Part shown: positions 1-64,000 of the stretch, piece after piece
How positions within the stretch are numbered: the first letter of the stretch is position 1
Layout of the letters: each line of letters starts with the position of its first letter
Virus record (IMG/VR): IMGVR_UViG_3300034375_003113
Coordinates: 62,001 to 126,000 of that record
Reading direction: 5' to 3' (one strand)
DNA from: a virus
Length of the DNA stretch: 64,000 nt
The notes under the pieces: model-generated
The model's database searches: none
Told to the model about the DNA's origin: nothing
Seen by the model: the letters and a program-made list of their open reading frames with translations, nothing else
Made by a program: the position numbers and the translations under genes

Positions 1-2056
1 AACCATCAAACGATTGACCAGCAATTGTTCTAGCAGTTTCTAATGCAGTTGCCGTATCGGCATTACCTGTAACATCACCTGTTACGTTACCTGTAACATT
101 ACCTGTTAAGGCACCTTCAAATGTTCCTGCTACAAATGTTTCTGAACCAACAGTCCATTTATCATCTGTTTCGTTCCAAACTAAAGTTTTATTTGTAGAT
201 GTTCCTCGTTCAATCTCTATACCACCGTCTTGTGATGGTGTGCCTGCTTCATTACTATTTAAAGTAATAGTGTTATCAGCAAGATTTATAGTTTCTGTAT
301 TTACTGATGTTGTAGTACCACTTACTGTTAAATTACCAGAAACGGTTAAATCATTAAACGTTACATTATCTGTAGTAGATAAACTTTGATCTGTGTCGGA
401 TAAATCTGTAGCAGCAATTGTAATATTAGCACTACCATCAAATGATTGACCAGCAATTGATCTAGCAGTTGCAAGTGTAGTTGCTGTGTCAGCATTACCT
501 GTAACGTCACCAGTAATATTACCAGTAAATGTTCCTGCGATTGCACCTGTACCTGTGATTGTAGGACTGGTTAAAGTTTTGTTTGTTAACGTTTGAGTTG
601 ATGTTAATAATACAACATCACTTGTGTTTGATAAATCTGTTGAAGCAATTGTTATATTAGCGCTACCATCAAACGATTGACCAGCAATTGTTCTAGCAGT
701 TTCTAATGCAGTTGCCGTATCGGCATTACCTGTAACATCACCAGTAAATGTACCAGCGATAGCACCTGTACCTGTGATTGTTGGACTAGTTAAAGTTTTA
801 TTAGTTAATGTTTCAGTACCAGCCAATGTAGCAAATGAACCATCACTTAATGCACTATTAAATTGTGCTGTTGTACCAGTTAAAGTACCTTCAGATAAAT
901 CTAATGTTAAAGTGTTTGAAGCACTATCAATAGTTTTATTAGTTAATGTTTCAGTAGAACTAGCTGTAATATAAGAACCTAAATCTGATATATTAGATTC
1001 AGTAATTGTAATTGTGTTTGAAGCACTATTGATTGTTTTGTTTGTAAGTGTTTGAGAACCAGTTAATGTTGCAACAGTACTATCAATGTTTAAAGTAATT
1101 GTATCTGTTGTAGCAGTTGATGTTAATCCAGCACCACCAGCAATTGTGAAAGTATCTGTACCAACTGTGATTGTGTCTGTACCACTATCACCAGCAATTG
1201 ACATATTTGAAGATATGGCAGCTGTACCAGCAGCAGTTAATCGTCCTTGAGCGTCAACTGTAAATGTTGGAATTGCAGTTGAAGAACCATAAGCACCAGC
1301 AGAAACAGCTGTGTCATCTAAATTTATTGTTAATGTGTTTGTAGCACCTGAAGTACTAATACCAGTTCCACCAGCAACTGTAAATGTTTCACTATCTAAA
1401 TCAATAGCAGCTGTACCAGTATCACCAGCAACATCTAAATCTTGAGCTGTAACTTGTGAGTCAACATATGCCTTAATAGATTGTTGAGTTGCAAGTTGTG
1501 TAGCAGAGTCAGATGCCATATTGTCTTCATCTAATATAGCAGTACCTGAAACACTTGTATTTAATACAGCACTTGTTAAAGTTTTGTTTGTTAAAGTATC
1601 TGTTGTTGCTTTACCAACTAATGTGTCAGTAGCGTCTGGAAGAGTAATTGTTCTATCAGCAGTAGGGTCACCTGCTGTTAAAGTTAATTCGTTATCGTCA
1701 CTTGTACTACCTTCAAATACTAAAGCATTTTGTACATCAATAGTAGTTGAGTTTACAGTAGTAGTTGTTCCTGATACTGTTAAGTTACCTGATACTGTTA
1801 AGTTATCATCAACTGTAACTGTACCACCAGCTGAATCTATAGTAAGATTTCCTGATGATGTATCTATTTCGTTATTTCCTGTTACACCGATTTGAATATT
1901 TCCTGATCCATCTCCAATAGTGTCACCACCTGCAGTAGATCCATCGTGTAAACGAAGTTTATTTAATGTAGTATCTACTGTTAATTCACCGACTGAACCT
2001 GTATAGGCATCGTTTTCAGCAGTAGTACCTCTTCTTAATTGTAAAATTGTTGGCAT
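1..2056 (-). CDS. Repeat-rich tail fibre protein, C-terminus beyond window
   Basis: The frame is open from an ATG at 2056 to the left edge, so about 685 N-terminal residues are visible. The N-terminus (MPTILQLRRGTTAEN, then GELTVDTT and LHDG) is the Mtd_N-type head-attachment domain found on many phage fibre proteins. The rest is Thr/Asn/Ser-rich beta repeats: [29 protein letters not shown], and near the edge [31 protein letters not shown] ribosome site lies 6 nt before the ATG, and a late promoter box lies further upstream. It is inferred to be a structural fibre that recognises the host surface. The same repeat units occur in the 2302-aa fibre next door. Role as fibre is confident; which fibre is not. 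Confidence 0.85.
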   Translation of the reverse strand, partial: MPTILQLRRGTTAENDAYTGSVGELTVDTTLNKLRLHDGSTAGGDTIGDGSGNIQIGVTGNNEIDTSSGNLTIDSAGGTVTVDDNLTVSGNLTVSGTTTTVNSTTIDVQNALVFEGSTSDDNELTLTAGDPTADRTITLPDATDTLVGKATTDTLTNKTLTSAVLNTSVSGTAILDEDNMASDSATQLATQQSIKAYVDSQVTAQDLDVAGDTGTAAIDLDSETFTVAGGTGISTSGATNTLTINLDDTAVSAGAYGSSTAIPTFTVDAQGRLTAAGTAAISSNMSIAGDSGTDTITVGTDTFTIAGGAGLTSTATTDTITLNIDSTVATLTGSQTLTNKTINSASNTITITESNISDLGSYITASSTETLTNKTIDSASNTLTLDLSEGTLTGTTAQFNSALSDGSFATLAGTETLTNKTLTSPTITGTGAIAGTFTGDVTGNADTATALETARTIAGQSFDGSANITIASTDLSNTSDVVLLTSTQTLTNKTLTSPTITGTGAIAGTFTGNITGDVTGNADTATTLATARSIAGQSFDGSANITIAATDLSDTDQSLSTTDNVTFNDLTVSGNLTVSGTTTSVNTETINLADNTITLNSNEAGTPSQDGGIEIERGTSTNKTLVWNETDDKWTVGSETFVAGTFEGALTGNVTGNVTGDVTGNADTATALETARTIAGQSFDG
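2..79. repeat. 78-bp direct repeat, copy 1
   Basis: This stretch is identical, base for base as read, to 665-742. It encodes the [11 protein letters not shown]-type fibre module of the partial fibre gene. Identity at every third-codon position points to recent duplication or gene conversion rather than conserved protein alone. Confidence 0.85.
665..742. repeat. 78-bp direct repeat, copy 2
   Basis: Second copy of the 78-bp repeat at 2-79, offset by 663 bp, inside the same fibre gene. Recombination between copies would delete or duplicate 221 residues in frame. Confidence 0.85.
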
Positions 2057-2093
2057 TGTTGCTCTCTCCCTTTTTTAACAAACTAACTTGTAT

Positions 2094-2101
2094 TATTTAT
2101 A
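2094..2101 (-). promoter_or_regulatory. T4-type late promoter box
   Basis: TATAAATA on the minus strand, 38 nt upstream of the fibre ATG at 2056. It sits inside an imperfect inverted repeat (AACTT...AAGTT arms) and shares the 16-nt string tatttataataataag with the late box at 12818. Confidence 0.7.
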
Positions 2102-2136
2102 ATAATAAGTTGTTTAACTACCTTTGTTTTTAATTT

Positions 2137-2391
2137 TTAAATATAACCAAAATCAACTATTCCAACTGCCGCAACAATTGTTCCCATATCAATAATATCG
2201 AAACCTGGATTTTCACAATCCGTTATTACTTGTTCTAAAGAAATCCCAAAAGCATCTACTGGTGAATTATTAACCCCAGCTTCACCACCACTCAAATAAA
2301 TTGTTTGTACTGCTGATTTGTCTAAAGAAGTAGCCTTCATTTCAGCAAATCTGACTTTACTACTATCTATGTTGTTTCCTATATAAGCCAT
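2137..2391 (-). CDS. Small hypothetical protein, probably virion-associated
   Basis: 84 aa, beginning MAYIGNNIDSSKVRF and ending GIVDFGYI. I recognise no family. The N-terminus resembles openings of small marine-phage structural proteins, but that is only an impression. It lies 9 nt downstream of the 110-aa gene and on the same strand as the fibres, so it is probably made late with them. No signal peptide, membrane segment or cysteine cluster is present. Confidence 0.6.
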   Translation of the reverse strand: MAYIGNNIDSSKVRFAEMKATSLDKSAVQTIYLSGGEAGVNNSPVDAFGISLEQVITDCENPGFDIIDMGTIVAAVGIVDFGYI

Positions 2392-2400
2392 TTAATTTCC

Positions 2401-2733
2401 TTATGTTGAAATATCATCTACTGTACTTACAATAACATCAAGTGAACTAGCAGTATTAGAAACGACTTTTAAAACGTCTCCACTTTTTACTACGTATTTA
2501 GCCCCACCATCTATTACTTGTAAAGCACCACCACTTTGAATTGGTGCACCTTTAACAAGGTACACGTCATTTGAAGAATCAGCGTCATTTAATATAACGT
2601 CAACTTTTATTTCAGCCGTTGTAATATTAGCGCATCCTATACCGATTATTGTGTCATAACTGTCAGCTGTAAATACTGTTGTAGCTGAAGTTCCAACGTT
2701 TCTTGCTGTGTATCTTCTAAAATTTTGTGCCAT
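2401..2733 (-). CDS. Small beta-rich virion structural protein
   Basis: 110 aa (MAQNFRRYTARNVGTSATTVF...). Alternating hydrophobic/polar segments suggest a compact beta domain. Proteins opening with this MAQNF-RRYT pattern are common near fibre genes of T4-like marine phages and are usually annotated only as structural or hypothetical. An AAGAGAGAG ribosome site precedes the ATG, and two overlapping late boxes lie 14 and 22 nt upstream. Inferred to be a fibre- or neck-associated accessory protein; no specific role can be read. Confidence 0.65.
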   Translation of the reverse strand: MAQNFRRYTARNVGTSATTVFTADSYDTIIGIGCANITTAEIKVDVILNDADSSNDVYLVKGAPIQSGGALQVIDGGAKYVVKSGDVLKVVSNTASSLDVIVSTVDDIST

Positions 2734-2746
2734 GTTTTCTCTCTCT

Positions 2747-2762
2747 TATTTATATATTTATA
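2747..2762 (-). promoter_or_regulatory. Tandem late promoter boxes
   Basis: Two abutting minus-strand TATAAATA boxes (2747-2754 and 2755-2762) precede the 110-aa gene. The distal box overlaps the stop codon of the giant fibre gene. The doubled box is unusual and may raise late expression of the two small downstream proteins. Confidence 0.65.
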
Positions 2763-5700
2763 ATGCAATTGCCATAGCAATAGCAAAACCTTTTGTTGCT
2801 CTGTTGTCTATTTGTGTTTGAATACTTGATGTAACACCATCTAAATAATCAAATTCAGTATTACTTACTGATCCAGATGAAATCTTAGCAGCGTCAATAC
2901 CTGTTGTTAATTGACTGTCTCCAATATTTGATATTGTATTACTAGAAGCGTCAATTGTTTTATTTGTTAATGTATCTGTACTTGTAGCCGTAATGTAAGA
3001 CTGTAAATCACTAATTTGTGATTCTGTAACACTTAATGCTGCCTGGTGTTGCGTTACTGAACTTTCAGTTATATTTGCGTCAGGTACATTTGCCCAAGTT
3101 ACTGAAGCTGTTAAGTCGTTTGTTTCTGTAAACGAAGTTAAGTAACCAGCATCATTTGTCCATTGTGATATGTTACCAGATTTATTAGTTAATGTGTCTG
3201 TACTAGAAGCAGTTATATAACTTGCACCATTTGTTAACTGATTATTATTTGTAGGAATATCACTTGTAAGTGCTACTGTACCTGTACTTGTTGGTAATGT
3301 CAAAGTACCTGTATTTGAAATTGTAGCAATTACTGGACTAGTTAAAGTTTTATTAGTTAAAGTTTGTGTTGCGTCATTTAAAGTAATATTTGACGTGTTA
3401 GATAAATCTGTTGAAGCAATTGTGATATTAGCAGTACCGTCAAATGATTGACCAGCAATTGTTCTAGCAGTTTCTAACGCAGTAGCCGTTGCAGCGTTAC
3501 CTGAAGTATCTTGGTTACCTGTTGTATTAACACCTGGTAAATTAATATTTGCTGTGCCATCAAATGATACGCCACCAATTGTTCTAGCAGTCGCTAATGC
3601 AGTAGCTGTGTCAGCATTACCTGTTACATCACCAGTTACATTACCAGTTAAATTTCCTGTTACATCACCAGTTACATCACCAGTTAAATTTCCTGTTACA
3701 TCTCCAGTTACATCTCCAGTTACATTACCAGTTACGTTACCAGTTAAAGCACCTTCAAATGTTCCAGCAACAAATGTTTCAGAACCAACAGTCCATTTAT
3801 CTGATGTTTCGTTCCATAATAATGTTTTATTTGTATCATCACCACGTTCTATTTCAATACCACCATTTTCTGTAGCAGAACCTGTAGCATTTGAGTTTAG
3901 AACAATTGTGTTATCAGCTAAATTAATTGTTTCTGTATTTACAGTTGTTGTTGAACCTGAAACTGTTAAATTACCTGTTACAACTAAATTATTTCCTATT
4001 GTTACGTTATCTGGTAAACCAACCGTTATTGTTCCAGAACTTTCTGATACTTCTACTTCGTTTGCAGTTCCAGAGAATGTAATTGTTCCACCTAATGAAG
4101 TAGCAGTTGATGTAGTTCCATCTGTAACAGTTATAGATGAGTTTGCAAGTTTATCATTACTGATAGAACCAGCTAACTGAGCATTTGTGATTGTACCAAC
4201 TAGTGAACTTGTAGGATAATTTGTTGCGTCTGATAAATCAAAAGCTGGTGTTGCGTCTGATCCACCTAATGATAATTGAATACCACCATATGATACTGTA
4301 GAGTTTGCTAATTTAGCATTTGAAACTGAACTATCTACTAATTGTGAAGCGTTAATAGTTTTATTTGTTAAAGTATCTGTAGATGAAGCTGTAATATACG
4401 CACCTAAATCAGAAATATCAGATTCGGTAATTGTAATTGTGTTATTTGCACTATTAATAGTTTTATTAGTTAGTGTTTCTGTACCTGTTGTAGAAACTAA
4501 TGTAGCGTCTGATACAGCAGTATTAAATTCAGCAAGAGTACCTGTTACAGTATTATTTGTTAAACTAATAGATTTGTTAGTTAATGTATCAGTAGTAGCT
4601 CTACCAACTAGTGTATCAGTTGACGTAGGTAGTGTTAATGTTCCTACATTTGTAATTGTAGCAATTACTGGACTTGTTAAAGTTTTATTTGTTAATGTTT
4701 CTGTTCCTGCTAATGAAGCAAAAGAACCATCTGATAATGCACTATTAAATTCAGCAAGTGAACCAGAGATTGTATTACTTCCTAAAGCAATAGTTTTGTT
4801 TTCTAAAGTATCAGCAGAGTCCGCTAAAATGTACGATTGTAAATCTGAAATATCAGCTTCAACAACAGTAATTGTGTTACTTGCAGTATTAATTGTTTTA
4901 CCTGTTAATGTTTCAGTACCAGCCAATGTAGCAAATGAGCCATCTGATAAAGCACTATTAAATTGTGCTGTTGTACCTGTTAAAGTATTATCTGATAAAT
5001 TAATTGTTTTGTTTTGTAAAGTATCAGTACTATCAGCAAGTATATAAGATTGTAAATCAGATATGTCTGCCTCAACAACAGTAATTGTGTTGTTAGCAGT
5101 ATCAATAGTTTTATTTGTTAACGTATCAGTAGTATTTCTACCAACTAATGTGTCTGTAGATGTTGGTAAAGTAACAGTTCCTGTATTTGAAATTGTAGAA
5201 ATAACAGGAGAAGTTAAAGTTTTATTAGTTAAAGTTTGTGTTCCTGTTAATGTCGCAACAGTTGAGTCTATATTAAATGTTACATTATTTCCTGAACCAA
5301 CTGTATCAATACCAGTTCCACCTGTAAACGATAAAGTTTCACTATCTAAATCAATAGATAAAGAACCGCCTGTATCTGCTTGAAAGTCTAGGTCACTAGC
5401 AGTTACTTGAGCGTCAACATAATCTTTAACAGCTTTAGCAGATACTAAAGTGTTATGTGAAGCAGATGTAGATGCTAAATCGGTATCTAAAACACCAGCA
5501 GCAAAGTCTGCAACTTCAATATTTGTAATTGAGTTACCAGTTCCATTTGCGTCAAATGTTTTGTTTGTTAAAGTGTCTGAACTTGAAGCAGTTATAAAGG
5601 CAGATGTAGTATTGTCGTAATTTGATAAATCATTATCAACAACTAAATCAATTGTTCCATCAGCGTCTTGGTATGTAGCAGTAATAAGTGTTTCTGTGTT

Positions 5701-8700
5701 ACTACTAAACATTGCACCAGCAATGTCTTGTACTCTTTCAGCGTTTAGAGTTACAGCACCAGAAGTTACTGTAAAGTCTGTAGCGTTAAATGAAGCAACC
5801 CCTTTATTAGATGAAGTAGCTTCTTCAGCAGAAATTGTTAAAGTGTCTGTTGCAGATACAACAGCGTCAATTCCTTCACCTGAAGTAATAGTTAATGTAT
5901 TACCTAAATCTAAATCTTGTGTATTTGATCCATCAGAAATTGTTATCTTACTATTTGTTAATGAACTGTTTCCAATATTTGTTAAAGTATTTGAAGCACC
6001 ACTTATAGTTTTGTTAGTTAATGTATCTGTCGTATCTCTTAATACAATTGTACCAGAAGCGTTTGGTAAACTTATTGTACGATCAGCAGTAGGATCGACA
6101 ACTGTTAAAGTTGTTTCGTATGCGTCAGCACTAGCACCTTCAAATGTAAATGCGTTTTGAATATTAACTGCTGTTGAGTTAACTGTAGTTGTAGTACCAT
6201 TAACTGTTAAGTTTCCTGTAATTGTAGTGTTACCTGTTACAGATAAATTATTTCCAATTGTAACATCATCTGGTAAACCAATTGTTAAAGTATCACCAGA
6301 TACACTTGTTTCTATTTCGTTTGCAGTTCCTGAAACTGTAATTGTATCACCTAAATCTATAGCATTTGTACCACTATCACCTGTAAGTGTAATTGTAGAA
6401 TTAGTTAAAGACGCATTGCCAATACTAGTTAAAGTATTTGAAGCACCACTTATTGTTTTATTTGTAAGTGTTTGTGTGCCTGTTGTAGTTACAAATGAAC
6501 TTGGTAATGTTACTGTGTTAGATGATAAATCTAAAGTAGTTGCCAATTTAGCAACAGTAACAGCATTGTTTGCAATTTTACCTTCAGTTACATTTAAGTC
6601 AGCAATTTTAGCTGTTGTAACTTGGTCGTCACCAATGTGTTGAGTATCAATTGAACCATCTACATAATGCTCTGAATTTATACTGTCATCAGCAATTTTT
6701 GTTCCATCAACTGAGTCAGCAGCTAATTTAGCATTAGTTACAGCCAAATCATTTATTTTAGCAGTAGTTACAGCAAGGTTATCTATTTTAGCTGTTTCAA
6801 CAGCAGCGTCTGCTAGTTGTGTAGTATCAACTCCGCCATTGTCTATATTAAGTGTAATAGCATTTCCACTACTTGCACTTGTTAATCCTGTACCACCTAA
6901 AACTGAAAAAGTTTCTGTGTCTAAATCTATTGAACCAGTACCACTATCACCAGCAATTTCCAATGAACTAGCAGTTACTTGAGCGTCAACATAAGCCTTA
7001 ATTGCTTTTGCTGAAGCAAGTGTGTTATCACTTACAGATACACTTGAAAAAGTTGTATCTAAAACACCAGACGCTAAATCAGCAACTTCAATATTTGAAA
7101 TTGAGTTACCTGTACCGTTTGCGTCAAAAGTTTTATTTGTTAACGTTGATGTAGATGAAGCTGTTATGAAACCAGAAGATGAGTTATCATAGTTTGCTAA
7201 ATTACTATCTACAACTAAATCTATTGTGCCGTCAACATCTTGGTAAGTTGCTGTAATTAATGTTTCAGTATTTGAACTGAACATTGCACCAGCAATATCT
7301 TGTATTCTTTCTGTTTGTAAAGTAACATTTCCTGAAGATACTGAAAAGTCTGTAGCATTAAATGAAGCCAAACCTTTGTTTGTATCTGTAGCGTCTTCTC
7401 CAGTAATTGTTAAAGTATTTGAAGCAATTTCTGTAGTAATACCTTCACCGTTTGCAATTATTAATGTTTCTCCTAGAGCAACAGCGTCTGAACTTGAATC
7501 ACTTCCTTGAATAGTAATTGTAGAATTACTTAAAGATGAGTTATCAATATTAGATAAAGTGTTACTTGAACCACTAATTGTTTTATTAGTTAGTGTGTCT
7601 GTTGTAGCTCTTCCGACTAATGTATCTGAACTTGTAGGAAGTGTTAATGTTCCTGTATTTGAAATAGATGAAATAACAGGAGTAGTTAAAGTTTTGTTTG
7701 TTAATGTTTGTGAAGCGTCAATTTCAACAAATGTTCCATCACTCAATGCACTATTAAATTCTGCAGCTGTACCTGTTAAAGTATTGTTTGAAAGATTAAT
7801 AGTTTTATTTGATAAAGTTTTAGTGTTATCAGTTGATAGAATATCACTACCGCCTAGTGTAGCAGTTGTAGCTTCTAAATTTGCAACTAATGTACCAGTT
7901 GTAATTGTTAAATCACCAGATGTTGCACCAGTAAACGTACCAGTACCAACAATAAATTTGTCAGCACTTTCATCAAATCCGATAAATGCGTTGTTACTAT
8001 CTCCTCTTTCAATTACGATACCAGCGTCATTAGCAGGTGTTCCTGTTGTACCTGTTGCTAATTCTAATATTGAATCTGAAACAGTTGTGTTTGTTGTATT
8101 AACTGTTGTAGTAGTTCCATTTACAGTTAAGTTTCCTGTAACTGTTAAATTTCTACTTACGCTTAAATCTTGTCCGATAGTTACATCACTTGGTAAACCA
8201 ATAGTTAATGTATCGCCTGATTGTGATGTTTCTATTTCGTTTGATGTACCTTGAATTGTTAAAGTGTCACCTAAGTCTATTGCTTGTGAACCTGAGTCTC
8301 CAGCAAGTGTAATTGTTGAATTAATTAAAGACGCATTAGCAACGTTAGTTAGTGTGTTACTTGAACCACTAATAGTTTTATTTGTAAGAGCTTCAGTACC
8401 TGCTAATGTAGCAAAAGAACCATCACTTAACGCACTATTAAATTCAGCAATTGTACCAGTTAAAGTACCTTCAGATAAATCCAACGTAATTGTATTAGAA
8501 GCACTATCAATTGTTTTATTTGATAACGTATCAGTACTGTCAGCGAGTATGTAAGATTGTAAATCAGATATGTCTGCCTCGACAATTGTAATTGTGTTAT
8601 TAGCAGTGTTAATAGTTTTATTGGTAAGTGTTTCTGTTCCTGCTAATGTAGCAAAAGAACCATCACTTAAAGCACTATTAAATTCAGCAAGAGTACCTGT

Positions 8701-9666
8701 TACAGTATTATTTGTTAAACTTATAGATTTATTAGTTAACGTTTCTGTTCCTGCTAATGAAGCAAAAGAACCATCTGATAAAGCAGAATTAAATTCTGAT
8801 AAAGTACCAGTTAAAGTGCCTTCAGATAAATCTAAAGTAATTGTGTTATTAGCACTATCAATAGTTTTATTTGTAAGTGTTTCTGTTCCTGCTAATGAAG
8901 CAAAAGAACCATCTGATAAAGCAGAATTAAATTCTGCTAATGTGCCTGTTAATGTATTGTTTGTTAAACTGATTGACTTATTAGTTAAAGTATCTGTAGT
9001 ATCTTTTAATACTATTGTGCCTGTGGCGTCAGGTATGGTAACTGTTCTATCTGCTGTTGGATCAGCGACAGATAAAGTTAATTCATATTCATCAGCTGTA
9101 GCACCTTCAAAAACAATGTTGTTATCAAGTGTTAATGTTGTAAATGCACCAGGTTGACCACCACCAGATACGTCTGATAAGAAAGCAACTGTACCACTAG
9201 CATTTTGAAAAGTAATTGTTCTATCAGCAGTAGGGTCTGTAACTTGTAAAGTTGTTTCATAATCATTAACTGTAGAACCTTCAAATATAATTGTATTTGA
9301 AATAATAGGGTCGGTTAAAGTTTTGTTTGTTAGAGTTTGTGTAGTGCCAGAAAATAAAGTATCTAATTGTGATAATGTAACTCTACCTTCAGTTCCACCA
9401 TCTGATAATAAAATTTGATCACTAGCCGCAAGTGTTGAACTTGTTAAATCAATAGCGTTATCAATGTTTACAATCGCTTCAACGTTACCAAATTCTAAAG
9501 CTGTACCAGCAGAGTTGACTTTTAAAACCTGACCTGTGGTACCAATAGATAAAGAGGCACCAAGACCTCCGTGTGATAGATCAATAAATTCACCTGATTG
9601 ATATTCGGCAAGACCTGATACTTCAGATCCATTAAACGTTGCTCGTATTGGTGTTTTAGAACTCAT
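2758..9666 (-). CDS. Giant 2302-aa repeat tail fibre
   Basis: This 2302-aa protein is built almost entirely of short beta repeats: dozens of TLTNKT motifs, [20 protein letters not shown] blocks, TADRTITLP and [12 protein letters not shown] motifs, and a run of GDVTG/GNLTG tetrapeptides near residue 2000. Such Thr/Asn/Ser-rich arrays are typical of long phage tail fibres of marine myoviruses. The N-terminus ([13 protein letters not shown]) differs from the Mtd_N head of its neighbours, so it probably docks elsewhere. The C-terminus ends in a short hydrophobic tail, [11 protein letters not shown], seen on other marine phage fibres. It lacks an intramolecular chaperone domain that I can recognise. 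The gene starts 5 nt after the stop of the 152-aa gene upstream. Fibre role confident, receptor unknown. Confidence 0.88.
3624..3743. repeat. Ten 12-bp tandem repeats in the giant fibre
   Basis: Ten in-register 12-bp units of the types ttacatcaccag, ttacattaccag and ttaaatttcctg encode alternating GDVT, GNVT and GNLT tetrapeptides. Slippage would change fibre length in steps of four residues without breaking the frame. Similar shorter runs occur at about 61-120. Confidence 0.85.
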
Positions 9667-9671
9667 TTATC

Positions 9672-10130
9672 TTATATTCCTTCCATTGTTGGCATATGGC
9701 CTGGTCTAATTGTTTGTATTGATGTTCCATTTGCAGTTGTAAACGGTAAATAATATGATTGCACAACAACGTGATCTAAAAATCCATTAACTGTAGTCAT
9801 ATCTTTATTATTTACAAGAGCAAGAGTGGTTTCTGTACCATCTGTTTTTGTAAAGGGTACTCTTTTACCAACATTATGTTGAAAATCATTTTTCCATTCA
9901 GTACCATTATAATTTAAAATTTGACTAGGTAGTTGAGTTGTAAAATTTGTATCGGTTAAATCAACTAATGCACCATTACCAGCAGCAGCCGCACCACCTA
10001 TTTCTTTTATAACACCAGCGTCATTGATATAAAACTTTTGAGATGATGTATCAATTGCTACCTCTCCACTTACAAGATCACTTATAGTTGGAGTGCCAGT
10101 ACCTCTTTTTAACTTAATAACTGTCGCCAT
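9672..10130 (-). CDS. Short fibre protein with Mtd_N-type head
   Basis: 152 aa. The N-terminus (MATVIKLKRGTGTP, then SGEVAIDTSSQKFYI and NDAGVIKEIGG) is the same head-attachment domain as in the partial fibre at the left edge. The C-terminal half (KRVPFTKTDGTETTL..., PTMEGI) has no TLTNKT repeats. It may be a truncated fibre or a stand-alone adaptor linking the giant fibre to the baseplate. It is followed 5 nt later by the giant fibre gene, implying co-expression. An AAGAGAGAT ribosome site precedes the ATG. Confidence 0.75.
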   Translation of the reverse strand: MATVIKLKRGTGTPTISDLVSGEVAIDTSSQKFYINDAGVIKEIGGAAAAGNGALVDLTDTNFTTQLPSQILNYNGTEWKNDFQHNVGKRVPFTKTDGTETTLALVNNKDMTTVNGFLDHVVVQSYYLPFTTANGTSIQTIRPGHMPTMEGI

Positions 10131-10151
10131 ATATCTCTCTTATATAAACGA

Positions 10152-12539
10152 TTAGTAAGTTCCGCCGTCTAGGTCGCCGTACGCAATATTACTACCGTCT
10201 GATTGTAAAATTTTACCACTTGCACCAAGTGTTAATTTAGCAAGTGTGTTTGATCCACTTGCATATAAAATATCACCAGTAGTGTAAGAAGATTGTCCTG
10301 TACCACCATATACTTCGTCAATAACTGTACCATTCCAAGTACCTTGATTGATAGTTCCTAATGTTGTGATTGATGTTTGACCAGTATAAGTTGATTTAAT
10401 TTGTAATGCGTCAGATGATATTTCAATTGTAGTGTCGTCAACAGCAACATCTAATTGATTACCAGTTTTTGTTAAAGCATCACCAGCACTTATTTGACCA
10501 GCACCAGAGAATTGAGCAAATGTAATACTTGTAGAACCAAATGTTGGTGTACCGTTATGTGTAGCAACATAACCATTATCAGCATTTGTAGAACCTTGTT
10601 CAACAAAGAAAAAAGTACCACCAGTTAATTCTGAAGCTGTGTCAGCATCAGGAGCTCTTGATAATACATATGCAGTTGAACCATCTCCAACAGTTGTTAC
10701 AGTATAGATACCGTTTTGAGTATCTGTTGATTGATCTTTAACTAATAATCTGTCACCTTGACTTAAAGTAACACCGTCAATTGATATTGCACCATTTGAA
10801 CCAGCTGTTAATGTTCCTGCACCATTATCATATGTAGCAGATAAATTTGCTGTTGTAGCAACTTTAACACTTTCTTTTACATCTAATCCGTTTGCAACAC
10901 TATCAACATATGCTTTTGTAGCAGCGTCTTGGTCACTTGAAGGATCAGTAACGTTTGTAATTCTACTTGAATTAACATCAACAGTACCAGAACCTTTTGG
11001 ATTTAATACTAAATCAATATTAGTATCACCACCAGTTGTAGCAATCTCTACACCATCACCAGTAGCAGCGTTAGTAACTTGTAATTCATTAACAGCACTT
11101 GCAGTTGTTCTTAATAGAATTAACTCATTACCATTTGCGTCAGCAAGATAACCAGCGTCAGCAAATTTAGGTGCTGTAAGTGTTTTATTTGATAGTGTTT
11201 CTGTTCCTGCTAATGTAGCAAAAGAACCATCACTTAACGCACTATTAAATTCAGCAATTGTACCAGTTAAAGTACCTTCAGATAAATCTAATGTTAAAGT
11301 GTTGTTTGCACTATCAATTATTTTGTTTTGTAAAGTTTGATTTCCTGTTAATGTAGCAACAGTACTGTCTATAGCTACTGTAATTGCATTACCTGTAGCA
11401 GACGTATCAATACCAGTACCACCAGAAACAGATAATGTTTCACTATCTAAATCAATAGCAATTGTTCCTGAATCTGTTGTTACATCTAAATCTTGTGCTG
11501 TAACTTGTGAGTCAACATAAGCTTTAATTGCTTTAGCAGAAGCAAGTGTATTATCACTTGCAGAAACAGAACTTAAATCTGTATCAACAACACCTGAAGC
11601 AAAATCAGCAACTTCTATATTAGATATAGAGTTACCAGTTCCATTTGCGTCAAATGTTTTATTTGTTAAAGTATGTGTTGATGAAGCTGTTAGTACGTCA
11701 GCGTGTGTACTAATTGTAATTGTATCACCTGAAACTGAAGTATCAATGTTTGTACCACCAGTAAATGTTAATGTGTCTGAACCTAACGCAACACCATCGT
11801 CTGTACCACTATCAGCAGCAATATCTAAAGTTGTTGATATTGTAGCCGTACCAGCCGCTGTTAAACGACCTTGTTGATCAACAGTAAATGTTGGAATTGC
11901 AGTTGAAGAACCATAACTACCTGGAGTTACAGCAGTGTCATCTAAATCTATTGTTATTTCATTATCTGTAATAGATGTAGTAATTCCTGTGTCACCAGTA
12001 AACGTTAAAGTTTGACCAGTAGTAAATGTGTCAGTACCACTATCACCAGCAAGTGTAAATGAACCTGATGGAATAGCAGCAAAACTTAAATTACCAGAAC
12101 CATCAACTGTTAAAAATTGACCGTTTGAGTAAGTACCTGGAAGAGTATAAGTAACGTCTGCAGCTAATGAGTTGGGAGATTTAAGAGCTACAAAGTTTGC
12201 ACCGTTATTAGTACCTTCGTTTAATTTTATTGTACCACCTGTAGTAGCATTATTACCAATAAACAATTCATCAATTGCTTTATTAGAATCTACTATTAAA
12301 CCAGAAGACGCAGTTAGCGTTCCTGGTGTGTGGTCTAAAAGTTGTGTGTAATATCTTCCACCAATTTCAATTGCTGAATTAGATGAAGATGTTGGATCAC
12401 CAATGAATAACCTATAACCGTTACCACCAGCACCACTATCGGTTGCTGAAGTATCATAGACATAAGCTAGTTCCCCTTGGTTAAGGCCGCTGGGTGCATT
12501 AGCACCAGTGGTTCGTTTAATTTTGATTATTGTTGCCAT
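10152..12539 (-). CDS. 795-aa tail fibre protein
   Basis: Residues 1-60 (MATIIKIKRTTGANAPSGLNQGELAYVYDT) form an Mtd_N-type head. A repeat region follows with [38 protein letters not shown] and [18 protein letters not shown] modules shared with the other fibres. From about residue 490 the sequence changes to a non-repetitive domain (ELQVTNAATGDGVEIATTGG; VDVNSSRITNVTDPSSDQDAATKAYVD), ending in a distal domain with YTGQTSITTLGTINQGTWNGTVI. The DAATKAYVD motif is a familiar phage fibre element. A GGGAGAG ribosome site precedes the ATG. It is likely a second receptor-binding or whisker-type fibre. Confidence 0.85.
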   Translation of the reverse strand: MATIIKIKRTTGANAPSGLNQGELAYVYDTSATDSGAGGNGYRLFIGDPTSSSNSAIEIGGRYYTQLLDHTPGTLTASSGLIVDSNKAIDELFIGNNATTGGTIKLNEGTNNGANFVALKSPNSLAADVTYTLPGTYSNGQFLTVDGSGNLSFAAIPSGSFTLAGDSGTDTFTTGQTLTFTGDTGITTSITDNEITIDLDDTAVTPGSYGSSTAIPTFTVDQQGRLTAAGTATISTTLDIAADSGTDDGVALGSDTLTFTGGTNIDTSVSGDTITISTHADVLTASSTHTLTNKTFDANGTGNSISNIEVADFASGVVDTDLSSVSASDNTLASAKAIKAYVDSQVTAQDLDVTTDSGTIAIDLDSETLSVSGGTGIDTSATGNAITVAIDSTVATLTGNQTLQNKIIDSANNTLTLDLSEGTLTGTIAEFNSALSDGSFATLAGTETLSNKTLTAPKFADAGYLADANGNELILLRTTASAVNELQVTNAATGDGVEIATTGGDTNIDLVLNPKGSGTVDVNSSRITNVTDPSSDQDAATKAYVDSVANGLDVKESVKVATTANLSATYDNGAGTLTAGSNGAISIDGVTLSQGDRLLVKDQSTDTQNGIYTVTTVGDGSTAYVLSRAPDADTASELTGGTFFFVEQGSTNADNGYVATHNGTPTFGSTSITFAQFSGAGQISAGDALTKTGNQLDVAVDDTTIEISSDALQIKSTYTGQTSITTLGTINQGTWNGTVIDEVYGGTGQSSYTTGDILYASGSNTLAKLTLGASGKILQSDGSNIAYGDLDGGTY

Positions 12540-12559
12540 TTAAAATCTCTCCCTTTTTT

Positions 12560-12790
12560 TTAAAATGTGCCACCGTTAAGAATTAAATTACCACTTTCAG
12601 TTTTTATATCATTTCGACTTGTCCATTTTTTAGAATCATTATCATATTGTAACATTGCACCATCTGCCAATGATGTGGCATTTACATCACTCAAAGCATT
12701 TAACCTTGTTGAAGCTGATGGTACGGTAACGGAAACGCTTCTCGGTCCCGAAGTATTATTATTAATTGTAGCTGTTATTCTGTCTGACAT
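12560..12790 (-). CDS. Small fibre-associated structural protein
   Basis: 76 aa (MSDRITATINNNTSGPRSVSVTVPSAS...). The central LNALSDVNATSLADGAMLQYDNDSKKW resembles the short linker units that phage fibre proteins use between modules. It is followed by the 795-aa fibre gene 20 nt later. No catalytic motif. It is probably a fibre adaptor or a detached fibre module. Confidence 0.6.
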   Translation of the reverse strand: MSDRITATINNNTSGPRSVSVTVPSASTRLNALSDVNATSLADGAMLQYDNDSKKWTSRNDIKTESGNLILNGGTF

Positions 12791-12838
12791 ATTACCTTAT
12801 TACTAGTAAGTTTATAATATTTATAATAATAAGGTAAT
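12791..12838. repeat. 12-bp inverted repeat around a late promoter
   Basis: Perfect arms attaccttatta (12791-12802) and taataaggtaat (12827-12838) bracket 24 nt containing the late box. No T-run follows on either strand, so it is not a typical terminator. It could be a DNA cruciform, a binding site or an RNA processing hairpin. Confidence 0.75.
12818..12825 (-). promoter_or_regulatory. T4-type late promoter box
   Basis: Minus-strand TATAAATA, 28 nt upstream of the 76-aa gene start. It probably drives the fibre block that follows. It shares tatttataataataag with the box at 2094. Confidence 0.75.
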
Positions 12839-12855
12839 GTAAAACTAATTAATAA

Positions 12856-13107
12856 CTACTTTTTTTCAGCTTCTTTTGATGTATCAATACCCAATTCACT
12901 GGCAATAATATCATCATAGTGTTTTTGTAAAATAGCAACTTTTTCTAACTCTAAAGACAACTTAACTCTGGTTGCTTGTAAGTCTTGTCTAATGATAATA
13001 CTATTTAAAGTTTTTGTATTTAACTCACTTCTTTTATAGTCTTTACCATCAATTGTAAAAGTTTGTTCTTTAGTTACGTCTGTTGCTGTGTTCAATTCAC
13101 TACTCAT
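12856..13107 (-). CDS. Small conserved phage protein, DUF6447-like
   Basis: 83 aa. Residues 17-32 (FTIDGKDYKRSELNTK) followed by a helical segment (QDLQATRVKLSLELEKVAILQKHYDDII) match the layout of a small family in T4-like marine phages: an IDGK-Y motif, then a helix with evenly spaced leucines. I assign it to that family (DUF6447) by layout only. No function is known. Its position among late genes suggests a virion or assembly role. Confidence 0.55.
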   Translation of the reverse strand: MSSELNTATDVTKEQTFTIDGKDYKRSELNTKTLNSIIIRQDLQATRVKLSLELEKVAILQKHYDDIIASELGIDTSKEAEKK

Positions 13108-13118
13108 ATTTTCTCCTA

Positions 13119-13454
13119 TTATACGTTAGGTCTAGTTGTAATTAGACCTTCAATTATTCTTGTTACTGTTCCTGAAGAATCTGTTATGTCTAAATCATAA
13201 ACATATCTTGCAGGCGCTTCTAAAGCAGCCGTTTGTGTTGCAGTTAATGACATTGTAACATTTCCTGATGTTCTATCACTATCAAACACAATAGTTAAAT
13301 CTGTTCTCGTTCTTGTGGAACTATATCCCAAAGCCATTTTTGCAGTTGCCGTATAACCCGTTAAATCTAACGGATCTCCGCTGTTATCCCTTACGGTTAC
13401 AGTTGAACTGAAAGTTGCACCTTGGTCTATATTATAATTAGCTGTAGCTGCCAT
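13119..13454 (-). CDS. Beta-sandwich virion protein
   Basis: 111 aa (MAATANYNIDQGATFSSTVTVRDNSG). It has the pattern of a small immunoglobulin-like or baseplate-type beta sandwich: DLTGYTATAKM, then FDSDRTSGNVTMSLT, then YVYDLDITDSSGTVTRIIEGLI. Homologous-looking proteins are frequent near fibres and baseplates of marine myophages and lack a named function. The late box ends only 5 nt before the ATG, so the late mRNA may be leaderless or nearly so. Confidence 0.65.
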   Translation of the reverse strand: MAATANYNIDQGATFSSTVTVRDNSGDPLDLTGYTATAKMALGYSSTRTRTDLTIVFDSDRTSGNVTMSLTATQTAALEAPARYVYDLDITDSSGTVTRIIEGLITTRPNV

Positions 13455-13459
13455 AGTAG

Positions 13460-13477
13460 TATTTATACGTATAAATA
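13460..13477. promoter_or_regulatory. Palindromic divergent late promoters
   Basis: The 18-bp perfect palindrome TATTTATACGTATAAATA contains one late box on each strand (minus 13460-13467, plus 13470-13477). The minus box serves the fibre/structural block ending at 13454. The plus box lies 28 nt before the ATG at 13506. Confidence 0.8.
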
Positions 13478-13505
13478 ATAGTATTAATCAATTTGGGGTT
13501 AAATT

Positions 13506-13871
13506 ATGGCAATAGATATACAATTTTTATATAAAAATTTAGTAGATCCAAACAAAACTTATGAGTCAGTTGATGAATTTTTTGACTCAGCATATACTGG
13601 AACTACAGATGAAGAAGATTTAAAGGCACACGAAGAAGTAAATAAAACTTATATATATGAAAAAATGGGTGTCTTAACAAATGACAACAAAGCAGTTATA
13701 ATTGTTAGAAGATTTGAAAACATTACAATGTATAACGAATGGAAAAAGAAAAGAAGCTTATTGCCCAATATAGATTTTAATTTATCGGAACAAGAAGGAT
13801 TGTTTGCAGAAATAACACCTTGGGGTACAAACGATAACGGAAAAACTGAAACAATAGAGGAGTTTAACTAA
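13506..13871 (+). CDS. Small hypothetical protein, paralogue A
   Basis: 121 aa. It shares a layout with the next gene: a VDEFF motif (residues 22-26), an acidic EEDLKAHEEVN helix, a 'Y-EKMGVLTNDNKAVIIVRRFE' strand segment, then YNEWKKKRSLLP. This looks like a small alpha/beta domain duplicated in tandem. No known family was recognised. GGGGTTAA upstream may act as a ribosome site, and the plus-strand late box lies just before it, so it is likely expressed late. Confidence 0.65.
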   Translation: MAIDIQFLYKNLVDPNKTYESVDEFFDSAYTGTTDEEDLKAHEEVNKTYIYEKMGVLTNDNKAVIIVRRFENITMYNEWKKKRSLLPNIDFNLSEQEGLFAEITPWGTNDNGKTETIEEFN

Positions 13872-14221
13872 TGGAAACACATATTCAACAATGGAAATTA
13901 ACTAATAAAAATGAGTCGTTAACGTTTGGATCAGTAGAGGAATTTTTTAATAAAAGTTCATCAACAGAAATAAGCGAAGATGACATAAACCAACACATTA
14001 ACAACGAAGCACTATATGTAATAGATAAGTATGCTACTTTAAATGATGATAAGAAATCAGTTTTAATTGTAAAAGAATTTGAAACTGAAGCTTTATACAA
14101 AGAGTGGAAAGAAAAAGCAGCTGCTTTACCAGTTGTTGATGATCTTATAAATTCTGAAGAATTAGGAGCGGTTGTTACGGATGAAAGAGTTTTGAATCAT
14201 TTTGATACATCAGCTGAATAG
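13871..14221 (+). CDS. Small hypothetical protein, paralogue B
   Basis: 116 aa, a clear paralogue of the preceding protein: VEEFF at residues 22-26, SEDDINQHINN, KYATLNDDKKSVLIVKEFE, and YKEWKEKAAALP. Stop and start overlap in TAATG, so translation is coupled and the two products are probably made in equal amounts, perhaps as a heterodimer. Function unknown. Confidence 0.65.
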   Translation: METHIQQWKLTNKNESLTFGSVEEFFNKSSSTEISEDDINQHINNEALYVIDKYATLNDDKKSVLIVKEFETEALYKEWKEKAAALPVVDDLINSEELGAVVTDERVLNHFDTSAE

Positions 14222-14252
14222 TTAATATTTAATCAACACATATATATTATGA

Positions 14253-15581
14253 ATGAATGTAGTTATATTATCACATAAGCGTAGTCTTAACAAGACCGAA
14301 GGTCTTATCACAGCGAATTTAAATAACCACATCACATTGGTTTGTGATGTGGTGCCAAACAAGTCAGGCGATCGCTACAAACCTTTCATAAAACACATAG
14401 ACGATTTAGTTGTATCAAAGAAGTTTGATATAATAGAAATCACAAAACAAATTATATCTTGTGATAAAGTGTTTTGTGTATCAGAAAATTTATTTCCTAT
14501 TCAAGCACAATTAGAAAGTTATTACGGTATAAACAATATGTCTGCCTTTGCAGCTGAAGTGTTTAGTAATAAACAGAAACTTGATGATTTTTGTAGAGTA
14601 ATAGGACTACAACATAACGTACCTAAAAGTATTACACCTACCTTTCATAGTCAACTAGATGTATTTGATGGCAATGAGTTTTTTACAAAACCTGACATCG
14701 GTACTGGTAGTAATTCTTTCTATCCTAAATCAGATCAGAATACACCTATAATAGAGTATAGAAGATGGAATAACAAACATCATTTTTTAGATCATTTAAG
14801 TAAACTAAATTATCATAATGATTTTTTTGAAATCAATAAAACAGGTATTCAAAATGAAAACTTTAATAATGTACCTTGTAAAATTATGGCACAAGAATAC
14901 TATTGGTCTGAAGAGCCATCTATATCACCTTATGGTTATGTTAAAGATGGTAAAGTAGATTGTTTATTCTATGTAAGAAATGCTAAAGTAAAGTATGGCG
15001 ACATATTAGACTTTCATAAAAATCCTATAGATCAACATTCAATCAGTAAGAAAAGTGATATCGCAAAAGATATGGCAGTATGGTCTATACCTGTGAGTGA
15101 AGTAGATGAAGAGCAACATAGAATAATGTATGGTTTCGTACAGACTATAGTTGATAAACTAAAAGTAAAAGATATGTACTTTGCAGGTCCTGACTTTCAC
15201 ATATCAGGTAAAAAATTAATTGCAATAGACTTTAATACACGTATAGGTCAGTTTATTAATATATTAGATAAGTTACCTGGCAATAATATATTTAACAATA
15301 TAGGTAACAACAAAGAACCAGAAATTACAAATCATCTACTATGGGGTTGTACTCAATTAAAACCTGGTGTAATTAAAGAAATAAAGAATATAGAAATCGT
15401 TGAACAATATCTAAATTATCTGAATAAGAAGTTAGAAGTCGGTATGAATATACCTGAATTTCAAAATCTACAAAACAAAAAGTTTAATGTAAATCTTAAC
15501 ATAACTGGTAGAGATCAGCAAGAGCTGTTTGACAACTATAAGGATGCCAACCAGCTCTTACATAATTGTATTACTTACTAA
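14253..15581 (+). CDS. ATP-grasp-type ligase
   Basis: 442 aa. A lysine-containing ATP-binding segment (FFTKPDIGTGSNS, residues 143-154) and a later metal-binding stretch (AIDFNTRIGQ, residues 324-333, with D326, N328, R330) match the ATP-grasp fold. Family members join a carboxylate to an amine or thiol through an acyl-phosphate. Three overlapping ATGs occur at 14249, 14253 and 14257; only 14253 is in frame. No ribosome site is evident. The 3' end overlaps the convergent tctC gene by 11 nt. Substrate unknown; a peptide- or amino-acid-ligating role would suit the adjacent modification island, but this is inference. Confidence 0.6.
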   Translation: MNVVILSHKRSLNKTEGLITANLNNHITLVCDVVPNKSGDRYKPFIKHIDDLVVSKKFDIIEITKQIISCDKVFCVSENLFPIQAQLESYYGINNMSAFAAEVFSNKQKLDDFCRVIGLQHNVPKSITPTFHSQLDVFDGNEFFTKPDIGTGSNSFYPKSDQNTPIIEYRRWNNKHHFLDHLSKLNYHNDFFEINKTGIQNENFNNVPCKIMAQEYYWSEEPSISPYGYVKDGKVDCLFYVRNAKVKYGDILDFHKNPIDQHSISKKSDIAKDMAVWSIPVSEVDEEQHRIMYGFVQTIVDKLKVKDMYFAGPDFHISGKKLIAIDFNTRIGQFINILDKLPGNNIFNNIGNNKEPEITNHLLWGCTQLKPGVIKEIKNIEIVEQYLNYLNKKLEVGMNIPEFQNLQNKKFNVNLNITGRDQQELFDNYKDANQLLHNCITY

Positions 15582-16347
15582 AGTTAGCAACAGCCTCTTC
15601 AAACATTTCTATAGTTTGATTAGAACCATTTCCAACATAAGTTACAGAGCCTTTGAATTTACTATTCCACTCGGTAGTTGTAGAGAGGTTTGTTACAGCA
15701 GAACGTAATTCATTTGTTAAGGCGTAGTTAGCATTAATGGTGATGATTGCGTCAACAAATCTAAAACCTAATTCACCTTTTTCTGAAAAGGCAATACATT
15801 TAGAACCATCTTCCTCTAATGCGGCTTGACGTGAAGTAATTGTAAAGACAGTATCGGCGTCTTTGCCAACATAACCTTTAGTAGTACTTCCGCTGCCAGA
15901 ATAAGGTACAACTACAAAATTTACATCATATTTTGCACCTAAATTTTTTAAGAATTTTGCAACTGGTTCTGATCCCCATGTCGCAATCTTAACAGTTTGT
16001 CCACCCATATCTTCAAGTGAATTGTATGCTCTACTACACATAAGAGTTTCATATGTCATTAAAGCTACAATGTTATCTTTAGATACTTTCGGACTTTTCA
16101 AACTATCGTCACCTGGCCATTCACTAGACCATATCGTTAAGATAGGTTTATTAGATTCACCTTCAATATAAGTGTATGCAGTAACTGGATTATCTGCCTG
16201 AACAAAGTTATGGTCAGTTGTATCACCTATTGTAGAAAGAATTTGTCTGAAGACACCTTCTTGTGAACCAGGATTGATTATTTGTACTTGAGCATATGCC
16301 ATTGTACTGAACAACATACTCATTATTATTAACATTATTTTTTTCAT
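15571..16347 (-). CDS. tctC: TctC-like periplasmic substrate-binding protein
   Basis: 258 aa with a clear Sec signal peptide (residues 1-19, cleavage after MAYA). The mature part has the pattern of the tripartite tricarboxylate transporter receptor (Bug/TctC) family, notably VKIATWGSEPVAKFLKNL and VVVPYSGSGSTTKGYVGKDADTVF. It is shorter than usual (about 300-330 aa), and the N-terminal PF-A-GG loop is not obvious. In this family the protein captures small carboxylates and delivers them to TctA. It follows tctA after 11 nt with an AGGAG ribosome site. No TctB partner is present. Phage origin is shown by the flanking genes. Confidence 0.7.
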   Translation of the reverse strand: MKKIMLIIMSMLFSTMAYAQVQIINPGSQEGVFRQILSTIGDTTDHNFVQADNPVTAYTYIEGESNKPILTIWSSEWPGDDSLKSPKVSKDNIVALMTYETLMCSRAYNSLEDMGGQTVKIATWGSEPVAKFLKNLGAKYDVNFVVVPYSGSGSTTKGYVGKDADTVFTITSRQAALEEDGSKCIAFSEKGELGFRFVDAIITINANYALTNELRSAVTNLSTTTEWNSKFKGSVTYVGNGSNQTIEMFEEAVANFSK

Positions 16348-16358
16348 TTTTTTATCTC

Positions 16359-17645
16359 CTATAAGATTATTAATGTTCTAATTAAATTTTCGTAAAATAG
16401 ATCGCTTAGAAAGTATCCGTAAATAATAGGACTAGTATCCCAGCGTCTAATTAAGAACCCGATTATAGACAAAACAAATATACAGATAATCATCCATTCA
16501 CGTATGGCGAATATTGATATACTTGCAATGCTAATTATTGAGAGAAGTAAGATGTTTGCAATTGTTCTATATTGTTTATAGAGATATGCAATCTTACCTA
16601 ACAGATTGAAACCGTACCAGCTTAACCCCAAACAAAAGGCAGTAACAAAGGGTATAATATAAATTATACTTTCTAAATGTTTGACTGTATTTTGAGCGTT
16701 GAAAACGAAACCATCTTCTAACATAATATAATAAATCAAAACTTCACTTCCCGTAATGGGTATCGCTAGTATAAGCAAAGGCAATAGTGATGATAAGGCG
16801 CCACTATTATTTGCTGCCTCTGCGGCTGCTATGCTTTTAAGTACAGGTTTTTTGAAAAACCTTTTAACAATATTTGCACTTGCATAACTGCCAAGAATAT
16901 TTGTTACACCTGGTATAAGACCACACCAAAATCCTACAAAACTTCCTATGAGTGTAGGCGTAGTTGTATCTTTACCAACTGTAAAAGTATTTATACGTTT
17001 AGGTACTTCTACTTTAAAACTATTTAACTTTGTTAGTTCTGGCACTATGTATAATCCTATCATCACACTTGCAAAAGGTATTCCGATTGCGAGGTATGAG
17101 TTATTGAAAGTCAAAAAACTATCAAATGTAATAGGGTCTATACCTACTTTTGCAATCATGCCTCCGAATAAAAACAGTATTATTGTAAACAATTTATTTT
17201 GTTTTGTCAATAGTGTAATCATTATAATTGCAGCTGCAACAATAACTGTCTGTAGTACACTATTATAAAATCTAAAAACTTCTATGATCCAAGGCAATAC
17301 AAAAATAAAAACAGTAAAAGCAAATATAACTCCTACTGTACTACTTACAGCGTTAGAAGCAACTGCTAGATTACCAAAACCTTTTAAGAATAATTTGTGA
17401 CCATATCTTGCAGTACTCATTGCTGTGGCGTCACCAGGTATACCATACAGAATAGCAGTTACACTATTTGTATAATTAGTTGCAATCAAAACTGTTACGT
17501 AATACATCATAACATTGACAGGCTCTATATGTGTTAGAAAAGGATATAGAGTTGCCGTTGCAACAAAAGGTCCTGCACCTGGTATTACACCAAAGATGAC
17601 ACCACTTAAAGTTCCTATTATAGCCCAAAATATTGTATCGTACAT
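16359..17645 (-). CDS. tctA: TctA-family inner-membrane permease
   Basis: 428 aa, strongly hydrophobic, with the inverted-repeat design of TctA. Repeat 1 has GVIFGVIPGAGPF (residues 15-27) and SVTAILYGIPGDATAMSTARYGHKLFLKG. Repeat 2 has SFVGFWCGLIPGVTNILGSYA, KSIAAAEAANNSGALSSLLPLLILAIPITGS. These glycine/proline motifs and EAANN are signatures of the family (PF01970). Canonical members are about 500 aa, so this one is trimmed at the C-terminus. It should import small organic acids using the ion gradient together with TctC, but the small TctB subunit is missing. Its start overlaps the TonB-receptor stop as TAATG, so translation is coupled. Confidence 0.85.
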   Translation of the reverse strand: MYDTIFWAIIGTLSGVIFGVIPGAGPFVATATLYPFLTHIEPVNVMMYYVTVLIATNYTNSVTAILYGIPGDATAMSTARYGHKLFLKGFGNLAVASNAVSSTVGVIFAFTVFIFVLPWIIEVFRFYNSVLQTVIVAAAIIMITLLTKQNKLFTIILFLFGGMIAKVGIDPITFDSFLTFNNSYLAIGIPFASVMIGLYIVPELTKLNSFKVEVPKRINTFTVGKDTTTPTLIGSFVGFWCGLIPGVTNILGSYASANIVKRFFKKPVLKSIAAAEAANNSGALSSLLPLLILAIPITGSEVLIYYIMLEDGFVFNAQNTVKHLESIIYIIPFVTAFCLGLSWYGFNLLGKIAYLYKQYRTIANILLLSIISIASISIFAIREWMIICIFVLSIIGFLIRRWDTSPIIYGYFLSDLFYENLIRTLIIL

Positions 17646-19285
17646 TAAAATGATTTGTTAAAACCTAAAGTAAACTTTCTACCTTCTTGTGAGAAACCAT
17701 GAGGTGATTCATACTTCTCATTCAATAGATTGTTTAGACTTACACCAAAATTAAATCCATGATAGTTATAACCTAGATTTAAATCAACTAAATGTGTTTC
17801 TGGCATTGATATTGTAGACCAGTTTGAGTTATGTATATCTAAATGTTTACCTTTGTATTTGTAGTTAGTAGTTAAAGTAAAGTTATTTTCAAACTTCTTA
17901 TTGTGAATAAAACCAAGTGACCATTCTGGTCTTCTTAATGATAATACATCTTTTGTTTTACTTGTTAAATTACTTGCAAAAAGTTTCCAATCACCTGTAT
18001 TATATGACATCTCTACACCATTTGTATTCAGATCACCTATATCATTTTGAAAGATAGTAGTAGCAAAGTTATTTTTAGTTAACGTTACCTCTTGTGAGTC
18101 ACCATATACTACATCGCTGTATAATGTTTTATCTTTATATGACGTTGAGTGACTACCACTTATACTTAAACCATCGTCTAATTCTTGTAAGAATCCTATT
18201 TTATAAGTTTCATGGTCTTCATCAAATCTATGATGATATGATAATATGTTGTATGAAAAATTAAAGAAGTATCCCATGCCATGATTTCTACCTGTGTTTT
18301 CTGACCATGCAGATTTACCATAATTTTCATCATGTTTATAATCAAAACCTATTCCCCAATTTTGTCTTTGATGAACACCTCTTAACGACCAATTTTGACT
18401 ATCATAATTAGCGTCATCATAAATTCTTTCATATTCGTGTGTATGAAAAGTTAAACTATTATTAAAGTAATCTATACCTGTTTGAAAAGCATAAAAACTA
18501 TTATCAGACCATTTGTCATCTTGTACAGCAAGACTATGACCATCAATATCTGTAAACGTATTTCTTGTAAACCAAGATGCTCGCCAATGTATCATATCAT
18601 ACCATTTACTTACATTGACACCTATAGTCTGATTTTTTGTACCGTCTTTTTCATCAGCACCTGATAAAGCAGAAACATTTTTAGACTCATGTTCACCTGC
18701 TGAAACAGATATATCAAAGTCATTTAATCTAGTATAATAATTACCACTTATAGTTTTATCATTACCATTACCTGATACATTATATCTTTTATCGTAATCT
18801 ACAGTTGTTATAAAATTAATTGCACCACCTACAGCGTCTGCACCCCAATGAGCACCTGCACCACCTTTATATACATTTATTTGTACAACGTTAAACATAA
18901 AGTCTTGCCCAACGTCAAATGCACCTGTAGGTGTTGATGTATCATTGATAGGTATACCATTCAATAAAACTAAAGTGTGATTAGAGTTTGTACCTCTTAA
19001 AAATACAGAACCAGTTTGTCCTTTTGGTCCTGATTGTGTAACGTCTAGTGTTGATACGTAATTTAAAACACTTGGTAAATCAATTAGATTGTGTTCTCTT
19101 ATTTCTGTTTTTGTAATTGTTGTTGTAGGTGTTATTCTATCACCTAATGCGTTTGAATTATTTAAGCTACCTACAGGAATCACTATACAAGGTGGGTCAT
19201 CATCCCAACTACAATCAAAACGATTGTCTTCAGCGAAAGTTTTTGTAGATACAAATAAAAATAATAATATAATCAATAATCTCAT
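17645..19285 (-). CDS. BtuB-like TonB-dependent outer-membrane receptor
   Basis: 546 aa with a signal peptide (1-18, TKTFA). The plug domain has LPSVLNYVSTLDVTQSGPKGQTG, SVFLRGTNSNHTLVLLNGIPIND, VVQINVYKGGAGAHWGADAVGGAINFIT; these closely follow the corresponding BtuB segments. A barrel of aromatic-rich strands follows, ending in NLLNEKYESPHGFSQEGRKFTLGFNKSF, with the C-terminal Phe of outer-membrane barrels. A possible TonB box is IVIPVGSL near residue 34. Length is close to BtuB (about 600 aa), so it looks intact. An AGGAT ribosome site precedes the ATG. BtuB imports cobalamin; here substrate is inferred only. A phage gene for an intact receptor is rare. Confidence 0.85.
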   Translation of the reverse strand: MRLLIILLFLFVSTKTFAEDNRFDCSWDDDPPCIVIPVGSLNNSNALGDRITPTTTITKTEIREHNLIDLPSVLNYVSTLDVTQSGPKGQTGSVFLRGTNSNHTLVLLNGIPINDTSTPTGAFDVGQDFMFNVVQINVYKGGAGAHWGADAVGGAINFITTVDYDKRYNVSGNGNDKTISGNYYTRLNDFDISVSAGEHESKNVSALSGADEKDGTKNQTIGVNVSKWYDMIHWRASWFTRNTFTDIDGHSLAVQDDKWSDNSFYAFQTGIDYFNNSLTFHTHEYERIYDDANYDSQNWSLRGVHQRQNWGIGFDYKHDENYGKSAWSENTGRNHGMGYFFNFSYNILSYHHRFDEDHETYKIGFLQELDDGLSISGSHSTSYKDKTLYSDVVYGDSQEVTLTKNNFATTIFQNDIGDLNTNGVEMSYNTGDWKLFASNLTSKTKDVLSLRRPEWSLGFIHNKKFENNFTLTTNYKYKGKHLDIHNSNWSTISMPETHLVDLNLGYNYHGFNFGVSLNNLLNEKYESPHGFSQEGRKFTLGFNKSF

Positions 19286-19293
19286 AATTTATC

Positions 19294-19950
19294 CTATAGT
19301 AGTTTTTTATATTTAGGCGTTTGTTTACCTGTTATTTTTGCAATTGTTCTAGGCCATGGTCCTGTGTTAGCAGTACTATGTGGTATGTTTGCCCAATCAA
19401 ACCATACTACATCACCTGCTTTCCATGGTGGTACATATGTATTCCCAAATTGAATAATATGACCTGGTTTCCAATCTTCTAACATAACAAAAACTCTACC
19501 CCATTCAGGATCAGTTGCTCTGCTTGATGATTGATCTTTTCTCTCTTTTCTTAAACCTGTTAAACTATCAATATGTAAATGTAACATCATACCTGTAGTT
19601 TGAGTTTGTATATTTACCTGTGCGTCTTCTAAACCTAACTTGTCTGCTAGACCACACAATATAGGACACTCTTTCTTTGTTGCAGTCCACATTCTGTAGA
19701 TTACAAAGTCTTTAGGTATACCCCAATCTTCTACTAGTTTATTTTCATACTCATAATCAAAATGATCGCCACCTGGTTTTACAGGACTAGGCCAATAGAA
19801 ATCATATTGTTGCTTGTTTGCATATTCTAATTCCTTTGACCAGTCCTCATAAATGTTTGTAACTGTCTTAAAGTATTTACCATGATCGCTTTCTCTAAAA
19901 GGATTGAAATCATAGTTACTTTGTTTAACAGTTATATCCCACCTGTTCAT
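19294..19950 (-). CDS. Fe(II)/2-oxoglutarate oxygenase-like protein 1
   Basis: 218 aa from ATG 19950, which overlaps the upstream stop as ATGA; an upstream in-frame TTG at 19962 is less likely. The facial triad of a double-stranded beta-helix oxygenase is visible: H126-L-D128 pattern in MMLHLHIDSL, H191 in NIPHSTANTGP, and R201 as the likely 2-oxoglutarate anchor. The PGHIIQFGNTYVPPWKAGDVVWFDW strand segment is typical of the fold. It differs most from the other five oxygenase-like proteins of the operon. The substrate could be a protein side chain or a small molecule. The TonB receptor follows after 8 nt. Confidence 0.7.
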   Translation of the reverse strand: MNRWDITVKQSNYDFNPFRESDHGKYFKTVTNIYEDWSKELEYANKQQYDFYWPSPVKPGGDHFDYEYENKLVEDWGIPKDFVIYRMWTATKKECPILCGLADKLGLEDAQVNIQTQTTGMMLHLHIDSLTGLRKERKDQSSSRATDPEWGRVFVMLEDWKPGHIIQFGNTYVPPWKAGDVVWFDWANIPHSTANTGPWPRTIAKITGKQTPKYKKLL

Positions 19951-20513
19951 GCCATACTCCAAAACGCTTTGTTGTTTGTAAACAAAGTACCGTTGTTATA
20001 TTTTGATCTAACTCTGGCAAACCAATACTTAATATCAACAACAAAAGTAATTCTATCGTTTGTATTATCTAAAGATTTGATTGTTCCGTGCATGTAATTC
20101 GCACTATAAATTATAGGCGTATTATTCGTATGTTCTACTCTTTCTACAACTTGGTCAAATTGATCTATAAAGATAACAGGCGACTTTGACCAATCGTTAT
20201 CTTCTTCATCACATATAACAGGAAATTGTAGTTTAGTAAAATTTTCAAAATCCCAATGGTTAGGTATACCACCTGGATGTACTCTACTGAAATATACTCT
20301 CGTTTCATCTATATCAGCATTTATGTTTTCTTTTAGTAGTCTGTAAAATTCATGGTTACGATCAAACGTGCTGTTTTCATCAATAGGCCAATACTGTGGT
20401 AACTTATCTTGTCTATGTACCCACTTTGTTTGATCTACTGTTTTGTATAGATCAACTAACATATCTAAATTAAATTTCATTTTATCTGCTTGTATAGAAT
20501 AGAAATTAGTCAT
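19947..20513 (-). CDS. Fe(II)/2-oxoglutarate oxygenase-like protein 2
   Basis: 188 aa from ATG 20513, which overlaps the upstream stop by 8 nt; the in-frame GTG at 20522 is an alternative. The HPGGIPNHWDF segment carries H86 and D88, MHGTIK carries H142, and R154 follows in NDRITFVVDI. This H-x-D...H...R layout, after a PGG turn, resembles Asp/Asn beta-hydroxylase-type oxygenases. An inserted acidic loop (CDEEDNDW) is unique to this copy. Adjacent paralogues suggest successive oxidations of one substrate or of several sites. Confidence 0.65.
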   Translation of the reverse strand: MTNFYSIQADKMKFNLDMLVDLYKTVDQTKWVHRQDKLPQYWPIDENSTFDRNHEFYRLLKENINADIDETRVYFSRVHPGGIPNHWDFENFTKLQFPVICDEEDNDWSKSPVIFIDQFDQVVERVEHTNNTPIIYSANYMHGTIKSLDNTNDRITFVVDIKYWFARVRSKYNNGTLFTNNKAFWSMA

Positions 20514-21114
20514 TAGATACACCTATGTTTTCTGTATTCTTATTTAACCATGTACCATCAACAGCTTTCTTAAACATTTCTGTAGGATGTGAGTGTATGT
20601 TAACAGAAAATACAACTCTTTCTTCCTCTAAATCTAAAGGTGTAGGTACAGCATGTAAAACTCTGCTATCAAAAAATACAGGTGTACCATTATCATGTAT
20701 CTTACTTTTTTCAAAATTAAATCTTTCTATTTCTGTATAGTTTTCTGTTGCAAATATTTGAGGTGTGAGTTCAAACTTACCTCTTACAGGAAATAATATT
20801 GCACCCCAACGTCTGTGGTCGTAGTGTAAATTTATACCACCTGGTGGTAATTTAGAAAAGAATGCCCATGGTTTTTCACCATGGAATGTTCTTTCTGTAC
20901 TACCGACTTGATCTAAATTCATATTCTCTACAATATCTTTCCACATATTCTCATATGGTATATTTCTACACTCACTAACATTCCATGCTACGCCTGTTCT
21001 ACTAACTCCGTTTACCCAATCACTAGGTTTCAAACTATCTAATACATCTATCAACCATTGTTGATTGTAATAAATGTTATGACATTTGACAAAGAAGTTA
21101 CCTTGTTCAACCAT
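20506..21114 (-). CDS. Fe(II)/2-oxoglutarate oxygenase-like protein 3
   Basis: 202 aa. LPPGGINLHYDHRRWGAILFPV carries H97 and D99, FFDSRVLHAVPTP carries H154, and R166 lies in EERVVFSVNI. The 'W-G/FPVRGKFELTPQIF' block is shared with copies 4 and 6, defining a subfamily. Start overlaps the upstream methyltransferase stop by 8 nt (ATGGTTGA). All expected catalytic residues are present, so it is likely active. Confidence 0.7.
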   Translation of the reverse strand: MVEQGNFFVKCHNIYYNQQWLIDVLDSLKPSDWVNGVSRTGVAWNVSECRNIPYENMWKDIVENMNLDQVGSTERTFHGEKPWAFFSKLPPGGINLHYDHRRWGAILFPVRGKFELTPQIFATENYTEIERFNFEKSKIHDNGTPVFFDSRVLHAVPTPLDLEEERVVFSVNIHSHPTEMFKKAVDGTWLNKNTENIGVSND

Positions 21115-22012
21115 GTGTCATCTCCGTAAATATTCTGTACATAGGTGGTCTGTATAAATTACAATGGTCGTAATCAACTTTGTTTATTTTTAAACCTACA
21201 TGACCTGCAAGTGTATTTACAGCATGTTCAGTCCAGTTAAAGTACCATGTGTACTTCCAGTTTCTATCATAAAAATAAAACGCACTATTTTTTTGTGCAT
21301 GTTCTAAATCGCCATGTATCCAAGTATGACCATGTGGGTGATCTGGTTGAAATACTTTATAGTAATTATGAACATGTGACCATAATAATAGACCACTAGG
21401 TGCTAAACAATTCTTTAACGTCATAAAGTTTCTATATTGTTCATCATACGTATACCAGTTTTGAGGACCAAAACATATAATTACATCCCATTTTATATCA
21501 TCAGCAGGTTTAAAATCTGCTTGACTACAGATTATGTCTGCTTCTTTTCTATATGGATCAACGCCTGTAACATTATTTAAATGTTTCTTATATTCATTTA
21601 CACCACAACCCATATCTAATATTGTTAAATTAGGTCTTTCTTTTTGCATTGCTTGTAATCTTTTAACAAGAGCTTCACCTCTTATATTCCATTTGTTTGT
21701 AATAGGTTTATCGTTTACATCTTTTATTTCACCTACGACACCTGTTGTACTTGTGCCATTTTCTGCTACAAAGTAATTACTTTGATATTGTTTATCTATT
21801 TCTTTTACGAAATCGCCCATTGTTTTATCGTGCCAATCCATTATACCACCTAGATGTATAGGGTATTCTTTATCTCTTACTGTCATAGAAAATTCTTTTT
21901 GACAAGCAAGAATAAAATCCATTGTAAAAGGTAATTGATTGATAGGGCTATCTACTGATATGTTCCAGTAAAATAATTCTTCTACTTTATTCCATATTAA
22001 TTTGTTTATCAT
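21107..22012 (-). CDS. SAM-dependent methyltransferase
   Basis: 301 aa from ATG 22012 (ATGA overlap with the upstream stop; an in-frame TTG lies at 22024). The SAM-binding motif is LTILDMGCGVNEYKKHL (residues 129-145), followed by VTGVDPY, the acidic loop residue D152, and KWDVIICFGPQNWYTYDEQYRNFM as motif III region. The 130-residue N-terminal extension before the Rossmann domain and an aromatic/His-rich C-terminal half (HVHNYYKVFQPDHPHGHTW) are unusual and may form the substrate pocket. Histidines could bind metal. Substrate unknown. It sits between an oxygenase and a cobalamin radical SAM enzyme. Confidence 0.75.
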   Translation of the reverse strand: MINKLIWNKVEELFYWNISVDSPINQLPFTMDFILACQKEFSMTVRDKEYPIHLGGIMDWHDKTMGDFVKEIDKQYQSNYFVAENGTSTTGVVGEIKDVNDKPITNKWNIRGEALVKRLQAMQKERPNLTILDMGCGVNEYKKHLNNVTGVDPYRKEADIICSQADFKPADDIKWDVIICFGPQNWYTYDEQYRNFMTLKNCLAPSGLLLWSHVHNYYKVFQPDHPHGHTWIHGDLEHAQKNSAFYFYDRNWKYTWYFNWTEHAVNTLAGHVGLKINKVDYDHCNLYRPPMYRIFTEMTHG

Positions 22013-23673
22013 TTTATTCTCCAAGACTCACTAAATCTACCTCTAACGTGTATATCTCTGAGCCATTCCATCTTATCGTCAATAGGTCTGAAATCTTTTT
22101 TGTTGCGATCAATAATCTCATCATATTCTGGATACATTTCTTTGAACACATCAAATATATTATTCTCGGTATAGAACAAGTGAGAATAAGCTGTATCTGT
22201 ATAATAATTTATATCTTTATTAAGTATCTTATATCCAATGTCTTTGTACTCATTAAGTGCTTTAAAATAATGTTCTCTAACATCTAGTTTGTGTTTCATA
22301 AATGTTTTGTTTTTAAATAGTTTTGAATATATGTCTTTAAATAATTCACTTCTATTACCATTAATTTCATAATAACAATCAGCATGATACTTTGCTAGAC
22401 CATACCAGTACATTGGTATTAAGAAACTTCTACTATAAAAGAAACCTTCAAAGACTTGATCTCTTGTCATCTTATCTGTTGCAACAGCAATCTCATCTAT
22501 TACATCATTGTTATATGGCTTTGCAGTACCTTTAATATTTTGCCATATCATTTCAGGAAAACCTGTGTTAAATTCTGTATTACTTAATCTACTTAAAGTA
22601 TTAATCTGTATCATATCAAATGGTGCAGGCATGTCAACTATTTCGTGTAGACCATACTTAAATGTTTCTAAACTATCACCAGGCAAAGGAAAGATTAATT
22701 CTGTATATGATGAAACACCTTTGTCTTTTAAATTCTTTATGATAGGTTTGAAACTCTTAATATCAAACGCATTTCTTCTATTGACATTATCTAAAGTTTC
22801 AGGATTTGTAGATTGTAAACTAAAACCAAAAGTGTCATCTACATTTGCGTCTTGCAATTTCTTTGCTAACTTCATTATCTTTTCACCATGTGTCTTAGCC
22901 CACGTAGGCATAAATCTACCATTGAATTTACCTGCCTTCTTTTGTTCTACTACAAAATCTACAAGTTTTTCATCTCTAGGAAATATACCAAAGTTACTAT
23001 CTGCTACATCTATAGCAGTTACATTTCTATCACACATCCATTTTAGTTCTTTTAAACATTTTTCTGTTTCAAACATTTGTATCTTTGTATATTTCTTATG
23101 GCCTATGTCACAGAAAGAACAAGTATAAGGACAACCTCTATTGCCTTCAAAGATTGCTCTGACTTTTTGTGTGTTGCCTTCTAGTAAACTATCAAAGAAA
23201 CCATTAAGATAAGGACTAGGTATCATTTTAGGGTCGGCATATTCTGCCTCGGCTGCATTGTTAAAGTCTTTTGTAACAACACCTGGTATGTTAAGTTCAT
23301 CATCTACTAGTAATCTTCTCATTGTTTCTTCACCATAGTATGCTAACACAGCGTCTATTTCAGGATGTTTTTTACACCATTCTGATGTATATTGTGGTTC
23401 AGGTCCACCTACAACTATTCTACATTTAGGATACTTCTTTTTTATTTCTTTCAATGCGTCATATGTTATTTTCCAGTTCCACATATAACAACTTGCAGCT
23501 ATAAAATCAGGTTCAACTATATCAATCTCTTTGTTCCACCATACACCTGCAAGTTTATATTTCTTTCGTACTTCTTCAAACTGATTACAATAAGACCAGA
23601 TCGTACCTACTGCTTGTGGCAGATAGGCTGCGTCTGTACCTAAAGGTATCTGTAGAAAATAGAAGTTACGCAT
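22009..23673 (-). CDS. Cobalamin-binding radical SAM enzyme A
   Basis: 554 aa from ATG 23673, 8-nt overlap (ATGCGTAA) with the upstream oxygenase; an in-frame start at 23745 would overlap far more and is rejected. Residues 1-130 form a B12-binding-type Rossmann domain (PDFIAASCYMWNWKITYDAL; CRIVVGGPEPQYTSEW; VLAYYGEETMRRLL). The radical SAM cluster motif is GNRGCPYTCSFC with C181, C185 and C188. A long C-terminal region (about 200 aa) follows the barrel. Class B members methylate unactivated carbons or rearrange rings. Its paralogue is at 26010-27860, which shares the IPSPYL-G linker. It needs SAM, an electron donor and probably cobalamin. Confidence 0.85.
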   Translation of the reverse strand: MRNFYFLQIPLGTDAAYLPQAVGTIWSYCNQFEEVRKKYKLAGVWWNKEIDIVEPDFIAASCYMWNWKITYDALKEIKKKYPKCRIVVGGPEPQYTSEWCKKHPEIDAVLAYYGEETMRRLLVDDELNIPGVVTKDFNNAAEAEYADPKMIPSPYLNGFFDSLLEGNTQKVRAIFEGNRGCPYTCSFCDIGHKKYTKIQMFETEKCLKELKWMCDRNVTAIDVADSNFGIFPRDEKLVDFVVEQKKAGKFNGRFMPTWAKTHGEKIMKLAKKLQDANVDDTFGFSLQSTNPETLDNVNRRNAFDIKSFKPIIKNLKDKGVSSYTELIFPLPGDSLETFKYGLHEIVDMPAPFDMIQINTLSRLSNTEFNTGFPEMIWQNIKGTAKPYNNDVIDEIAVATDKMTRDQVFEGFFYSRSFLIPMYWYGLAKYHADCYYEINGNRSELFKDIYSKLFKNKTFMKHKLDVREHYFKALNEYKDIGYKILNKDINYYTDTAYSHLFYTENNIFDVFKEMYPEYDEIIDRNKKDFRPIDDKMEWLRDIHVRGRFSESWRIK

Positions 23674-24199
23674 TTTTGAAATTCTTTGTGTCTGTCCATA
23701 TAGTTTTGTTGTCAATCTTTGCAAACAATTTATCAACCCACTCAAATAAATCCATCATCAATACCCATCTAGGTCCTGTATCAGTTAACTGTCTAGGTAC
23801 AGCGTGTAACATACGTGTATTGAATATAACAGGACTATCAACTACGAATGACTCTACTGGATGATTGAATTGATCGTAAAAGTATTGAGGTGTATTTTCA
23901 AAATCACCTTTCAAAGGTATACCTAGATTGCCCCATTTGTTGTGGTCAATATGGTTTACTAACCCACCAGGTTTCACATTACTAATAAAAAATGATGGTC
24001 TTTTAAATTCTGTATTTAGACCTTCATACAATTCATTTAGTATAGGAAACTGTTTAGGGTTTAAAGGTAGTTCTTCAACATTCCAAAGTAAACCATTTTG
24101 ATCGTACCCTTGTCTCCATGTTGCTCTTTCAGCATATTCAATTATCTCATTGAAAACGTTTTTATCGTATTGTAATTTAAATTTTTTATGATACCACAT
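23666..24199 (-). CDS. Fe(II)/2-oxoglutarate oxygenase-like protein 4
   Basis: 177 aa, the shortest copy. VKPGGLVNHIDHNKWGNLGIPL carries H83 and D85, FNTRMLHAVPRQ carries H132, and R144 lies in GPRWVLMMDL. The GDFENTPQYFYDQF block aligns with copies 3 and 6. Start overlaps the upstream stop as TAATG. The triad and anchor Arg are intact. Confidence 0.7.
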   Translation of the reverse strand: MWYHKKFKLQYDKNVFNEIIEYAERATWRQGYDQNGLLWNVEELPLNPKQFPILNELYEGLNTEFKRPSFFISNVKPGGLVNHIDHNKWGNLGIPLKGDFENTPQYFYDQFNHPVESFVVDSPVIFNTRMLHAVPRQLTDTGPRWVLMMDLFEWVDKLFAKIDNKTIWTDTKNFKNA

Positions 24200-24852
24200 T
24201 ACGCATACCTATATTGTTCTATTAATCTTTCAAATAAATGTTCATCAAACTTCATACAAAATACTAACATAATAATATCGTCCGATGTACTAAAAACTGA
24301 ATGTCTTTTGTTTGCGTTAAAGAAAAACATCTGGCCATCTTTAACATCTCTAACTGTATCCTCGTATATAAACTTTAAATCTTTTTTATCACACCTGTTA
24401 ATGAAAGCAATAAATCTTATTTCATCATAACCATATTCTAATTTGTTTACATCATAGTGTTCAGGAAAATAACCACCTGTGTTTAGTTTTAGAAAGTGAC
24501 ATCTCCCTAACCAAGGTTTCCATGGTTCAATGAGTTTCTGTAATTCTTTTGAGTTATCATATACTTCGGTGTATTCTTTTATGTGATGATTTGTAATACT
24601 AGTACCATGTATCTTATTGTATTGTAGTAAACTATCTAAATCAGGTATACCACTTAACTTGCCATCTAAACTTGTTACACTTAATCCCCACCTGTTATTT
24701 GGGTTTCTTAAATTGTAAGGTTTCCATGAGTCTTTGTATGGCTCAAGGTCTTTCATTATCTGTCTAGTATTAATGTGTTGTTTCATTTGCAACCAATCAC
24801 CCATAGTAGAAAGTCTTTGAAGCGCTTTGTTTGTTCTATCTACACTGCTCAT
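24199..24852 (-). CDS. Fe(II)/2-oxoglutarate oxygenase-like protein 5
   Basis: 217 aa. LNTGGYFPEHYDVNKLEYGYDEIRFIAF carries H132 and D134, and FFFNANKRHSVFSTSDDIIMLVF carries H184. The arginine normally found about 10-12 residues after the second histidine is absent (SDDIIML instead). Either another residue such as R146 anchors the co-substrate or the protein has a different role. It is the most divergent in the N-terminal half. Overlaps upstream stop as ATGA. Confidence 0.6.
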   Translation of the reverse strand: MSSVDRTNKALQRLSTMGDWLQMKQHINTRQIMKDLEPYKDSWKPYNLRNPNNRWGLSVTSLDGKLSGIPDLDSLLQYNKIHGTSITNHHIKEYTEVYDNSKELQKLIEPWKPWLGRCHFLKLNTGGYFPEHYDVNKLEYGYDEIRFIAFINRCDKKDLKFIYEDTVRDVKDGQMFFFNANKRHSVFSTSDDIIMLVFCMKFDEHLFERLIEQYRYA

Positions 24853-25505
24853 ATAAATTTTATCCTTTTGTTTTTTTCATTCTGTTCCCAGTTTACTAAC
24901 GTACCATCTAGTAATCTTTTTTCTATATCTTCATAACTATTATGTCGCCAAGCACAAGTTATAATAATTCTATTTTTTTCTGTCTTGTTTTCTACACCAT
25001 GTATTTCAGGACCTTTAAATATCCAAGGTGCAAATTCATTTGTAATATCATTTTTCTCATATGTCATTCTATACTTTTCTGTACTTCTATCAAAACTATC
25101 ATAGAAAACTTGTGGACTTGTATCACTAAACTCACCTCGTATTGCAAAGTTTAAAGCAGTAGGTCTGTTTCTATCTTGGTGTGGTGGTGCACCACCTATT
25201 GCTGTTTGTGTGTACAATACAGTATCAAAAGATATTGCAGGTGTAAAAAGATTTATCAACTCATAATGAAACTCACTAAAAGGATAGTTTTTACATTCTC
25301 GTCTAGCATTAAATGCCTCTTGTACAGTCCATCTTATATGACCACAATCAAACAGATACCAATTGTTTTCGTCTATATTCTCTAAATGATTTAATAGATA
25401 TTCTCTATCGTACCAAAGAGTTTTTAGCTCACGACAATACGGTGCTGATCTTGTTTCTTCCAAGGACGTCAACCTTATCTCTGGCGTCATCATTAAACCT
25501 TTCAT
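24849..25505 (-). CDS. Fe(II)/2-oxoglutarate oxygenase-like protein 6
   Basis: 218 aa from ATG 25505 (other in-frame ATGs at 25493 and 25490). IGGAPPHQDRNRPTALNFAIRG carries H109 and D111, KGPEIHGVENKT carries H169, and R179 lies in KNRIIITCAW. The GEFSDTSPQVFYDSFDRSTEKY block aligns with copies 3 and 4. Its first 64-77 nt lie inside the 3' end of the peroxiredoxin-like gene in another frame. That is long for this operon, where overlaps are mostly 1-8 nt, so either start or upstream stop has shifted. Confidence 0.65.
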   Translation of the reverse strand: MKGLMMTPEIRLTSLEETRSAPYCRELKTLWYDREYLLNHLENIDENNWYLFDCGHIRWTVQEAFNARRECKNYPFSEFHYELINLFTPAISFDTVLYTQTAIGGAPPHQDRNRPTALNFAIRGEFSDTSPQVFYDSFDRSTEKYRMTYEKNDITNEFAPWIFKGPEIHGVENKTEKNRIIITCAWRHNSYEDIEKRLLDGTLVNWEQNEKNKRIKFI

Positions 25506-26013
25506 AATTTGTTTGTATAATTTCTAAATACTTAATCATTGTATCAGCGTCTGATACTTGAAAACACGTCATAGGGTTGTGTGTAAAGTCTTCATACTTA
25601 CAATGTTTCATAATTAGATTGTCTATAATCATAGCGTATCTATGACTACAATTTCCTAATCCTTCTTTACTCATACTCTCTAACATACCTATAGATGTGG
25701 CCCAATCACCATTAGGGTCAGGTAAGTTTTTTAGGTACGATAAATTTTCTGATTTGTGATATGCGTTTTGTACGTAACAATTATCAACACTTGTAAAATA
25801 TACTTCATCAATACCTAGTTCTCTTATCTTGCTGTAATAGAAGTCGTATGCTTTTAAATGTGTGGCTGCATACTCAACAAGAAATACGCCAGGCAATCCT
25901 ATTAGTAATATCTTTTTATCTTTAAATAATTCGTGTGTAGAATACCAGTTTGTGGCTGCACTATCTTTGTGCATAGTTTTTATATCTGGTATTATATCGC
26001 CAACTCTTATCAT
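25429..26013 (-). CDS. Peroxiredoxin-like protein lacking the peroxidatic cysteine
   Basis: 194 aa from ATG 26013 (ATGA overlap); an upstream start at 26064 would overlap much more. It follows the Prx5/AhpE-type fold: VGDIIPDIKTM, THELFKDKKILLIGLPGVF, HLKAYDFYYSKIRELGIDEVYFTSVDNCYVQNAY, and GLGNCSHRYAMIIDN. In active members the helix after PGVF reads T-P-T-C; here it reads L-V-E-Y, so Tyr48 stands where the catalytic cysteine belongs. Peroxidase activity by the usual route is therefore unlikely. It may have become a binding or scaffold subunit, or act through C78 or a later cysteine. It lies between a radical SAM enzyme and an oxygenase. Confidence 0.7.
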   Translation of the reverse strand: MIRVGDIIPDIKTMHKDSAATNWYSTHELFKDKKILLIGLPGVFLVEYAATHLKAYDFYYSKIRELGIDEVYFTSVDNCYVQNAYHKSENLSYLKNLPDPNGDWATSIGMLESMSKEGLGNCSHRYAMIIDNLIMKHCKYEDFTHNPMTCFQVSDADTMIKYLEIIQTNYERFNDDARDKVDVLGRNKISTVLS

Positions 26014-27860
26014 AACATAATCTCCTTTGATTTCAAAAAACATCTCTTGGCTTTTCTTCCCCACCAGAATAAATGCTTTGAGTGGTCTACTATATCTTTA
26101 TATTTATAAACGGCTACAGATACGATATTATTAACAGCGACTAATGGTTTGTTATCGTAGAACCAACTATACCAATTCTTATCAAATTGTTTTTCTGTAT
26201 CATCTCTTTCGTATGTGTCAATAATGTGCTTGTTAAACTGGCACGCTTCTGATACATCTACATTATATTCTTTCTTACATATGTCTATAACTTCTTTATG
26301 TACCTTGTCTATGTTTTTATATAAGAAAGAAGCTGTTGCACCATTATCTTGTATATGAAAATCATCGCCACCTTCAATAGTTCTACCCCATGTCTTATCT
26401 TCAAATAAACTTTGTTTCAAACTGTTTGTGTGATTTTTATATTCTTCATTTAGTATGCCATTACCATTTCTACTATACTCAAATAGTTTTTTATAAAAAT
26501 CTATAAATGGTACATTGTGTTCTCGGTTAAGATATGTGGCTGCAACTTGACTAACACCATGATAGTGATGAGGTATCACAAGACCTTTAGCGAAAAAATA
26601 CATGTCTATATAATCTTGTTTACTAAAACTTTTACTTTCATATGCAACATAATCAATCTCACCATTACTATCTTTAGGATAAGTATTACCACCTGCAGGT
26701 GCAGCTGTCTTTGTATATTTGTATCCGTATTTGTTTTTATATTCAGGATCAGAAAAAGGAGTATTAGGTACAATACTCAAAGGGTGTACTGTTAACGCAT
26801 GGTCACTTCCTAATTCTAGTATCTTACCTATACCTTCAATCCATGTGTCTAATGTTTCTTCAGGTAAACCTACAATTAGTTCACAATAATTATCAACACC
26901 TGCTTTATTATAGTCGCCAACAATTTGTTCTAATTTTTCATTTGCAAGATTAATTCTTTTGATTGCTTTTAATGTTTTAGGATTCATACTTTGTAAAGCA
27001 ATAGTAACACCACGTCTTATCTTTGCTTCTTTATTAAGTATTTCACCCAACTCAACAATACGTTTTGGTTGTTGTTTTGCTGTACTATAATCTATCTGTC
27101 TAGGATAACCAGTTTCATTTCTACGTTTAGCGATGTGTCTTATAAAGTCAACATCTCTATTGAACATACCTACATTACTATCACCAAAGTATAAGAAGTC
27201 AATTTTATTTTTTACAATCCAATCTATCTCACCTATTACTCTATCATAATCAAACATGGCAATCTTATTGTAATATAAATCTTGTTGATCGCAGAAAGAA
27301 CAACTATATGGACAACCTCTATTAGTTTCTATGATAGCACTATATTGTTTACCAGGTTGCATAAGACTATCCATCAACCCACTTAAATAAGGACTTGGTA
27401 TGTCGTTTAATTCTTTATCTGGTTTAGGTGGCGTATAAGAGTCTTTTGTCATTACGCCTGGGTACGTATAGTTACCTTTTAGTATTTCAGCAAATGCTCT
27501 TTCACCTGCATATGTAACTATAATATCGCATAGGTCAGTATTGTCTTCTAACCAACTTTGTTTGAATGGCACTTGTGGTCCACCCATTACTATTTTGCAA
27601 TTAGGATATTTCTTTTTGACTGCTCTTGCTAACTGACAAGTTATGTCCCAGTTCCACACGTATGTTGATAATGCTAAGATGTCAGGATTGTCAATCTTTT
27701 TTAGATAGTCCTCTACGGACTCTCTTTCAAAGAAGATGTCTCCTAATTCCCAATCTGTTACCTGTGTCTTACAATATTCCCATATGTAAGCAACACTTAA
27801 CGGTAAAAAGATAGCGTCAGCAATTAGATTGTTTATTTGAGTAAAATATACCTTTTTCAA
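26010..27860 (-). CDS. Cobalamin-binding radical SAM enzyme B
   Basis: 616 aa. The start is a TTG at 27860; no in-frame ATG exists nearby, and the first residues (MKKVYFTQINNL) align with enzyme A, supporting this start. The B12-type Rossmann domain spans about residues 1-130 (PDILALSTYVWNWDITCQLA; CKIVMGGPQVPFKQSW; IIVTYAGERAFAEIL). The cluster motif is TNRGCPYSCSFC with C183, C187 and C190. The barrel has VDNYCELIVGLPEETLDTW. First gene of the 13-gene minus operon. The weak TTG codon at the head could limit its synthesis. A late-box-like tatttata lies inside its 3' part at 26101. Confidence 0.85.
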   Translation of the reverse strand: MKKVYFTQINNLIADAIFLPLSVAYIWEYCKTQVTDWELGDIFFERESVEDYLKKIDNPDILALSTYVWNWDITCQLARAVKKKYPNCKIVMGGPQVPFKQSWLEDNTDLCDIIVTYAGERAFAEILKGNYTYPGVMTKDSYTPPKPDKELNDIPSPYLSGLMDSLMQPGKQYSAIIETNRGCPYSCSFCDQQDLYYNKIAMFDYDRVIGEIDWIVKNKIDFLYFGDSNVGMFNRDVDFIRHIAKRRNETGYPRQIDYSTAKQQPKRIVELGEILNKEAKIRRGVTIALQSMNPKTLKAIKRINLANEKLEQIVGDYNKAGVDNYCELIVGLPEETLDTWIEGIGKILELGSDHALTVHPLSIVPNTPFSDPEYKNKYGYKYTKTAAPAGGNTYPKDSNGEIDYVAYESKSFSKQDYIDMYFFAKGLVIPHHYHGVSQVAATYLNREHNVPFIDFYKKLFEYSRNGNGILNEEYKNHTNSLKQSLFEDKTWGRTIEGGDDFHIQDNGATASFLYKNIDKVHKEVIDICKKEYNVDVSEACQFNKHIIDTYERDDTEKQFDKNWYSWFYDNKPLVAVNNIVSVAVYKYKDIVDHSKHLFWWGRKAKRCFLKSKEIML

Positions 27861-27893
27861 GCTTCATTCCTTAATTCTCTACTCTACCCTCTA

Positions 27894-27922
27894 TTGATAT
27901 TTATACATAAATATGTTATAAT
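27894..27922 (+). promoter_or_regulatory. Sigma-70 promoter for the plus-strand operon
   Basis: TTGATA (27894-27899), a 17-nt spacer, then TATAAT (27917-27922). The start point would fall at about 27928-27929, on the ATG of the first gene, so the mRNA would be leaderless. Confidence 0.65.
27898..27905 (-). promoter_or_regulatory. Late promoter box for the minus-strand operon
   Basis: Minus-strand TATAAATA ending 37 nt from the TTG start at 27860. It physically overlaps the -35 element of the divergent sigma-70 promoter, so the two operons may be used at different times. Confidence 0.7.
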
Positions 27923-27927
27923 ATATT

Positions 27928-28791
27928 ATGAAAAATGTAAATATAGTATGTACAAGTAAACCAGGTGATGGTCTGTTTCATTACAGTTATGAACATTGTT
28001 GTTTTCTCAACGACCTAGGTATAAGTGCCAAACTGATTGTTATACCCAATAAAAAACACATAATACAAGATTACATTGACGCAATAAATGAGTGTTATAC
28101 AAAGTTTGAAAACATAGTGTTTAATGACTATATGCCACGGTCAGATGACGTAACTTTGATTATGGGTAGAAGTATGTTAACACTTGCATACCTTGATTAC
28201 AATAGTTATACTGAAGAACAAAAATTAACATTACACAGTTTGTTTAGTAATAAACTTATATCTGTATATTCAGAAAACCATGTTAAAGAATATCCTATCG
28301 CACTAGATTTTTATGAACCCAAAGAAGTAATTGACTTATGCGACCATGAGGTATATGTAAATGGTGTAGGCGAACAATTTGAAAAAATAATAAACTTTAG
28401 TATATACAAACCTATAGAAGATAACATACAATTTAAATATCTATTCTTAGGAACAAATAAAACATATTATAGAGAAGTAGAAAAACATATAAAAAATTAT
28501 ACGTCACATGGTATCATAGCATACAAAGATAAGTACATAAGTCAAAAACATAATCATGTATTCGTACCTGTTAAAAATCTATTAGGTTTATTTGACACTT
28601 ATGTTTACACTAAACCTAACTTTGATCCTGCACCTAGAATTATACAAGAATGTAAATGGTTAGGAAAAGAAGTGATTTATTTAAGAGATAAATCTATTAA
28701 AGATGGTGGACCTGTATATTGGAAAAGACCTGCAAAATGTTTAACTGAACAAAAAGATAAAATAGAAAATTTACTAAAACATTTAAGATGA
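27928..28791 (+). CDS. Putative GT-B-type glycosyltransferase
   Basis: 287 aa. The N-terminus (VNIVCTSKPGDGLFHYSYEHCCFLNDLGISAKLIVIP) looks like the first Rossmann half of a GT-B enzyme. The C-terminal part (LLGLFDTYVYTKPNFDPAPRIIQECKWLGKEVIYLRD) resembles the nucleotide-sugar site in which a conserved acid-rich E/C-x-x-x-G loop precedes a strand. The full family signature is not clear, so this is a fold-level call. First gene of the 14-gene plus operon, with a probable leaderless start. The next start overlaps as ATGA. Confidence 0.45.
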   Translation: MKNVNIVCTSKPGDGLFHYSYEHCCFLNDLGISAKLIVIPNKKHIIQDYIDAINECYTKFENIVFNDYMPRSDDVTLIMGRSMLTLAYLDYNSYTEEQKLTLHSLFSNKLISVYSENHVKEYPIALDFYEPKEVIDLCDHEVYVNGVGEQFEKIINFSIYKPIEDNIQFKYLFLGTNKTYYREVEKHIKNYTSHGIIAYKDKYISQKHNHVFVPVKNLLGLFDTYVYTKPNFDPAPRIIQECKWLGKEVIYLRDKSIKDGGPVYWKRPAKCLTEQKDKIENLLKHLR

Positions 28792-29444
28792 GTGATATAG
28801 CATTTTATAGAAGATCAAAGAAAGGAATAAATATTGACATAAGCAATAGGTGTCCTTTAGAGTGTATGAGATGTCAAAGACAAACTAACTTTACACTTGA
28901 AGGCAGAAAAGTTTATGGTCGGGATGCTACAATGGACGAGATAAGAAAGTTATCTGATTATTTTTCATCATTTAATTTTTGTGGTCAGTTATCTGATCCT
29001 GTACATCATCCAAAGTTTGTTGAGATATTAGAGTACCTGTATAATAAAGATATACAAGTTACAGTACATAATGCCTCATCTGCCAAATCTAAAAGTTGGT
29101 ACGTACAAGCGTTTAAGGCACACCCTAAAGCAAAATGGATATTTGCAATAGATGGTTTACCTGAAGAAAGTAACATGTATCGTGTTAACCAAGACGGTAA
29201 AAAATTATATGAAGTTATGTTAGAAGCAAAGAAACACTTAAAACAAACGCCATCTTGGCAGTTTATAGTGTTTAGTTACAATGAACACAATTTAGAAAAG
29301 GCGAAACAAATGGCAATAGATGAGGGTTTAATGTTCATAGTGTTACACTCGTCAAGGTGGATGGGAGAAGATGACCCATTAAGACCTCAATCAAAAGAAT
29401 ACAATTTAGGATATAAAGGATACGTAAGACCTAATGTCAGATAA
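28788..29444 (+). CDS. Radical SAM enzyme, split type A
   Basis: 218 aa. The cluster motif is SNRCPLECMRC with C22, C26 and C29, near the N-terminus as in SPASM-type enzymes. In place of the usual GGEP motif it has NFCGQLSDPVHHP (residues 63-75). The barrel is short and no C-terminal auxiliary cluster domain is attached; that domain appears as the next gene, which starts 11 nt before this one ends. It is paralogous to 62528-63286. Likely substrate: a peptide or sugar intermediate of the island, inferred. Confidence 0.75.
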   Translation: MSDIAFYRRSKKGINIDISNRCPLECMRCQRQTNFTLEGRKVYGRDATMDEIRKLSDYFSSFNFCGQLSDPVHHPKFVEILEYLYNKDIQVTVHNASSAKSKSWYVQAFKAHPKAKWIFAIDGLPEESNMYRVNQDGKKLYEVMLEAKKHLKQTPSWQFIVFSYNEHNLEKAKQMAIDEGLMFIVLHSSRWMGEDDPLRPQSKEYNLGYKGYVRPNVR

Positions 29445-29808
29445 AAAAGATAAACTAGAAGGTAAATTTGTTGCTCAATGTATGAACGGCAAAATGCAAA
29501 TGGCTATGAGTAATAGAGGTCATCTATTACCTTGTTGTTGGTGCGACCAAGAATGGACATTAAGCACACCATTATTTCAAAAAATGTTAAAAGTAAGTAA
29601 AGTAAGTGAGGCAGAAAACATAGATGAAATAGTATTGTCAGATGAATGGAGAGAGTTTGAACAAATTATGAAAGACGGTGAGGCAGGCGATCATAGTAAA
29701 GTGCCTAAAAATTGTCTGTATCATTGTTTAATTAGACCAGATGATAATATAAAAATAGAACATCATTTAGATGAAAAAGGTAAATCAATAGTAAAAAATA
29801 AAGTATGA
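29434..29808 (+). CDS. Stand-alone SPASM-like cysteine protein
   Basis: 124 aa. Cysteines at 16, 34, 35, 37, 94 and 98 (in SNRGHLLPCCWCDQEW and PKNCLYHC) have the spacing of a SPASM/twitch auxiliary iron-sulfur domain, normally fused to the C-terminus of a radical SAM enzyme. Here it is a separate protein encoded right after the enzyme that lacks it. It is paralogous to 62208-62531. The pair may form a two-subunit enzyme. Confidence 0.6.
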   Translation: MSDKKDKLEGKFVAQCMNGKMQMAMSNRGHLLPCCWCDQEWTLSTPLFQKMLKVSKVSEAENIDEIVLSDEWREFEQIMKDGEAGDHSKVPKNCLYHCLIRPDDNIKIEHHLDEKGKSIVKNKV

Positions 29809-30665
29809 AGAAACTTGTAGTTAGTGGTTGTAGTTGGGGTGATCCTCATTTTATTTCTATGCAACATCCCTCAATGGATACTACGTGGCTTAAATGGCCT
29901 GAAATTTTAGCAGAGAAAATGAATATGGAACCAGTTAATCTTTGCAAGTCAGGAATGGGAAATGAATATATCTATAGTTCTTTATCAGATTATTTAACAG
30001 AAATTGATATTAATAAAGTAGGTCATGTTATAGCTGCATGGTCATCAGCACCAAGACGTGATTGGGAAAAAACATCTAGTTGGACAGGTACGAGAAATGA
30101 TAAAGCCTTTGCTAACAATAAGTATAGAGATATAATAAAAAATGTTACAAATTGGAATAATATTAGAACGGATACAAAAGGAGATATAAAATATTGGATT
30201 AATAAAACTATAAGATACCAATATGCGTTTCAAAATTTAATGGAACAACAAAAAACTAGAGTTGCCGATCAAGCACTTTTTTACAATCAAGTTCAAATGA
30301 TAAGTTTAATTAGAGGTCATATTTGGGAAATAACAAACGGTATAGATTATTCAGCTTTAAATGAAAATGACATGCAAGCAAAGTTAGATAAATTTCAACA
30401 ATTTGCGGAAATGCAAAAACATGGAATAGAATATGTACGTGATACCATGATGATGACTTATTTAAAAACTTTAAAAAGTAGCAGATATAAGTTTAAAGAT
30501 AATTTTTTAGGTTGGCCCACAGATCAAAAATTAGAAGGATACACTATTGAAAGTCTATTAAAAGAAAAACATAGAGTATCTGAATTGGACAGACACCCTA
30601 ACGCACTAGGACAAGTGAGAATAGCGGAAATATTATATGAAAAAATTAATAGTAAGTGGTTGTAG
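29805..30665 (+). CDS. SGNH-hydrolase-fold protein 1
   Basis: 286 aa. The N-terminal VSGCSWGDPH (nucleophile candidate S10), KSGMGNEYIY as an Asn block, and the C-terminal SELDRHPNALGQVRIAEIL with a D-x-H-P pair fit the SGNH (GDSL-like) hydrolase fold. Family members remove or transfer acyl groups, often acetyl on glycans. The middle has a long helical insert. Start overlaps the upstream stop as ATGA. Confidence 0.6.
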   Translation: MKKLVVSGCSWGDPHFISMQHPSMDTTWLKWPEILAEKMNMEPVNLCKSGMGNEYIYSSLSDYLTEIDINKVGHVIAAWSSAPRRDWEKTSSWTGTRNDKAFANNKYRDIIKNVTNWNNIRTDTKGDIKYWINKTIRYQYAFQNLMEQQKTRVADQALFYNQVQMISLIRGHIWEITNGIDYSALNENDMQAKLDKFQQFAEMQKHGIEYVRDTMMMTYLKTLKSSRYKFKDNFLGWPTDQKLEGYTIESLLKEKHRVSELDRHPNALGQVRIAEILYEKINSKWL

Positions 30666-31368
30666 TTATACAGCTAAAGAATATATTTCTTCAGCGTATC
30701 CTGATATGGATACTTCGTGGTCAAAATGGCCTGAACTACTTGGAAAGAAATTGAATATGGAAGTAATTAATTTAGCAACTAACGGTGCAGGTAACAGGTA
30801 TATATTGCAAACTTTATTAGACACAATAGAAAGAACACCTAAAGATGAGATAGGTCTTGTTATGGCTGCATGGTCACAATCAAATAGAGATGATTGGCAG
30901 AATGGTATGCCTATATCAAAATGGTTTAATAGTAGAATAAAAAGACCTGGCGATATTTATGGTTGGGTAAGAGAATCATTACTAGGTTACATAACTTTAC
31001 AAAATGTATGTAAAAGGTATAACATACCTTACAAACAATTTCAAATGATTGGTTTGTTTGAACCTTGGTTAGCAGGACTTAAAAGATCAGAAGCAGATCA
31101 ACTTAAAGGTTTGCCTAGATATGAACCTTTAAAAAATCAAAAAATTATTAGAAGATACATAAGAACATTAATAGATGAATACGAAAAATTTATTGATATT
31201 GATAATTTTATAGGATATTCAAAAGCTAATAATTTAAATATTTTAATAAAATTACATTTTTTTAAATTTTTAGATATAAATGGATATACTATAAGTAAAA
31301 TTGATGAACACCCTAGTAAAAAAGGGCATGAAGAAATAGCGAGGTTATTATATGACAGGTTGGGATAG
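30637..31368 (+). CDS. SGNH-hydrolase-fold protein 2
   Basis: 243 aa, a paralogue of the preceding protein: MKKLIVSGCSYTAKEY (S10), NGAGNRYILQTLLD, and SKIDEHPSKKGHEEIARLL as the Asp-His block. It lacks the middle insert of copy 1. Its first 29 nt lie inside the previous gene in another frame, a long overlap that fixes the pair together. Could act on a different acyl position of the same product. Confidence 0.6.
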   Translation: MKKLIVSGCSYTAKEYISSAYPDMDTSWSKWPELLGKKLNMEVINLATNGAGNRYILQTLLDTIERTPKDEIGLVMAAWSQSNRDDWQNGMPISKWFNSRIKRPGDIYGWVRESLLGYITLQNVCKRYNIPYKQFQMIGLFEPWLAGLKRSEADQLKGLPRYEPLKNQKIIRRYIRTLIDEYEKFIDIDNFIGYSKANNLNILIKLHFFKFLDINGYTISKIDEHPSKKGHEEIARLLYDRLG

Positions 31369-32407
31369 AGATTATCTAGCAAACAAAGACGAATATTTAA
31401 AACTTTTTGATAATGTTATGCAAAAAGAAAATGAAAGAAACATTGAGTTTTTAGAAAAGAAAATACAAAAACTTATCAATAGAAAGTATGTCGTTGCTTG
31501 TGCTAGTGGTACAGACGCTTTACAATATGCTCTTATGGCATATGCTATAAAACCTGGCGATGAAGTGTTAGTTACAAACTTCTCATGGATATCTTCAGCG
31601 TCATGTGTAGCAATGAATGGTGCAACAACCGTATTTTGTGATGTTGATCCAAAAACAAATCATATGTCAATTGATAGTATTAAACGTATGTATTCAGACA
31701 AAACAAAAGCAATTGTATATCCTCATTTATTTGGTAATATATCTGACATGACAGAAATACAAAACTTTTGTAAAGAAAAAAACATCCCACTCATAGAGGA
31801 CGCCTGTCAATCATTTGGTGCAAGTAGAAATGGTCAATATGCAGGTACATTTGGCGATATTGCAACATTGAGTTTCAATGCAAATAAACCTGTTGCAGGT
31901 ATATCAGGTGGTGGTGCTATTTTACTAGATGGTAAACAACAAGCAGAATTTTTAAGAAAAGTAAGAAGACACGGCAACGGTGATGTGTTAGGATACAACT
32001 CTAAAATGTTAGCAATCAATGCTGAGTTTATTAGTCATAGAATGGATAAAATGCACGAATGGCAAGATAAACGTTTTAGAATTGCAAAACGATATACTAA
32101 CAATTTAAAAAATCTACCTGTAATTATACCACATGTTGATGAGGTTGTAAATCATTGTTATCACAAATACGTCATAAGATTAGAAAACAAAGAAACAAGG
32201 GATTTACTAAAGAAAAGACTTAACGCTAATGTACATTATCCTATACCTATATCAGAAAACCCCTTGTATAAAACACACATACATAGAAAAGATAACTGCT
32301 TGAATTCCCAGTTAATATGTGATACAATACTAACATTACCTATTCATCCATATTTAACGGATAATGAGGTGGATAATACATGTAATATTATAATGGCAAC
32401 AATATGA
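31352..32407 (+). CDS. DegT/DnrJ/EryC1/StrS sugar aminotransferase
   Basis: 351 aa. PLP-enzyme landmarks are present: ASGTDALQYALMA (phosphate/cofactor contact), LIEDACQSFGA with D150, and SFNANKPVAGISGGGAIL with K179 as the Schiff-base lysine. Length is normal for the family (about 370 aa). These enzymes put an amino group on keto-sugars used in surface glycans or aminoglycosides. Start lies 17 nt inside the upstream gene. Full set of catalytic residues, so probably active. Confidence 0.85.
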   Translation: MTGWDRDYLANKDEYLKLFDNVMQKENERNIEFLEKKIQKLINRKYVVACASGTDALQYALMAYAIKPGDEVLVTNFSWISSASCVAMNGATTVFCDVDPKTNHMSIDSIKRMYSDKTKAIVYPHLFGNISDMTEIQNFCKEKNIPLIEDACQSFGASRNGQYAGTFGDIATLSFNANKPVAGISGGGAILLDGKQQAEFLRKVRRHGNGDVLGYNSKMLAINAEFISHRMDKMHEWQDKRFRIAKRYTNNLKNLPVIIPHVDEVVNHCYHKYVIRLENKETRDLLKKRLNANVHYPIPISENPLYKTHIHRKDNCLNSQLICDTILTLPIHPYLTDNEVDNTCNIIMATI

Positions 32408-32724
32408 ATGAAATAATTATAAGTCCAAATGTCACTAGTTTTTGTTATGTAGATGATAACAATAATATGATTGATATAACAGATAAGATACCTCAAAGGT
32501 TGCTTAAATTTGTAAAGAGATCAAAGTGGTTGTTTGGTGATGATATAATTTTAGATAGAGCATTACTAGAAAAACACAATGAAGATATTTACGAGTATCT
32601 TATAGAAAAGGCTTATGAAAGAGAAGACTTTTTATTTAAACAAACAAGATTTAAAACATTAGCAAAGGAACAATTACTAATAGCATTTAATAAATTATTT
32701 TTTACTAAATTTGATAATAGATGA
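32404..32724 (+). CDS. Small hypothetical protein in the island
   Basis: 106 aa, helical and charged in the C-terminal two thirds (YEYLIEKAYEREDFLFKQTRFKTLAKEQLL). No family recognised. It overlaps both neighbours as ATGA, between the aminotransferase and a radical SAM gene, so it is probably part of the pathway as a partner or carrier. No serine-containing carrier motif was seen. Confidence 0.55.
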   Translation: MNEIIISPNVTSFCYVDDNNNMIDITDKIPQRLLKFVKRSKWLFGDDIILDRALLEKHNEDIYEYLIEKAYEREDFLFKQTRFKTLAKEQLLIAFNKLFFTKFDNR

Positions 32725-33575
32725 TAACGTTAAAAGAAATACAACAGAATTATTTAGCCATAGATTTTTTTATGTCTATGTCTTGTAACAAAGATTGTCA
32801 TTACTGTACAAGTTATACTTTAGAGATGAGAAACTTGACAGTTGATATTGACTTCCTAAAACAAACACTAGACTATTTAAAAAACTATAAGATACGTGTT
32901 TGTCTTCTAGGTGGTGAACCAGGACTAATTAAAAATTTAGATGATGTAATTGCTGAAGTTAAAAGCAGACCTAATCACGTATGTTCAGTACTATCAAACT
33001 CTTTTGTACGTAAAAGATATCCACATATACTAAAAGATCCTGATATACTTTATATTGAACATAACATATTAGATTTTTACGAAGACGGTATTAAAAAACT
33101 AGGTAATTTAGATAAATTAGAACCTTACGGTTTTATACAACCAAATGATTATAACAATTATAATCTATGTGTAAAAACACCCAATTACTTTAAATACAAA
33201 GATAAGTTTCCTGAAGAAATGAAAAAGTTAAATCATAAAAATACAATGTGGAAATCATTTAATGGTAGAACACCTAATAAAGATGATGTCACAGCCGTAC
33301 ACAAACAAGCTGCTGAAATAGATCGTAAGATGTGTGCAGCTTTTCCTATGGTTCCTGTTATCAATTTTGAAACAAGAAAACTTGTACATTGTAGTAAGAA
33401 GTTTGCCAATAATATAATTCACTCAAAAACATTTGACATAACACAGGAGAATATAGATAAGATGATGAATTTTAGATTATTTAAATATGAGAACTATTGT
33501 AAAACATGTATGGAATGGGTTGAGCCTAAAGGTCATTTTCCTTTATCAAAATATGCGAGTGTGCTAAATGGATAA
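32721..33575 (+). CDS. Radical SAM enzyme with GGEP motif
   Basis: 284 aa. SMSCNKDCHYC carries the cluster cysteines C22, C26 and C29, and LLGGEP (residues 62-67) is the SAM-contact motif. C-terminal cysteines (KMCAAFP, LVHCSKK, NYCKTCMEW) could hold an auxiliary cluster. It differs clearly from the FCGQ-type enzymes in this window. Overlaps the next gene by 8 nt (ATGGATAA). Confidence 0.75.
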   Translation: MITLKEIQQNYLAIDFFMSMSCNKDCHYCTSYTLEMRNLTVDIDFLKQTLDYLKNYKIRVCLLGGEPGLIKNLDDVIAEVKSRPNHVCSVLSNSFVRKRYPHILKDPDILYIEHNILDFYEDGIKKLGNLDKLEPYGFIQPNDYNNYNLCVKTPNYFKYKDKFPEEMKKLNHKNTMWKSFNGRTPNKDDVTAVHKQAAEIDRKMCAAFPMVPVINFETRKLVHCSKKFANNIIHSKTFDITQENIDKMMNFRLFKYENYCKTCMEWVEPKGHFPLSKYASVLNG

Positions 33576-35082
33576 AATATTTGCAGTTGCTTTGAATCTA
33601 CACGATCATAATACATATGATGGTGTGTATCATAATCAAAGAGAAAGAGAAACTAGATTTAAACATAATCTACCCTACCACGCTGAGGCATATGCTCATC
33701 AATCAGATATACTTAACGTAAGTGATTATAGATTGAATGATGAGTTTACTGAACAATACTTTAAAAAACCAGATGACGCCATACTAGCATTTACATATAC
33801 GTTTGGTGGTATTAGAAAATCAAAAGAAGAATTGTGGAGTACAATATTAAAAGGGCATGATGAGATATTTAATTACAATCCTAAAAAACTATGGGATCAC
33901 TATTACAAAGATAATGTTTACTTTATAGATCATCATCAATCACATGCTGCTTATACGTTTCTTAATTCAGGTTATGAAAAATCTGATATACTTGCGATAG
34001 ATGGCATAGGTTCTAAATTTAGATGTGTATTTTTTGATAAAGAACAAAACTTAATTGATCTATCAGATAAACTACCTATAGGTTGGTTATGGAATCACAT
34101 GTCTGGTCTTACAGGTTTTGGTACATTAGGTGCAAGTAAACTTATGGGTAAAGTAGGATATGGTAAGTTTAGTAGATATTACTATACATGTTTTGAAGTT
34201 ATACTTGATGGTCCTATAACTGAAAAGAAACAAGAACACTTTAAGCAAATAGATGTTGATACGCACGGTGTAGATGATTTAGCATACACACTACAAAGAT
34301 TTACTTTAGATAAAATAAAAGAACATGTATATCCATTAAAGACTTGTGATAACTTATGTATTGCAGGTGGTGTTGCTTACAATGGTTATATGAATGAAGA
34401 ATTTACTAAACATTATAACAATGTATTTGTACCACCTGCAGTTGGTGATGAGGGACAAGCCATTGGTGCATATCAACACGCTGATTTTGTCTTAAATAAA
34501 AATGTACATAAATCAGAATTGTATGCTGGTAAGGAGTATGATTATGTAGGTGAAGAAAAAGTAAATTATAAAGAAGTAGCACAAGCAATAGCAGATGGTT
34601 CTATTATAGGTTGGTTTCAAGGCAAATCAGAAAGTGGTAATCGAGCATTAGGTAATAGAAGCATATTAGCAGACCCTCGTAATCCTGATATAAAAAATAT
34701 CATTAATCACACTATAAAAATGAGAGAAGACTTTAGACCATTTGCACCTGTAGTATTAGAAGAACATTACCAAGAATACTTTGATACAAGAGGTGGTCCT
34801 AGTCCTTACATGTCTAGGATATGTAAAGTAAAAACTGATAAAGTACCAGGCATTACACACGTTGATAATACTGCTAGAATACAGACTATAAATAGAAAAG
34901 ATAATAAAAAATTTTATGATATAGTAAATGAATTTTACAAAATAACAGGCATACCTATGTTGTTAAACACAAGTTTTAATTGTCAGGAACCTATTGTTGA
35001 AACACCACAACATGCAATTAGAACGTTTAAGAGAACGGCATTGAATATGTTAGTAATAGGAGATTGGGTAATAAAAAAATGA
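33568..35082 (+). CDS. NodU/TobZ-type O-carbamoyltransferase
   Basis: 504 aa, complete. YFIDHHQSHAAYTF (H122, H123, H126) is the metal and carbamoyl-adenylate site of the N-terminal domain. DILAIDGIGSKFRCVFF, FVPPAVGDEGQAIGA, SESGNRALGNRSILADPR and MREDFRPFAPVVLEE belong to the C-terminal domain. The family transfers carbamoyl from carbamoyl phosphate, via carbamoyl-AMP, to a hydroxyl, typically of a sugar in Nod factors, tobramycin or other glycosides; some phages use relatives on modified nucleobases. Context with a sugar aminotransferase and four glycosyltransferases favours a sugar acceptor here. Confidence 0.9.
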   Translation: MDKIFAVALNLHDHNTYDGVYHNQRERETRFKHNLPYHAEAYAHQSDILNVSDYRLNDEFTEQYFKKPDDAILAFTYTFGGIRKSKEELWSTILKGHDEIFNYNPKKLWDHYYKDNVYFIDHHQSHAAYTFLNSGYEKSDILAIDGIGSKFRCVFFDKEQNLIDLSDKLPIGWLWNHMSGLTGFGTLGASKLMGKVGYGKFSRYYYTCFEVILDGPITEKKQEHFKQIDVDTHGVDDLAYTLQRFTLDKIKEHVYPLKTCDNLCIAGGVAYNGYMNEEFTKHYNNVFVPPAVGDEGQAIGAYQHADFVLNKNVHKSELYAGKEYDYVGEEKVNYKEVAQAIADGSIIGWFQGKSESGNRALGNRSILADPRNPDIKNIINHTIKMREDFRPFAPVVLEEHYQEYFDTRGGPSPYMSRICKVKTDKVPGITHVDNTARIQTINRKDNKKFYDIVNEFYKITGIPMLLNTSFNCQEPIVETPQHAIRTFKRTALNMLVIGDWVIKK

Positions 35083-35783
35083 AACACTACGACTTATTAA
35101 AAGATAAACGAAGACACGTTATCACTTATAAAAAAGATGTTCCACCAAAAGAAATCATAGATAGAGCTTTAGAAAAAGCATTAATAACAACATCATCTAA
35201 AAATAATATGTTTGCATATAGAATAAATGTCTATGGTCCTGAACAACAAGAATGGAAAGAAAAGATATGGATTTTATCTAATAGAAATCATATACAAGTT
35301 GACAAAGATACAAATGCTTTAGGTTTATCTAAAGTAACACATGACGCAAAAAAGAATCCTAATCCAAACTACAATCATGTAAGAACTAATCCTTACTTGT
35401 TTGCATTTCATAGCAGAGTTGTGCATAAACCAAATGCGTTCTATCAAAAACAGATAGACAATGGTAGTCATACGGCAGATGAGCAATATCCAGAATACGT
35501 AGAAAAAATTATAGATCATATCGCTTTAGAAGTAGGAATGTTTGCAACCAATCTATCAAGTTATCTATTAGAAGAAGGATTAGATGTATCGTACAATATT
35601 TGTTTTATAAGAGATGTAAAACAATGGCATGATTTAGGTTTTAGTTGGGTAAAAAGAAGACCTATATTAATGATGAGTTGTGGTTATGCTGAAGAAACAA
35701 GACAGCAATGGCTAGAGAAAAAGAATCAATTGGGATTAGACACATGTCCGCCATTATCAGATATAGTAAGTTGGGTTAAATGA
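35079..35783 (+). CDS. Nitroreductase-like flavoprotein
   Basis: 234 aa from ATG 35079 (ATGA overlap with the carbamoyltransferase stop; an upstream start at 35064 is less likely). LLKDKRRHVITYKKDVPPKEIIDRALEKALITTSSKNNM matches the N-terminal layout of FMN-dependent nitroreductases (R-R near the start, S-x-x-N). HIALEVGMFATNLSSYLLEEGLDVSYN resembles the dimer/FMN helix. The C-terminus is not clearly canonical. It may reduce a quinone, enone or imine in the pathway. A second nitroreductase is at 59987. Confidence 0.6.
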   Translation: MKHYDLLKDKRRHVITYKKDVPPKEIIDRALEKALITTSSKNNMFAYRINVYGPEQQEWKEKIWILSNRNHIQVDKDTNALGLSKVTHDAKKNPNPNYNHVRTNPYLFAFHSRVVHKPNAFYQKQIDNGSHTADEQYPEYVEKIIDHIALEVGMFATNLSSYLLEEGLDVSYNICFIRDVKQWHDLGFSWVKRRPILMMSCGYAEETRQQWLEKKNQLGLDTCPPLSDIVSWVK

Positions 35784-36511
35784 TAGAAAGAGATCAATTA
35801 CAATATTTAAAAAATATATTGAGCTTACATAATAATCATATAGATTATAATTTATTGGAAAAAATAATTTATACTATTAAAGAAGAGCCTGATTTAGAAC
35901 ATAATATACTAGACTCTTTTAGTACTCCTCAATTAAACGCAAAGATGAATATTGTAAAACATTGTGATAAACTTGGTTTAATAACAGATCAAACTGAAAT
36001 AACAATATTCGGTTGTTGGTATGGTAGTATTCTAATACCTGAATTAGCACCTAGAGTAAAAAAGATTACAGCAATAGATATGGACGATAGAGTTATAAAG
36101 ATTGCTAAAAATAAATTGTTTTACAACTATGAAAATGTTACCTTTATATCAGATGACATATTCAAAGATTTTAGAAACGAATATGAGAAAACAGATTTAT
36201 TCATTAATACTTCGTGTGAACATATGCGACCAATGTCTGAATGGGGACCTATAGGACCTAAATCACTATATTTCAATTCAAAATTTGGTGTGCCTGTTAC
36301 ACGTAAAGTTCCATGGTGGACAAGAATGAAAAAAACAGCACATTTTGCCTTTCAATCAAATGACATGTTCAATATTGATACACATATAAATTGTGTAAAC
36401 AATGGCGATGAATTTAAAACACAATTACCTAAAAACACCGAAGTGCTTGTTGAAGATGAAATTAATGATGAAAGAGGAACAAGATTTACATTAATAGGAA
36501 AAATATTATGA
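35780..36511 (+). CDS. SAM-dependent methyltransferase
   Basis: 243 aa. TIFGCWYGSILIPELA (residues 75-90) replaces the canonical D-x-G-x-G-x-G but keeps the turn, and KKITAIDMDDRVIKIAKNKL is a clear motif II. TFISDDIF follows as expected. A helical N-terminal extension precedes the Rossmann domain. Acceptor unknown; O- or N-methylation of a glycan would fit the neighbours. ATGA overlaps on both sides. Confidence 0.7.
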   Translation: MIERDQLQYLKNILSLHNNHIDYNLLEKIIYTIKEEPDLEHNILDSFSTPQLNAKMNIVKHCDKLGLITDQTEITIFGCWYGSILIPELAPRVKKITAIDMDDRVIKIAKNKLFYNYENVTFISDDIFKDFRNEYEKTDLFINTSCEHMRPMSEWGPIGPKSLYFNSKFGVPVTRKVPWWTRMKKTAHFAFQSNDMFNIDTHINCVNNGDEFKTQLPKNTEVLVEDEINDERGTRFTLIGKIL

Positions 36512-37371
36512 AAAGAGTAATTTTTAGTTTGTATATTGATATACCTTCAGAAGATATTGATATTTTTGATAAAAACATTTTGAAGACAGGTGATACACCT
36601 ATGAACATAAGAACTAAAGAGCAATTCGCAAAACATTATGGTGATCTATGTGCTTGTAAACAAATCTACGCTGACGCTATTGGTGCTGATTTTATTTTAT
36701 ATGAATATGATACAAACTTTACATTATGGTCAGAAAATATAAAAAAACAATATCCATACCTTACAATGTATAATATAATAAATTTTTATAAGATACATTT
36801 AATGTATGAACTATCTACGAAATATGATGAAATATTATTTTTAGATTTTGATGTTGTGCCTATGAAAAATGAAAACTTTTTTGAGGTGTGGGATTTAACA
36901 AAAGGTATTGCTGTACTAAACAATAATAGTAAAATCACAAAAATAGATTCAGTTACAGATACATCACAAACAATAAGAAGTCCATCATCAAAATATTTCA
37001 ATACTCAGGCAATGTTGATAGAAAAAGGATTAAGTCCTAAAAATGATGTTATTAATACAGGTATCGTAGGTATTAACAAAGATCATTTAGTAAAACTAAA
37101 CTACTTTGAAAATTTTAAAGATAATTTAGCTATGATGTCTGAATTAAAAAATAGCAGTGATATATTCCCTAAAAAAGTATTACAATATTTTGGTTGGGAT
37201 AATGAAACATTATTTTCATTTAAAATAAAAGAAAACAATGTATCTGTACAATGGTTAGATGACAAATGGCATTATTTTTTATATCAACAAGGATTCATAC
37301 CTAAAGATACTATACTTTGCCACACTATCAACAAAGACTTTGATCTTGTGTGGAGAAGACTTAATGCTTAA
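36508..37371 (+). CDS. GT-A glycosyltransferase 1
   Basis: 287 aa. YDEILFLDFDVVPMKN carries the metal-binding DxD (D113, D115) of nucleotide-sugar transferases. QLKMY-like acceptor residues cannot be read. NTGIVGINKDH fits the loop after the DxD in related GT8-type enzymes. First of three consecutive DxD enzymes, suggesting stepwise chain assembly. Overlaps the next start by 8 nt. Confidence 0.7.
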   Translation: MKRVIFSLYIDIPSEDIDIFDKNILKTGDTPMNIRTKEQFAKHYGDLCACKQIYADAIGADFILYEYDTNFTLWSENIKKQYPYLTMYNIINFYKIHLMYELSTKYDEILFLDFDVVPMKNENFFEVWDLTKGIAVLNNNSKITKIDSVTDTSQTIRSPSSKYFNTQAMLIEKGLSPKNDVINTGIVGINKDHLVKLNYFENFKDNLAMMSELKNSSDIFPKKVLQYFGWDNETLFSFKIKENNVSVQWLDDKWHYFLYQQGFIPKDTILCHTINKDFDLVWRRLNA

Positions 37372-38083
37372 AATATGTACGGTATACTTTGATGGTTTTT
37401 ACACACCCGATTACGTTGAAAGACTACACGATAGTTTACGTAAACACTCATCAATAGACTTTGAGTTTGTATGTTTAAGTGATACAGATGTCAAAGCAGA
37501 TTTAGTCCTACCTTACAATCATCATAGTAATATAGTAAAACATTGGCATAAACTAAAATTCTTTAGTCCTCAATTTGCATATCAGAAACCAGATGATGAT
37601 ATAATCATTATGGATATAGATCAAGTCATAGTAAGTAATATAGATGATTTACTAGGGCATCCTGTATCAGATGATGAATTAGTAACATATGGTCAATGGT
37701 GGGAAAACAAACTAGGTATCAATGGTGGTTTCTATAAGTTTAAATCAGGTAGTTTAAAATTTTTATGGGATGACTTTGCACTTAATCCTGAATACTGGCA
37801 ATTACATTTCTATAACGAAGGAACAGTACATAAGAAATATTATGGCGAACAAAATTATGTCAAGTGGAAGATATTAGAACATAAAGCAAAACTAACTAAA
37901 ACACCTAGTGAATGGATTGCGAAATATACAGATGACTACAATGAAAATTTAAAACTAAATCAAATGTATATGCAAAAGTTTGATACTGACTTTATGATAT
38001 TAGATAAAGAAGTAAACGAAAAATTAAAAGTAGTACACTTTACAGGTGTAGGAAGAAAGATAAATGAGAATTATTTGTTGTAG
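37364..38083 (+). CDS. GT-A glycosyltransferase 2
   Basis: 239 aa from ATG 37364; the in-frame start at 37259 would lie deep inside the previous gene and is rejected. DDIIIMDIDQVIVSNIDDLL carries D84 and D86. KICTVYFDGFYTPDYVERLHDSL is the N-terminal Rossmann-type strand and helix. HFTGVGRK near the C-terminus (H-x-x-G) is typical of metal-binding ends in GT8-like enzymes. Confidence 0.7.
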   Translation: MLKICTVYFDGFYTPDYVERLHDSLRKHSSIDFEFVCLSDTDVKADLVLPYNHHSNIVKHWHKLKFFSPQFAYQKPDDDIIIMDIDQVIVSNIDDLLGHPVSDDELVTYGQWWENKLGINGGFYKFKSGSLKFLWDDFALNPEYWQLHFYNEGTVHKKYYGEQNYVKWKILEHKAKLTKTPSEWIAKYTDDYNENLKLNQMYMQKFDTDFMILDKEVNEKLKVVHFTGVGRKINENYLL

Positions 38084-38642
38084 ATTTGGTAATAAGTTTA
38101 CTCAATGGCACGTTGATAACTTAAAACATATGATAGATGAATACTCTGGTCTAAAGTATGATAGTTTTGAAGTTATAGAAGACGACCTATATGGTAATTG
38201 GTTTAACAAATTTCAGATGTACGATAGGTTCCGAGATGGGGAGAACCTGTATTTTGATTTAGATATGATTATCTACAACAAGTTACCTAATCTAGTAAGA
38301 AAAGATTTTACGTTATTAGATGATACGTGGTGGAGAGAACCTGCTCACACACCTTTAAACTCATCTATAGTATCATGGACTGGTGATGTATCTTATATAT
38401 GGGATAAGTTTAAAGAACAAGACTCTTTCTACGTGGATACCTACACTAGAGGAAGTGATGAATGGTACTATAAATTCATTGACTATAAAACGTATGAAAG
38501 AGTATGTCCTTCAATTAAAGACTATCTGTATTATAAACCTTTGTCATATAGTATATGTACACTTGGTCAAATGCAACATATAATGGAAAAAGGTTGGACT
38601 GGTTGGTATTCTAACTATTTTCTAAAATCTGACAAGCAGTAG
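38064..38642 (+). CDS. GT-A glycosyltransferase 3
   Basis: 192 aa, short. GENLYFDLDMIIYNKL carries D65 and D67. KYDSFEVIEDDLYGNWFNKFQMYDRF resembles the segment before the DxD in copy 2. The C-terminal half of a full enzyme is reduced. It overlaps the previous gene by 20 nt, and its 3' end overlaps the convergent gene by 32 nt. Last gene of the plus operon. Confidence 0.65.
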   Translation: MRIICCRFGNKFTQWHVDNLKHMIDEYSGLKYDSFEVIEDDLYGNWFNKFQMYDRFRDGENLYFDLDMIIYNKLPNLVRKDFTLLDDTWWREPAHTPLNSSIVSWTGDVSYIWDKFKEQDSFYVDTYTRGSDEWYYKFIDYKTYERVCPSIKDYLYYKPLSYSICTLGQMQHIMEKGWTGWYSNYFLKSDKQ

Positions 38643-39105
38643 CAATAATATCTCTTTTAGTTTTTGATTGTCTTAGCTTTTTCTTTAATTCTTCTTTTTT
38701 AGAATCCTTAATTCCGTCTAACTCAAATATTGCAAGTTTTAAAGCAAAAACGTGATCTAAATTTTCTTCATCACCAAAAATAGCTTCTACTACTCTAGGA
38801 TAAAATTTAGTGTCAATCTTATTTGAGTCCATTATTAGACCGTCTTTTTTTGCAATTTCTAAAACCATATTTTCAAAATCTCGTCTTTCGTCTTTCTTTT
38901 TCTGATACGTTGCCTCATGCAATTGATCTAAATTCATAACGGTTGATAATGCTTTATATTTTACATCATTTTCATCAAAAGGAATGTAATATGGTATTGT
39001 TGCTGTCTTATCTTCATTTGTCATTAATATCTCAATGTTTTGTCTTTCATTGTCACAAAAATGAGCAGTTATAAAATGTTCTTTTAAATATTCTTCAGTT
39101 AACAT
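38611..39105 (-). CDS. Conserved phage hypothetical protein
   Basis: 164 aa from ATG 39105; AAGGAG lies 7 nt upstream and decides this start over 39129. It is hydrophilic, with helical segments (YQKKKDERRDFENMVLEIAKKDG; DSKKEELKKKLRQSKTKRDIIATA). A resembling protein is familiar from T4-like marine phage genomes, but no function is known. It overlaps the epimerase gene by 11 nt. Confidence 0.6.
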   Translation of the reverse strand: MLTEEYLKEHFITAHFCDNERQNIEILMTNEDKTATIPYYIPFDENDVKYKALSTVMNLDQLHEATYQKKKDERRDFENMVLEIAKKDGLIMDSNKIDTKFYPRVVEAIFGDEENLDHVFALKLAIFELDGIKDSKKEELKKKLRQSKTKRDIIATACQILENS

Positions 39106-39826
39106 GTTTGTTCTCCTTAATATAGTCATATAAGTTTATTTTAGGTGACCAACCTATTTTATTTAGTAGTGTATTATCAGCAAGGTTATTCAATCTTTCG
39201 TTTTGTTCTCCCACAACACGTTTACAATTAATTCCAAAGTATTCAATTAACTCTACAAGATTGTTTGTAGTACCAGAACCTAAATCTGTTACACCTCTTA
39301 AATTTGATTTAATTAAAGTATCTATCCCTCTCACTAAATCGTCAACGTGTATAAAATCTCTACTATGATTTGTGTTGATATAAGGAACATCATTTCGTAA
39401 GATTCTTGGTATCAACATTGTTTCTCTAGCATTAGGACCATACACGGTTGTAAATCTCATACCCATACTGTTTGCAGGAGCAATACGCTCTAAAGCATAT
39501 TTACTCATTGCATATGGATTTTTCCAAGGTTCGTGTGCTGTTGATGAACTTGCGTATAAGATTCTTGTATCTTTGAAAAAATCAAAAAGTCTTTGACCTG
39601 CGATTACATTTTGTATCCAATACTCTTCCGATTTATCTAAACTATCTCTAACGCCAGATAAACCAGCGAGATGTATAACTAAATCTACAGAATATTTTAA
39701 GTCGCAAGTAAGTAAATCATTGCCTGTTTTTTTGTCCAGACAAATTACTTCGTGTTTTTGATCTGTTAAGAATTTATTTAAGTGTTGACCTATGAAGCCT
39801 TCACTACCTGTTAATAATATTTTCAT
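39095..39826 (-). CDS. NAD-dependent sugar epimerase/dehydratase
   Basis: 243 aa. LLTGSEGFIGQHL (residues 4-16) is the NAD-binding G-x-x-G-x-x-G turn, LVIHLAGLSGVRDS is the cofactor strand, SSST and YAMSK give the catalytic S-Y-K residues, and RDFIHVDDLVRGI is typical of extended SDR sugar enzymes. It is shorter than usual (about 310 aa), with a compact C-terminal substrate domain. It probably makes a nucleotide sugar for the neighbouring glycosyltransferases, although it is on the opposite strand. Confidence 0.8.
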   Translation of the reverse strand: MKILLTGSEGFIGQHLNKFLTDQKHEVICLDKKTGNDLLTCDLKYSVDLVIHLAGLSGVRDSLDKSEEYWIQNVIAGQRLFDFFKDTRILYASSSTAHEPWKNPYAMSKYALERIAPANSMGMRFTTVYGPNARETMLIPRILRNDVPYINTNHSRDFIHVDDLVRGIDTLIKSNLRGVTDLGSGTTNNLVELIEYFGINCKRVVGEQNERLNNLADNTLLNKIGWSPKINLYDYIKENKHVN

Positions 39827-39842
39827 AATTCATAATATAATT

Positions 39843-39864
39843 TATAAGTCTATTAAGACTTATA
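39843..39864. repeat. 8-bp inverted repeat at the end of a structural gene
   Basis: Arms tataagtc (39843-39850) and gacttata (39857-39864) with a 6-nt loop overlap the stop codon of the 313-aa gene. AT-rich sequence but no T-run follows, so at best a weak terminator or processing hairpin. Confidence 0.5.
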
Positions 39865-40794
39865 TATTCTTAAATAATATGTTGCAGCTGTAGTTGCAGA
39901 TCCATTTGGAAATTCCTGTGCTCTATAGTCATCAGCGTTTACAAACAATTGTTGATAGTTACCAGAACCATCTAATATAGTATCACCCATACCAGAACCT
40001 CTTGTATTACCAGAACCAGAAGTACCAATGTTATAACTTAAAGAATAACCATCAGCAGATGATACTGCTGTGTACTTCATCCATTCTTGTAACAATGTAT
40101 CAAAAGCAGATGTTGTAAATTCTTTGATGTTATTAGAACCATCTAAAAAGTATGGTTCAGTATATGTAATTTGAGAACCATCAATTCTATGTAAGTAATA
40201 GTTTGTAACTGTTGTAGGTTGGTCAAGCGCTTCAGGAATACCACCAGCAGTATATAAAGATGTATCTGCTCTTGTATCTGAAAAGATTGGTGTTGAAGCA
40301 CCAGACACTTCAGTTGAACCTGCAACAGAAGCACTTGTTGAAACGTGATAAGTTCCACCTTGTTGAGTACCTGTTGATCCTGAAGCCAATAGATCAATTG
40401 CTGGGTGTAAAAATGTATCTTTTACATCCGATAAATTCATTGCTTGTATCTGACCAGATGTGTTGTAATACACAGGCCATGTTTTACCAGTATCTGCCGT
40501 AGGCGATCCTGCTGTTCTAGTTTCAGAAACTTTATCGTAAGTTACTGTAACCGTACTTGGTTCTGCTGTTGTTGCCTCACTTGGGAATGAAGTAGTACTT
40601 GTTGAATATGATCCTGCTTGTTTTCTTGTGTCGTTCATTGAACCTAAACTACCACCTGATCCAACTACAGATAATGCAACACTAGGATTTAATGAATATT
40701 GATAGACAGCCTGATCTACGATCTGTTCGACCATAGTAGTGTCCATCTCTCGTAGATTGCCTGAATCTACATATAAAGGTTTTCTTACTGCCAT
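39853..40794 (-). CDS. Conserved virion structural protein, T4-like marine phages
   Basis: 313 aa. The N-terminus (MAVRKPLYVDSGNLREM, then QIVDQAVYQYSLNPSVALSVVGSGGSLGSMNDTRKQAG) is a pattern I associate with a conserved structural protein of cyanophage- and pelagiphage-type myoviruses encoded next to the baseplate genes. Thereafter it is Ser/Thr/Gly-rich beta structure. GGAG lies 7 nt before the ATG. Exact position in the virion unknown; baseplate or fibre attachment is likely from context. Confidence 0.65.
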   Translation of the reverse strand: MAVRKPLYVDSGNLREMDTTMVEQIVDQAVYQYSLNPSVALSVVGSGGSLGSMNDTRKQAGSYSTSTTSFPSEATTAEPSTVTVTYDKVSETRTAGSPTADTGKTWPVYYNTSGQIQAMNLSDVKDTFLHPAIDLLASGSTGTQQGGTYHVSTSASVAGSTEVSGASTPIFSDTRADTSLYTAGGIPEALDQPTTVTNYYLHRIDGSQITYTEPYFLDGSNNIKEFTTSAFDTLLQEWMKYTAVSSADGYSLSYNIGTSGSGNTRGSGMGDTILDGSGNYQQLFVNADDYRAQEFPNGSATTAATYYLRIYKS

Positions 40795-40849
40795 AATTTC
40801 TCCATTTTTTATCTGGTACCACGTCTTTCAGTAAGTACCTCTCTTTACT

Positions 40850-40857
40850 TATTTATA
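40850..40857 (-). promoter_or_regulatory. T4-type late promoter box
   Basis: Minus-strand TATAAATA, 56 nt upstream of the 313-aa structural gene, leaving an untranslated leader of about 50 nt. Confidence 0.65.
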
Positions 40858-40861
40858 CTAT

Positions 40862-41695
40862 TTATGCACCTGCAGCATACATTGTTTTAACAACAACGCC
40901 ACTAGAATTTAAAATCTGCAAGGTTACTACACTTTTTAGTTGATCTTGCCCTATGGCGTCATCAGCCATATTTGCCTCACCTATAGTGTCGTTTGCAATC
41001 ATAGAACCAACGATAGTACCTGTATCGCCAGTAGTTATAACTGTTCCTGTCACATTAGGCAAAGTGATTGTTCTATCTGCTGTGGGGTCTACAACGGTTA
41101 CTATAGTTTCGTGTGCGTCTGGTGTTGTTCCTTCAAATACCAGACCTCCACTTGCTAATGTTGTGTAGAAGTATCCGTCAGTTGATACGTTTTTACTTCC
41201 GAAATCAACAAATGATTGATTACTTGAAATCTTATCAACAGTTAGCGTTTTAGTTGCAGGCATTGTTACATCATCACTCATTGTGATAGTAGAGCCTGAA
41301 CTTGCAATTGTACTGCCTGTAAATGATAACTCACCTAATGTGTGAGCACCTGTGCCTGAAGCAGTAAACTCACCAGCAATTGTTACATCATCGGTTAATG
41401 AGTATGTAACCGTATCTGTTGGTGATACCGTTGCTGTAATTTGATTTACTGTACCTCTAAATGATAATGTATTTCCATTTACAAGTGTTTCATTACCACC
41501 ATTGCCATCTGAAATTGTAAAAGATAATGCACCAGCAATCGCAGCGTATAATTCATTAACAGCGCCTATTACAGACGTTGCGGTTAAACCAGAATCTAAC
41601 GTAGCAATATCACCAAAATCAGTAGCCGATAGAGCATTAAACTGTGTTCTAAAGTCTTCTAATGTTTGTGTAGCAGTTATTTGTCGTGCAGCCAT
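40862..41695 (-). CDS. Short repeat-type fibre protein
   Basis: 277 aa. The N-terminus (MAARQITATQTLEDFRTQFNALSATDFGDI, then LTATSVIGAVNELYAAIAG) is a common head of baseplate-attached fibre proteins. It continues with fibre modules shared with the left-hand block ([31 protein letters not shown]). It ends QILNSSGVVVKTMYAAGA, nearly the same as the end of the 388-aa protein (QILDSSGSTVKSLYGAGS), so the two are paralogues at their C-termini. Start overlaps the upstream stop as TAATG. Confidence 0.75.
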   Translation of the reverse strand: MAARQITATQTLEDFRTQFNALSATDFGDIATLDSGLTATSVIGAVNELYAAIAGALSFTISDGNGGNETLVNGNTLSFRGTVNQITATVSPTDTVTYSLTDDVTIAGEFTASGTGAHTLGELSFTGSTIASSGSTITMSDDVTMPATKTLTVDKISSNQSFVDFGSKNVSTDGYFYTTLASGGLVFEGTTPDAHETIVTVVDPTADRTITLPNVTGTVITTGDTGTIVGSMIANDTIGEANMADDAIGQDQLKSVVTLQILNSSGVVVKTMYAAGA

Positions 41696-41916
41696 TACTT
41701 TTTAATTACCTCTTTTATTAATCTTTTTATTTCAAACAATTCTTGTTTTAAAGTATTTATTTCTTTTATTGCTTCTCTTAACTCATCACCTTGTTTTTGT
41801 CTAGTCTTGTGACGTGACATATAAACTTGATATTCAGTCCTGTTTACATTAACGATGGCATTTGAGTTGGTATCTCTTACTAGTCCAGAAAATCCTTCTA
41901 CTCTTAATTTGCTCAT
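41695..41916 (-). CDS. Small conserved structural-block protein
   Basis: 73 aa from ATG 41916, 1 nt after the upstream stop; the earlier in-frame start at 41934 would overlap. MSKLRVEGFSGLVRDTNSNAIVN, then Y-V-YMSRHKTRQKQG and a C-terminal coiled-coil helix. The pattern 'LVRD-x-x-S-A-I-V-N ... Y-x-x-Y' recurs in small proteins beside baseplate genes of marine myophages. Function unknown; perhaps a baseplate or fibre connector. Confidence 0.65.
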   Translation of the reverse strand: MSKLRVEGFSGLVRDTNSNAIVNVNRTEYQVYMSRHKTRQKQGDELREAIKEINTLKQELFEIKRLIKEVIKK

Positions 41917-41917
41917 C

Positions 41918-44900
41918 TTATATCGCCAATGCAATTCCTCTCATATCTCTTAATACAGGTGGATATGATGAATTTGTTCCTTTCATAACTATTTTAAGTT
42001 GAAAGTTAGTAAAGTCATTTATATCACTTGCTGTATATTTGTATTCTTTAAATGTTGTATCATCTTCAGCAGGTACAATAGATGAATCTGGACTACCATC
42101 TGTATTGAAAGGTGTCCAACCCAAATCATCTAGTTTGTCGCCATCTGTTGCAGCTCTAAAGTACATTTCAACTTCAGATGTTGCTCTTATGTTTGCAGTT
42201 AATCTAATGTCTAACGCTTTTGAGTTGTTTTCTAGCAATACTGGTTTAGTACAATAAACAGCAGCAGATGATGTACCTATACTTGCTGTATCAGCAACAA
42301 AATTAGGTGTGTTACTTGATGTTGGACTATTTAATCTGTTTTGAATAGTAAAGGCACTCATTCTTTGAGTATCTAATACAGGAGAAAGTTTAGTATTTGC
42401 AGTTGTCAATTCTAATATTGTATAGAAAGATTTACCACCTATAATTTGCGTTTCGTTTGTTTCATTTATTTCACTTGCAACCATTTGAGGTGCTGTGAAA
42501 GCAATATTGTCGTTACCTATTACAGCAACTTTATTTGCAGCTGTTGTTAAATCAAATTCTGTTTCTGATCCGTGTATTGATCTACCAGATGTTGTTCTAA
42601 CATAGAAATCTATATTAGTATCAGGTAAAGTTACGGTTTGAATACCACCTAAATTTAATACATCAAACAATCTGTTTTGAGTTGCTGTTACAGCAACACC
42701 ACCAACATCACCTGTTGCAGTTGCAGTTCCAGAAGTTGTAATATCGTAACTATCTAAAGTTACATTTGAAATAGATGTATATGTTCCATTAATATCACTA
42801 TGAGCAATACCATTGTGATCACCACTAGGTACACCAGCAATTGTTACGTTATTACTTGTACCGTGCATACCATGGTTAGGATGGAATACTCTAATTACTC
42901 CAGAACCATTTGTTGTTCTTAAAGCATTATTTTTAAGTGTTCTTGTTCCTAATGTATCGTTAGTTAATGTAACTGTACCAGTTACGTTACTAAATTCTGC
43001 TCTTCTTAATTTGAATTTCATATCTTCATTTTGTTCAGCAGACCATGTCATACCATTCTGTGATTTAAATAATACACCAGCATATGGTTGAGCAGATATT
43101 GTTCTATTTGTATCTAAAGATGTTTCACCTATTCTTGCCACATAAGCATTGTAGTCTTGTGAGTTTGCCATTACAACAAAACAATACTCTACGTTTGATT
43201 GTATGTAAACAGGACTTGCAAATGTAAATTTAGTTGCAGTTGTACCATCTGTACTTGTATTTACAGCACTAGGATTTAAAGTTACTTCCGAGAATGGTAA
43301 TATTTTCTGACCTGGATAACCATTTACAACATCTCTTACTTGAACTGTTACTGGTATTGCAGCGTCTTTTGTACTAAAGAATATATCAATAGATGTTAAG
43401 AATACACCACCTTCATCATCAATTAAGAAAGTTTGAGCAAGTGGGTCATGGTAACCAACTTGTCTTTCTTCCGTTCTTGTGGATGTTCTAGTAATACTTT
43501 GACTTTCTGTTACACTTCTCATCTCTACACGAGCTTCTCTACTTGAAATAATAGTTTCTCTTACTGTTTCTAATAGACCTCTTGCAACATATTCAACGTT
43601 TGCAGCCGTTTCTACGTTTGCGTTTGTTAAACTGTTTGAAGATGAACTTGTTAATCTGAATAATCTTTGACCTGTTCTCCATCTAGGATTTGAATTTGTT
43701 TTAGGATCAGGTATTGCAAATGTACCTTCAACCTTACCATTAGCGTCTGTAACTAAATTACCACCTAATGCACCACCGTCTGGAGTTACATATGCAGTAA
43801 CGTCTATATTATCAAAGAATGGATAAACTCTTGTATTAGGTTTTAATCTTGTTGCAGTAAATGTTAATGTTCTACTTCTAATAAAAGGAACAAATGCAAC
43901 TGAAACAACTCTATCACCGATAGATGTTCTTACTGTTTCAGGTACAGCAACTGCTCTAATTCCTGTTCTTGTTTGTGATACTTGTTGAGCAGTAGTTACT
44001 TCTTCTTTTGCAATTACTCTCCAACCATGACCACCTCTTTTCTTATATGTACCTACATTTTTTCTTTCTGTTTCAACAGGTCTTCCTGTCCATGTATCTT
44101 GCCATGAATTCCAAACTGTTGACATAGGAAATTCAGATAACTGATTAGAGTTACCAGAGTTTTTAGTTAAGTTGTCCCAACTACCATTAGGGTTGTTGAT
44201 AACTAATTCAGGTGCTCTTTCTGTTTCTTTCCATTCATCACCTGGAGGTGTTAATTCTATTGCACCTATCCATGTAAATACACCAAATGGGTTAACATTG
44301 ATAGCCTTACTTGCATAAGGTTGATCTATTAATGTTTCCTCAGTATATGGTAATGTTATTAAGTCGCCAGTCTTTTGATAGTTATGTGTTGTTCTATCAT
44401 CAGCTGTAATTGCAGTACCATCATCATCTCTTTCAATAAGTTGTACAGCGTCTTCATGGAATGTAGGTCTTAACTCACCGTTTGCGTAATCTATAGAAAC
44501 TTTGTAATCGTTATTTCCTACATCACCAATACCGTGACCTGTAAAGTTATCTACAACGAAACCATTTTTAAATCTATCAAAACCATTTGAGTCTTGTATT
44601 TGTAAATTCTGTGCAGCTGTTTCTAGTAGAGATAATTGAGTATAGTATTCTGTAGTTTCTATTCTCTTTTCTATTCTACCAATATCTCTCATTGTATATC
44701 GTTTGTTGTCAACGTGTTCTATACCAACTTCAGATGTATCCAATGTATATGCAGGTAAAAACAATGTGTATAGGTGCATTGCGTTATCTAATGTACCAGG
44801 TACTCTTGGTTCTAATGAACTAGCACCTTTTAATACTTTAAAGTTACCATCTTTATCTAAAAATATTTTATCTACTCTTCCTAAATAGTATTCAAAGTCT

Positions 44901-47900
44901 GATCTAACGTCTGAATTAAATTTGATAGGTTGTACTACTGAATTACCAGTACCATCAAATGATCTATCTTGGTTACCTGAACTGATTGTACTTGCGTCAT
45001 CAACTCTTGGTCTAAAGTCTAAACTATCTCTTAATTCATATCTAACACCTGTATGGTCTGAAGTGTAAGCAGGAATGTCTTCGTAATTAATTGCTGAATA
45101 TGAGTCAACATCAAAATAATCTCCTGCACTATGAGAGTAATAGTTAAAGTTTACAAGTAATCTACCTGTTGGTGTTAACGCACCAGTTTTTAATTTTATT
45201 CTACCAACATCATAGAAGTTATCTCTTTGACCTGTATCTAAATCAAATCTATCTGTAACGTCTGTATGTGATATTGTTGCATCCGTACTAAAGTCAGGTG
45301 CCATGTAAATTGAATTGATAGCAATTACGTCTGCTTTTGCTAAACTAATTACACCACTCTCTATTGTTGCCTGTGTAGATACAGCAAGTGTTTCATTACT
45401 GTTAAGTGTTTTTGTTTTCGAAGTACCTACCGTTTTGTTTATAGTTAATAATGCTTTAACGTCATGTGAAGCGTAGTTAGCACCAAAGTCAATAGTTAAT
45501 TGTGTTTTAGCAACATTTAAAGTAAAGATTGCAGAACCTTCGTGGTTATTTCCTGTCAAACTTAATACATCACCTACAGCACCAGAACCACCAGAACCTA
45601 AACTTGTAATTGAAATAGTAAAATCATTTTCTGATAAATCGGCAAACGTTTCATCTACACCAGCAGTAAATGTTGCAATACCATCACCAGTTAGTGTTTT
45701 AATTTCATGTTTTCTAAATGTATAACTTGTATCTGAAGCATTACCATTTGCAGTTGTTCTTAATGTTTTAATATTTTCATACGGCAGTTTGAATATAGAA
45801 ATATTTTTATCAGGTGATTGTATTTTTGTTCTTCTTCTCGTTGCAATTGTTTTTGTGGATACGTCTGATCCACCAACAGCAGCTGATAGTGTTATTGAAC
45901 TATCACTAATGATAGCCTCAACTATTCTAGTTAAAGAGGTACCACCGTCTGTAGTAAATGATATTGAATCGCCAACTAATAATTCAGATGTAAATCTTGT
46001 ATTGAAACCTGTTACAGATGTACCACTATTTGCGATAGATAGTGTACCTGTTAATGTTGCATTGTCGCCATTTGTAGCGTCTAATGCTGTATCAGCAGTA
46101 AATGTAGGCGAACCTGCCATTGCAATTTGTTTAACTTGTGGTATATCAAATGCAGTAACACCTTTTAAACCAACAGCGTCTGCTTGAATAACTGCTGTGT
46201 TACTTGATGTGCCACCTGTTATTGTTTCGCCAGTAGCAAAAGTACCTTGTACGTTTGATACTATAACTACACCATGTGCAGCTGCACCGCCTGAAGTATA
46301 ACTAGTAAATCCTGATCCATCAATTGAAGTAGTGCCGTCTGTGTCGTATAATTCAAAATTTGATGCCGATGGATTTCTAACCGTATAAACGTTACCATTT
46401 AATTCAGTCATACCACCTACACCTGTTATTGTTACTTGTTGACCTTCTTTAAATTTATTTGAAGATGTAATAACTACAGGATCAGCTGCTGTTGCACCTG
46501 TGATTGTAGCACTTTCTGTAGTAGATACAGATTGAACTGTTGCAGTAGCACCAGAAGTACTACCAGTTACAGTTTCACCTGTTGTAAATGCTTGTGCAGT
46601 TTTAATATTTAAGTGTGTAAATAAAACTATATCAAAAAGATAATGTTTATAAACAGCACTTGTTACACTTGAACTTGAAAATATGTTTGAAGCAGCAGTA
46701 CCTGAAGAATATTCAAAGCCTCTACTTTTTGCTCTACCAATTGTAGTAATATCTGAACTTGATCCTGTGTTTGCAGTACCACGTGAACTTGTTGCTGTAT
46801 TGTGTAAAGTTAAACCTTTAAATCCTTCTACACCTGAAGCAGTTGAAATGTCAGGAGAACCATAAACGTTTGTTACGTTTACAAAGTTACCTACATCAAA
46901 TCTAGTACTAAAATTATTTTGTGTGTCAAAATCTCTTGCCTTATCTACAGGTAAAAAAGTTGTTGCGATTGTGTCTATCTCATAACCTTTTACATATGCT
47001 TTTCCAGGAGAGAATCCTACTGCAAGTTTAGTTGCGTCACCACCTGCTGATGATGTAAAGATACCTCTATTGTTGCCTGAAGATAAATGTTCTCTAACAT
47101 CTATATCAAAAGGTCTTACAACATAGTCACCACTTTCGTCAAATGTTCTACGAGCAAGTGTATCTTCTAATACAGCGTATTCAGTTGTTCTAACTTGGTT
47201 TTGTAATACACCACTTGACAATCTTAACAATTCATAGAAGTTACTATCTTCAGTATTGTTTAATGCTTTTTTGCCTAATGTTAAAAGTATTTTAAATCTG
47301 TGAGCGCCAGGAGCGTTTGAGTTTGATACGCCTTGTGCGTTATCGTTTAGAGATGTATCATCACCAGGTGCAACAAAAGATTCTGTTACTGATAAACCAA
47401 CTCTATAACTAGGAGTATCTGAATATTTTTCAAGTATTAAAGTTTGTGCAGATACTTGAACGTGAAAACCATTGATGTAATATACACCTTCTTTAATCTG
47501 TGCAGCTGATCCTGTATGACAAGAAGCAACAACAGCTGTTGAAGTATTAGATGATGTTATTGTTTCACCATGTGTAAAAGGAATTTGTGCACCATCAGAA
47601 GCAGTATTCATGTATTTAACGAATAGTGTATCTGGATCAGTACCGTCTGTAGCAACAGCGTTTACAACTTTAGCAGTAACGCCTGAAGTACCACCTGTTA
47701 GTGTAGTGTCAATATAACTATCTACAGTTGAAGCAGATTTAGATGTTAACTTAACAGCATAGTATTTTAAATCGTAACCAATTTCACCAGGAATGACCAT
47801 TGATCCCTTATCAAAAAGGTGATCTGACATTCTTTCTATTTGATTTTGTAATTGTGTTTGAGATTGAGTTAATTCTCTAGCCTGAACAGCAAAAGCAGGT

Positions 47901-47983
47901 CTAAAAAGTATTCTGTGAAACTTTTTTGACTCTGTAAAATCGTCATAGTAAGGACTGACATTAAAATCAGTTGGACTTGGCAT
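41918..47983 (-). CDS. Giant 2021-aa DUF4815-type baseplate protein
   Basis: The N-terminus (MPSPTDFNVSPYYDDFTESKK, then RPAFAVQARELTQSQTQLQNQIERMSDHLF) is the hallmark of the DUF4815 family, large structural proteins of T4-like marine phages. The protein then alternates Ig-like beta domains (GETVTGSTSGATATVQSV repeats) with a conserved central region (YTSDHTGVRYELRDSLDFRPRVDD) and a distal part with EVTLNPSAVNTSTDGTTATKF and DMRGIALAI at the end. Probably a peripheral baseplate component holding fibres, inferred from position. Length is large but in the range of the family. Confidence 0.8.
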   Translation of the reverse strand: MPSPTDFNVSPYYDDFTESKKFHRILFRPAFAVQARELTQSQTQLQNQIERMSDHLFDKGSMVIPGEIGYDLKYYAVKLTSKSASTVDSYIDTTLTGGTSGVTAKVVNAVATDGTDPDTLFVKYMNTASDGAQIPFTHGETITSSNTSTAVVASCHTGSAAQIKEGVYYINGFHVQVSAQTLILEKYSDTPSYRVGLSVTESFVAPGDDTSLNDNAQGVSNSNAPGAHRFKILLTLGKKALNNTEDSNFYELLRLSSGVLQNQVRTTEYAVLEDTLARRTFDESGDYVVRPFDIDVREHLSSGNNRGIFTSSAGGDATKLAVGFSPGKAYVKGYEIDTIATTFLPVDKARDFDTQNNFSTRFDVGNFVNVTNVYGSPDISTASGVEGFKGLTLHNTATSSRGTANTGSSSDITTIGRAKSRGFEYSSGTAASNIFSSSSVTSAVYKHYLFDIVLFTHLNIKTAQAFTTGETVTGSTSGATATVQSVSTTESATITGATAADPVVITSSNKFKEGQQVTITGVGGMTELNGNVYTVRNPSASNFELYDTDGTTSIDGSGFTSYTSGGAAAHGVVIVSNVQGTFATGETITGGTSSNTAVIQADAVGLKGVTAFDIPQVKQIAMAGSPTFTADTALDATNGDNATLTGTLSIANSGTSVTGFNTRFTSELLVGDSISFTTDGGTSLTRIVEAIISDSSITLSAAVGGSDVSTKTIATRRRTKIQSPDKNISIFKLPYENIKTLRTTANGNASDTSYTFRKHEIKTLTGDGIATFTAGVDETFADLSENDFTISITSLGSGGSGAVGDVLSLTGNNHEGSAIFTLNVAKTQLTIDFGANYASHDVKALLTINKTVGTSKTKTLNSNETLAVSTQATIESGVISLAKADVIAINSIYMAPDFSTDATISHTDVTDRFDLDTGQRDNFYDVGRIKLKTGALTPTGRLLVNFNYYSHSAGDYFDVDSYSAINYEDIPAYTSDHTGVRYELRDSLDFRPRVDDASTISSGNQDRSFDGTGNSVVQPIKFNSDVRSDFEYYLGRVDKIFLDKDGNFKVLKGASSLEPRVPGTLDNAMHLYTLFLPAYTLDTSEVGIEHVDNKRYTMRDIGRIEKRIETTEYYTQLSLLETAAQNLQIQDSNGFDRFKNGFVVDNFTGHGIGDVGNNDYKVSIDYANGELRPTFHEDAVQLIERDDDGTAITADDRTTHNYQKTGDLITLPYTEETLIDQPYASKAINVNPFGVFTWIGAIELTPPGDEWKETERAPELVINNPNGSWDNLTKNSGNSNQLSEFPMSTVWNSWQDTWTGRPVETERKNVGTYKKRGGHGWRVIAKEEVTTAQQVSQTRTGIRAVAVPETVRTSIGDRVVSVAFVPFIRSRTLTFTATRLKPNTRVYPFFDNIDVTAYVTPDGGALGGNLVTDANGKVEGTFAIPDPKTNSNPRWRTGQRLFRLTSSSSNSLTNANVETAANVEYVARGLLETVRETIISSREARVEMRSVTESQSITRTSTRTEERQVGYHDPLAQTFLIDDEGGVFLTSIDIFFSTKDAAIPVTVQVRDVVNGYPGQKILPFSEVTLNPSAVNTSTDGTTATKFTFASPVYIQSNVEYCFVVMANSQDYNAYVARIGETSLDTNRTISAQPYAGVLFKSQNGMTWSAEQNEDMKFKLRRAEFSNVTGTVTLTNDTLGTRTLKNNALRTTNGSGVIRVFHPNHGMHGTSNNVTIAGVPSGDHNGIAHSDINGTYTSISNVTLDSYDITTSGTATATGDVGGVAVTATQNRLFDVLNLGGIQTVTLPDTNIDFYVRTTSGRSIHGSETEFDLTTAANKVAVIGNDNIAFTAPQMVASEINETNETQIIGGKSFYTILELTTANTKLSPVLDTQRMSAFTIQNRLNSPTSSNTPNFVADTASIGTSSAAVYCTKPVLLENNSKALDIRLTANIRATSEVEMYFRAATDGDKLDDLGWTPFNTDGSPDSSIVPAEDDTTFKEYKYTASDINDFTNFQLKIVMKGTNSSYPPVLRDMRGIALAI

Positions 47984-47999
47984 TATCTATTTTCCCCTA

Positions 48000-49496
48000 T
48001 TAAAACTCAATAATGAGTTTGATGTTTTCAGTTTGGTCAGTCGCTCTTGCAATTTTTGTTCTATTTTCAACGTATAAGATTTCTCCAGTATCATGTTTCA
48101 ATTCAGGAGTAGCATAACCAGAAGTGAATGAAACATTGTTAACAGTTGAAGTAGTATTTTCGGGAGTACCTGTAGCACTAGATGTTTGTCCAGTAATTAC
48201 ATTTGTACCACTAAAAGCAGTAACGTTACCATTTGTATCAGCACCAGCGCCATTGTGTCTAGTCTGAACATAATATAAAATTTTATTTGTAGCATCCCAT
48301 TCAACAACTTTACCTACAGCACCTGTACTTGCCTGATTAATTTCTTCATCAACAACAAATGTTCCTGGAGTGGGTGAAGTATTAATTTTAACAGCATATG
48401 TGCCTCTTAATGTTGACGCAGAAGCAGCCGAACCAGCTGCGTTGTTTGGATTCTTAATTAAAGTAATTTTTCTAAAGTCGTTTGCAGCCGTAAAATCACC
48501 AGAGTTAGAACTTTCAGTTCCTTCTAATGTTGTATTTAACATAACAAAGAATCCACCTAATTCTTCTACGGCGTTAAAACCATGACCACCTTTTGGTGGA
48601 ATGATTACGTCTAATTCTGCACCTGATCCAGCACCACCAGCATTTGTAGCTGCAATGATGTCAGCATTTTTAATATAACCTGAAGTGTAACCAGTACCAG
48701 CAGTTGTTATAGATACAGCAGTTATAGCGCCTGAAGTTAAAGTTACAGAGCAAACACCACCACTACCATCACCTCTAATTGGCACAGCAGTTATTGTTCC
48801 TGATGTACCACCACCTGAAACTGTATAACTTGATCCACCAGTTTTAACTTTTACTACGTCTAGTGCGCCATCAACAGCAGCTGATGATACAGTTGAGTCA
48901 GTTGAAACTGCCATAAAGTCAGTTGATAAGAAATTTGATTGTTGAGCAGCAGATAAAGTGTACATATATTTCCACTTGTATCCATCACCAGTTGTAATTA
49001 AAGTTGTACCAGTACCTGTTGGTTCTACTGTCGAAGCAGTATTACCATCATTGTCTAAACACTTGTAAACGTTTCTATCTGAAGTTATTACATAAAAAGT
49101 AGAGTCAAACAAAGTTGTTGCACCACTATTTGATGTAACCCTTGTTGATGTGCTACCTGTTACAAACTCCTCGTAATCGTGTCTGTAAATATCGTATGTT
49201 GTACCTGATGTCCAGTTTCTTCTAGGAATAACAAATGAAACGTCTGAACCTGTGATCTTTTTTGCAGCCAGCAGATCATCATAGTTTTTAAATTCATTTA
49301 GTACACTATCACCTGGTGTAGTAGGTGCTGTTTCTGTACCTTCGTAGTCTGTTCTACCATCTGGTCTTGTTAAAGTACCAAATTCTTGTGCTCTACCTAT
49401 TCCTAAGTAGTAAACTGTTGGAGAAGCTTCAGAAAATGATTCCTGAAACTGTTCCGCATTGTTCATTCTAAATTTATTTGTTATTATTGCTGGCAT
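48000..49496 (-). CDS. gp8: Baseplate wedge protein, T4 gp8 homologue
   Basis: 498 aa, against 334 aa for T4 gp8. The T4 landmarks are in order: IITNKFRMNNAEQFQESF, VYYLGIGRAQEF, DSVLNEFKNYDDLLAAKK, FVIPRRNWTSGTTYDIYRHDY, VYKCLDN, GDGYKWKYMYTLS, and the C-terminal TGEILYVENRTKIARATDQTENIKLIIEF. A Gly/Thr-rich insert of about 100 residues (VKTGGSSYTVSGGGTSG...) explains the extra length. gp8 is a dimer in the wedge between gp7 and gp10/gp11. An AAGAGG site and a late box precede it. Confidence 0.8.
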   Translation of the reverse strand: MPAIITNKFRMNNAEQFQESFSEASPTVYYLGIGRAQEFGTLTRPDGRTDYEGTETAPTTPGDSVLNEFKNYDDLLAAKKITGSDVSFVIPRRNWTSGTTYDIYRHDYEEFVTGSTSTRVTSNSGATTLFDSTFYVITSDRNVYKCLDNDGNTASTVEPTGTGTTLITTGDGYKWKYMYTLSAAQQSNFLSTDFMAVSTDSTVSSAAVDGALDVVKVKTGGSSYTVSGGGTSGTITAVPIRGDGSGGVCSVTLTSGAITAVSITTAGTGYTSGYIKNADIIAATNAGGAGSGAELDVIIPPKGGHGFNAVEELGGFFVMLNTTLEGTESSNSGDFTAANDFRKITLIKNPNNAAGSAASASTLRGTYAVKINTSPTPGTFVVDEEINQASTGAVGKVVEWDATNKILYYVQTRHNGAGADTNGNVTAFSGTNVITGQTSSATGTPENTTSTVNNVSFTSGYATPELKHDTGEILYVENRTKIARATDQTENIKLIIEF

Positions 49497-49511
49497 TGTT
49501 ATTCCTCTTTA

Positions 49512-49519
49512 TATTTATA
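49512..49519 (-). promoter_or_regulatory. T4-type late promoter box
   Basis: Minus-strand TATAAATA, 16 nt before the gp8-like ATG; the transcript leader would be about 10 nt. Confidence 0.65.
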
Positions 49520-49528
49520 ATCTTTTTA

Positions 49529-50695
49529 TTACGATCCTGCACCATATAGTGATTTAACTGTTGATCCAGAACTATCTAATATTTGCAATTCAACAGCACT
49601 TGTTAGTTGTGTTGAACTTATAGAACCCGATGTTACTGAAAATACTGTGCCTGATAGTGTTAATGACTGTCCTGCTGAATATACTGCTGTTTCGGCAATT
49701 ACAGAAAATGTAATATTTGTAGTACCAAATGTAATTGTACCATTAGTATTCATTACATATAATTCTCCAGCACCTGTATTCCCTTCACTTACGAAAAAGG
49801 CATCACCTTCCCCCAAAGAGTCTGGATCAGAAGCACCATAACTGTCTGTATCTGTTGTTCTTGTTAATACCCAAGCAGTTGCACCATCACCAACAGTTGA
49901 TACATAATATACACCATTGTGAGCTGCATTTGATTGATTATAAATTAAAACTCTATCATTTAAATTTAAAGCAACACCATCAATTGAAATGGCTGCTAAA
50001 GTACCTGTGTTAGTTAAAGTTGCACCAACACCTAAAGTACCGTTATCATATGAAGCATTTAAATTTATTGGCGACTCTACTCTTACTGCTGTATGATAAT
50101 GTATACCTGCAGCTGCAACATTATCAACATAAGTTTTAATTGCTTTTGCTGAAGCAAGTGTAGTATCTGTGCCTGCAACTGTAGTTAAATCTGTGTCTAA
50201 TACACCAGACGCTAAGTCAGCAACTTCAATGTTTGAAATTGAATTACCAGTGCCATTTGCGTCAAAAGTTTTATTAGTAAGTGCTGTTGTTGAGCCTGCA
50301 GTTATGTAACTTTGTAAATCACTTATTTGACTTTCTGTAATGGAAACACCTGAATTTATTGCAGCTTGGTGTTGTGTTACACTTGATTGTGTAATATTAG
50401 CATCAGGAACATCAGCCCAAGTAACTGCTGATGATAAATCATTAGCTTCAGAAAATGAAGTTAAATAACCTGAGTCATTTGTCCATTGACTTATATTACC
50501 TGATTTGTTAGTTAATGTATCTGTACTTGATGATGTAATATAACCAGCAGCTAATATATTTGTTAAAGTTGTACCGTCACCTATTGCTGTGTAAATTTCA
50601 TTAAAGTTATCATTAACTAAATCACCAGCGGCTCGAAGTGTTGAACCTGTGCCGTCATTTGCGATTGATCCGATGTTTATTGTTTGTTTTGCCAT
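49529..50695 (-). CDS. 388-aa repeat fibre/baseplate appendage
   Basis: N-terminus MAKQTINIGSIANDGTGSTLRAAGDLVNDNFNEIY is the widespread attachment head of T4-like baseplate appendages. The middle shares modules with the giant fibre ([74 protein letters not shown]). Residues about 200-320 match the distal domain of the 795-aa fibre (RVESPINLNASYDNG; LNLNDRVLIYNQSNAAHNGVYYVSTVGDG). An AGAGAGAT ribosome site precedes the ATG. Confidence 0.75.
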   Translation of the reverse strand: MAKQTINIGSIANDGTGSTLRAAGDLVNDNFNEIYTAIGDGTTLTNILAAGYITSSSTDTLTNKSGNISQWTNDSGYLTSFSEANDLSSAVTWADVPDANITQSSVTQHQAAINSGVSITESQISDLQSYITAGSTTALTNKTFDANGTGNSISNIEVADLASGVLDTDLTTVAGTDTTLASAKAIKTYVDNVAAAGIHYHTAVRVESPINLNASYDNGTLGVGATLTNTGTLAAISIDGVALNLNDRVLIYNQSNAAHNGVYYVSTVGDGATAWVLTRTTDTDSYGASDPDSLGEGDAFFVSEGNTGAGELYVMNTNGTITFGTTNITFSVIAETAVYSAGQSLTLSGTVFSVTSGSISSTQLTSAVELQILDSSGSTVKSLYGAGS

Positions 50696-50708
50696 ATATC
50701 TCTCTTAC

Positions 50709-50716
50709 TATTTATA
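50709..50716 (-). promoter_or_regulatory. T4-type late promoter box
   Basis: Minus-strand TATAAATA, 14 nt before the 388-aa gene start. It overlaps the AT-rich end of the 857-aa gene region by proximity only. Confidence 0.6.
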
Positions 50717-50718
50717 TC

Positions 50719-53292
50719 TTAACCTGCATCCATTGTAATATTAGTATTATCAAATGTGGTTTGTGTTTCATCAAAAGTATCACCTTGTAAAACACCTATT
50801 TGTGCAGGAATTGTGAAATTTGTTTTGATTTTTCTACCATCCTCTGAAGATGTCATTAAAAATATTGCGTTAGAACCATCTAGTGATGTTCTTGTACCTT
50901 TTACTTTAATAGCACTTAATTGTTCAAATGTAATACCACTACTACTAGGCGTTCCGTTTGCTGTAAGACCAAATGCAGTTTGTATCATTTTGTTTATTGT
51001 GCCAAATCTAGGTCCTGCATATACAAATCCTTGTCTTACATTGACATTGTTTATAGTACGTCTAACTCTACTTACATAATCTATTACAAGTGGTTGTGTT
51101 TTTAAAGTTACATCTCTTGTTGTTTTATCAAATTGTGTTATAGTATCTGTATCAAAATCAGCTGCAACAGCCGCTTTTGCATTTGCTCTTAAACTTGTAC
51201 CATCTGTTTCTGTACCCAATCTACGACCAATAAGTTTTGAGTAAATTCTTGTAAGTAGAGTTTTTAAGATACCTTCTACACCAGAGTTTACTCCAGTTAT
51301 TCTTCTAATCTGAGCATTTAAACTTGACTGTATGGCAATCTCACCTTGAAAATAAAAACCAGCAGAGTGTAAAGTTTTTACATATGCGTCACGCCATTCA
51401 TTAATTGATCTACCAACTTTTATGATATATGAATAATCTTGGTATAATAAACTGTCTTGTATTTTCATTGAGTTTTCAGATACCCAACCATCTTCGTTTA
51501 TAAAAGTACCATCTGTAGTTACAACTGTACCTGTTGAAACTGTACCAGTTGCTTGTTGTAATCTTAATGCAGTAAATGTAGCGCCATTACCACCAGTAAT
51601 TGTTTCTCCCTCTACAAATGATCCACTATGATTTTTTGCTTTTACAATATTCAAATCCGTATCTATAGAAACTATCTCAGCAGTAACACTACTAGTACCA
51701 CCAGTTATTGTTTCTCCTTCACTTAAACCACCTGAAAGACCATTGTATAAAATATAAGTTGGTAACTTTATTGTTGGTGCAGGACTTGCTTGATAATTAT
51801 AACCAGACTCAATTACTTTCATTGTTAATGCACGTCCTATTTCAGAACCATATGCTAATAGTTTTGCACCACTACCACCAGATGACGTAACCGTCACACT
51901 AGGTAAAGATGTATAACCATTACCAAACTCAATCATTCTAACATCTGTAATATCTTCGTTACCTGAACCTGCTTCTTGTACAACTTTGTTACCAAAATAT
52001 TGGTCATTCTTACCTGTTTCATCTTCTAATATTAATTGACCTGTACCAGACTCTAATGTAACACCACCATTTACAACTGATACTCTTGCAGTCGCATTTC
52101 CTGTGCCAAAGTTTATGGTATCACCTACAGCGTAACCTGTACCACCTGTATCTACTAATACTTCTTGTATTGTACCAGGACCTATTGTACCAACTTTAAC
52201 ATTTGCACCTGTACCACCTGCTGTTATTTCTACTTGGTCATCTTCGTTATATAATGCACCATCATTTGTAATTGTTTTTTGATCTATAATTTTTGAAACT
52301 GTTAATGAAACTAAAACATCAGCGTCTGTATTATCTGTACCTGTAATTGTTTCACCAGCAACAAAAGTACCAGAAACAGAATTATCACCTACAACTAATT
52401 CAGTAACTTCTACACCACCTATTAAAAATTTAAATACATCTTCTACAATTGCAGTCGCTTCATTTATATTTGTATCTGTCGGGTTGTTTGCTTGTGTGAT
52501 TGTTTGACCTATAAGATTTGTAGGCTCTGAATTACCTAATGCTAAACAACGAATTATTTTTTTAGTATCCCATTTACCATCAGACACCCTTAATATTTCA
52601 TCTTTAGGGTATCTTATTTCAGCGTCTTCGTTTAAAAGTAATTTAAAAAATATTTCACTTGCACGTTTTGTACCTTTAGATTGATATAGTGATTTAATAT
52701 TTTTTGTAAGATTTCTTTTATCTATACCTTCGTATAATCTATCAGGTACACTTGTTAAAAATGAGTTTCTAAATTTAGATAAGAAACCTGATATAGTTTT
52801 ATCTACATCAGCGTAATCTAAAAGTTGTTGAATATTTTGAACTGGGTTTGCTCTGTACTTACCTATAGTTGCCTGAGCACCTGAAGACGAACCTGTTATT
52901 AATTCACCTTCTATAAATTTATTTTGATGAGTAACAAACAAACGACCACCACCATCAACGTCTTCTATTATTACTGTTGTCGTTGCACCAGATGTAGAAC
53001 CTGTAATAGTTTCGCCGTTTATAAAATCACCATAACTTGTGTCTTCTAAAAGAACGTTATCGTCACCATCATCTTTACTTACGTTTGTACCATCAAGTAC
53101 AATCTTTGCAGCTGTTGTACCTTCTAATACTAAATGATCTGGATCGCCAATGTTTGTTAATGTAATCTCAGCTGATTCCATCAACTGATAATATGCTTTT
53201 ACAAAGTCTAAAAATAATGGGTGGTCTTCAAGTACAAAATCAGGTACTTGTGAATTTATAAGGTTTGATATTTTATCTTTAAAGTCGGCCAT
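50719..53292 (-). CDS. Large baseplate-region structural protein
   Basis: 857 aa. The N-terminus (MADFKDKISNLINSQVPDFVLEDHPLFLDFVKAYYQLME) is conserved among T4-like marine phages directly after gp6. Repeated beta units GETITGSTSGATTTVI / GETITGGTSSVTAEIVSI occur at about residues 90, 145, 300, 560 and 600 and echo those of the DUF4815 protein. The C-terminal third (SLLYQDYSYIIKVGRSINEWRDAYVKTLHSAGFYFQGEIAI) is well ordered and non-repetitive. It may be a gp7/gp10-like wedge protein, but I cannot assign the T4 number. Confidence 0.7.
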   Translation of the reverse strand: MADFKDKISNLINSQVPDFVLEDHPLFLDFVKAYYQLMESAEITLTNIGDPDHLVLEGTTAAKIVLDGTNVSKDDGDDNVLLEDTSYGDFINGETITGSTSGATTTVIIEDVDGGGRLFVTHQNKFIEGELITGSSSGAQATIGKYRANPVQNIQQLLDYADVDKTISGFLSKFRNSFLTSVPDRLYEGIDKRNLTKNIKSLYQSKGTKRASEIFFKLLLNEDAEIRYPKDEILRVSDGKWDTKKIIRCLALGNSEPTNLIGQTITQANNPTDTNINEATAIVEDVFKFLIGGVEVTELVVGDNSVSGTFVAGETITGTDNTDADVLVSLTVSKIIDQKTITNDGALYNEDDQVEITAGGTGANVKVGTIGPGTIQEVLVDTGGTGYAVGDTINFGTGNATARVSVVNGGVTLESGTGQLILEDETGKNDQYFGNKVVQEAGSGNEDITDVRMIEFGNGYTSLPSVTVTSSGGSGAKLLAYGSEIGRALTMKVIESGYNYQASPAPTIKLPTYILYNGLSGGLSEGETITGGTSSVTAEIVSIDTDLNIVKAKNHSGSFVEGETITGGNGATFTALRLQQATGTVSTGTVVTTDGTFINEDGWVSENSMKIQDSLLYQDYSYIIKVGRSINEWRDAYVKTLHSAGFYFQGEIAIQSSLNAQIRRITGVNSGVEGILKTLLTRIYSKLIGRRLGTETDGTSLRANAKAAVAADFDTDTITQFDKTTRDVTLKTQPLVIDYVSRVRRTINNVNVRQGFVYAGPRFGTINKMIQTAFGLTANGTPSSSGITFEQLSAIKVKGTRTSLDGSNAIFLMTSSEDGRKIKTNFTIPAQIGVLQGDTFDETQTTFDNTNITMDAG

Positions 53293-53297
53293 TTCAT

Positions 53298-55154
53298 CTA
53301 ATAACTACTAGTCGTGGTATATCCTATACCAGCGTTTGCTGAGCCTCCTGCTAATGTGTCAGCCTCAACTGTAACTGAACTGTTTGCAACATCAATATCT
53401 AATACTTGATTTCTGATAGGAACAATATCGTTTGAATTAGGTTTAACCGTAACTTCTATAACTGTTGAAGCTGCACCTCTTACGTTTTCTATATTAGAAA
53501 CATTTAAAGAGTTTACTTCAACTTTACCTGTTGAGTAATCTATTGTACCTTGTGTACTGTTAGCATATGATCTTACAGAACCATCATTTCTATATCTTCT
53601 TACATTACCTTGTCCATCATCATCTAAAAACCAAATGTTTGTAGTGTCGCCATCAATTTTAAATCCTGTTGATTCTAAAATACCACCAGAAGCAGAATTG
53701 TGACCTGAATGTGGATTGTATAATGCGTTTGCAAAGTTAATTGTATATTTTGTAGAACTTCCAATTGTTGGTAAAAAAGATTTTCTCAATCTAACTGTAG
53801 TAACATTTGATAAAATACTTTCATCTGTATCATCAATTAATCCTGTAAGTTTTGAATGTCTAAACATTGTATCAAATTTTTGTAATGTATTTGCGTTGTA
53901 ATCTGTTATTGTTGTAACAACGTTTGATTTAATTGTGTCAGCAGTTTTGGGTGTTGTTGCCTCATTAAACTTAACGTTAGATGTAATTAATATATCTGTT
54001 GTTTCAGGATCAATGATAACTGGTGTAACTGAAGCAACTGAATATTTTTTTAAATCTTTTACTATTTTATCTTTTGTAGCGTCTGTAAGATTAGAACCAC
54101 TTGTTGGTAAAATAGAAAGATAAACTCTACCATAGAATGGCGTTTCAGCGTCTTCACCACCCCAAGCACTAACTGATTGTGTGTTAGCATAAAGTTGTTT
54201 TACTTTTGATTTATAATCTTCTATTGTAACTGCTCTGTCTTGTGAGGCATAAAAATTAGGTGCATTGAATTTTATACTTTGTAAACTTTCAGGTTCAGCA
54301 CCACCTTGTGCTGATGAGTTAACAGTTGTAGTTACGTCTGTAAATCCAGAAATAGAGCCTGATAATGTAAATGCAGTTGCACCGTTAGCTTCTGTTTTGT
54401 TTGTAACAACATAACTAATACTAATTATATTACCATCGTCTAATGATTTACCAATTACACCATCACCAAAGTAAATTTCAAATTGACCGTCTTCAGCCTC
54501 TTGGCAGAAATAAACTTTTGATGTACTATCTAATTCTGTTATTGAACTTGCTTTAGTGTATGTGGTTTGTGTTACATCTGAAGCACTATTTTGCACTACA
54601 ACTTTTATTGTAGTTGTATCTGCTCTGTCACTAGGTATTAAAAATCTTTGATCTATATCTTGGCTGTCATATGTGTAAGCATAGGTAACATATGTACCTT
54701 CGTAAACATTTAAACTTTGTGCTGTGTAAATACCATCAATTGGTTGTACAACTTTATCTGATACTGAAACAAACGTGTAAGTTAAACCATCTATTGATGA
54801 AGTAAATTTTGTACCTGCAGGAATTGTAATTGAAGCACCTGTACCATCGTTGATTACTAATTTTAAATCAGCGATTGGTGCTCTAGCAGAGTTAGGTGTG
54901 TATCCTACTAATTTAGCCAATGACGCAACACTTGATCTTAACTGTGCTGTGTCCATAAACATTTCGTTTGCTACAAAGTTTGCATTGTAAGCCAAGTAAT
55001 GTGTATTGTAAGCAAGTAGGTCAAGCAATATTGCCATTGAACTACCTTCAAAGTCGTAATCTTTAAATTCGTTTTGATTTGCTAAAAATCTTTTGAGTGA
55101 ACCTTTTATATTTTCAAAATCTAATTCTGAAATTTCTAATTTGTGTTGTGCCAT
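53298..55154 (-). CDS. gp6: Baseplate wedge protein, T4 gp6 homologue
   Basis: 618 aa, close to T4 gp6 (660 aa). The N-terminal region (LDFENIKGSLKRFLANQNEFKDYDFEGSSMAILLDLLAYNTHYLAYNANFVANEMFMDTAQLRSSVASLAK) is the signature of gp6 and of baseplate J-type proteins. Its dimers form the inner ring of the baseplate that triggers sheath contraction. It is preceded 1 nt away by gp25, the normal T4-like order. No oddities. Confidence 0.92.
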   Translation of the reverse strand: MAQHKLEISELDFENIKGSLKRFLANQNEFKDYDFEGSSMAILLDLLAYNTHYLAYNANFVANEMFMDTAQLRSSVASLAKLVGYTPNSARAPIADLKLVINDGTGASITIPAGTKFTSSIDGLTYTFVSVSDKVVQPIDGIYTAQSLNVYEGTYVTYAYTYDSQDIDQRFLIPSDRADTTTIKVVVQNSASDVTQTTYTKASSITELDSTSKVYFCQEAEDGQFEIYFGDGVIGKSLDDGNIISISYVVTNKTEANGATAFTLSGSISGFTDVTTTVNSSAQGGAEPESLQSIKFNAPNFYASQDRAVTIEDYKSKVKQLYANTQSVSAWGGEDAETPFYGRVYLSILPTSGSNLTDATKDKIVKDLKKYSVASVTPVIIDPETTDILITSNVKFNEATTPKTADTIKSNVVTTITDYNANTLQKFDTMFRHSKLTGLIDDTDESILSNVTTVRLRKSFLPTIGSSTKYTINFANALYNPHSGHNSASGGILESTGFKIDGDTTNIWFLDDDGQGNVRRYRNDGSVRSYANSTQGTIDYSTGKVEVNSLNVSNIENVRGAASTVIEVTVKPNSNDIVPIRNQVLDIDVANSSVTVEADTLAGGSANAGIGYTTTSSY

Positions 55155-55155
55155 C

Positions 55156-55587
55156 TTATCTTACTCTTTGTAAAAATGTTGATACTGATATAGGCGCTTC
55201 TGCACCATTAATTAAAAATGAAACCATAATATCTAACCCATTATTGTTTTCATCTTCCCGAACAACTACATCTTCTACTGAAACTCTAGGTTCGTATTTC
55301 TCAATTGCCATTGCAACCCTATCTTTGATGATTACCATCATAGGTTCGGTCATGTTCTCAAATAAGAAACCTCTTAAATTACAACCAAAGTCAGAATTAA
55401 AAGGTTTTTCGTATTTGTTTGTTAAGATTATATTCTTAACAGCTCTCTTAATTGCCTGTACATCAAATAATCTTGCAACATCTTTAGTTGCTGGATTTTT
55501 AGTAAAGTTTAAATTTAAATCTTTGTAAATACGATTTGATCGTTTACTTTGATTCGTTGTACTTGCGTCATAGTTTGAATAAGCCAT
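55156..55587 (-). CDS. gp25: Baseplate wedge protein, T4 gp25 homologue
   Basis: 143 aa (T4 gp25 is 132). The domain FTKNPATKDVARLFDVQAIKRAVKNIILTNKYEKPFNSDFGCNLRGFLFENM, then EKYEPRVSVEDVVV, is the GPW/gp25 family. The EPR motif that contacts the sheath is present. gp25 joins wedge to sheath initiator. The late box ends only 5 nt before the ATG. Confidence 0.92.
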   Translation of the reverse strand: MAYSNYDASTTNQSKRSNRIYKDLNLNFTKNPATKDVARLFDVQAIKRAVKNIILTNKYEKPFNSDFGCNLRGFLFENMTEPMMVIIKDRVAMAIEKYEPRVSVEDVVVREDENNNGLDIMVSFLINGAEAPISVSTFLQRVR

Positions 55588-55592
55588 AGCAA

Positions 55593-55600
55593 TATTTATA
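55593..55600 (-). promoter_or_regulatory. T4-type late promoter box
   Basis: Minus-strand TATAAATA placed 6 nt from the gp25 ATG; transcription would start at or next to the start codon, as at 13460. Confidence 0.6.
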
Positions 55601-55605
55601 TGACT

Positions 55606-55905
55606 TTACAGACCATTTACTAATACATTTAAAGAACCTGAAATCATTGCACCTGCGTCAGCACTATCTCCCACACGACCCCAAGGTATACCACCTATTT
55701 TAACGTTTGTTGATCCTTTGTTTAAATTTGCAACATGGGCAGGACACAAAGGAACTGGTGGAAAAGTGTGAGATACGGTAGGAGTGCCTTGTACAGCACC
55801 TGGAATCGCATTTGCTTTAACCGTTCTTACTAATGAAGTTGCTAAATTAGTAATTCCAGTACAAGCATGACCTGTAGTCAACGGATCTCCTTCTCTAACA
55901 GCCAT
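55606..55905 (-). CDS. PAAR-domain tail-spike tip protein
   Basis: 99 aa. Gly-rich beta pattern with REGDPLTTGHAC, TFPPVPLCPAHVANLNKGSTNVKIGGIPWGRVGDS, and GSLNVLVNGL is a PAAR repeat; H13, C15, C54 and H57 are candidates for the zinc or iron site. PAAR proteins cap the gp5-type spike and sharpen it for membrane piercing. Preceded by a GAGGA ribosome site and followed after 18 nt by gp25. Confidence 0.88.
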   Translation of the reverse strand: MAVREGDPLTTGHACTGITNLATSLVRTVKANAIPGAVQGTPTVSHTFPPVPLCPAHVANLNKGSTNVKIGGIPWGRVGDSADAGAMISGSLNVLVNGL

Positions 55906-55906
55906 A

Positions 55907-56170
55907 TTATCCTCTTTGTCTTTGTTCTAACGCAGCTTTTCTTGCTAATCTTCTTTGTTCAATAATAATTGATTGACGAATCTTCCGTCCTACTGGTATT
56001 TTTACCGAATCTACGATTTTTTTGCCTTTTTTACTGATATATTCAACTCCAATGATTTTATCCTTGAAATCCCCTTGTACGGACATAGTGGCTTTCTTCA
56101 AACTCATGGCTTCCTTCTCTTTTTCGTCACCCGATTCGTTCCAAAACTTAAAAATTCTCATTTTTTTCAT
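55907..56170 (-). CDS. Small basic hypothetical protein at head of baseplate block
   Basis: 87 aa, ending in a strongly basic helix (KIRQSIIIEQRRLARKAALEQRQRG). The opening MKKMRIFKFWNES resembles conserved short proteins of marine myophages, but no function is known. GAGG lies 6 nt before the ATG at 56170, favouring it over the internal ATG. First gene after the late box at 56200. Confidence 0.6.
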   Translation of the reverse strand: MKKMRIFKFWNESGDEKEKEAMSLKKATMSVQGDFKDKIIGVEYISKKGKKIVDSVKIPVGRKIRQSIIIEQRRLARKAALEQRQRG

Positions 56171-56199
56171 AATTTCCTCATATTTTGATGTTTTTCTAC

Positions 56200-56207
56200 T
56201 ATTTATA
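56200..56207 (-). promoter_or_regulatory. Late promoter box for the baseplate block
   Basis: Minus-strand TATAAATA, 30 nt upstream of the first gene of the PAAR-gp25-gp6 series. Confidence 0.75.
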
Positions 56208-56290
56208 AGGGTTTTTGTTCTACTTTTGTTCTATATACGCCAGAATGCCGACAAGCTACGGAAGAATCGGACAATTAATCCATTTTTTTG

Positions 56291-56319
56291 TTGATTTTTA
56301 CATAAAAATACGGTATATT
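56291..56319 (+). promoter_or_regulatory. Sigma-70 promoter for the small-gene operon
   Basis: TTGATT (56291-56296), 17-nt spacer, TATATT (56314-56319). The start point would lie about 2 nt before the ATG at 56328, so the mRNA is nearly leaderless. The rest of the 56208-56290 gap is AT-rich with two near copies of ttttgttcta and no gene. Confidence 0.55.
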
Positions 56320-56327
56320 AGTAGTAT

Positions 56328-56531
56328 ATGAAAACAAATAATATGAATATGGCAATTGTTAGAAACGTTGCATATAGACAAATCGGTAAAATAAACAAAA
56401 ATATAAAAGAAATTATTGAAGTTGATAATACTCTTTTAGAAATGATTGATATTAATATGAAAAATGCAATTAATAAAATCATTAACAACTACAAAGTATA
56501 CCAACAAACTGGTGTATTAAAAATTAAATAA
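56328..56531 (+). CDS. Small hypothetical protein
   Basis: 67 aa, Asn/Ile/Lys-rich and predicted mostly helical (GKINKNIKEIIEVDNTLLEMIDINMKNAINKIINN). No family recognised. It lies behind a host-type promoter, so probably early or middle. The next gene follows after 12 nt with an AAGGAG site. Confidence 0.55.
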   Translation: MKTNNMNMAIVRNVAYRQIGKINKNIKEIIEVDNTLLEMIDINMKNAINKIINNYKVYQQTGVLKIK

Positions 56532-56543
56532 GGAGAAAACACT

Positions 56544-56780
56544 ATGACACTACAAAAACAAGCACTTAATCAAATTGAAGCTTACAATCAGTTGAGATAT
56601 AAGGAAGAAATTATGAAAAAAATAAAAGAAAACATATCATTAGTTACTGCTATTGTATTTTTATTCAGTATGGTAGGATCTGTTGGTGCTATCGAAGCAA
56701 ATAACTTTATGATAGGTGCTATGATGGCCTTAACAGGTATAGTATCTGGTTTAATAACAATCGCATTACAAAACAAATAA
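56544..56780 (+). CDS. Small membrane protein
   Basis: 78 aa. Two hydrophobic segments (about residues 31-48, SLVTAIVFLFSMVGSVGAI, and 53-74, FMIGAMMALTGIVSGLITI) after a charged N-terminus suggest a two-pass inner-membrane protein. AAGGAG lies 8 nt before the ATG. An internal start at residue 24 (MKKIKENIS) is possible. Holin-like size and layout are noted but not proven: no lysis neighbour is recognised. Confidence 0.6.
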   Translation: MTLQKQALNQIEAYNQLRYKEEIMKKIKENISLVTAIVFLFSMVGSVGAIEANNFMIGAMMALTGIVSGLITIALQNK

Positions 56781-56909
56781 ATGAATAATAAAGAGTTAAA
56801 AACTGCAATTAAGAAACTTGAAAAAAGACTTGCTTACGGAAACAAATTACTTAAAACAAAATCTTTATTTGAAGTAATACAAATAATGAAAACTAAAAGG
56901 GAGATATAA
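56781..56909 (+). CDS. 42-aa hypothetical protein
   Basis: A short ORF begins directly after the previous stop (TAA-ATG) and ends 4 nt before the next ATG, filling the gap exactly. The product is Lys-rich and helical (MNNKELKTAIKKLEKRLAYG...). Its spacing and composition match its neighbours. The AGGGAG at its end serves the next gene. Confidence 0.5.
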   Translation: MNNKELKTAIKKLEKRLAYGNKLLKTKSLFEVIQIMKTKREI

Positions 56910-56913
56910 CACT

Positions 56914-57192
56914 ATGAAAGATACACAATTGAAAAAAGATATAATGAACATTGCAAGGGCAGAGTCTGCTGATGGTATTACAATTTGTTGTGGTACTTTG
57001 TTTACGAAGTTTAACGTATCTGTACATCAACAAATGGCAGATAGTTTAAAACTTGCTTTACAAACTTTCTTTGACAACAGAAAGAAAAATGATTGTGTTG
57101 TTAAGATGTCAGGTCCTATGGGTGAGGATGAAGAATACGCTTACGACTTTGTACCTGTTGTAGATTTTAGATTAGAAGGGATGGGAATATAA
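56914..57192 (+). CDS. Small hypothetical protein
   Basis: 92 aa. LKKDIMNIARAESADGITICCGTLFTKFN, then KLALQTFFDNRKKNDCVVKMSG and an acidic EDEEYAYDFVPVVDF. No family recognised. An AGGGAG site lies 11 nt before the ATG. The stop overlaps the next start as TAATG, coupling it to the exported beta-lactamase-fold gene. Confidence 0.6.
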   Translation: MKDTQLKKDIMNIARAESADGITICCGTLFTKFNVSVHQQMADSLKLALQTFFDNRKKNDCVVKMSGPMGEDEEYAYDFVPVVDFRLEGMGI

Positions 57193-58496
57193 TGTTTAGA
57201 CTTTGGATAACAATATTAATATTTTCATTTATATTTTCTGCCGCTGCTGTATTCGCTGAAGAACATGACGTTTGTAAACATGAACAAAAATATAGTCAGA
57301 TATGGTACATCAATGGTTGTGATGGCGAAACATTAGAAATAAAAAAAGTATCAGGTAAGAATACAAAGAATACACCTTGGAAAGGTTACGAAAATGGCAC
57401 TTCATCTGAAATACCTTGGGATGCAAATCCAGATTATAGGATATTAAAAAAATATCTAAAAAAATATATTAACGAACCAGTAAAAGAAAAACACAAAATC
57501 GTTATAAAGAAATCAAAAAATTATAAAGAGTTTACTTTTAATCTTACAGAAGATGAGAAAGTTACAAAGGCATTTCAAAAAACTGCTCTATTAAGTTACC
57601 TTATGTATGTTGATGGTGAGATAGTAATAGATCAAATTACACCTAAAGATAGATTTGGTAAAATATTTAAAAACAATTCTTTGTATGTTTCAAACTCTAT
57701 GGGTAAATCAATTATGTCATATATATACGGGCATGCTCTTTGTAGAGGATATGTTAATGGTATACATGAAACTATGAACTGGGATGTATTAGAAAATACT
57801 TTATTTGAAAATCAACCTATAATTAACGTGCTTAATATGGCGTCAGGTTCACAAAAATATGTTGATAACAAAGGTGGTGGTAGTTTTAAAAATTCAAAAA
57901 GATGGTCTAATAGATGGTCAGTAAATAGTATTGCAAAAAAAGAATTAAAAAATACTACACCTGGTAAAAACAAATATCACTATGCAAATTTAAATACAAA
58001 CGTTTTTGCTAGTTATGTTATGTCAACTATGGGTGCTAAAGAATACAAAAAAATGTTAAAAGATATATTTCAAAATAAAATTGGTATTGAATATAATGTT
58101 GTGATGAAACAACCTAGTGAATCTAAAAAATCTGACTTGTCTATAAATTATGGAATGTACCTAACCAGATATGATTATATGAGAGTTGCTGTTGCAATGT
58201 TAGATGATTGGAACAACAATACTTGTGAAGGTCAATATTTAAAATCTTTACATGAAAACAGAATTAAAAAAGGTAAAACTAATAATGCAAATACAACAGA
58301 CGCATTTTCACACACTAAATCATACGGTGGTCAATTTCATATGGGTATCTCTGGTAAGAGAGATAAACCAATATTCATATTAGATGGTTTTGGTGGTCAA
58401 ACAATTACAATTGATTTTGAAAATAATAAAATCATTAGCACAATGGCAATCCATAGAAATTATAATTGGATGAAGTTGGTACACGAAAAATTATAA
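57192..58496 (+). CDS. Exported serine beta-lactamase-fold hydrolase
   Basis: 434 aa with a signal peptide (1-22, AAAVFA). SNSMGKSIMSYIYG supplies the S169-x-x-K172 pair; YHYANLNTN supplies Y264-x-N266; HTKSYGGQFHMG is the likely K-T-G-like third box. This set is that of class C/esterase-type serine hydrolases of the beta-lactamase superfamily (6-aminohexanoate-dimer hydrolase relatives). They cleave amides, esters or peptidoglycan peptides. The N-terminal 100 residues before the fold are family-specific. It could act on the host wall at lysis or on a periplasmic substrate. Ends just before a strong terminator. Confidence 0.75.
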   Translation: MFRLWITILIFSFIFSAAAVFAEEHDVCKHEQKYSQIWYINGCDGETLEIKKVSGKNTKNTPWKGYENGTSSEIPWDANPDYRILKKYLKKYINEPVKEKHKIVIKKSKNYKEFTFNLTEDEKVTKAFQKTALLSYLMYVDGEIVIDQITPKDRFGKIFKNNSLYVSNSMGKSIMSYIYGHALCRGYVNGIHETMNWDVLENTLFENQPIINVLNMASGSQKYVDNKGGGSFKNSKRWSNRWSVNSIAKKELKNTTPGKNKYHYANLNTNVFASYVMSTMGAKEYKKMLKDIFQNKIGIEYNVVMKQPSESKKSDLSINYGMYLTRYDYMRVAVAMLDDWNNNTCEGQYLKSLHENRIKKGKTNNANTTDAFSHTKSYGGQFHMGISGKRDKPIFILDGFGGQTITIDFENNKIISTMAIHRNYNWMKLVHEKL

Positions 58497-58517
58497 AATA
58501 CCTTTGTTGTTTGTTAG

Positions 58518-58543
58518 GGGCGCCTTTTGGCGCCCTTTTTTTT
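58518..58543 (+). terminator. Rho-independent terminator
   Basis: Stem gggcgcc (58518-58524) and ggcgccc (58529-58535) with a TTTT loop and eight Ts (58536-58543). It is the most GC-rich spot nearby. The T-run exists only for plus-strand transcripts, ending the operon of the beta-lactamase-fold gene; pstS converges from the other side. Confidence 0.95.
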
Positions 58544-59474
58544 ATTCTACTTTAGAAATAGATTCATCTAAACTTTTCAAAGGTACTAATCCTAAATCTA
58601 AAAGATAACCTCTTTTACCTGCAGCTCTTTTAGATGTAAACTCTTTTACAAATTCCTCAATACCTGGTATTACATCAATGTGTTGATTTTTTACATAAAA
58701 GTATAATGGTCGACTTATTGGATAAGAACCATCTTGTATTGATGATAAAGATATTTTAACATCTTCAATTGTATGTGCTTGAACTTTATCTTTTGAATTA
58801 TCGTAATAACTAAAACCAAATATACCAAAGTATGTTGGTTCACCTACAAGTTTGTTAATAATCAAAGTATCATTTTCACCGACTTCAATTACTGCACCAT
58901 CTTCTCTTAATAAAAAACATTCTTTGCCTTTTATAGTTTCAGGACATCCTTTTTTCATTACTAGATCATTCCAAGCATCCCTTGTACCACTTGTAGCAGG
59001 TGGTGTAAGTATTGCTATTTTAATGTCTGGTAAAGAAGGATCAATATCTGACCATTTAGTTGGTTTTGATCCTAGATCAGCCATCGCTTCCCAAAGTTGT
59101 TTTTTTGTAAAGTTATATTGTTTGCCTTGTACTGAACTTGTAAAAGCAATACCATCTAAACCTACAATCACTTGTGTAATATCGGTAACACCATTATCTT
59201 TACAAAGTTTAACTTCTTTTGGTTTTATTTTTCTACTTGCGTTTGACATATCTGGTGTGTTTGTACCAATGCCTTTACAAAATAGTTTCATTCCACCACC
59301 AGTACCAGTTGATTCAATGACAGGTGTTTGAAACTTACCTGACTTACCAAATCTTTCTGCGACTACTGTTGAAAATGGATAAACTGTTGAAGAACCAACA
59401 ATGTTAATTTGATCCCTTGCATATAATGTAGTTGTCATCAAAATCATAATTAAACTGAATAATAATTTTCTCAT
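58542..59474 (-). CDS. pstS: Phosphate-binding periplasmic protein PstS
   Basis: 310 aa with a signal peptide (1-19, TTTLYA). INIVGSSTVYPFSTVVAERF, IESTGTGGGMKLFCKG, DMSNASRKIK, VIVGLDGIAFTSS and PPATSGTRDAWNDLV are PstS landmarks with phosphate-contacting S/T/G/D residues. It delivers phosphate to the host PstCAB. Marine T4-like phages carry pstS to sustain phosphate uptake during infection. AGGAAA lies 5 nt before the ATG inside a stem arm. The 3' end lies at the terminator of the convergent operon. No pho-type operator was recognised with confidence. Confidence 0.93.
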   Translation of the reverse strand: MRKLLFSLIMILMTTTLYARDQINIVGSSTVYPFSTVVAERFGKSGKFQTPVIESTGTGGGMKLFCKGIGTNTPDMSNASRKIKPKEVKLCKDNGVTDITQVIVGLDGIAFTSSVQGKQYNFTKKQLWEAMADLGSKPTKWSDIDPSLPDIKIAILTPPATSGTRDAWNDLVMKKGCPETIKGKECFLLREDGAVIEVGENDTLIINKLVGEPTYFGIFGFSYYDNSKDKVQAHTIEDVKISLSSIQDGSYPISRPLYFYVKNQHIDVIPGIEEFVKEFTSKRAAGKRGYLLDLGLVPLKSLDESISKVE

Positions 59475-59479
59475 CTAGG

Positions 59480-59543
59480 TTTCCTATGTTTTACTTTAGA
59501 GATTGATAGTTTAATAACTATCGCTAGTATTTAACATAGGAAA
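59480..59543 (-). promoter_or_regulatory. Nested hairpin covering the pstS ribosome site
   Basis: Perfect 11-nt arms, tttcctatgtt (59480-59490) and aacataggaaa (59533-59543), enclose an inner perfect hairpin, gatagtt (59505-59511) and aactatc (59516-59522), loop taat. On the pstS mRNA the arm at 59480-59490 reads AACATAGGAAA and includes the Shine-Dalgarno AGGAAA, so the closed form should block initiation. Confidence 0.7.
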
Positions 59544-59561
59544 ACCGATTGTAACAAAACT

Positions 59562-59639
59562 TTAATATGGGTAGGGTGTAACAAATAAAGTAAACAAAAT
59601 AAACAATATTATAAGAGCACCTGTAAAATAATAATTCAT
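59562..59639 (-). CDS. 25-aa membrane peptide
   Basis: A short ORF with an excellent AGGAGG site 7 nt before ATG 59639. The product has a short polar N-terminus (MNYYFTG), one hydrophobic segment of about 14 residues (ALIILFILFTLFV) and the tail TPYPY. It is too short to rule out chance on the protein alone; the ribosome site, position between the 85-aa gene and pstS, and clean single helix support it. Role unknown; it could modulate a transporter as small membrane peptides often do. Confidence 0.6.
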   Translation of the reverse strand: MNYYFTGALIILFILFTLFVTPYPY

Positions 59640-59649
59640 AGAAGACCTC

Positions 59650-59907
59650 CTACCTCGTTTTTAATAAGTGTTTTAATTTTTCATACCAATATATCCCACT
59701 ATCACGTAGTTTATCATTGGCGTCCCTTAATACCTCAAGTTTCTTTACTAATTCTTTTAATTGTTTCTTATCTAACGCTTTTTTCTTATCTACTATCTTC
59801 TCTAATTTACTTATAACATTGTCAATCTTTATACACGTGAAAGGAGGTACTTTAGGTGCCTTCTTTTTTAGAGAGGATATAGTTATTTTCTTATGCTTCT
59901 TTGGCAT
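59650..59907 (-). CDS. Small basic coiled-coil protein
   Basis: 85 aa (MPKKHKKITISSLKKKAPKVPPFTCIKIDNVISKLEKIV...). The helical C-terminus (LEVLRDANDKLRDSGIYWYEKLKHLL) resembles a short conserved phage segment 'LR-AN-LR-G-W' of unknown function. AGGAGG lies 6-7 nt before the ATG. Probably cotranscribed with the 25-aa peptide and pstS. Confidence 0.65.
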   Translation of the reverse strand: MPKKHKKITISSLKKKAPKVPPFTCIKIDNVISKLEKIVDKKKALDKKQLKELVKKLEVLRDANDKLRDSGIYWYEKLKHLLKTR

Positions 59908-59966
59908 AGACTACCTCCTAGTTATCTGCAATGTTCGGGAATGTAAATATAAGATTATATTAGTTA

Positions 59967-59974
59967 TATTTATA
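59967..59974 (-). promoter_or_regulatory. Late promoter box before the pstS operon
   Basis: Minus-strand TATAAATA, 60 nt upstream of the 85-aa gene. If used, it would put pstS in the late class. On the plus strand the same stretch reads TATAAT (59971-59976), 11 nt before ATG 59987, without a good -35. Confidence 0.55.
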
Positions 59975-59986
59975 ATAAATAGGCAT

Positions 59987-60772
59987 ATGAATGATGAAAT
60001 AAAGAATGCTATTGATGTATGTAAAAAAGCACAGCGTAATTATGATTTGACTAAACCTGTATCAGAGGAAGATTTAGAAACACTTATCTATGTTGCAGCT
60101 AACTCACCATCAAAGCAAAATGAAACACATTATAGTTTAAGAGTATATACTAATCCTAATGTTATAAGAAAAATCTATAACCGAACAAAGTTATTTACTT
60201 TTCAAACAAATACTCAAACAGATAAAATATTTACAGATACTAAAAAGAAGTTTGTTACCGATCATAGATATGCTGTAACAAATTCACAAATACTAGCGCC
60301 TGTTGTTTTTGTGTATTGTGATGAAACTAAAAATATAAGAAGTGGTACACACATTGTTGCTACACAACCAAACGCAACTAAAATAGCAATAGATACTTTA
60401 GAAGAACAAAAGAATACATCAATAGGTATATCATCTGGTCAATTAGTTATGGCTGCAGCTTTACTAGGATATAAAACAGGTTATTGTAGTGCCTTTGAAA
60501 GAGATGTAAAAGGCGATAATGTACAAAAATTATTAAAACTAGAGTCAGAACCTAAACTACTTGTGGGTGTAGGATATCCTCATCCAGATATGGATAGATT
60601 AGAACATCCTGAAGTACTTAATAAAGACATAAGTATCAAAGAAGGTAAACATGGCGATGAAGATAAGAGATGGACTTTCCCATCTATGTTAAATGAAGAC
60701 CTATATAAAAATTATCACTATGGGTTTGAAAAAATTGAAGTGTATATAAATGACAAAAGATACAAAAGATAA
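59987..60772 (+). CDS. Nitroreductase-family flavoprotein
   Basis: 261 aa from ATG 59987; the longer frame from 59717 runs through the 85-aa gene on the other strand and is rejected. KAQRNYDLTKPVSEEDLETLIYVAANSPSKQNETHYSLRVYT is the FMN-binding N-terminus (R-x-Y-D, S-P-S-K-x-N). IGISSGQLVMAAALLGYKTGYCSAFERD is the dimer helix, and LLVGVGYPHPDMDRLEHPE gives the C-terminal strand. It reduces an organic substrate with NAD(P)H. Its relation to the downstream radical SAM genes is inferred from 23-nt overlap. Confidence 0.8.
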   Translation: MNDEIKNAIDVCKKAQRNYDLTKPVSEEDLETLIYVAANSPSKQNETHYSLRVYTNPNVIRKIYNRTKLFTFQTNTQTDKIFTDTKKKFVTDHRYAVTNSQILAPVVFVYCDETKNIRSGTHIVATQPNATKIAIDTLEEQKNTSIGISSGQLVMAAALLGYKTGYCSAFERDVKGDNVQKLLKLESEPKLLVGVGYPHPDMDRLEHPEVLNKDISIKEGKHGDEDKRWTFPSMLNEDLYKNYHYGFEKIEVYINDKRYKR

Positions 60773-62171
60773 ATCACATCTAACAAAAGGTGGTCCAGGC
60801 GACAAATATCTTGGCGATGGTAAAGTTGATACTAGTCAATGGTTTCAAGCAGGTTGTATGAAACCTTGGAGTGATGGTGAGTTTGAACAAAAAATCAAAG
60901 ATCAAAAAATGTTTTTCTGTAGCGCTCCCTTTCAAATGTTATACACCAATACAAGAGGCAGATATGCACCATGCTCTTGGGCTGAATTAAACAACGATCA
61001 TTTAGCACCTAAAATACATGACGTTACATTTAGAGATTGGTTTGAAAATAATGAAAATCTAAACAAGTTAAGAGCAGAAATGCTAGATGAAAATTCTGAT
61101 TTAAAACTTACAAATGAATGGTGTAGAACTTGTAGAAAACAAGAAAAACTATACGGAAGATCAAGGCGACAAGCTGCACTTAAAATACAAACTAATGATT
61201 CACTTATATGGCCTGAACTAAAAAAATCTGTAAGAAGATACCAAGAAGATTTGAGAGGTCATATAAAAGATAGATGTTTTGAGGTACAGATAAAAGTATA
61301 TGGTAACAAATGTAACCTTGATTGTTTTATGTGCCATCCTTGGGATTCAACAAAAAGAATAGAAACAATACAACACAAGGCATTAGATAATCAAACCATA
61401 TATTCACAAAAATTACAAAAGTATGCTAGAGCAGGAGTATCATTTAATTTAGATAATGATAGTTTAGATAAAATATCAGATCAGGTAGTAGATATAGCAC
61501 CTTACATCTATGCAATGAAACTTATAGGTGGTGAACCATTAGTTATGAAACCATATTATAAGTTACTTGAAAAATTGGTAGAAAAGGCGCCTGATGATTG
61601 TCAAAAAATGCTTTTAAAATTTCAGACAAATATGCAAACTATGAATATGGATAAAATGAAAGTTACAGATTTTATTCCTAAGTTTGGTTTATTTGAGTTT
61701 ACCGTATCACTTGATAGTGTAGGAATATATAATAACTATATTAGAAGAAGATCAAATTGGGATGAGATTGTTAATAACATTAAGACCGTTAGAAAGTACC
61801 CTAATGTAAAAATAAATATTAATGGCGCTATATCGTTTTTAAGTGTGCTTAGATTTTATGAGTTGCCTGAATGGTACGACAAAAATATTGATATATTTGA
61901 AACAAGGGAAAGAGGCTCTATGATAAACTGGTCTAATATAAGAAGTCCCGAAAAATTAGCTGCAAACGTATTGCCTGATAAACTCAAACAAGAACTGATA
62001 CCTAAATATGAAAAGTGGCCAGATATACAACAAGTATTACGAGAAGACAATAATGGGTATGACTATAAAGAAACAATTAAATACTTATTACAAATAGATG
62101 AACGTTACAAGGGAACTAAATGGGAGTACAATTTATTTGATGTATTTCCTGAACTAAAGGAGTATTACTAG
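60750..62171 (+). CDS. Radical SAM enzyme with N-terminal twitch/SPASM-like cysteines
   Basis: 473 aa. GNKCNLDCFMC carries the cluster cysteines C188, C192 and C195, and MKLIGGEPLVMKPYYKLL the GGEP motif. Before it, FFCSAPFQMLYTNTRGRYAPCSWAEL and NEWCRTCRKQE (C57, C75, C125, C128) form an auxiliary cysteine set placed N-terminally instead of the usual C-terminal SPASM. This layout is known as 'twitch' radical SAM proteins in marine phages. Substrate unknown. Confidence 0.8.
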   Translation: MTKDTKDKSHLTKGGPGDKYLGDGKVDTSQWFQAGCMKPWSDGEFEQKIKDQKMFFCSAPFQMLYTNTRGRYAPCSWAELNNDHLAPKIHDVTFRDWFENNENLNKLRAEMLDENSDLKLTNEWCRTCRKQEKLYGRSRRQAALKIQTNDSLIWPELKKSVRRYQEDLRGHIKDRCFEVQIKVYGNKCNLDCFMCHPWDSTKRIETIQHKALDNQTIYSQKLQKYARAGVSFNLDNDSLDKISDQVVDIAPYIYAMKLIGGEPLVMKPYYKLLEKLVEKAPDDCQKMLLKFQTNMQTMNMDKMKVTDFIPKFGLFEFTVSLDSVGIYNNYIRRRSNWDEIVNNIKTVRKYPNVKININGAISFLSVLRFYELPEWYDKNIDIFETRERGSMINWSNIRSPEKLAANVLPDKLKQELIPKYEKWPDIQQVLREDNNGYDYKETIKYLLQIDERYKGTKWEYNLFDVFPELKEYY

Positions 62172-62172
62172 C

Positions 62173-62201
62173 TTGACTTTATGTTAAGATTGTGTTACAA
62201 T
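62173..62201 (+). promoter_or_regulatory. Sigma-70 promoter before the second split SPASM gene
   Basis: TTGACT (62173-62178), 17-nt spacer, TACAAT (62196-62201). The start point would be about 62208, exactly the A of the ATG, predicting a leaderless mRNA. Confidence 0.65.
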
Positions 62202-62207
62202 ATAAAA

Positions 62208-62531
62208 ATGAATCCTAAAGATATAAAAATTAAACCTAGATGTTTAACATATCAACCTAAAAGTTATCATAAACCAGCAGCCTATACATCTGATGGTTAT
62301 ATGTTACCTTGTTGTTGGTTAGATGATCCTAAAAACGATCACGGTGTAACGGAAGTCTTTCATTTAAAAGACGATCACCTTGCACTAAAAAATGTTGACA
62401 AGTTAGAAGATATATATGGATCTAAAGAGTGGGAACACTTCTTTGATACGCTAATAAATAATCCAAGTTGTGCTTTGAAACAATGCCAATACAAGTGTGG
62501 TAATTTAGAAAAAGATACTTATAAAAAATGA
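62208..62531 (+). CDS. Stand-alone SPASM-like cysteine protein 2
   Basis: 107 aa from ATG 62208, chosen because a promoter places its start point there; 62181 is the alternative. Cysteines 12, 35, 36, 88, 93 and 97 (SDGYMLPCCWLDDP; NNPSCALKQCQYKC) parallel those of 29434-29808. It precedes its radical SAM partner here, while at 29 kb it follows it. Start and stop overlap as ATGA. Confidence 0.6.
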   Translation: MNPKDIKIKPRCLTYQPKSYHKPAAYTSDGYMLPCCWLDDPKNDHGVTEVFHLKDDHLALKNVDKLEDIYGSKEWEHFFDTLINNPSCALKQCQYKCGNLEKDTYKK

Positions 62532-63286
62532 GCCATTTAACAGACTTCTATATTCAAAATCAAAAACTATCTTCACCTAATATGGATCTATCACATAGAT
62601 GTATATTACGTTGCCCACAATGTTTACGACAAAAGGTAGAAGGTCTACCTAGAATAGCAAGATCATTTGATATAGGTAAAGCAGAATTTAGAAAAGTATT
62701 AAACTATTATGAAAATCAGATAACCTTTTGTGGTCAAATATCAGACCCAATATATCATCCTGACTTTCTTGCATTTTTAGAAATGATGGACGGTTTAGGT
62801 AAAGGTTTAAGAGTTGCAACTAATGGTACTAATACAAAAGGCATGGATGAGAAGTGGTGGGAAAAAGCATATAGTTATGGTCTAGGAGAAAATTGTTGGT
62901 ACTTTGGTGTTGATGGTTTAGATGAGAAATCAGAATTGTATCGTATAGGTTCTAATTTTAAACAAGTATGGGAAACTATGAAAATGGGAGTACAGGCAGG
63001 TCACCCTATAGTGTGGCAATATATAATATTTGGATACAATGAACATGAAATAGAACAAGCAAAAGAGATTGCACATAAAGAAGGCATAACATTATTATTA
63101 GTAAAAACAAATAGAGGTTTTGATCCTAGAAGTAGAAAATTAAGAAAAAATGTACAAAAGGCTTATGATAACTTTGCTGTACCTAGTGACAAGAATAGAG
63201 TTAAAAAAATAAAAAGTGAAGAATACTTTAACGTTACACCAGAACTACAACGTTGGAGACAAGTTAGACAAGGAGCATTAAAATGA
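62528..63286 (+). CDS. Radical SAM enzyme, split type B
   Basis: 252 aa. MDLSHRCILRCPQC carries C25, C29 and C32. ITFCGQISDPIYHPDFLAFLEMM replaces GGEP and matches the other FCGQ-type enzyme at 28788. Like it, it lacks a fused auxiliary domain. WQYIIFGYNEHEIEQAKEIAHKEGITLLLVKTNRG aligns with WQFIVFSYNEHNLEKAKQMA of the paralogue. Overlaps both neighbours as ATGA. Confidence 0.75.
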   Translation: MSHLTDFYIQNQKLSSPNMDLSHRCILRCPQCLRQKVEGLPRIARSFDIGKAEFRKVLNYYENQITFCGQISDPIYHPDFLAFLEMMDGLGKGLRVATNGTNTKGMDEKWWEKAYSYGLGENCWYFGVDGLDEKSELYRIGSNFKQVWETMKMGVQAGHPIVWQYIIFGYNEHEIEQAKEIAHKEGITLLLVKTNRGFDPRSRKLRKNVQKAYDNFAVPSDKNRVKKIKSEEYFNVTPELQRWRQVRQGALK

Positions 63287-64000
63287 ACTTAACATATGGA
63301 AATCAAACAATTGAATTTTGGACAAATATAAAAGAACAAATAAACAAATCACCATATAAAGAACAAGCATTAAAAGATATTGACTTTGATGATGATTTTT
63401 TACCTAAACAAATAGTTATGTCATTATCAGGTGGTTGTGACTCAGCGTCAGCAACATACTTAACATTAAAACACTTTCCGCAAATAGAAATATTTCCTTT
63501 TATGTGTAATGACGTAAACGCCCCTAAAGACGCTGACGCAGCTAGAGAAATAGTTGAATATTTACAAAAGAAGTTTCCTAATGGTAAGTTAAATGACATA
63601 ACAATCAAAGACTTTAACGATAGAGAAGTAGGTGGCTGGTGGCCTAAAGCAAGAGATAGTATGTTAGAAAATCAAAAGTTATATGGCAATATGTCTGTAA
63701 CTGCTGTTGCAAAGATTTTACAATTAGATAAACTAATACCTGAATTTATGAGTCAATTTAAAGGACCTATTAGATTAGATGGTATGACAGCAAACCCACC
63801 TGTACAAATACGTATGGCATTTGCCAAATATGCAAAAGAAAGATTTCCTGAAATCAATTATACTCCTAAAAATTTAGAAAGAATACAAGGTGAAACAAGA
63901 CGTGATGTTTCAAACAAACCTAATATAACATATAACGTATATCAACCTTATATAAATGTAAATAAAAGATTTGTTGCTGGTGTATTTAAAGAAGAAGGTT
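63283..64000 (+). CDS. PP-loop ATP pyrophosphatase, 3' end beyond window
   Basis: 239 residues are visible. QIVMSLSGGCDSASATYL carries the S-G-G-x-D-S ATP loop (residues 49-54) of enzymes that adenylate a substrate before adding sulfur, nitrogen or an amide (TilS, QueC, asparagine synthetase types). MTANPPVQIRM and RIQGETRRDV are further conserved-looking segments. Coupled (ATGA) to the split radical SAM pair, so probably in one pathway. Which family cannot be decided from this part. Confidence 0.7.
   Translation, partial: MNLTYGNQTIEFWTNIKEQINKSPYKEQALKDIDFDDDFLPKQIVMSLSGGCDSASATYLTLKHFPQIEIFPFMCNDVNAPKDADAAREIVEYLQKKFPNGKLNDITIKDFNDREVGGWWPKARDSMLENQKLYGNMSVTAVAKILQLDKLIPEFMSQFKGPIRLDGMTANPPVQIRMAFAKYAKERFPEINYTPKNLERIQGETRRDVSNKPNITYNVYQPYINVNKRFVAGVFKEEG

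Follow-up and report, generated by a model that had tools for sequence, protein, structure and literature searches.

Phage TctA/TctC-type transport genes keep company with an ATP-grasp ligase-like gene and adjoin an optional BtuB-like receptor gene in marine T4-like phages

Phage auxiliary genes are mostly single host-like genes, and pstS is a known example of a transport gene among them. For marine viruses, a SusC-like TonB receptor is on record in phage Mar_Mega_1 (PMC9723777). A tctA gene was mentioned for viral contigs of SUP05 (PMC4164917), and a myovirus scaffold with norB/nirK also has tricarboxylate transport genes (PMC8115048). Phage tctA is thus already known in passing, while for the module of TctA, TctC, ATP-grasp and oxygenase-like genes described here no report was found in the literature searched.

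The window, i.e. the whole stretch of 64,000 nucleotides that was analysed, is part of a 128,678-base IMG/VR virus record. This record also encodes a T4-like gp23, with identities of 80% to the gp23 of Pelagibacter phage Mosig EXVC030M, 71% to that of Melnitz (Methylophilales host) and 69% to that of HTVC008M, which places the phage among the T4-like marine myophages related to Mosig and HTVC008M, with the SAR11-infecting Mosig as the nearest. In Mosig, the strip adjoining the fibre genes holds other modification genes, two Asp_Arg_Hydrox proteins among them. The window encodes:

10152..12539, minus strand: fibre-like protein, from neighbourhood comparison; it flanks the module, next to which other phages also have relatives of it
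14253..15581, plus strand: ATP-grasp carboxylate-amine ligase-like protein, 442 aa, from AF2 fold and motif
15571..16347, minus strand: TctC/Bug-type periplasmic substrate-binding protein, 258 aa, with signal peptide, from fold
16359..17645, minus strand: TctA permease, short viral form, 428 aa (PF01970, 1.1e-57)
17645..19285, minus strand: TonB-dependent receptor with BtuB-like plug, 546 aa (Plug PF07715, 4.6e-17); optional member
22009..23745, minus strand: B12-binding radical SAM protein (PF04055, 1.9e-14; PF02310, 3.3e-11)
24199..24852, minus strand: Asp/Arg-hydroxylase-like (dioxygenase-like) protein, 217 aa, with an HxD...H motif; fourth member of the module
26010..27860, minus strand: second B12-binding radical SAM protein (PF04055, 2.1e-11; PF02310, 7.7e-11)

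The receptor, TctA and TctC-like open reading frames are intact, as the first-pass annotation had stated. Its other observations also hold, namely the TAATG coupling, in which the receptor stop codon and the TctA start codon have one base in common, the 11-nt gap between TctA and TctC, and, from the neighbourhood annotation, the fibre and baseplate genes further out. No chimeric join was found. The same region with both flanks is present at 100% on contigs from at least four other metagenomes, for example on a 165.7-kb contig, and at 80-98% identity on further IMG/VR contigs; as the identical arrangement occurs in several independent metagenome assemblies, a chimera or assembly artefact was ruled out. 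A misassembly that brought in the trio from host DNA has next to no probability: no point in its support was found, the junctions are repeated in many independent assemblies with contigs of up to 170 kb, and the gp23 gene lies on the same record. Omega from codon comparisons is 0.08-0.24 across TctA, TctC, the ligase and the two receptor alleles, all of which are under purifying selection. Between the fibre genes and the ligase gene, two small tandem proteins (window 13506-14221, plus strand) are among the fastest-changing of the locus, with 36-73% identity between otherwise close phages.

TctA matches PF01970 over profile positions 1-418 of 423 with 196 bits (Pfam cut-off 28.9), which assigns it to this family. 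Against a viral profile, the viral copies reach 668-815 bits and the best bacterial TctA from 299 genomes reaches 139 bits; judged by sequence, bacterial TctA is only distantly related to viral TctA. TctB (PF07331) had no match in the 128.7-kb record and nine relatives (10 phage records). The shortened TctA without TctB that had been noticed at first pass is hence confirmed, but it is not a defect of this copy, as the protein measures 419-441 aa across the whole viral clade.

For the TctC-like protein, searches in Pfam, PHROG, NCBIfam and the PDB sequences gave no match, and a profile-profile comparison with bacterial TctC gave a probability of 2%. The best PDB match of its AF2 model (pLDDT 84.7) is Bug27 (2qpq, E 4.9e-10, TM 0.67), and TctC (4x9t), TphC and MatC are matched as well. 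Because the sequence methods all failed, the proposed homology to TctC is one by predicted fold only. Bug-type proteins of uncultured phages are also present in BFVD.

The ligase gene is convergent with tctC and overlaps it by 11 nt. Its AF2 model (pLDDT 87.5) best matches a GAR synthetase-like protein (4dim) and L-amino acid ligases (3vot, 4wd3; E about 2e-16) in the PDB, with PurK also among the structure matches, and the ATP-grasp motif KPxxGSG...IDxNxR is kept in 44 of 44 ligases. The modelled fold and the Mg/ATP motif are both those of ATP-grasp enzymes, and ligase activity is predicted. The oxygenase-like protein gave weak PF05118 and cupin matches, with a family score below the cut-off. 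It shares 35% identity with a protein of phage Mosig that is annotated as Asp_Arg_Hydrox, and the HxD...H motif is found in all 39 oxygenase-like proteins (39/39). The modification-gene strip of the window contains several oxygenase-like genes; a Redoxin-domain protein (PF08534, 1.4e-11; window 25429-26064, minus strand) is encoded in the same strip.

An alignment search with TctC hit 86 places in viral contigs, from which at least 80 loci were taken, with TctC-like copies 42-100% identical; 58 remained after dropping identical TctC proteins. The ATP-grasp gene is present in 56 and TctA in 47 of these, and the missing cases stop at or near a contig edge, so that TctA, TctC and ATP-grasp occur together wherever the contig reaches far enough to show it. 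All three are full length in 44 distinct viral loci, 38 of which also have the oxygenase-like gene. Three gene orders were seen: TctC><ligase-TctA-oxygenase (25 loci), oxygenase...TctA-TctC><ligase (11 loci, the window type) and TctA-TctC-oxygenase><ligase (2 loci). Many neighbours within the module overlap by 1-20 nt, including start and stop codons. From locus to locus, the four proteins show correlated pairwise identities (Spearman 0.84-0.89), as expected of joint inheritance, although phage relatedness alone would give the same. Among the larger records, 18 of 19 have the oxygenase-like gene, the exception being a 177-kb record with the triad only; TctA was found in 14 of 14 records tested. 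Matches to TctA and to the TonB-dependent receptor among phage records were partial and of low identity, and came from records that look bacterial or carry no annotation; they were set aside. The obligate partner of TctA/TctC is therefore the ATP-grasp gene, joined in nearly all cases by the dioxygenase-like gene, and we regard the link of TctA/TctC with the ligase as highly probable. The proposal that the transport genes are phage-borne and conserved in other phages is borne out by dozens of viral contigs, while the unit was wrongly drawn at first, with both of these partners left outside.

Profile searches in bacteria, covering 289 genomes from one class for TctC and 299 from the phylum for the ligase, recovered the two only in one and the same phage-contaminated bin, these genomes being samples of the bacteria and not all of them. 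The copy in this bin, 'Rhodobacteraceae Water_Bin34', was rejected as a host gene because a gp32-like gene was recognised by eye on one of the contigs and gp23 has nine matches in the bin; the public bin (contigs L061 and L062) is contaminated by T4-like phages, and gene calls from it are therefore unreliable. Phage contig L062 also encodes a heme oxygenase (L062:4425-4967, minus strand; PF01126, 3.8e-17), together with a membrane protein (L062:6222-7187, minus strand) that had no Pfam match and looks by eye like a phosphate permease. The module is kept through rearrangement in dozens of contigs of marine phages, and the searched bacterial genomes did not yield it; it therefore has the look of a metabolism that belongs to the viruses themselves.

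TctA/TctC could also be a plain nutrient or 2-oxoglutarate/citrate importer that serves host metabolism or the phage's oxygenase-like enzymes, with the ligase separate and merely linked. The best bacterial TctA matches that were checked lie mostly in classical tctCBA operons adjoining two-component regulator genes, which would suit such an importer, as would the number of oxygenase-like genes in the strip. The linkage to the ligase, however, outlasts rearrangement in every readable contig, and we consider a plain importer unlikely. An import of a carboxylate for the ligase and the oxygenase-like protein is the most likely role that we infer for TctA/TctC.

The receptor had been described as a complete BtuB-like protein with signal peptide, plug and C-terminal Phe, and Pfam and structure matches agree with this description. 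It has a signal peptide-like N-terminus and the C-terminal Phe, and BtuB structures are its best match, with the C-terminal barrel region aligned; it thus comprises both plug and beta-barrel. Against TIGR01779 the E-value is 4.8e-26 but the score of 91.5 bits is below the cut-off of 599.7, so that it does not rank as a BtuB equivalog. Its presence varies. In sister phages a 26%-identical receptor is substituted, with a DUF6580 gene before it, and TctA and TctC remain 94-98% identical. In a 170.8-kb phage there is no receptor, and its place is taken by a DUF6580 protein of 172 aa (9.2e-42). The great majority of TctA/TctC phages have no receptor, and other phage contigs have receptors of 56-77% identity without TctA/TctC in the stretch examined.

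These exchanges bear on the initial idea that receptor, TctC and TctA form one line from the outer to the inner membrane, importing a single nutrient, e.g. an iron-carboxylate complex. The three genes are tightly coupled, both in the window and with either receptor allele of the clade. Against this, the receptor is swapped or absent while TctA and TctC stay, it occurs without them, and its bacterial relative is under B12 control. A TTT permease is, moreover, not the known partner for cobalamin. A single line is hence improbable.

The bacterial relative (33% identity, 4.5e-39) was the only one above the threshold among 190 genomes of the class. Its locus has the order AdoCbl-II riboswitch (71.9 bits), receptor, DUF6580, and in a second bacterial genome DUF6580 is convergent with a receptor bearing a cobalamin riboswitch (L180:8503-11082 and L181:7866-10619 for the two genomes). 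Phage receptor and bacterial relative have an N-terminal CxW...PCxxI motif in common; no cobalamin riboswitch was found in the phages. Because the relative lies behind an AdoCbl riboswitch and before DUF6580, and DUF6580 occurs at the receptor's place in sister phages, we read the receptor as a likely B12 uptake protein, and cobalamin is probably its ligand class, being the best supported one. DUF6580, for which the literature searched gave no published function, is a candidate for a new B12 transport protein family.

In receptor-only phages, a B12-binding-like radical SAM gene lies beside or near the receptor, and B12-binding genes occur also in TctA phages without receptor. The association between receptor and B12-binding gene (7/15 versus 0/6 records, Fisher p 0.06) is not significant alone, and the phages are related. 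The most likely role of the receptor, for which we see about an even chance, is the uptake of B12 for the B12-binding radical SAM enzymes of the phage.

Instead of transporting, the receptor may block or mimic a phage receptor, as in superinfection exclusion or as a decoy. Such a role would explain the replacement of the allele, which is swapped between close relatives at a locus adjoining fibre genes, and the authors who described phage Skadi took its TonB receptor gene as a sign of adsorption (PMC10504331). The B12 riboswitch and DUF6580 neighbour of the bacterial relative and the B12-binding enzymes nearby do not fit this role, which appears rather unlikely. For B12 uptake, the host is the main difficulty: Pelagibacter is reported to be without TonB-dependent iron uptake (PMC3475125), hence the receptor may lack TonB in a SAR11 host. 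Either the phage infects some other bacterium, or the receptor may function in a different way. On some phage contigs, an alphaproteobacterial-type tmRNA lies near the TctC module (L062:5847-6179, minus strand; L120:6982-7316, plus strand; L132:6258-6652, plus strand); tmRNA in related phages was already mentioned (PMC9004378), and its type hints at an alphaproteobacterial host of these phages.

From the gene sets, their conservation, the folds, the purifying selection and the riboswitch context of the bacterial relatives, we infer substrates, transport direction, product and the links between units and enzymes as follows. Two functional units would share one hypervariable locus adjoining the tail-fibre genes: a carboxylate importer-ligase-oxygenase set and an optional B12 receptor, a reading that we favour tentatively and rate a little short of an even chance. 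In the conserved unit, periplasmic TctC would bind a small carboxylate-type solute, which the shortened TctA, without TctB, would move across the inner membrane; the ATP-grasp enzyme would use ATP to activate a carboxylate for coupling with an amine. Either the substrate or the product may be hydroxylated by the HxD...H oxygenase-like protein. The resulting compound probably serves, during infection, to modify a glycan, a virion component or a metabolite. In the optional unit, the BtuB-like receptor, in sister phages together with the small membrane protein DUF6580, would raise cobalamin uptake, and the additional cobalamin would load the B12-binding radical SAM enzymes. It is possible, if somewhat unlikely, that importer, ATP-grasp and oxygenase-like proteins make up a virus-specific biosynthetic unit without cellular counterpart, to which some lineages add B12 acquisition for radical SAM enzymes. 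In sea water, B12 ranks among the scarcest vitamins, and a phage-borne receptor would tie infection to it; the idea that phages import cofactors for their own enzymes becomes directly testable. Taken together, the locus suggests that this group of marine T4-like viruses comes equipped to supply unusual chemical reactions inside the cells that they infect.

The published phage transport genes named above resemble this locus in being uptake genes of marine phages, with tctA mentioned in passing; the accessible parts of these papers describe neither a TctA-TctC-ATP-grasp-oxygenase set nor an adjoining B12 receptor. By family as well as by structure, the plug matches BtuB best, and the bacterial relative under AdoCbl riboswitch control adds to the likeness; in contrast to BtuB, the phage receptor scores 91 bits where the equivalog cut-off is 600, no canonical TonB box was identified in it, and its CxW...PCxxI N-terminus is distinctive. 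BtuM, a relative of ECF S components, transports cobalamin as a single protein (PMC6072759). DUF6580 may be a comparable small membrane partner of a B12 receptor, although by analogy only, since it is a separate Pfam family. With the bacterial TTT system (TctCBA) the phage set shares TctA, recognised by Pfam, and an adjacent gene for a binding protein of predicted TctC/Bug fold. It differs in having a TctA of 419-441 aa instead of about 500 and a TctC of about 256 aa that is unrecognisable by sequence, and its partners are, in place of tctB, the genes for the ATP-grasp ligase and the oxygenase-like protein.
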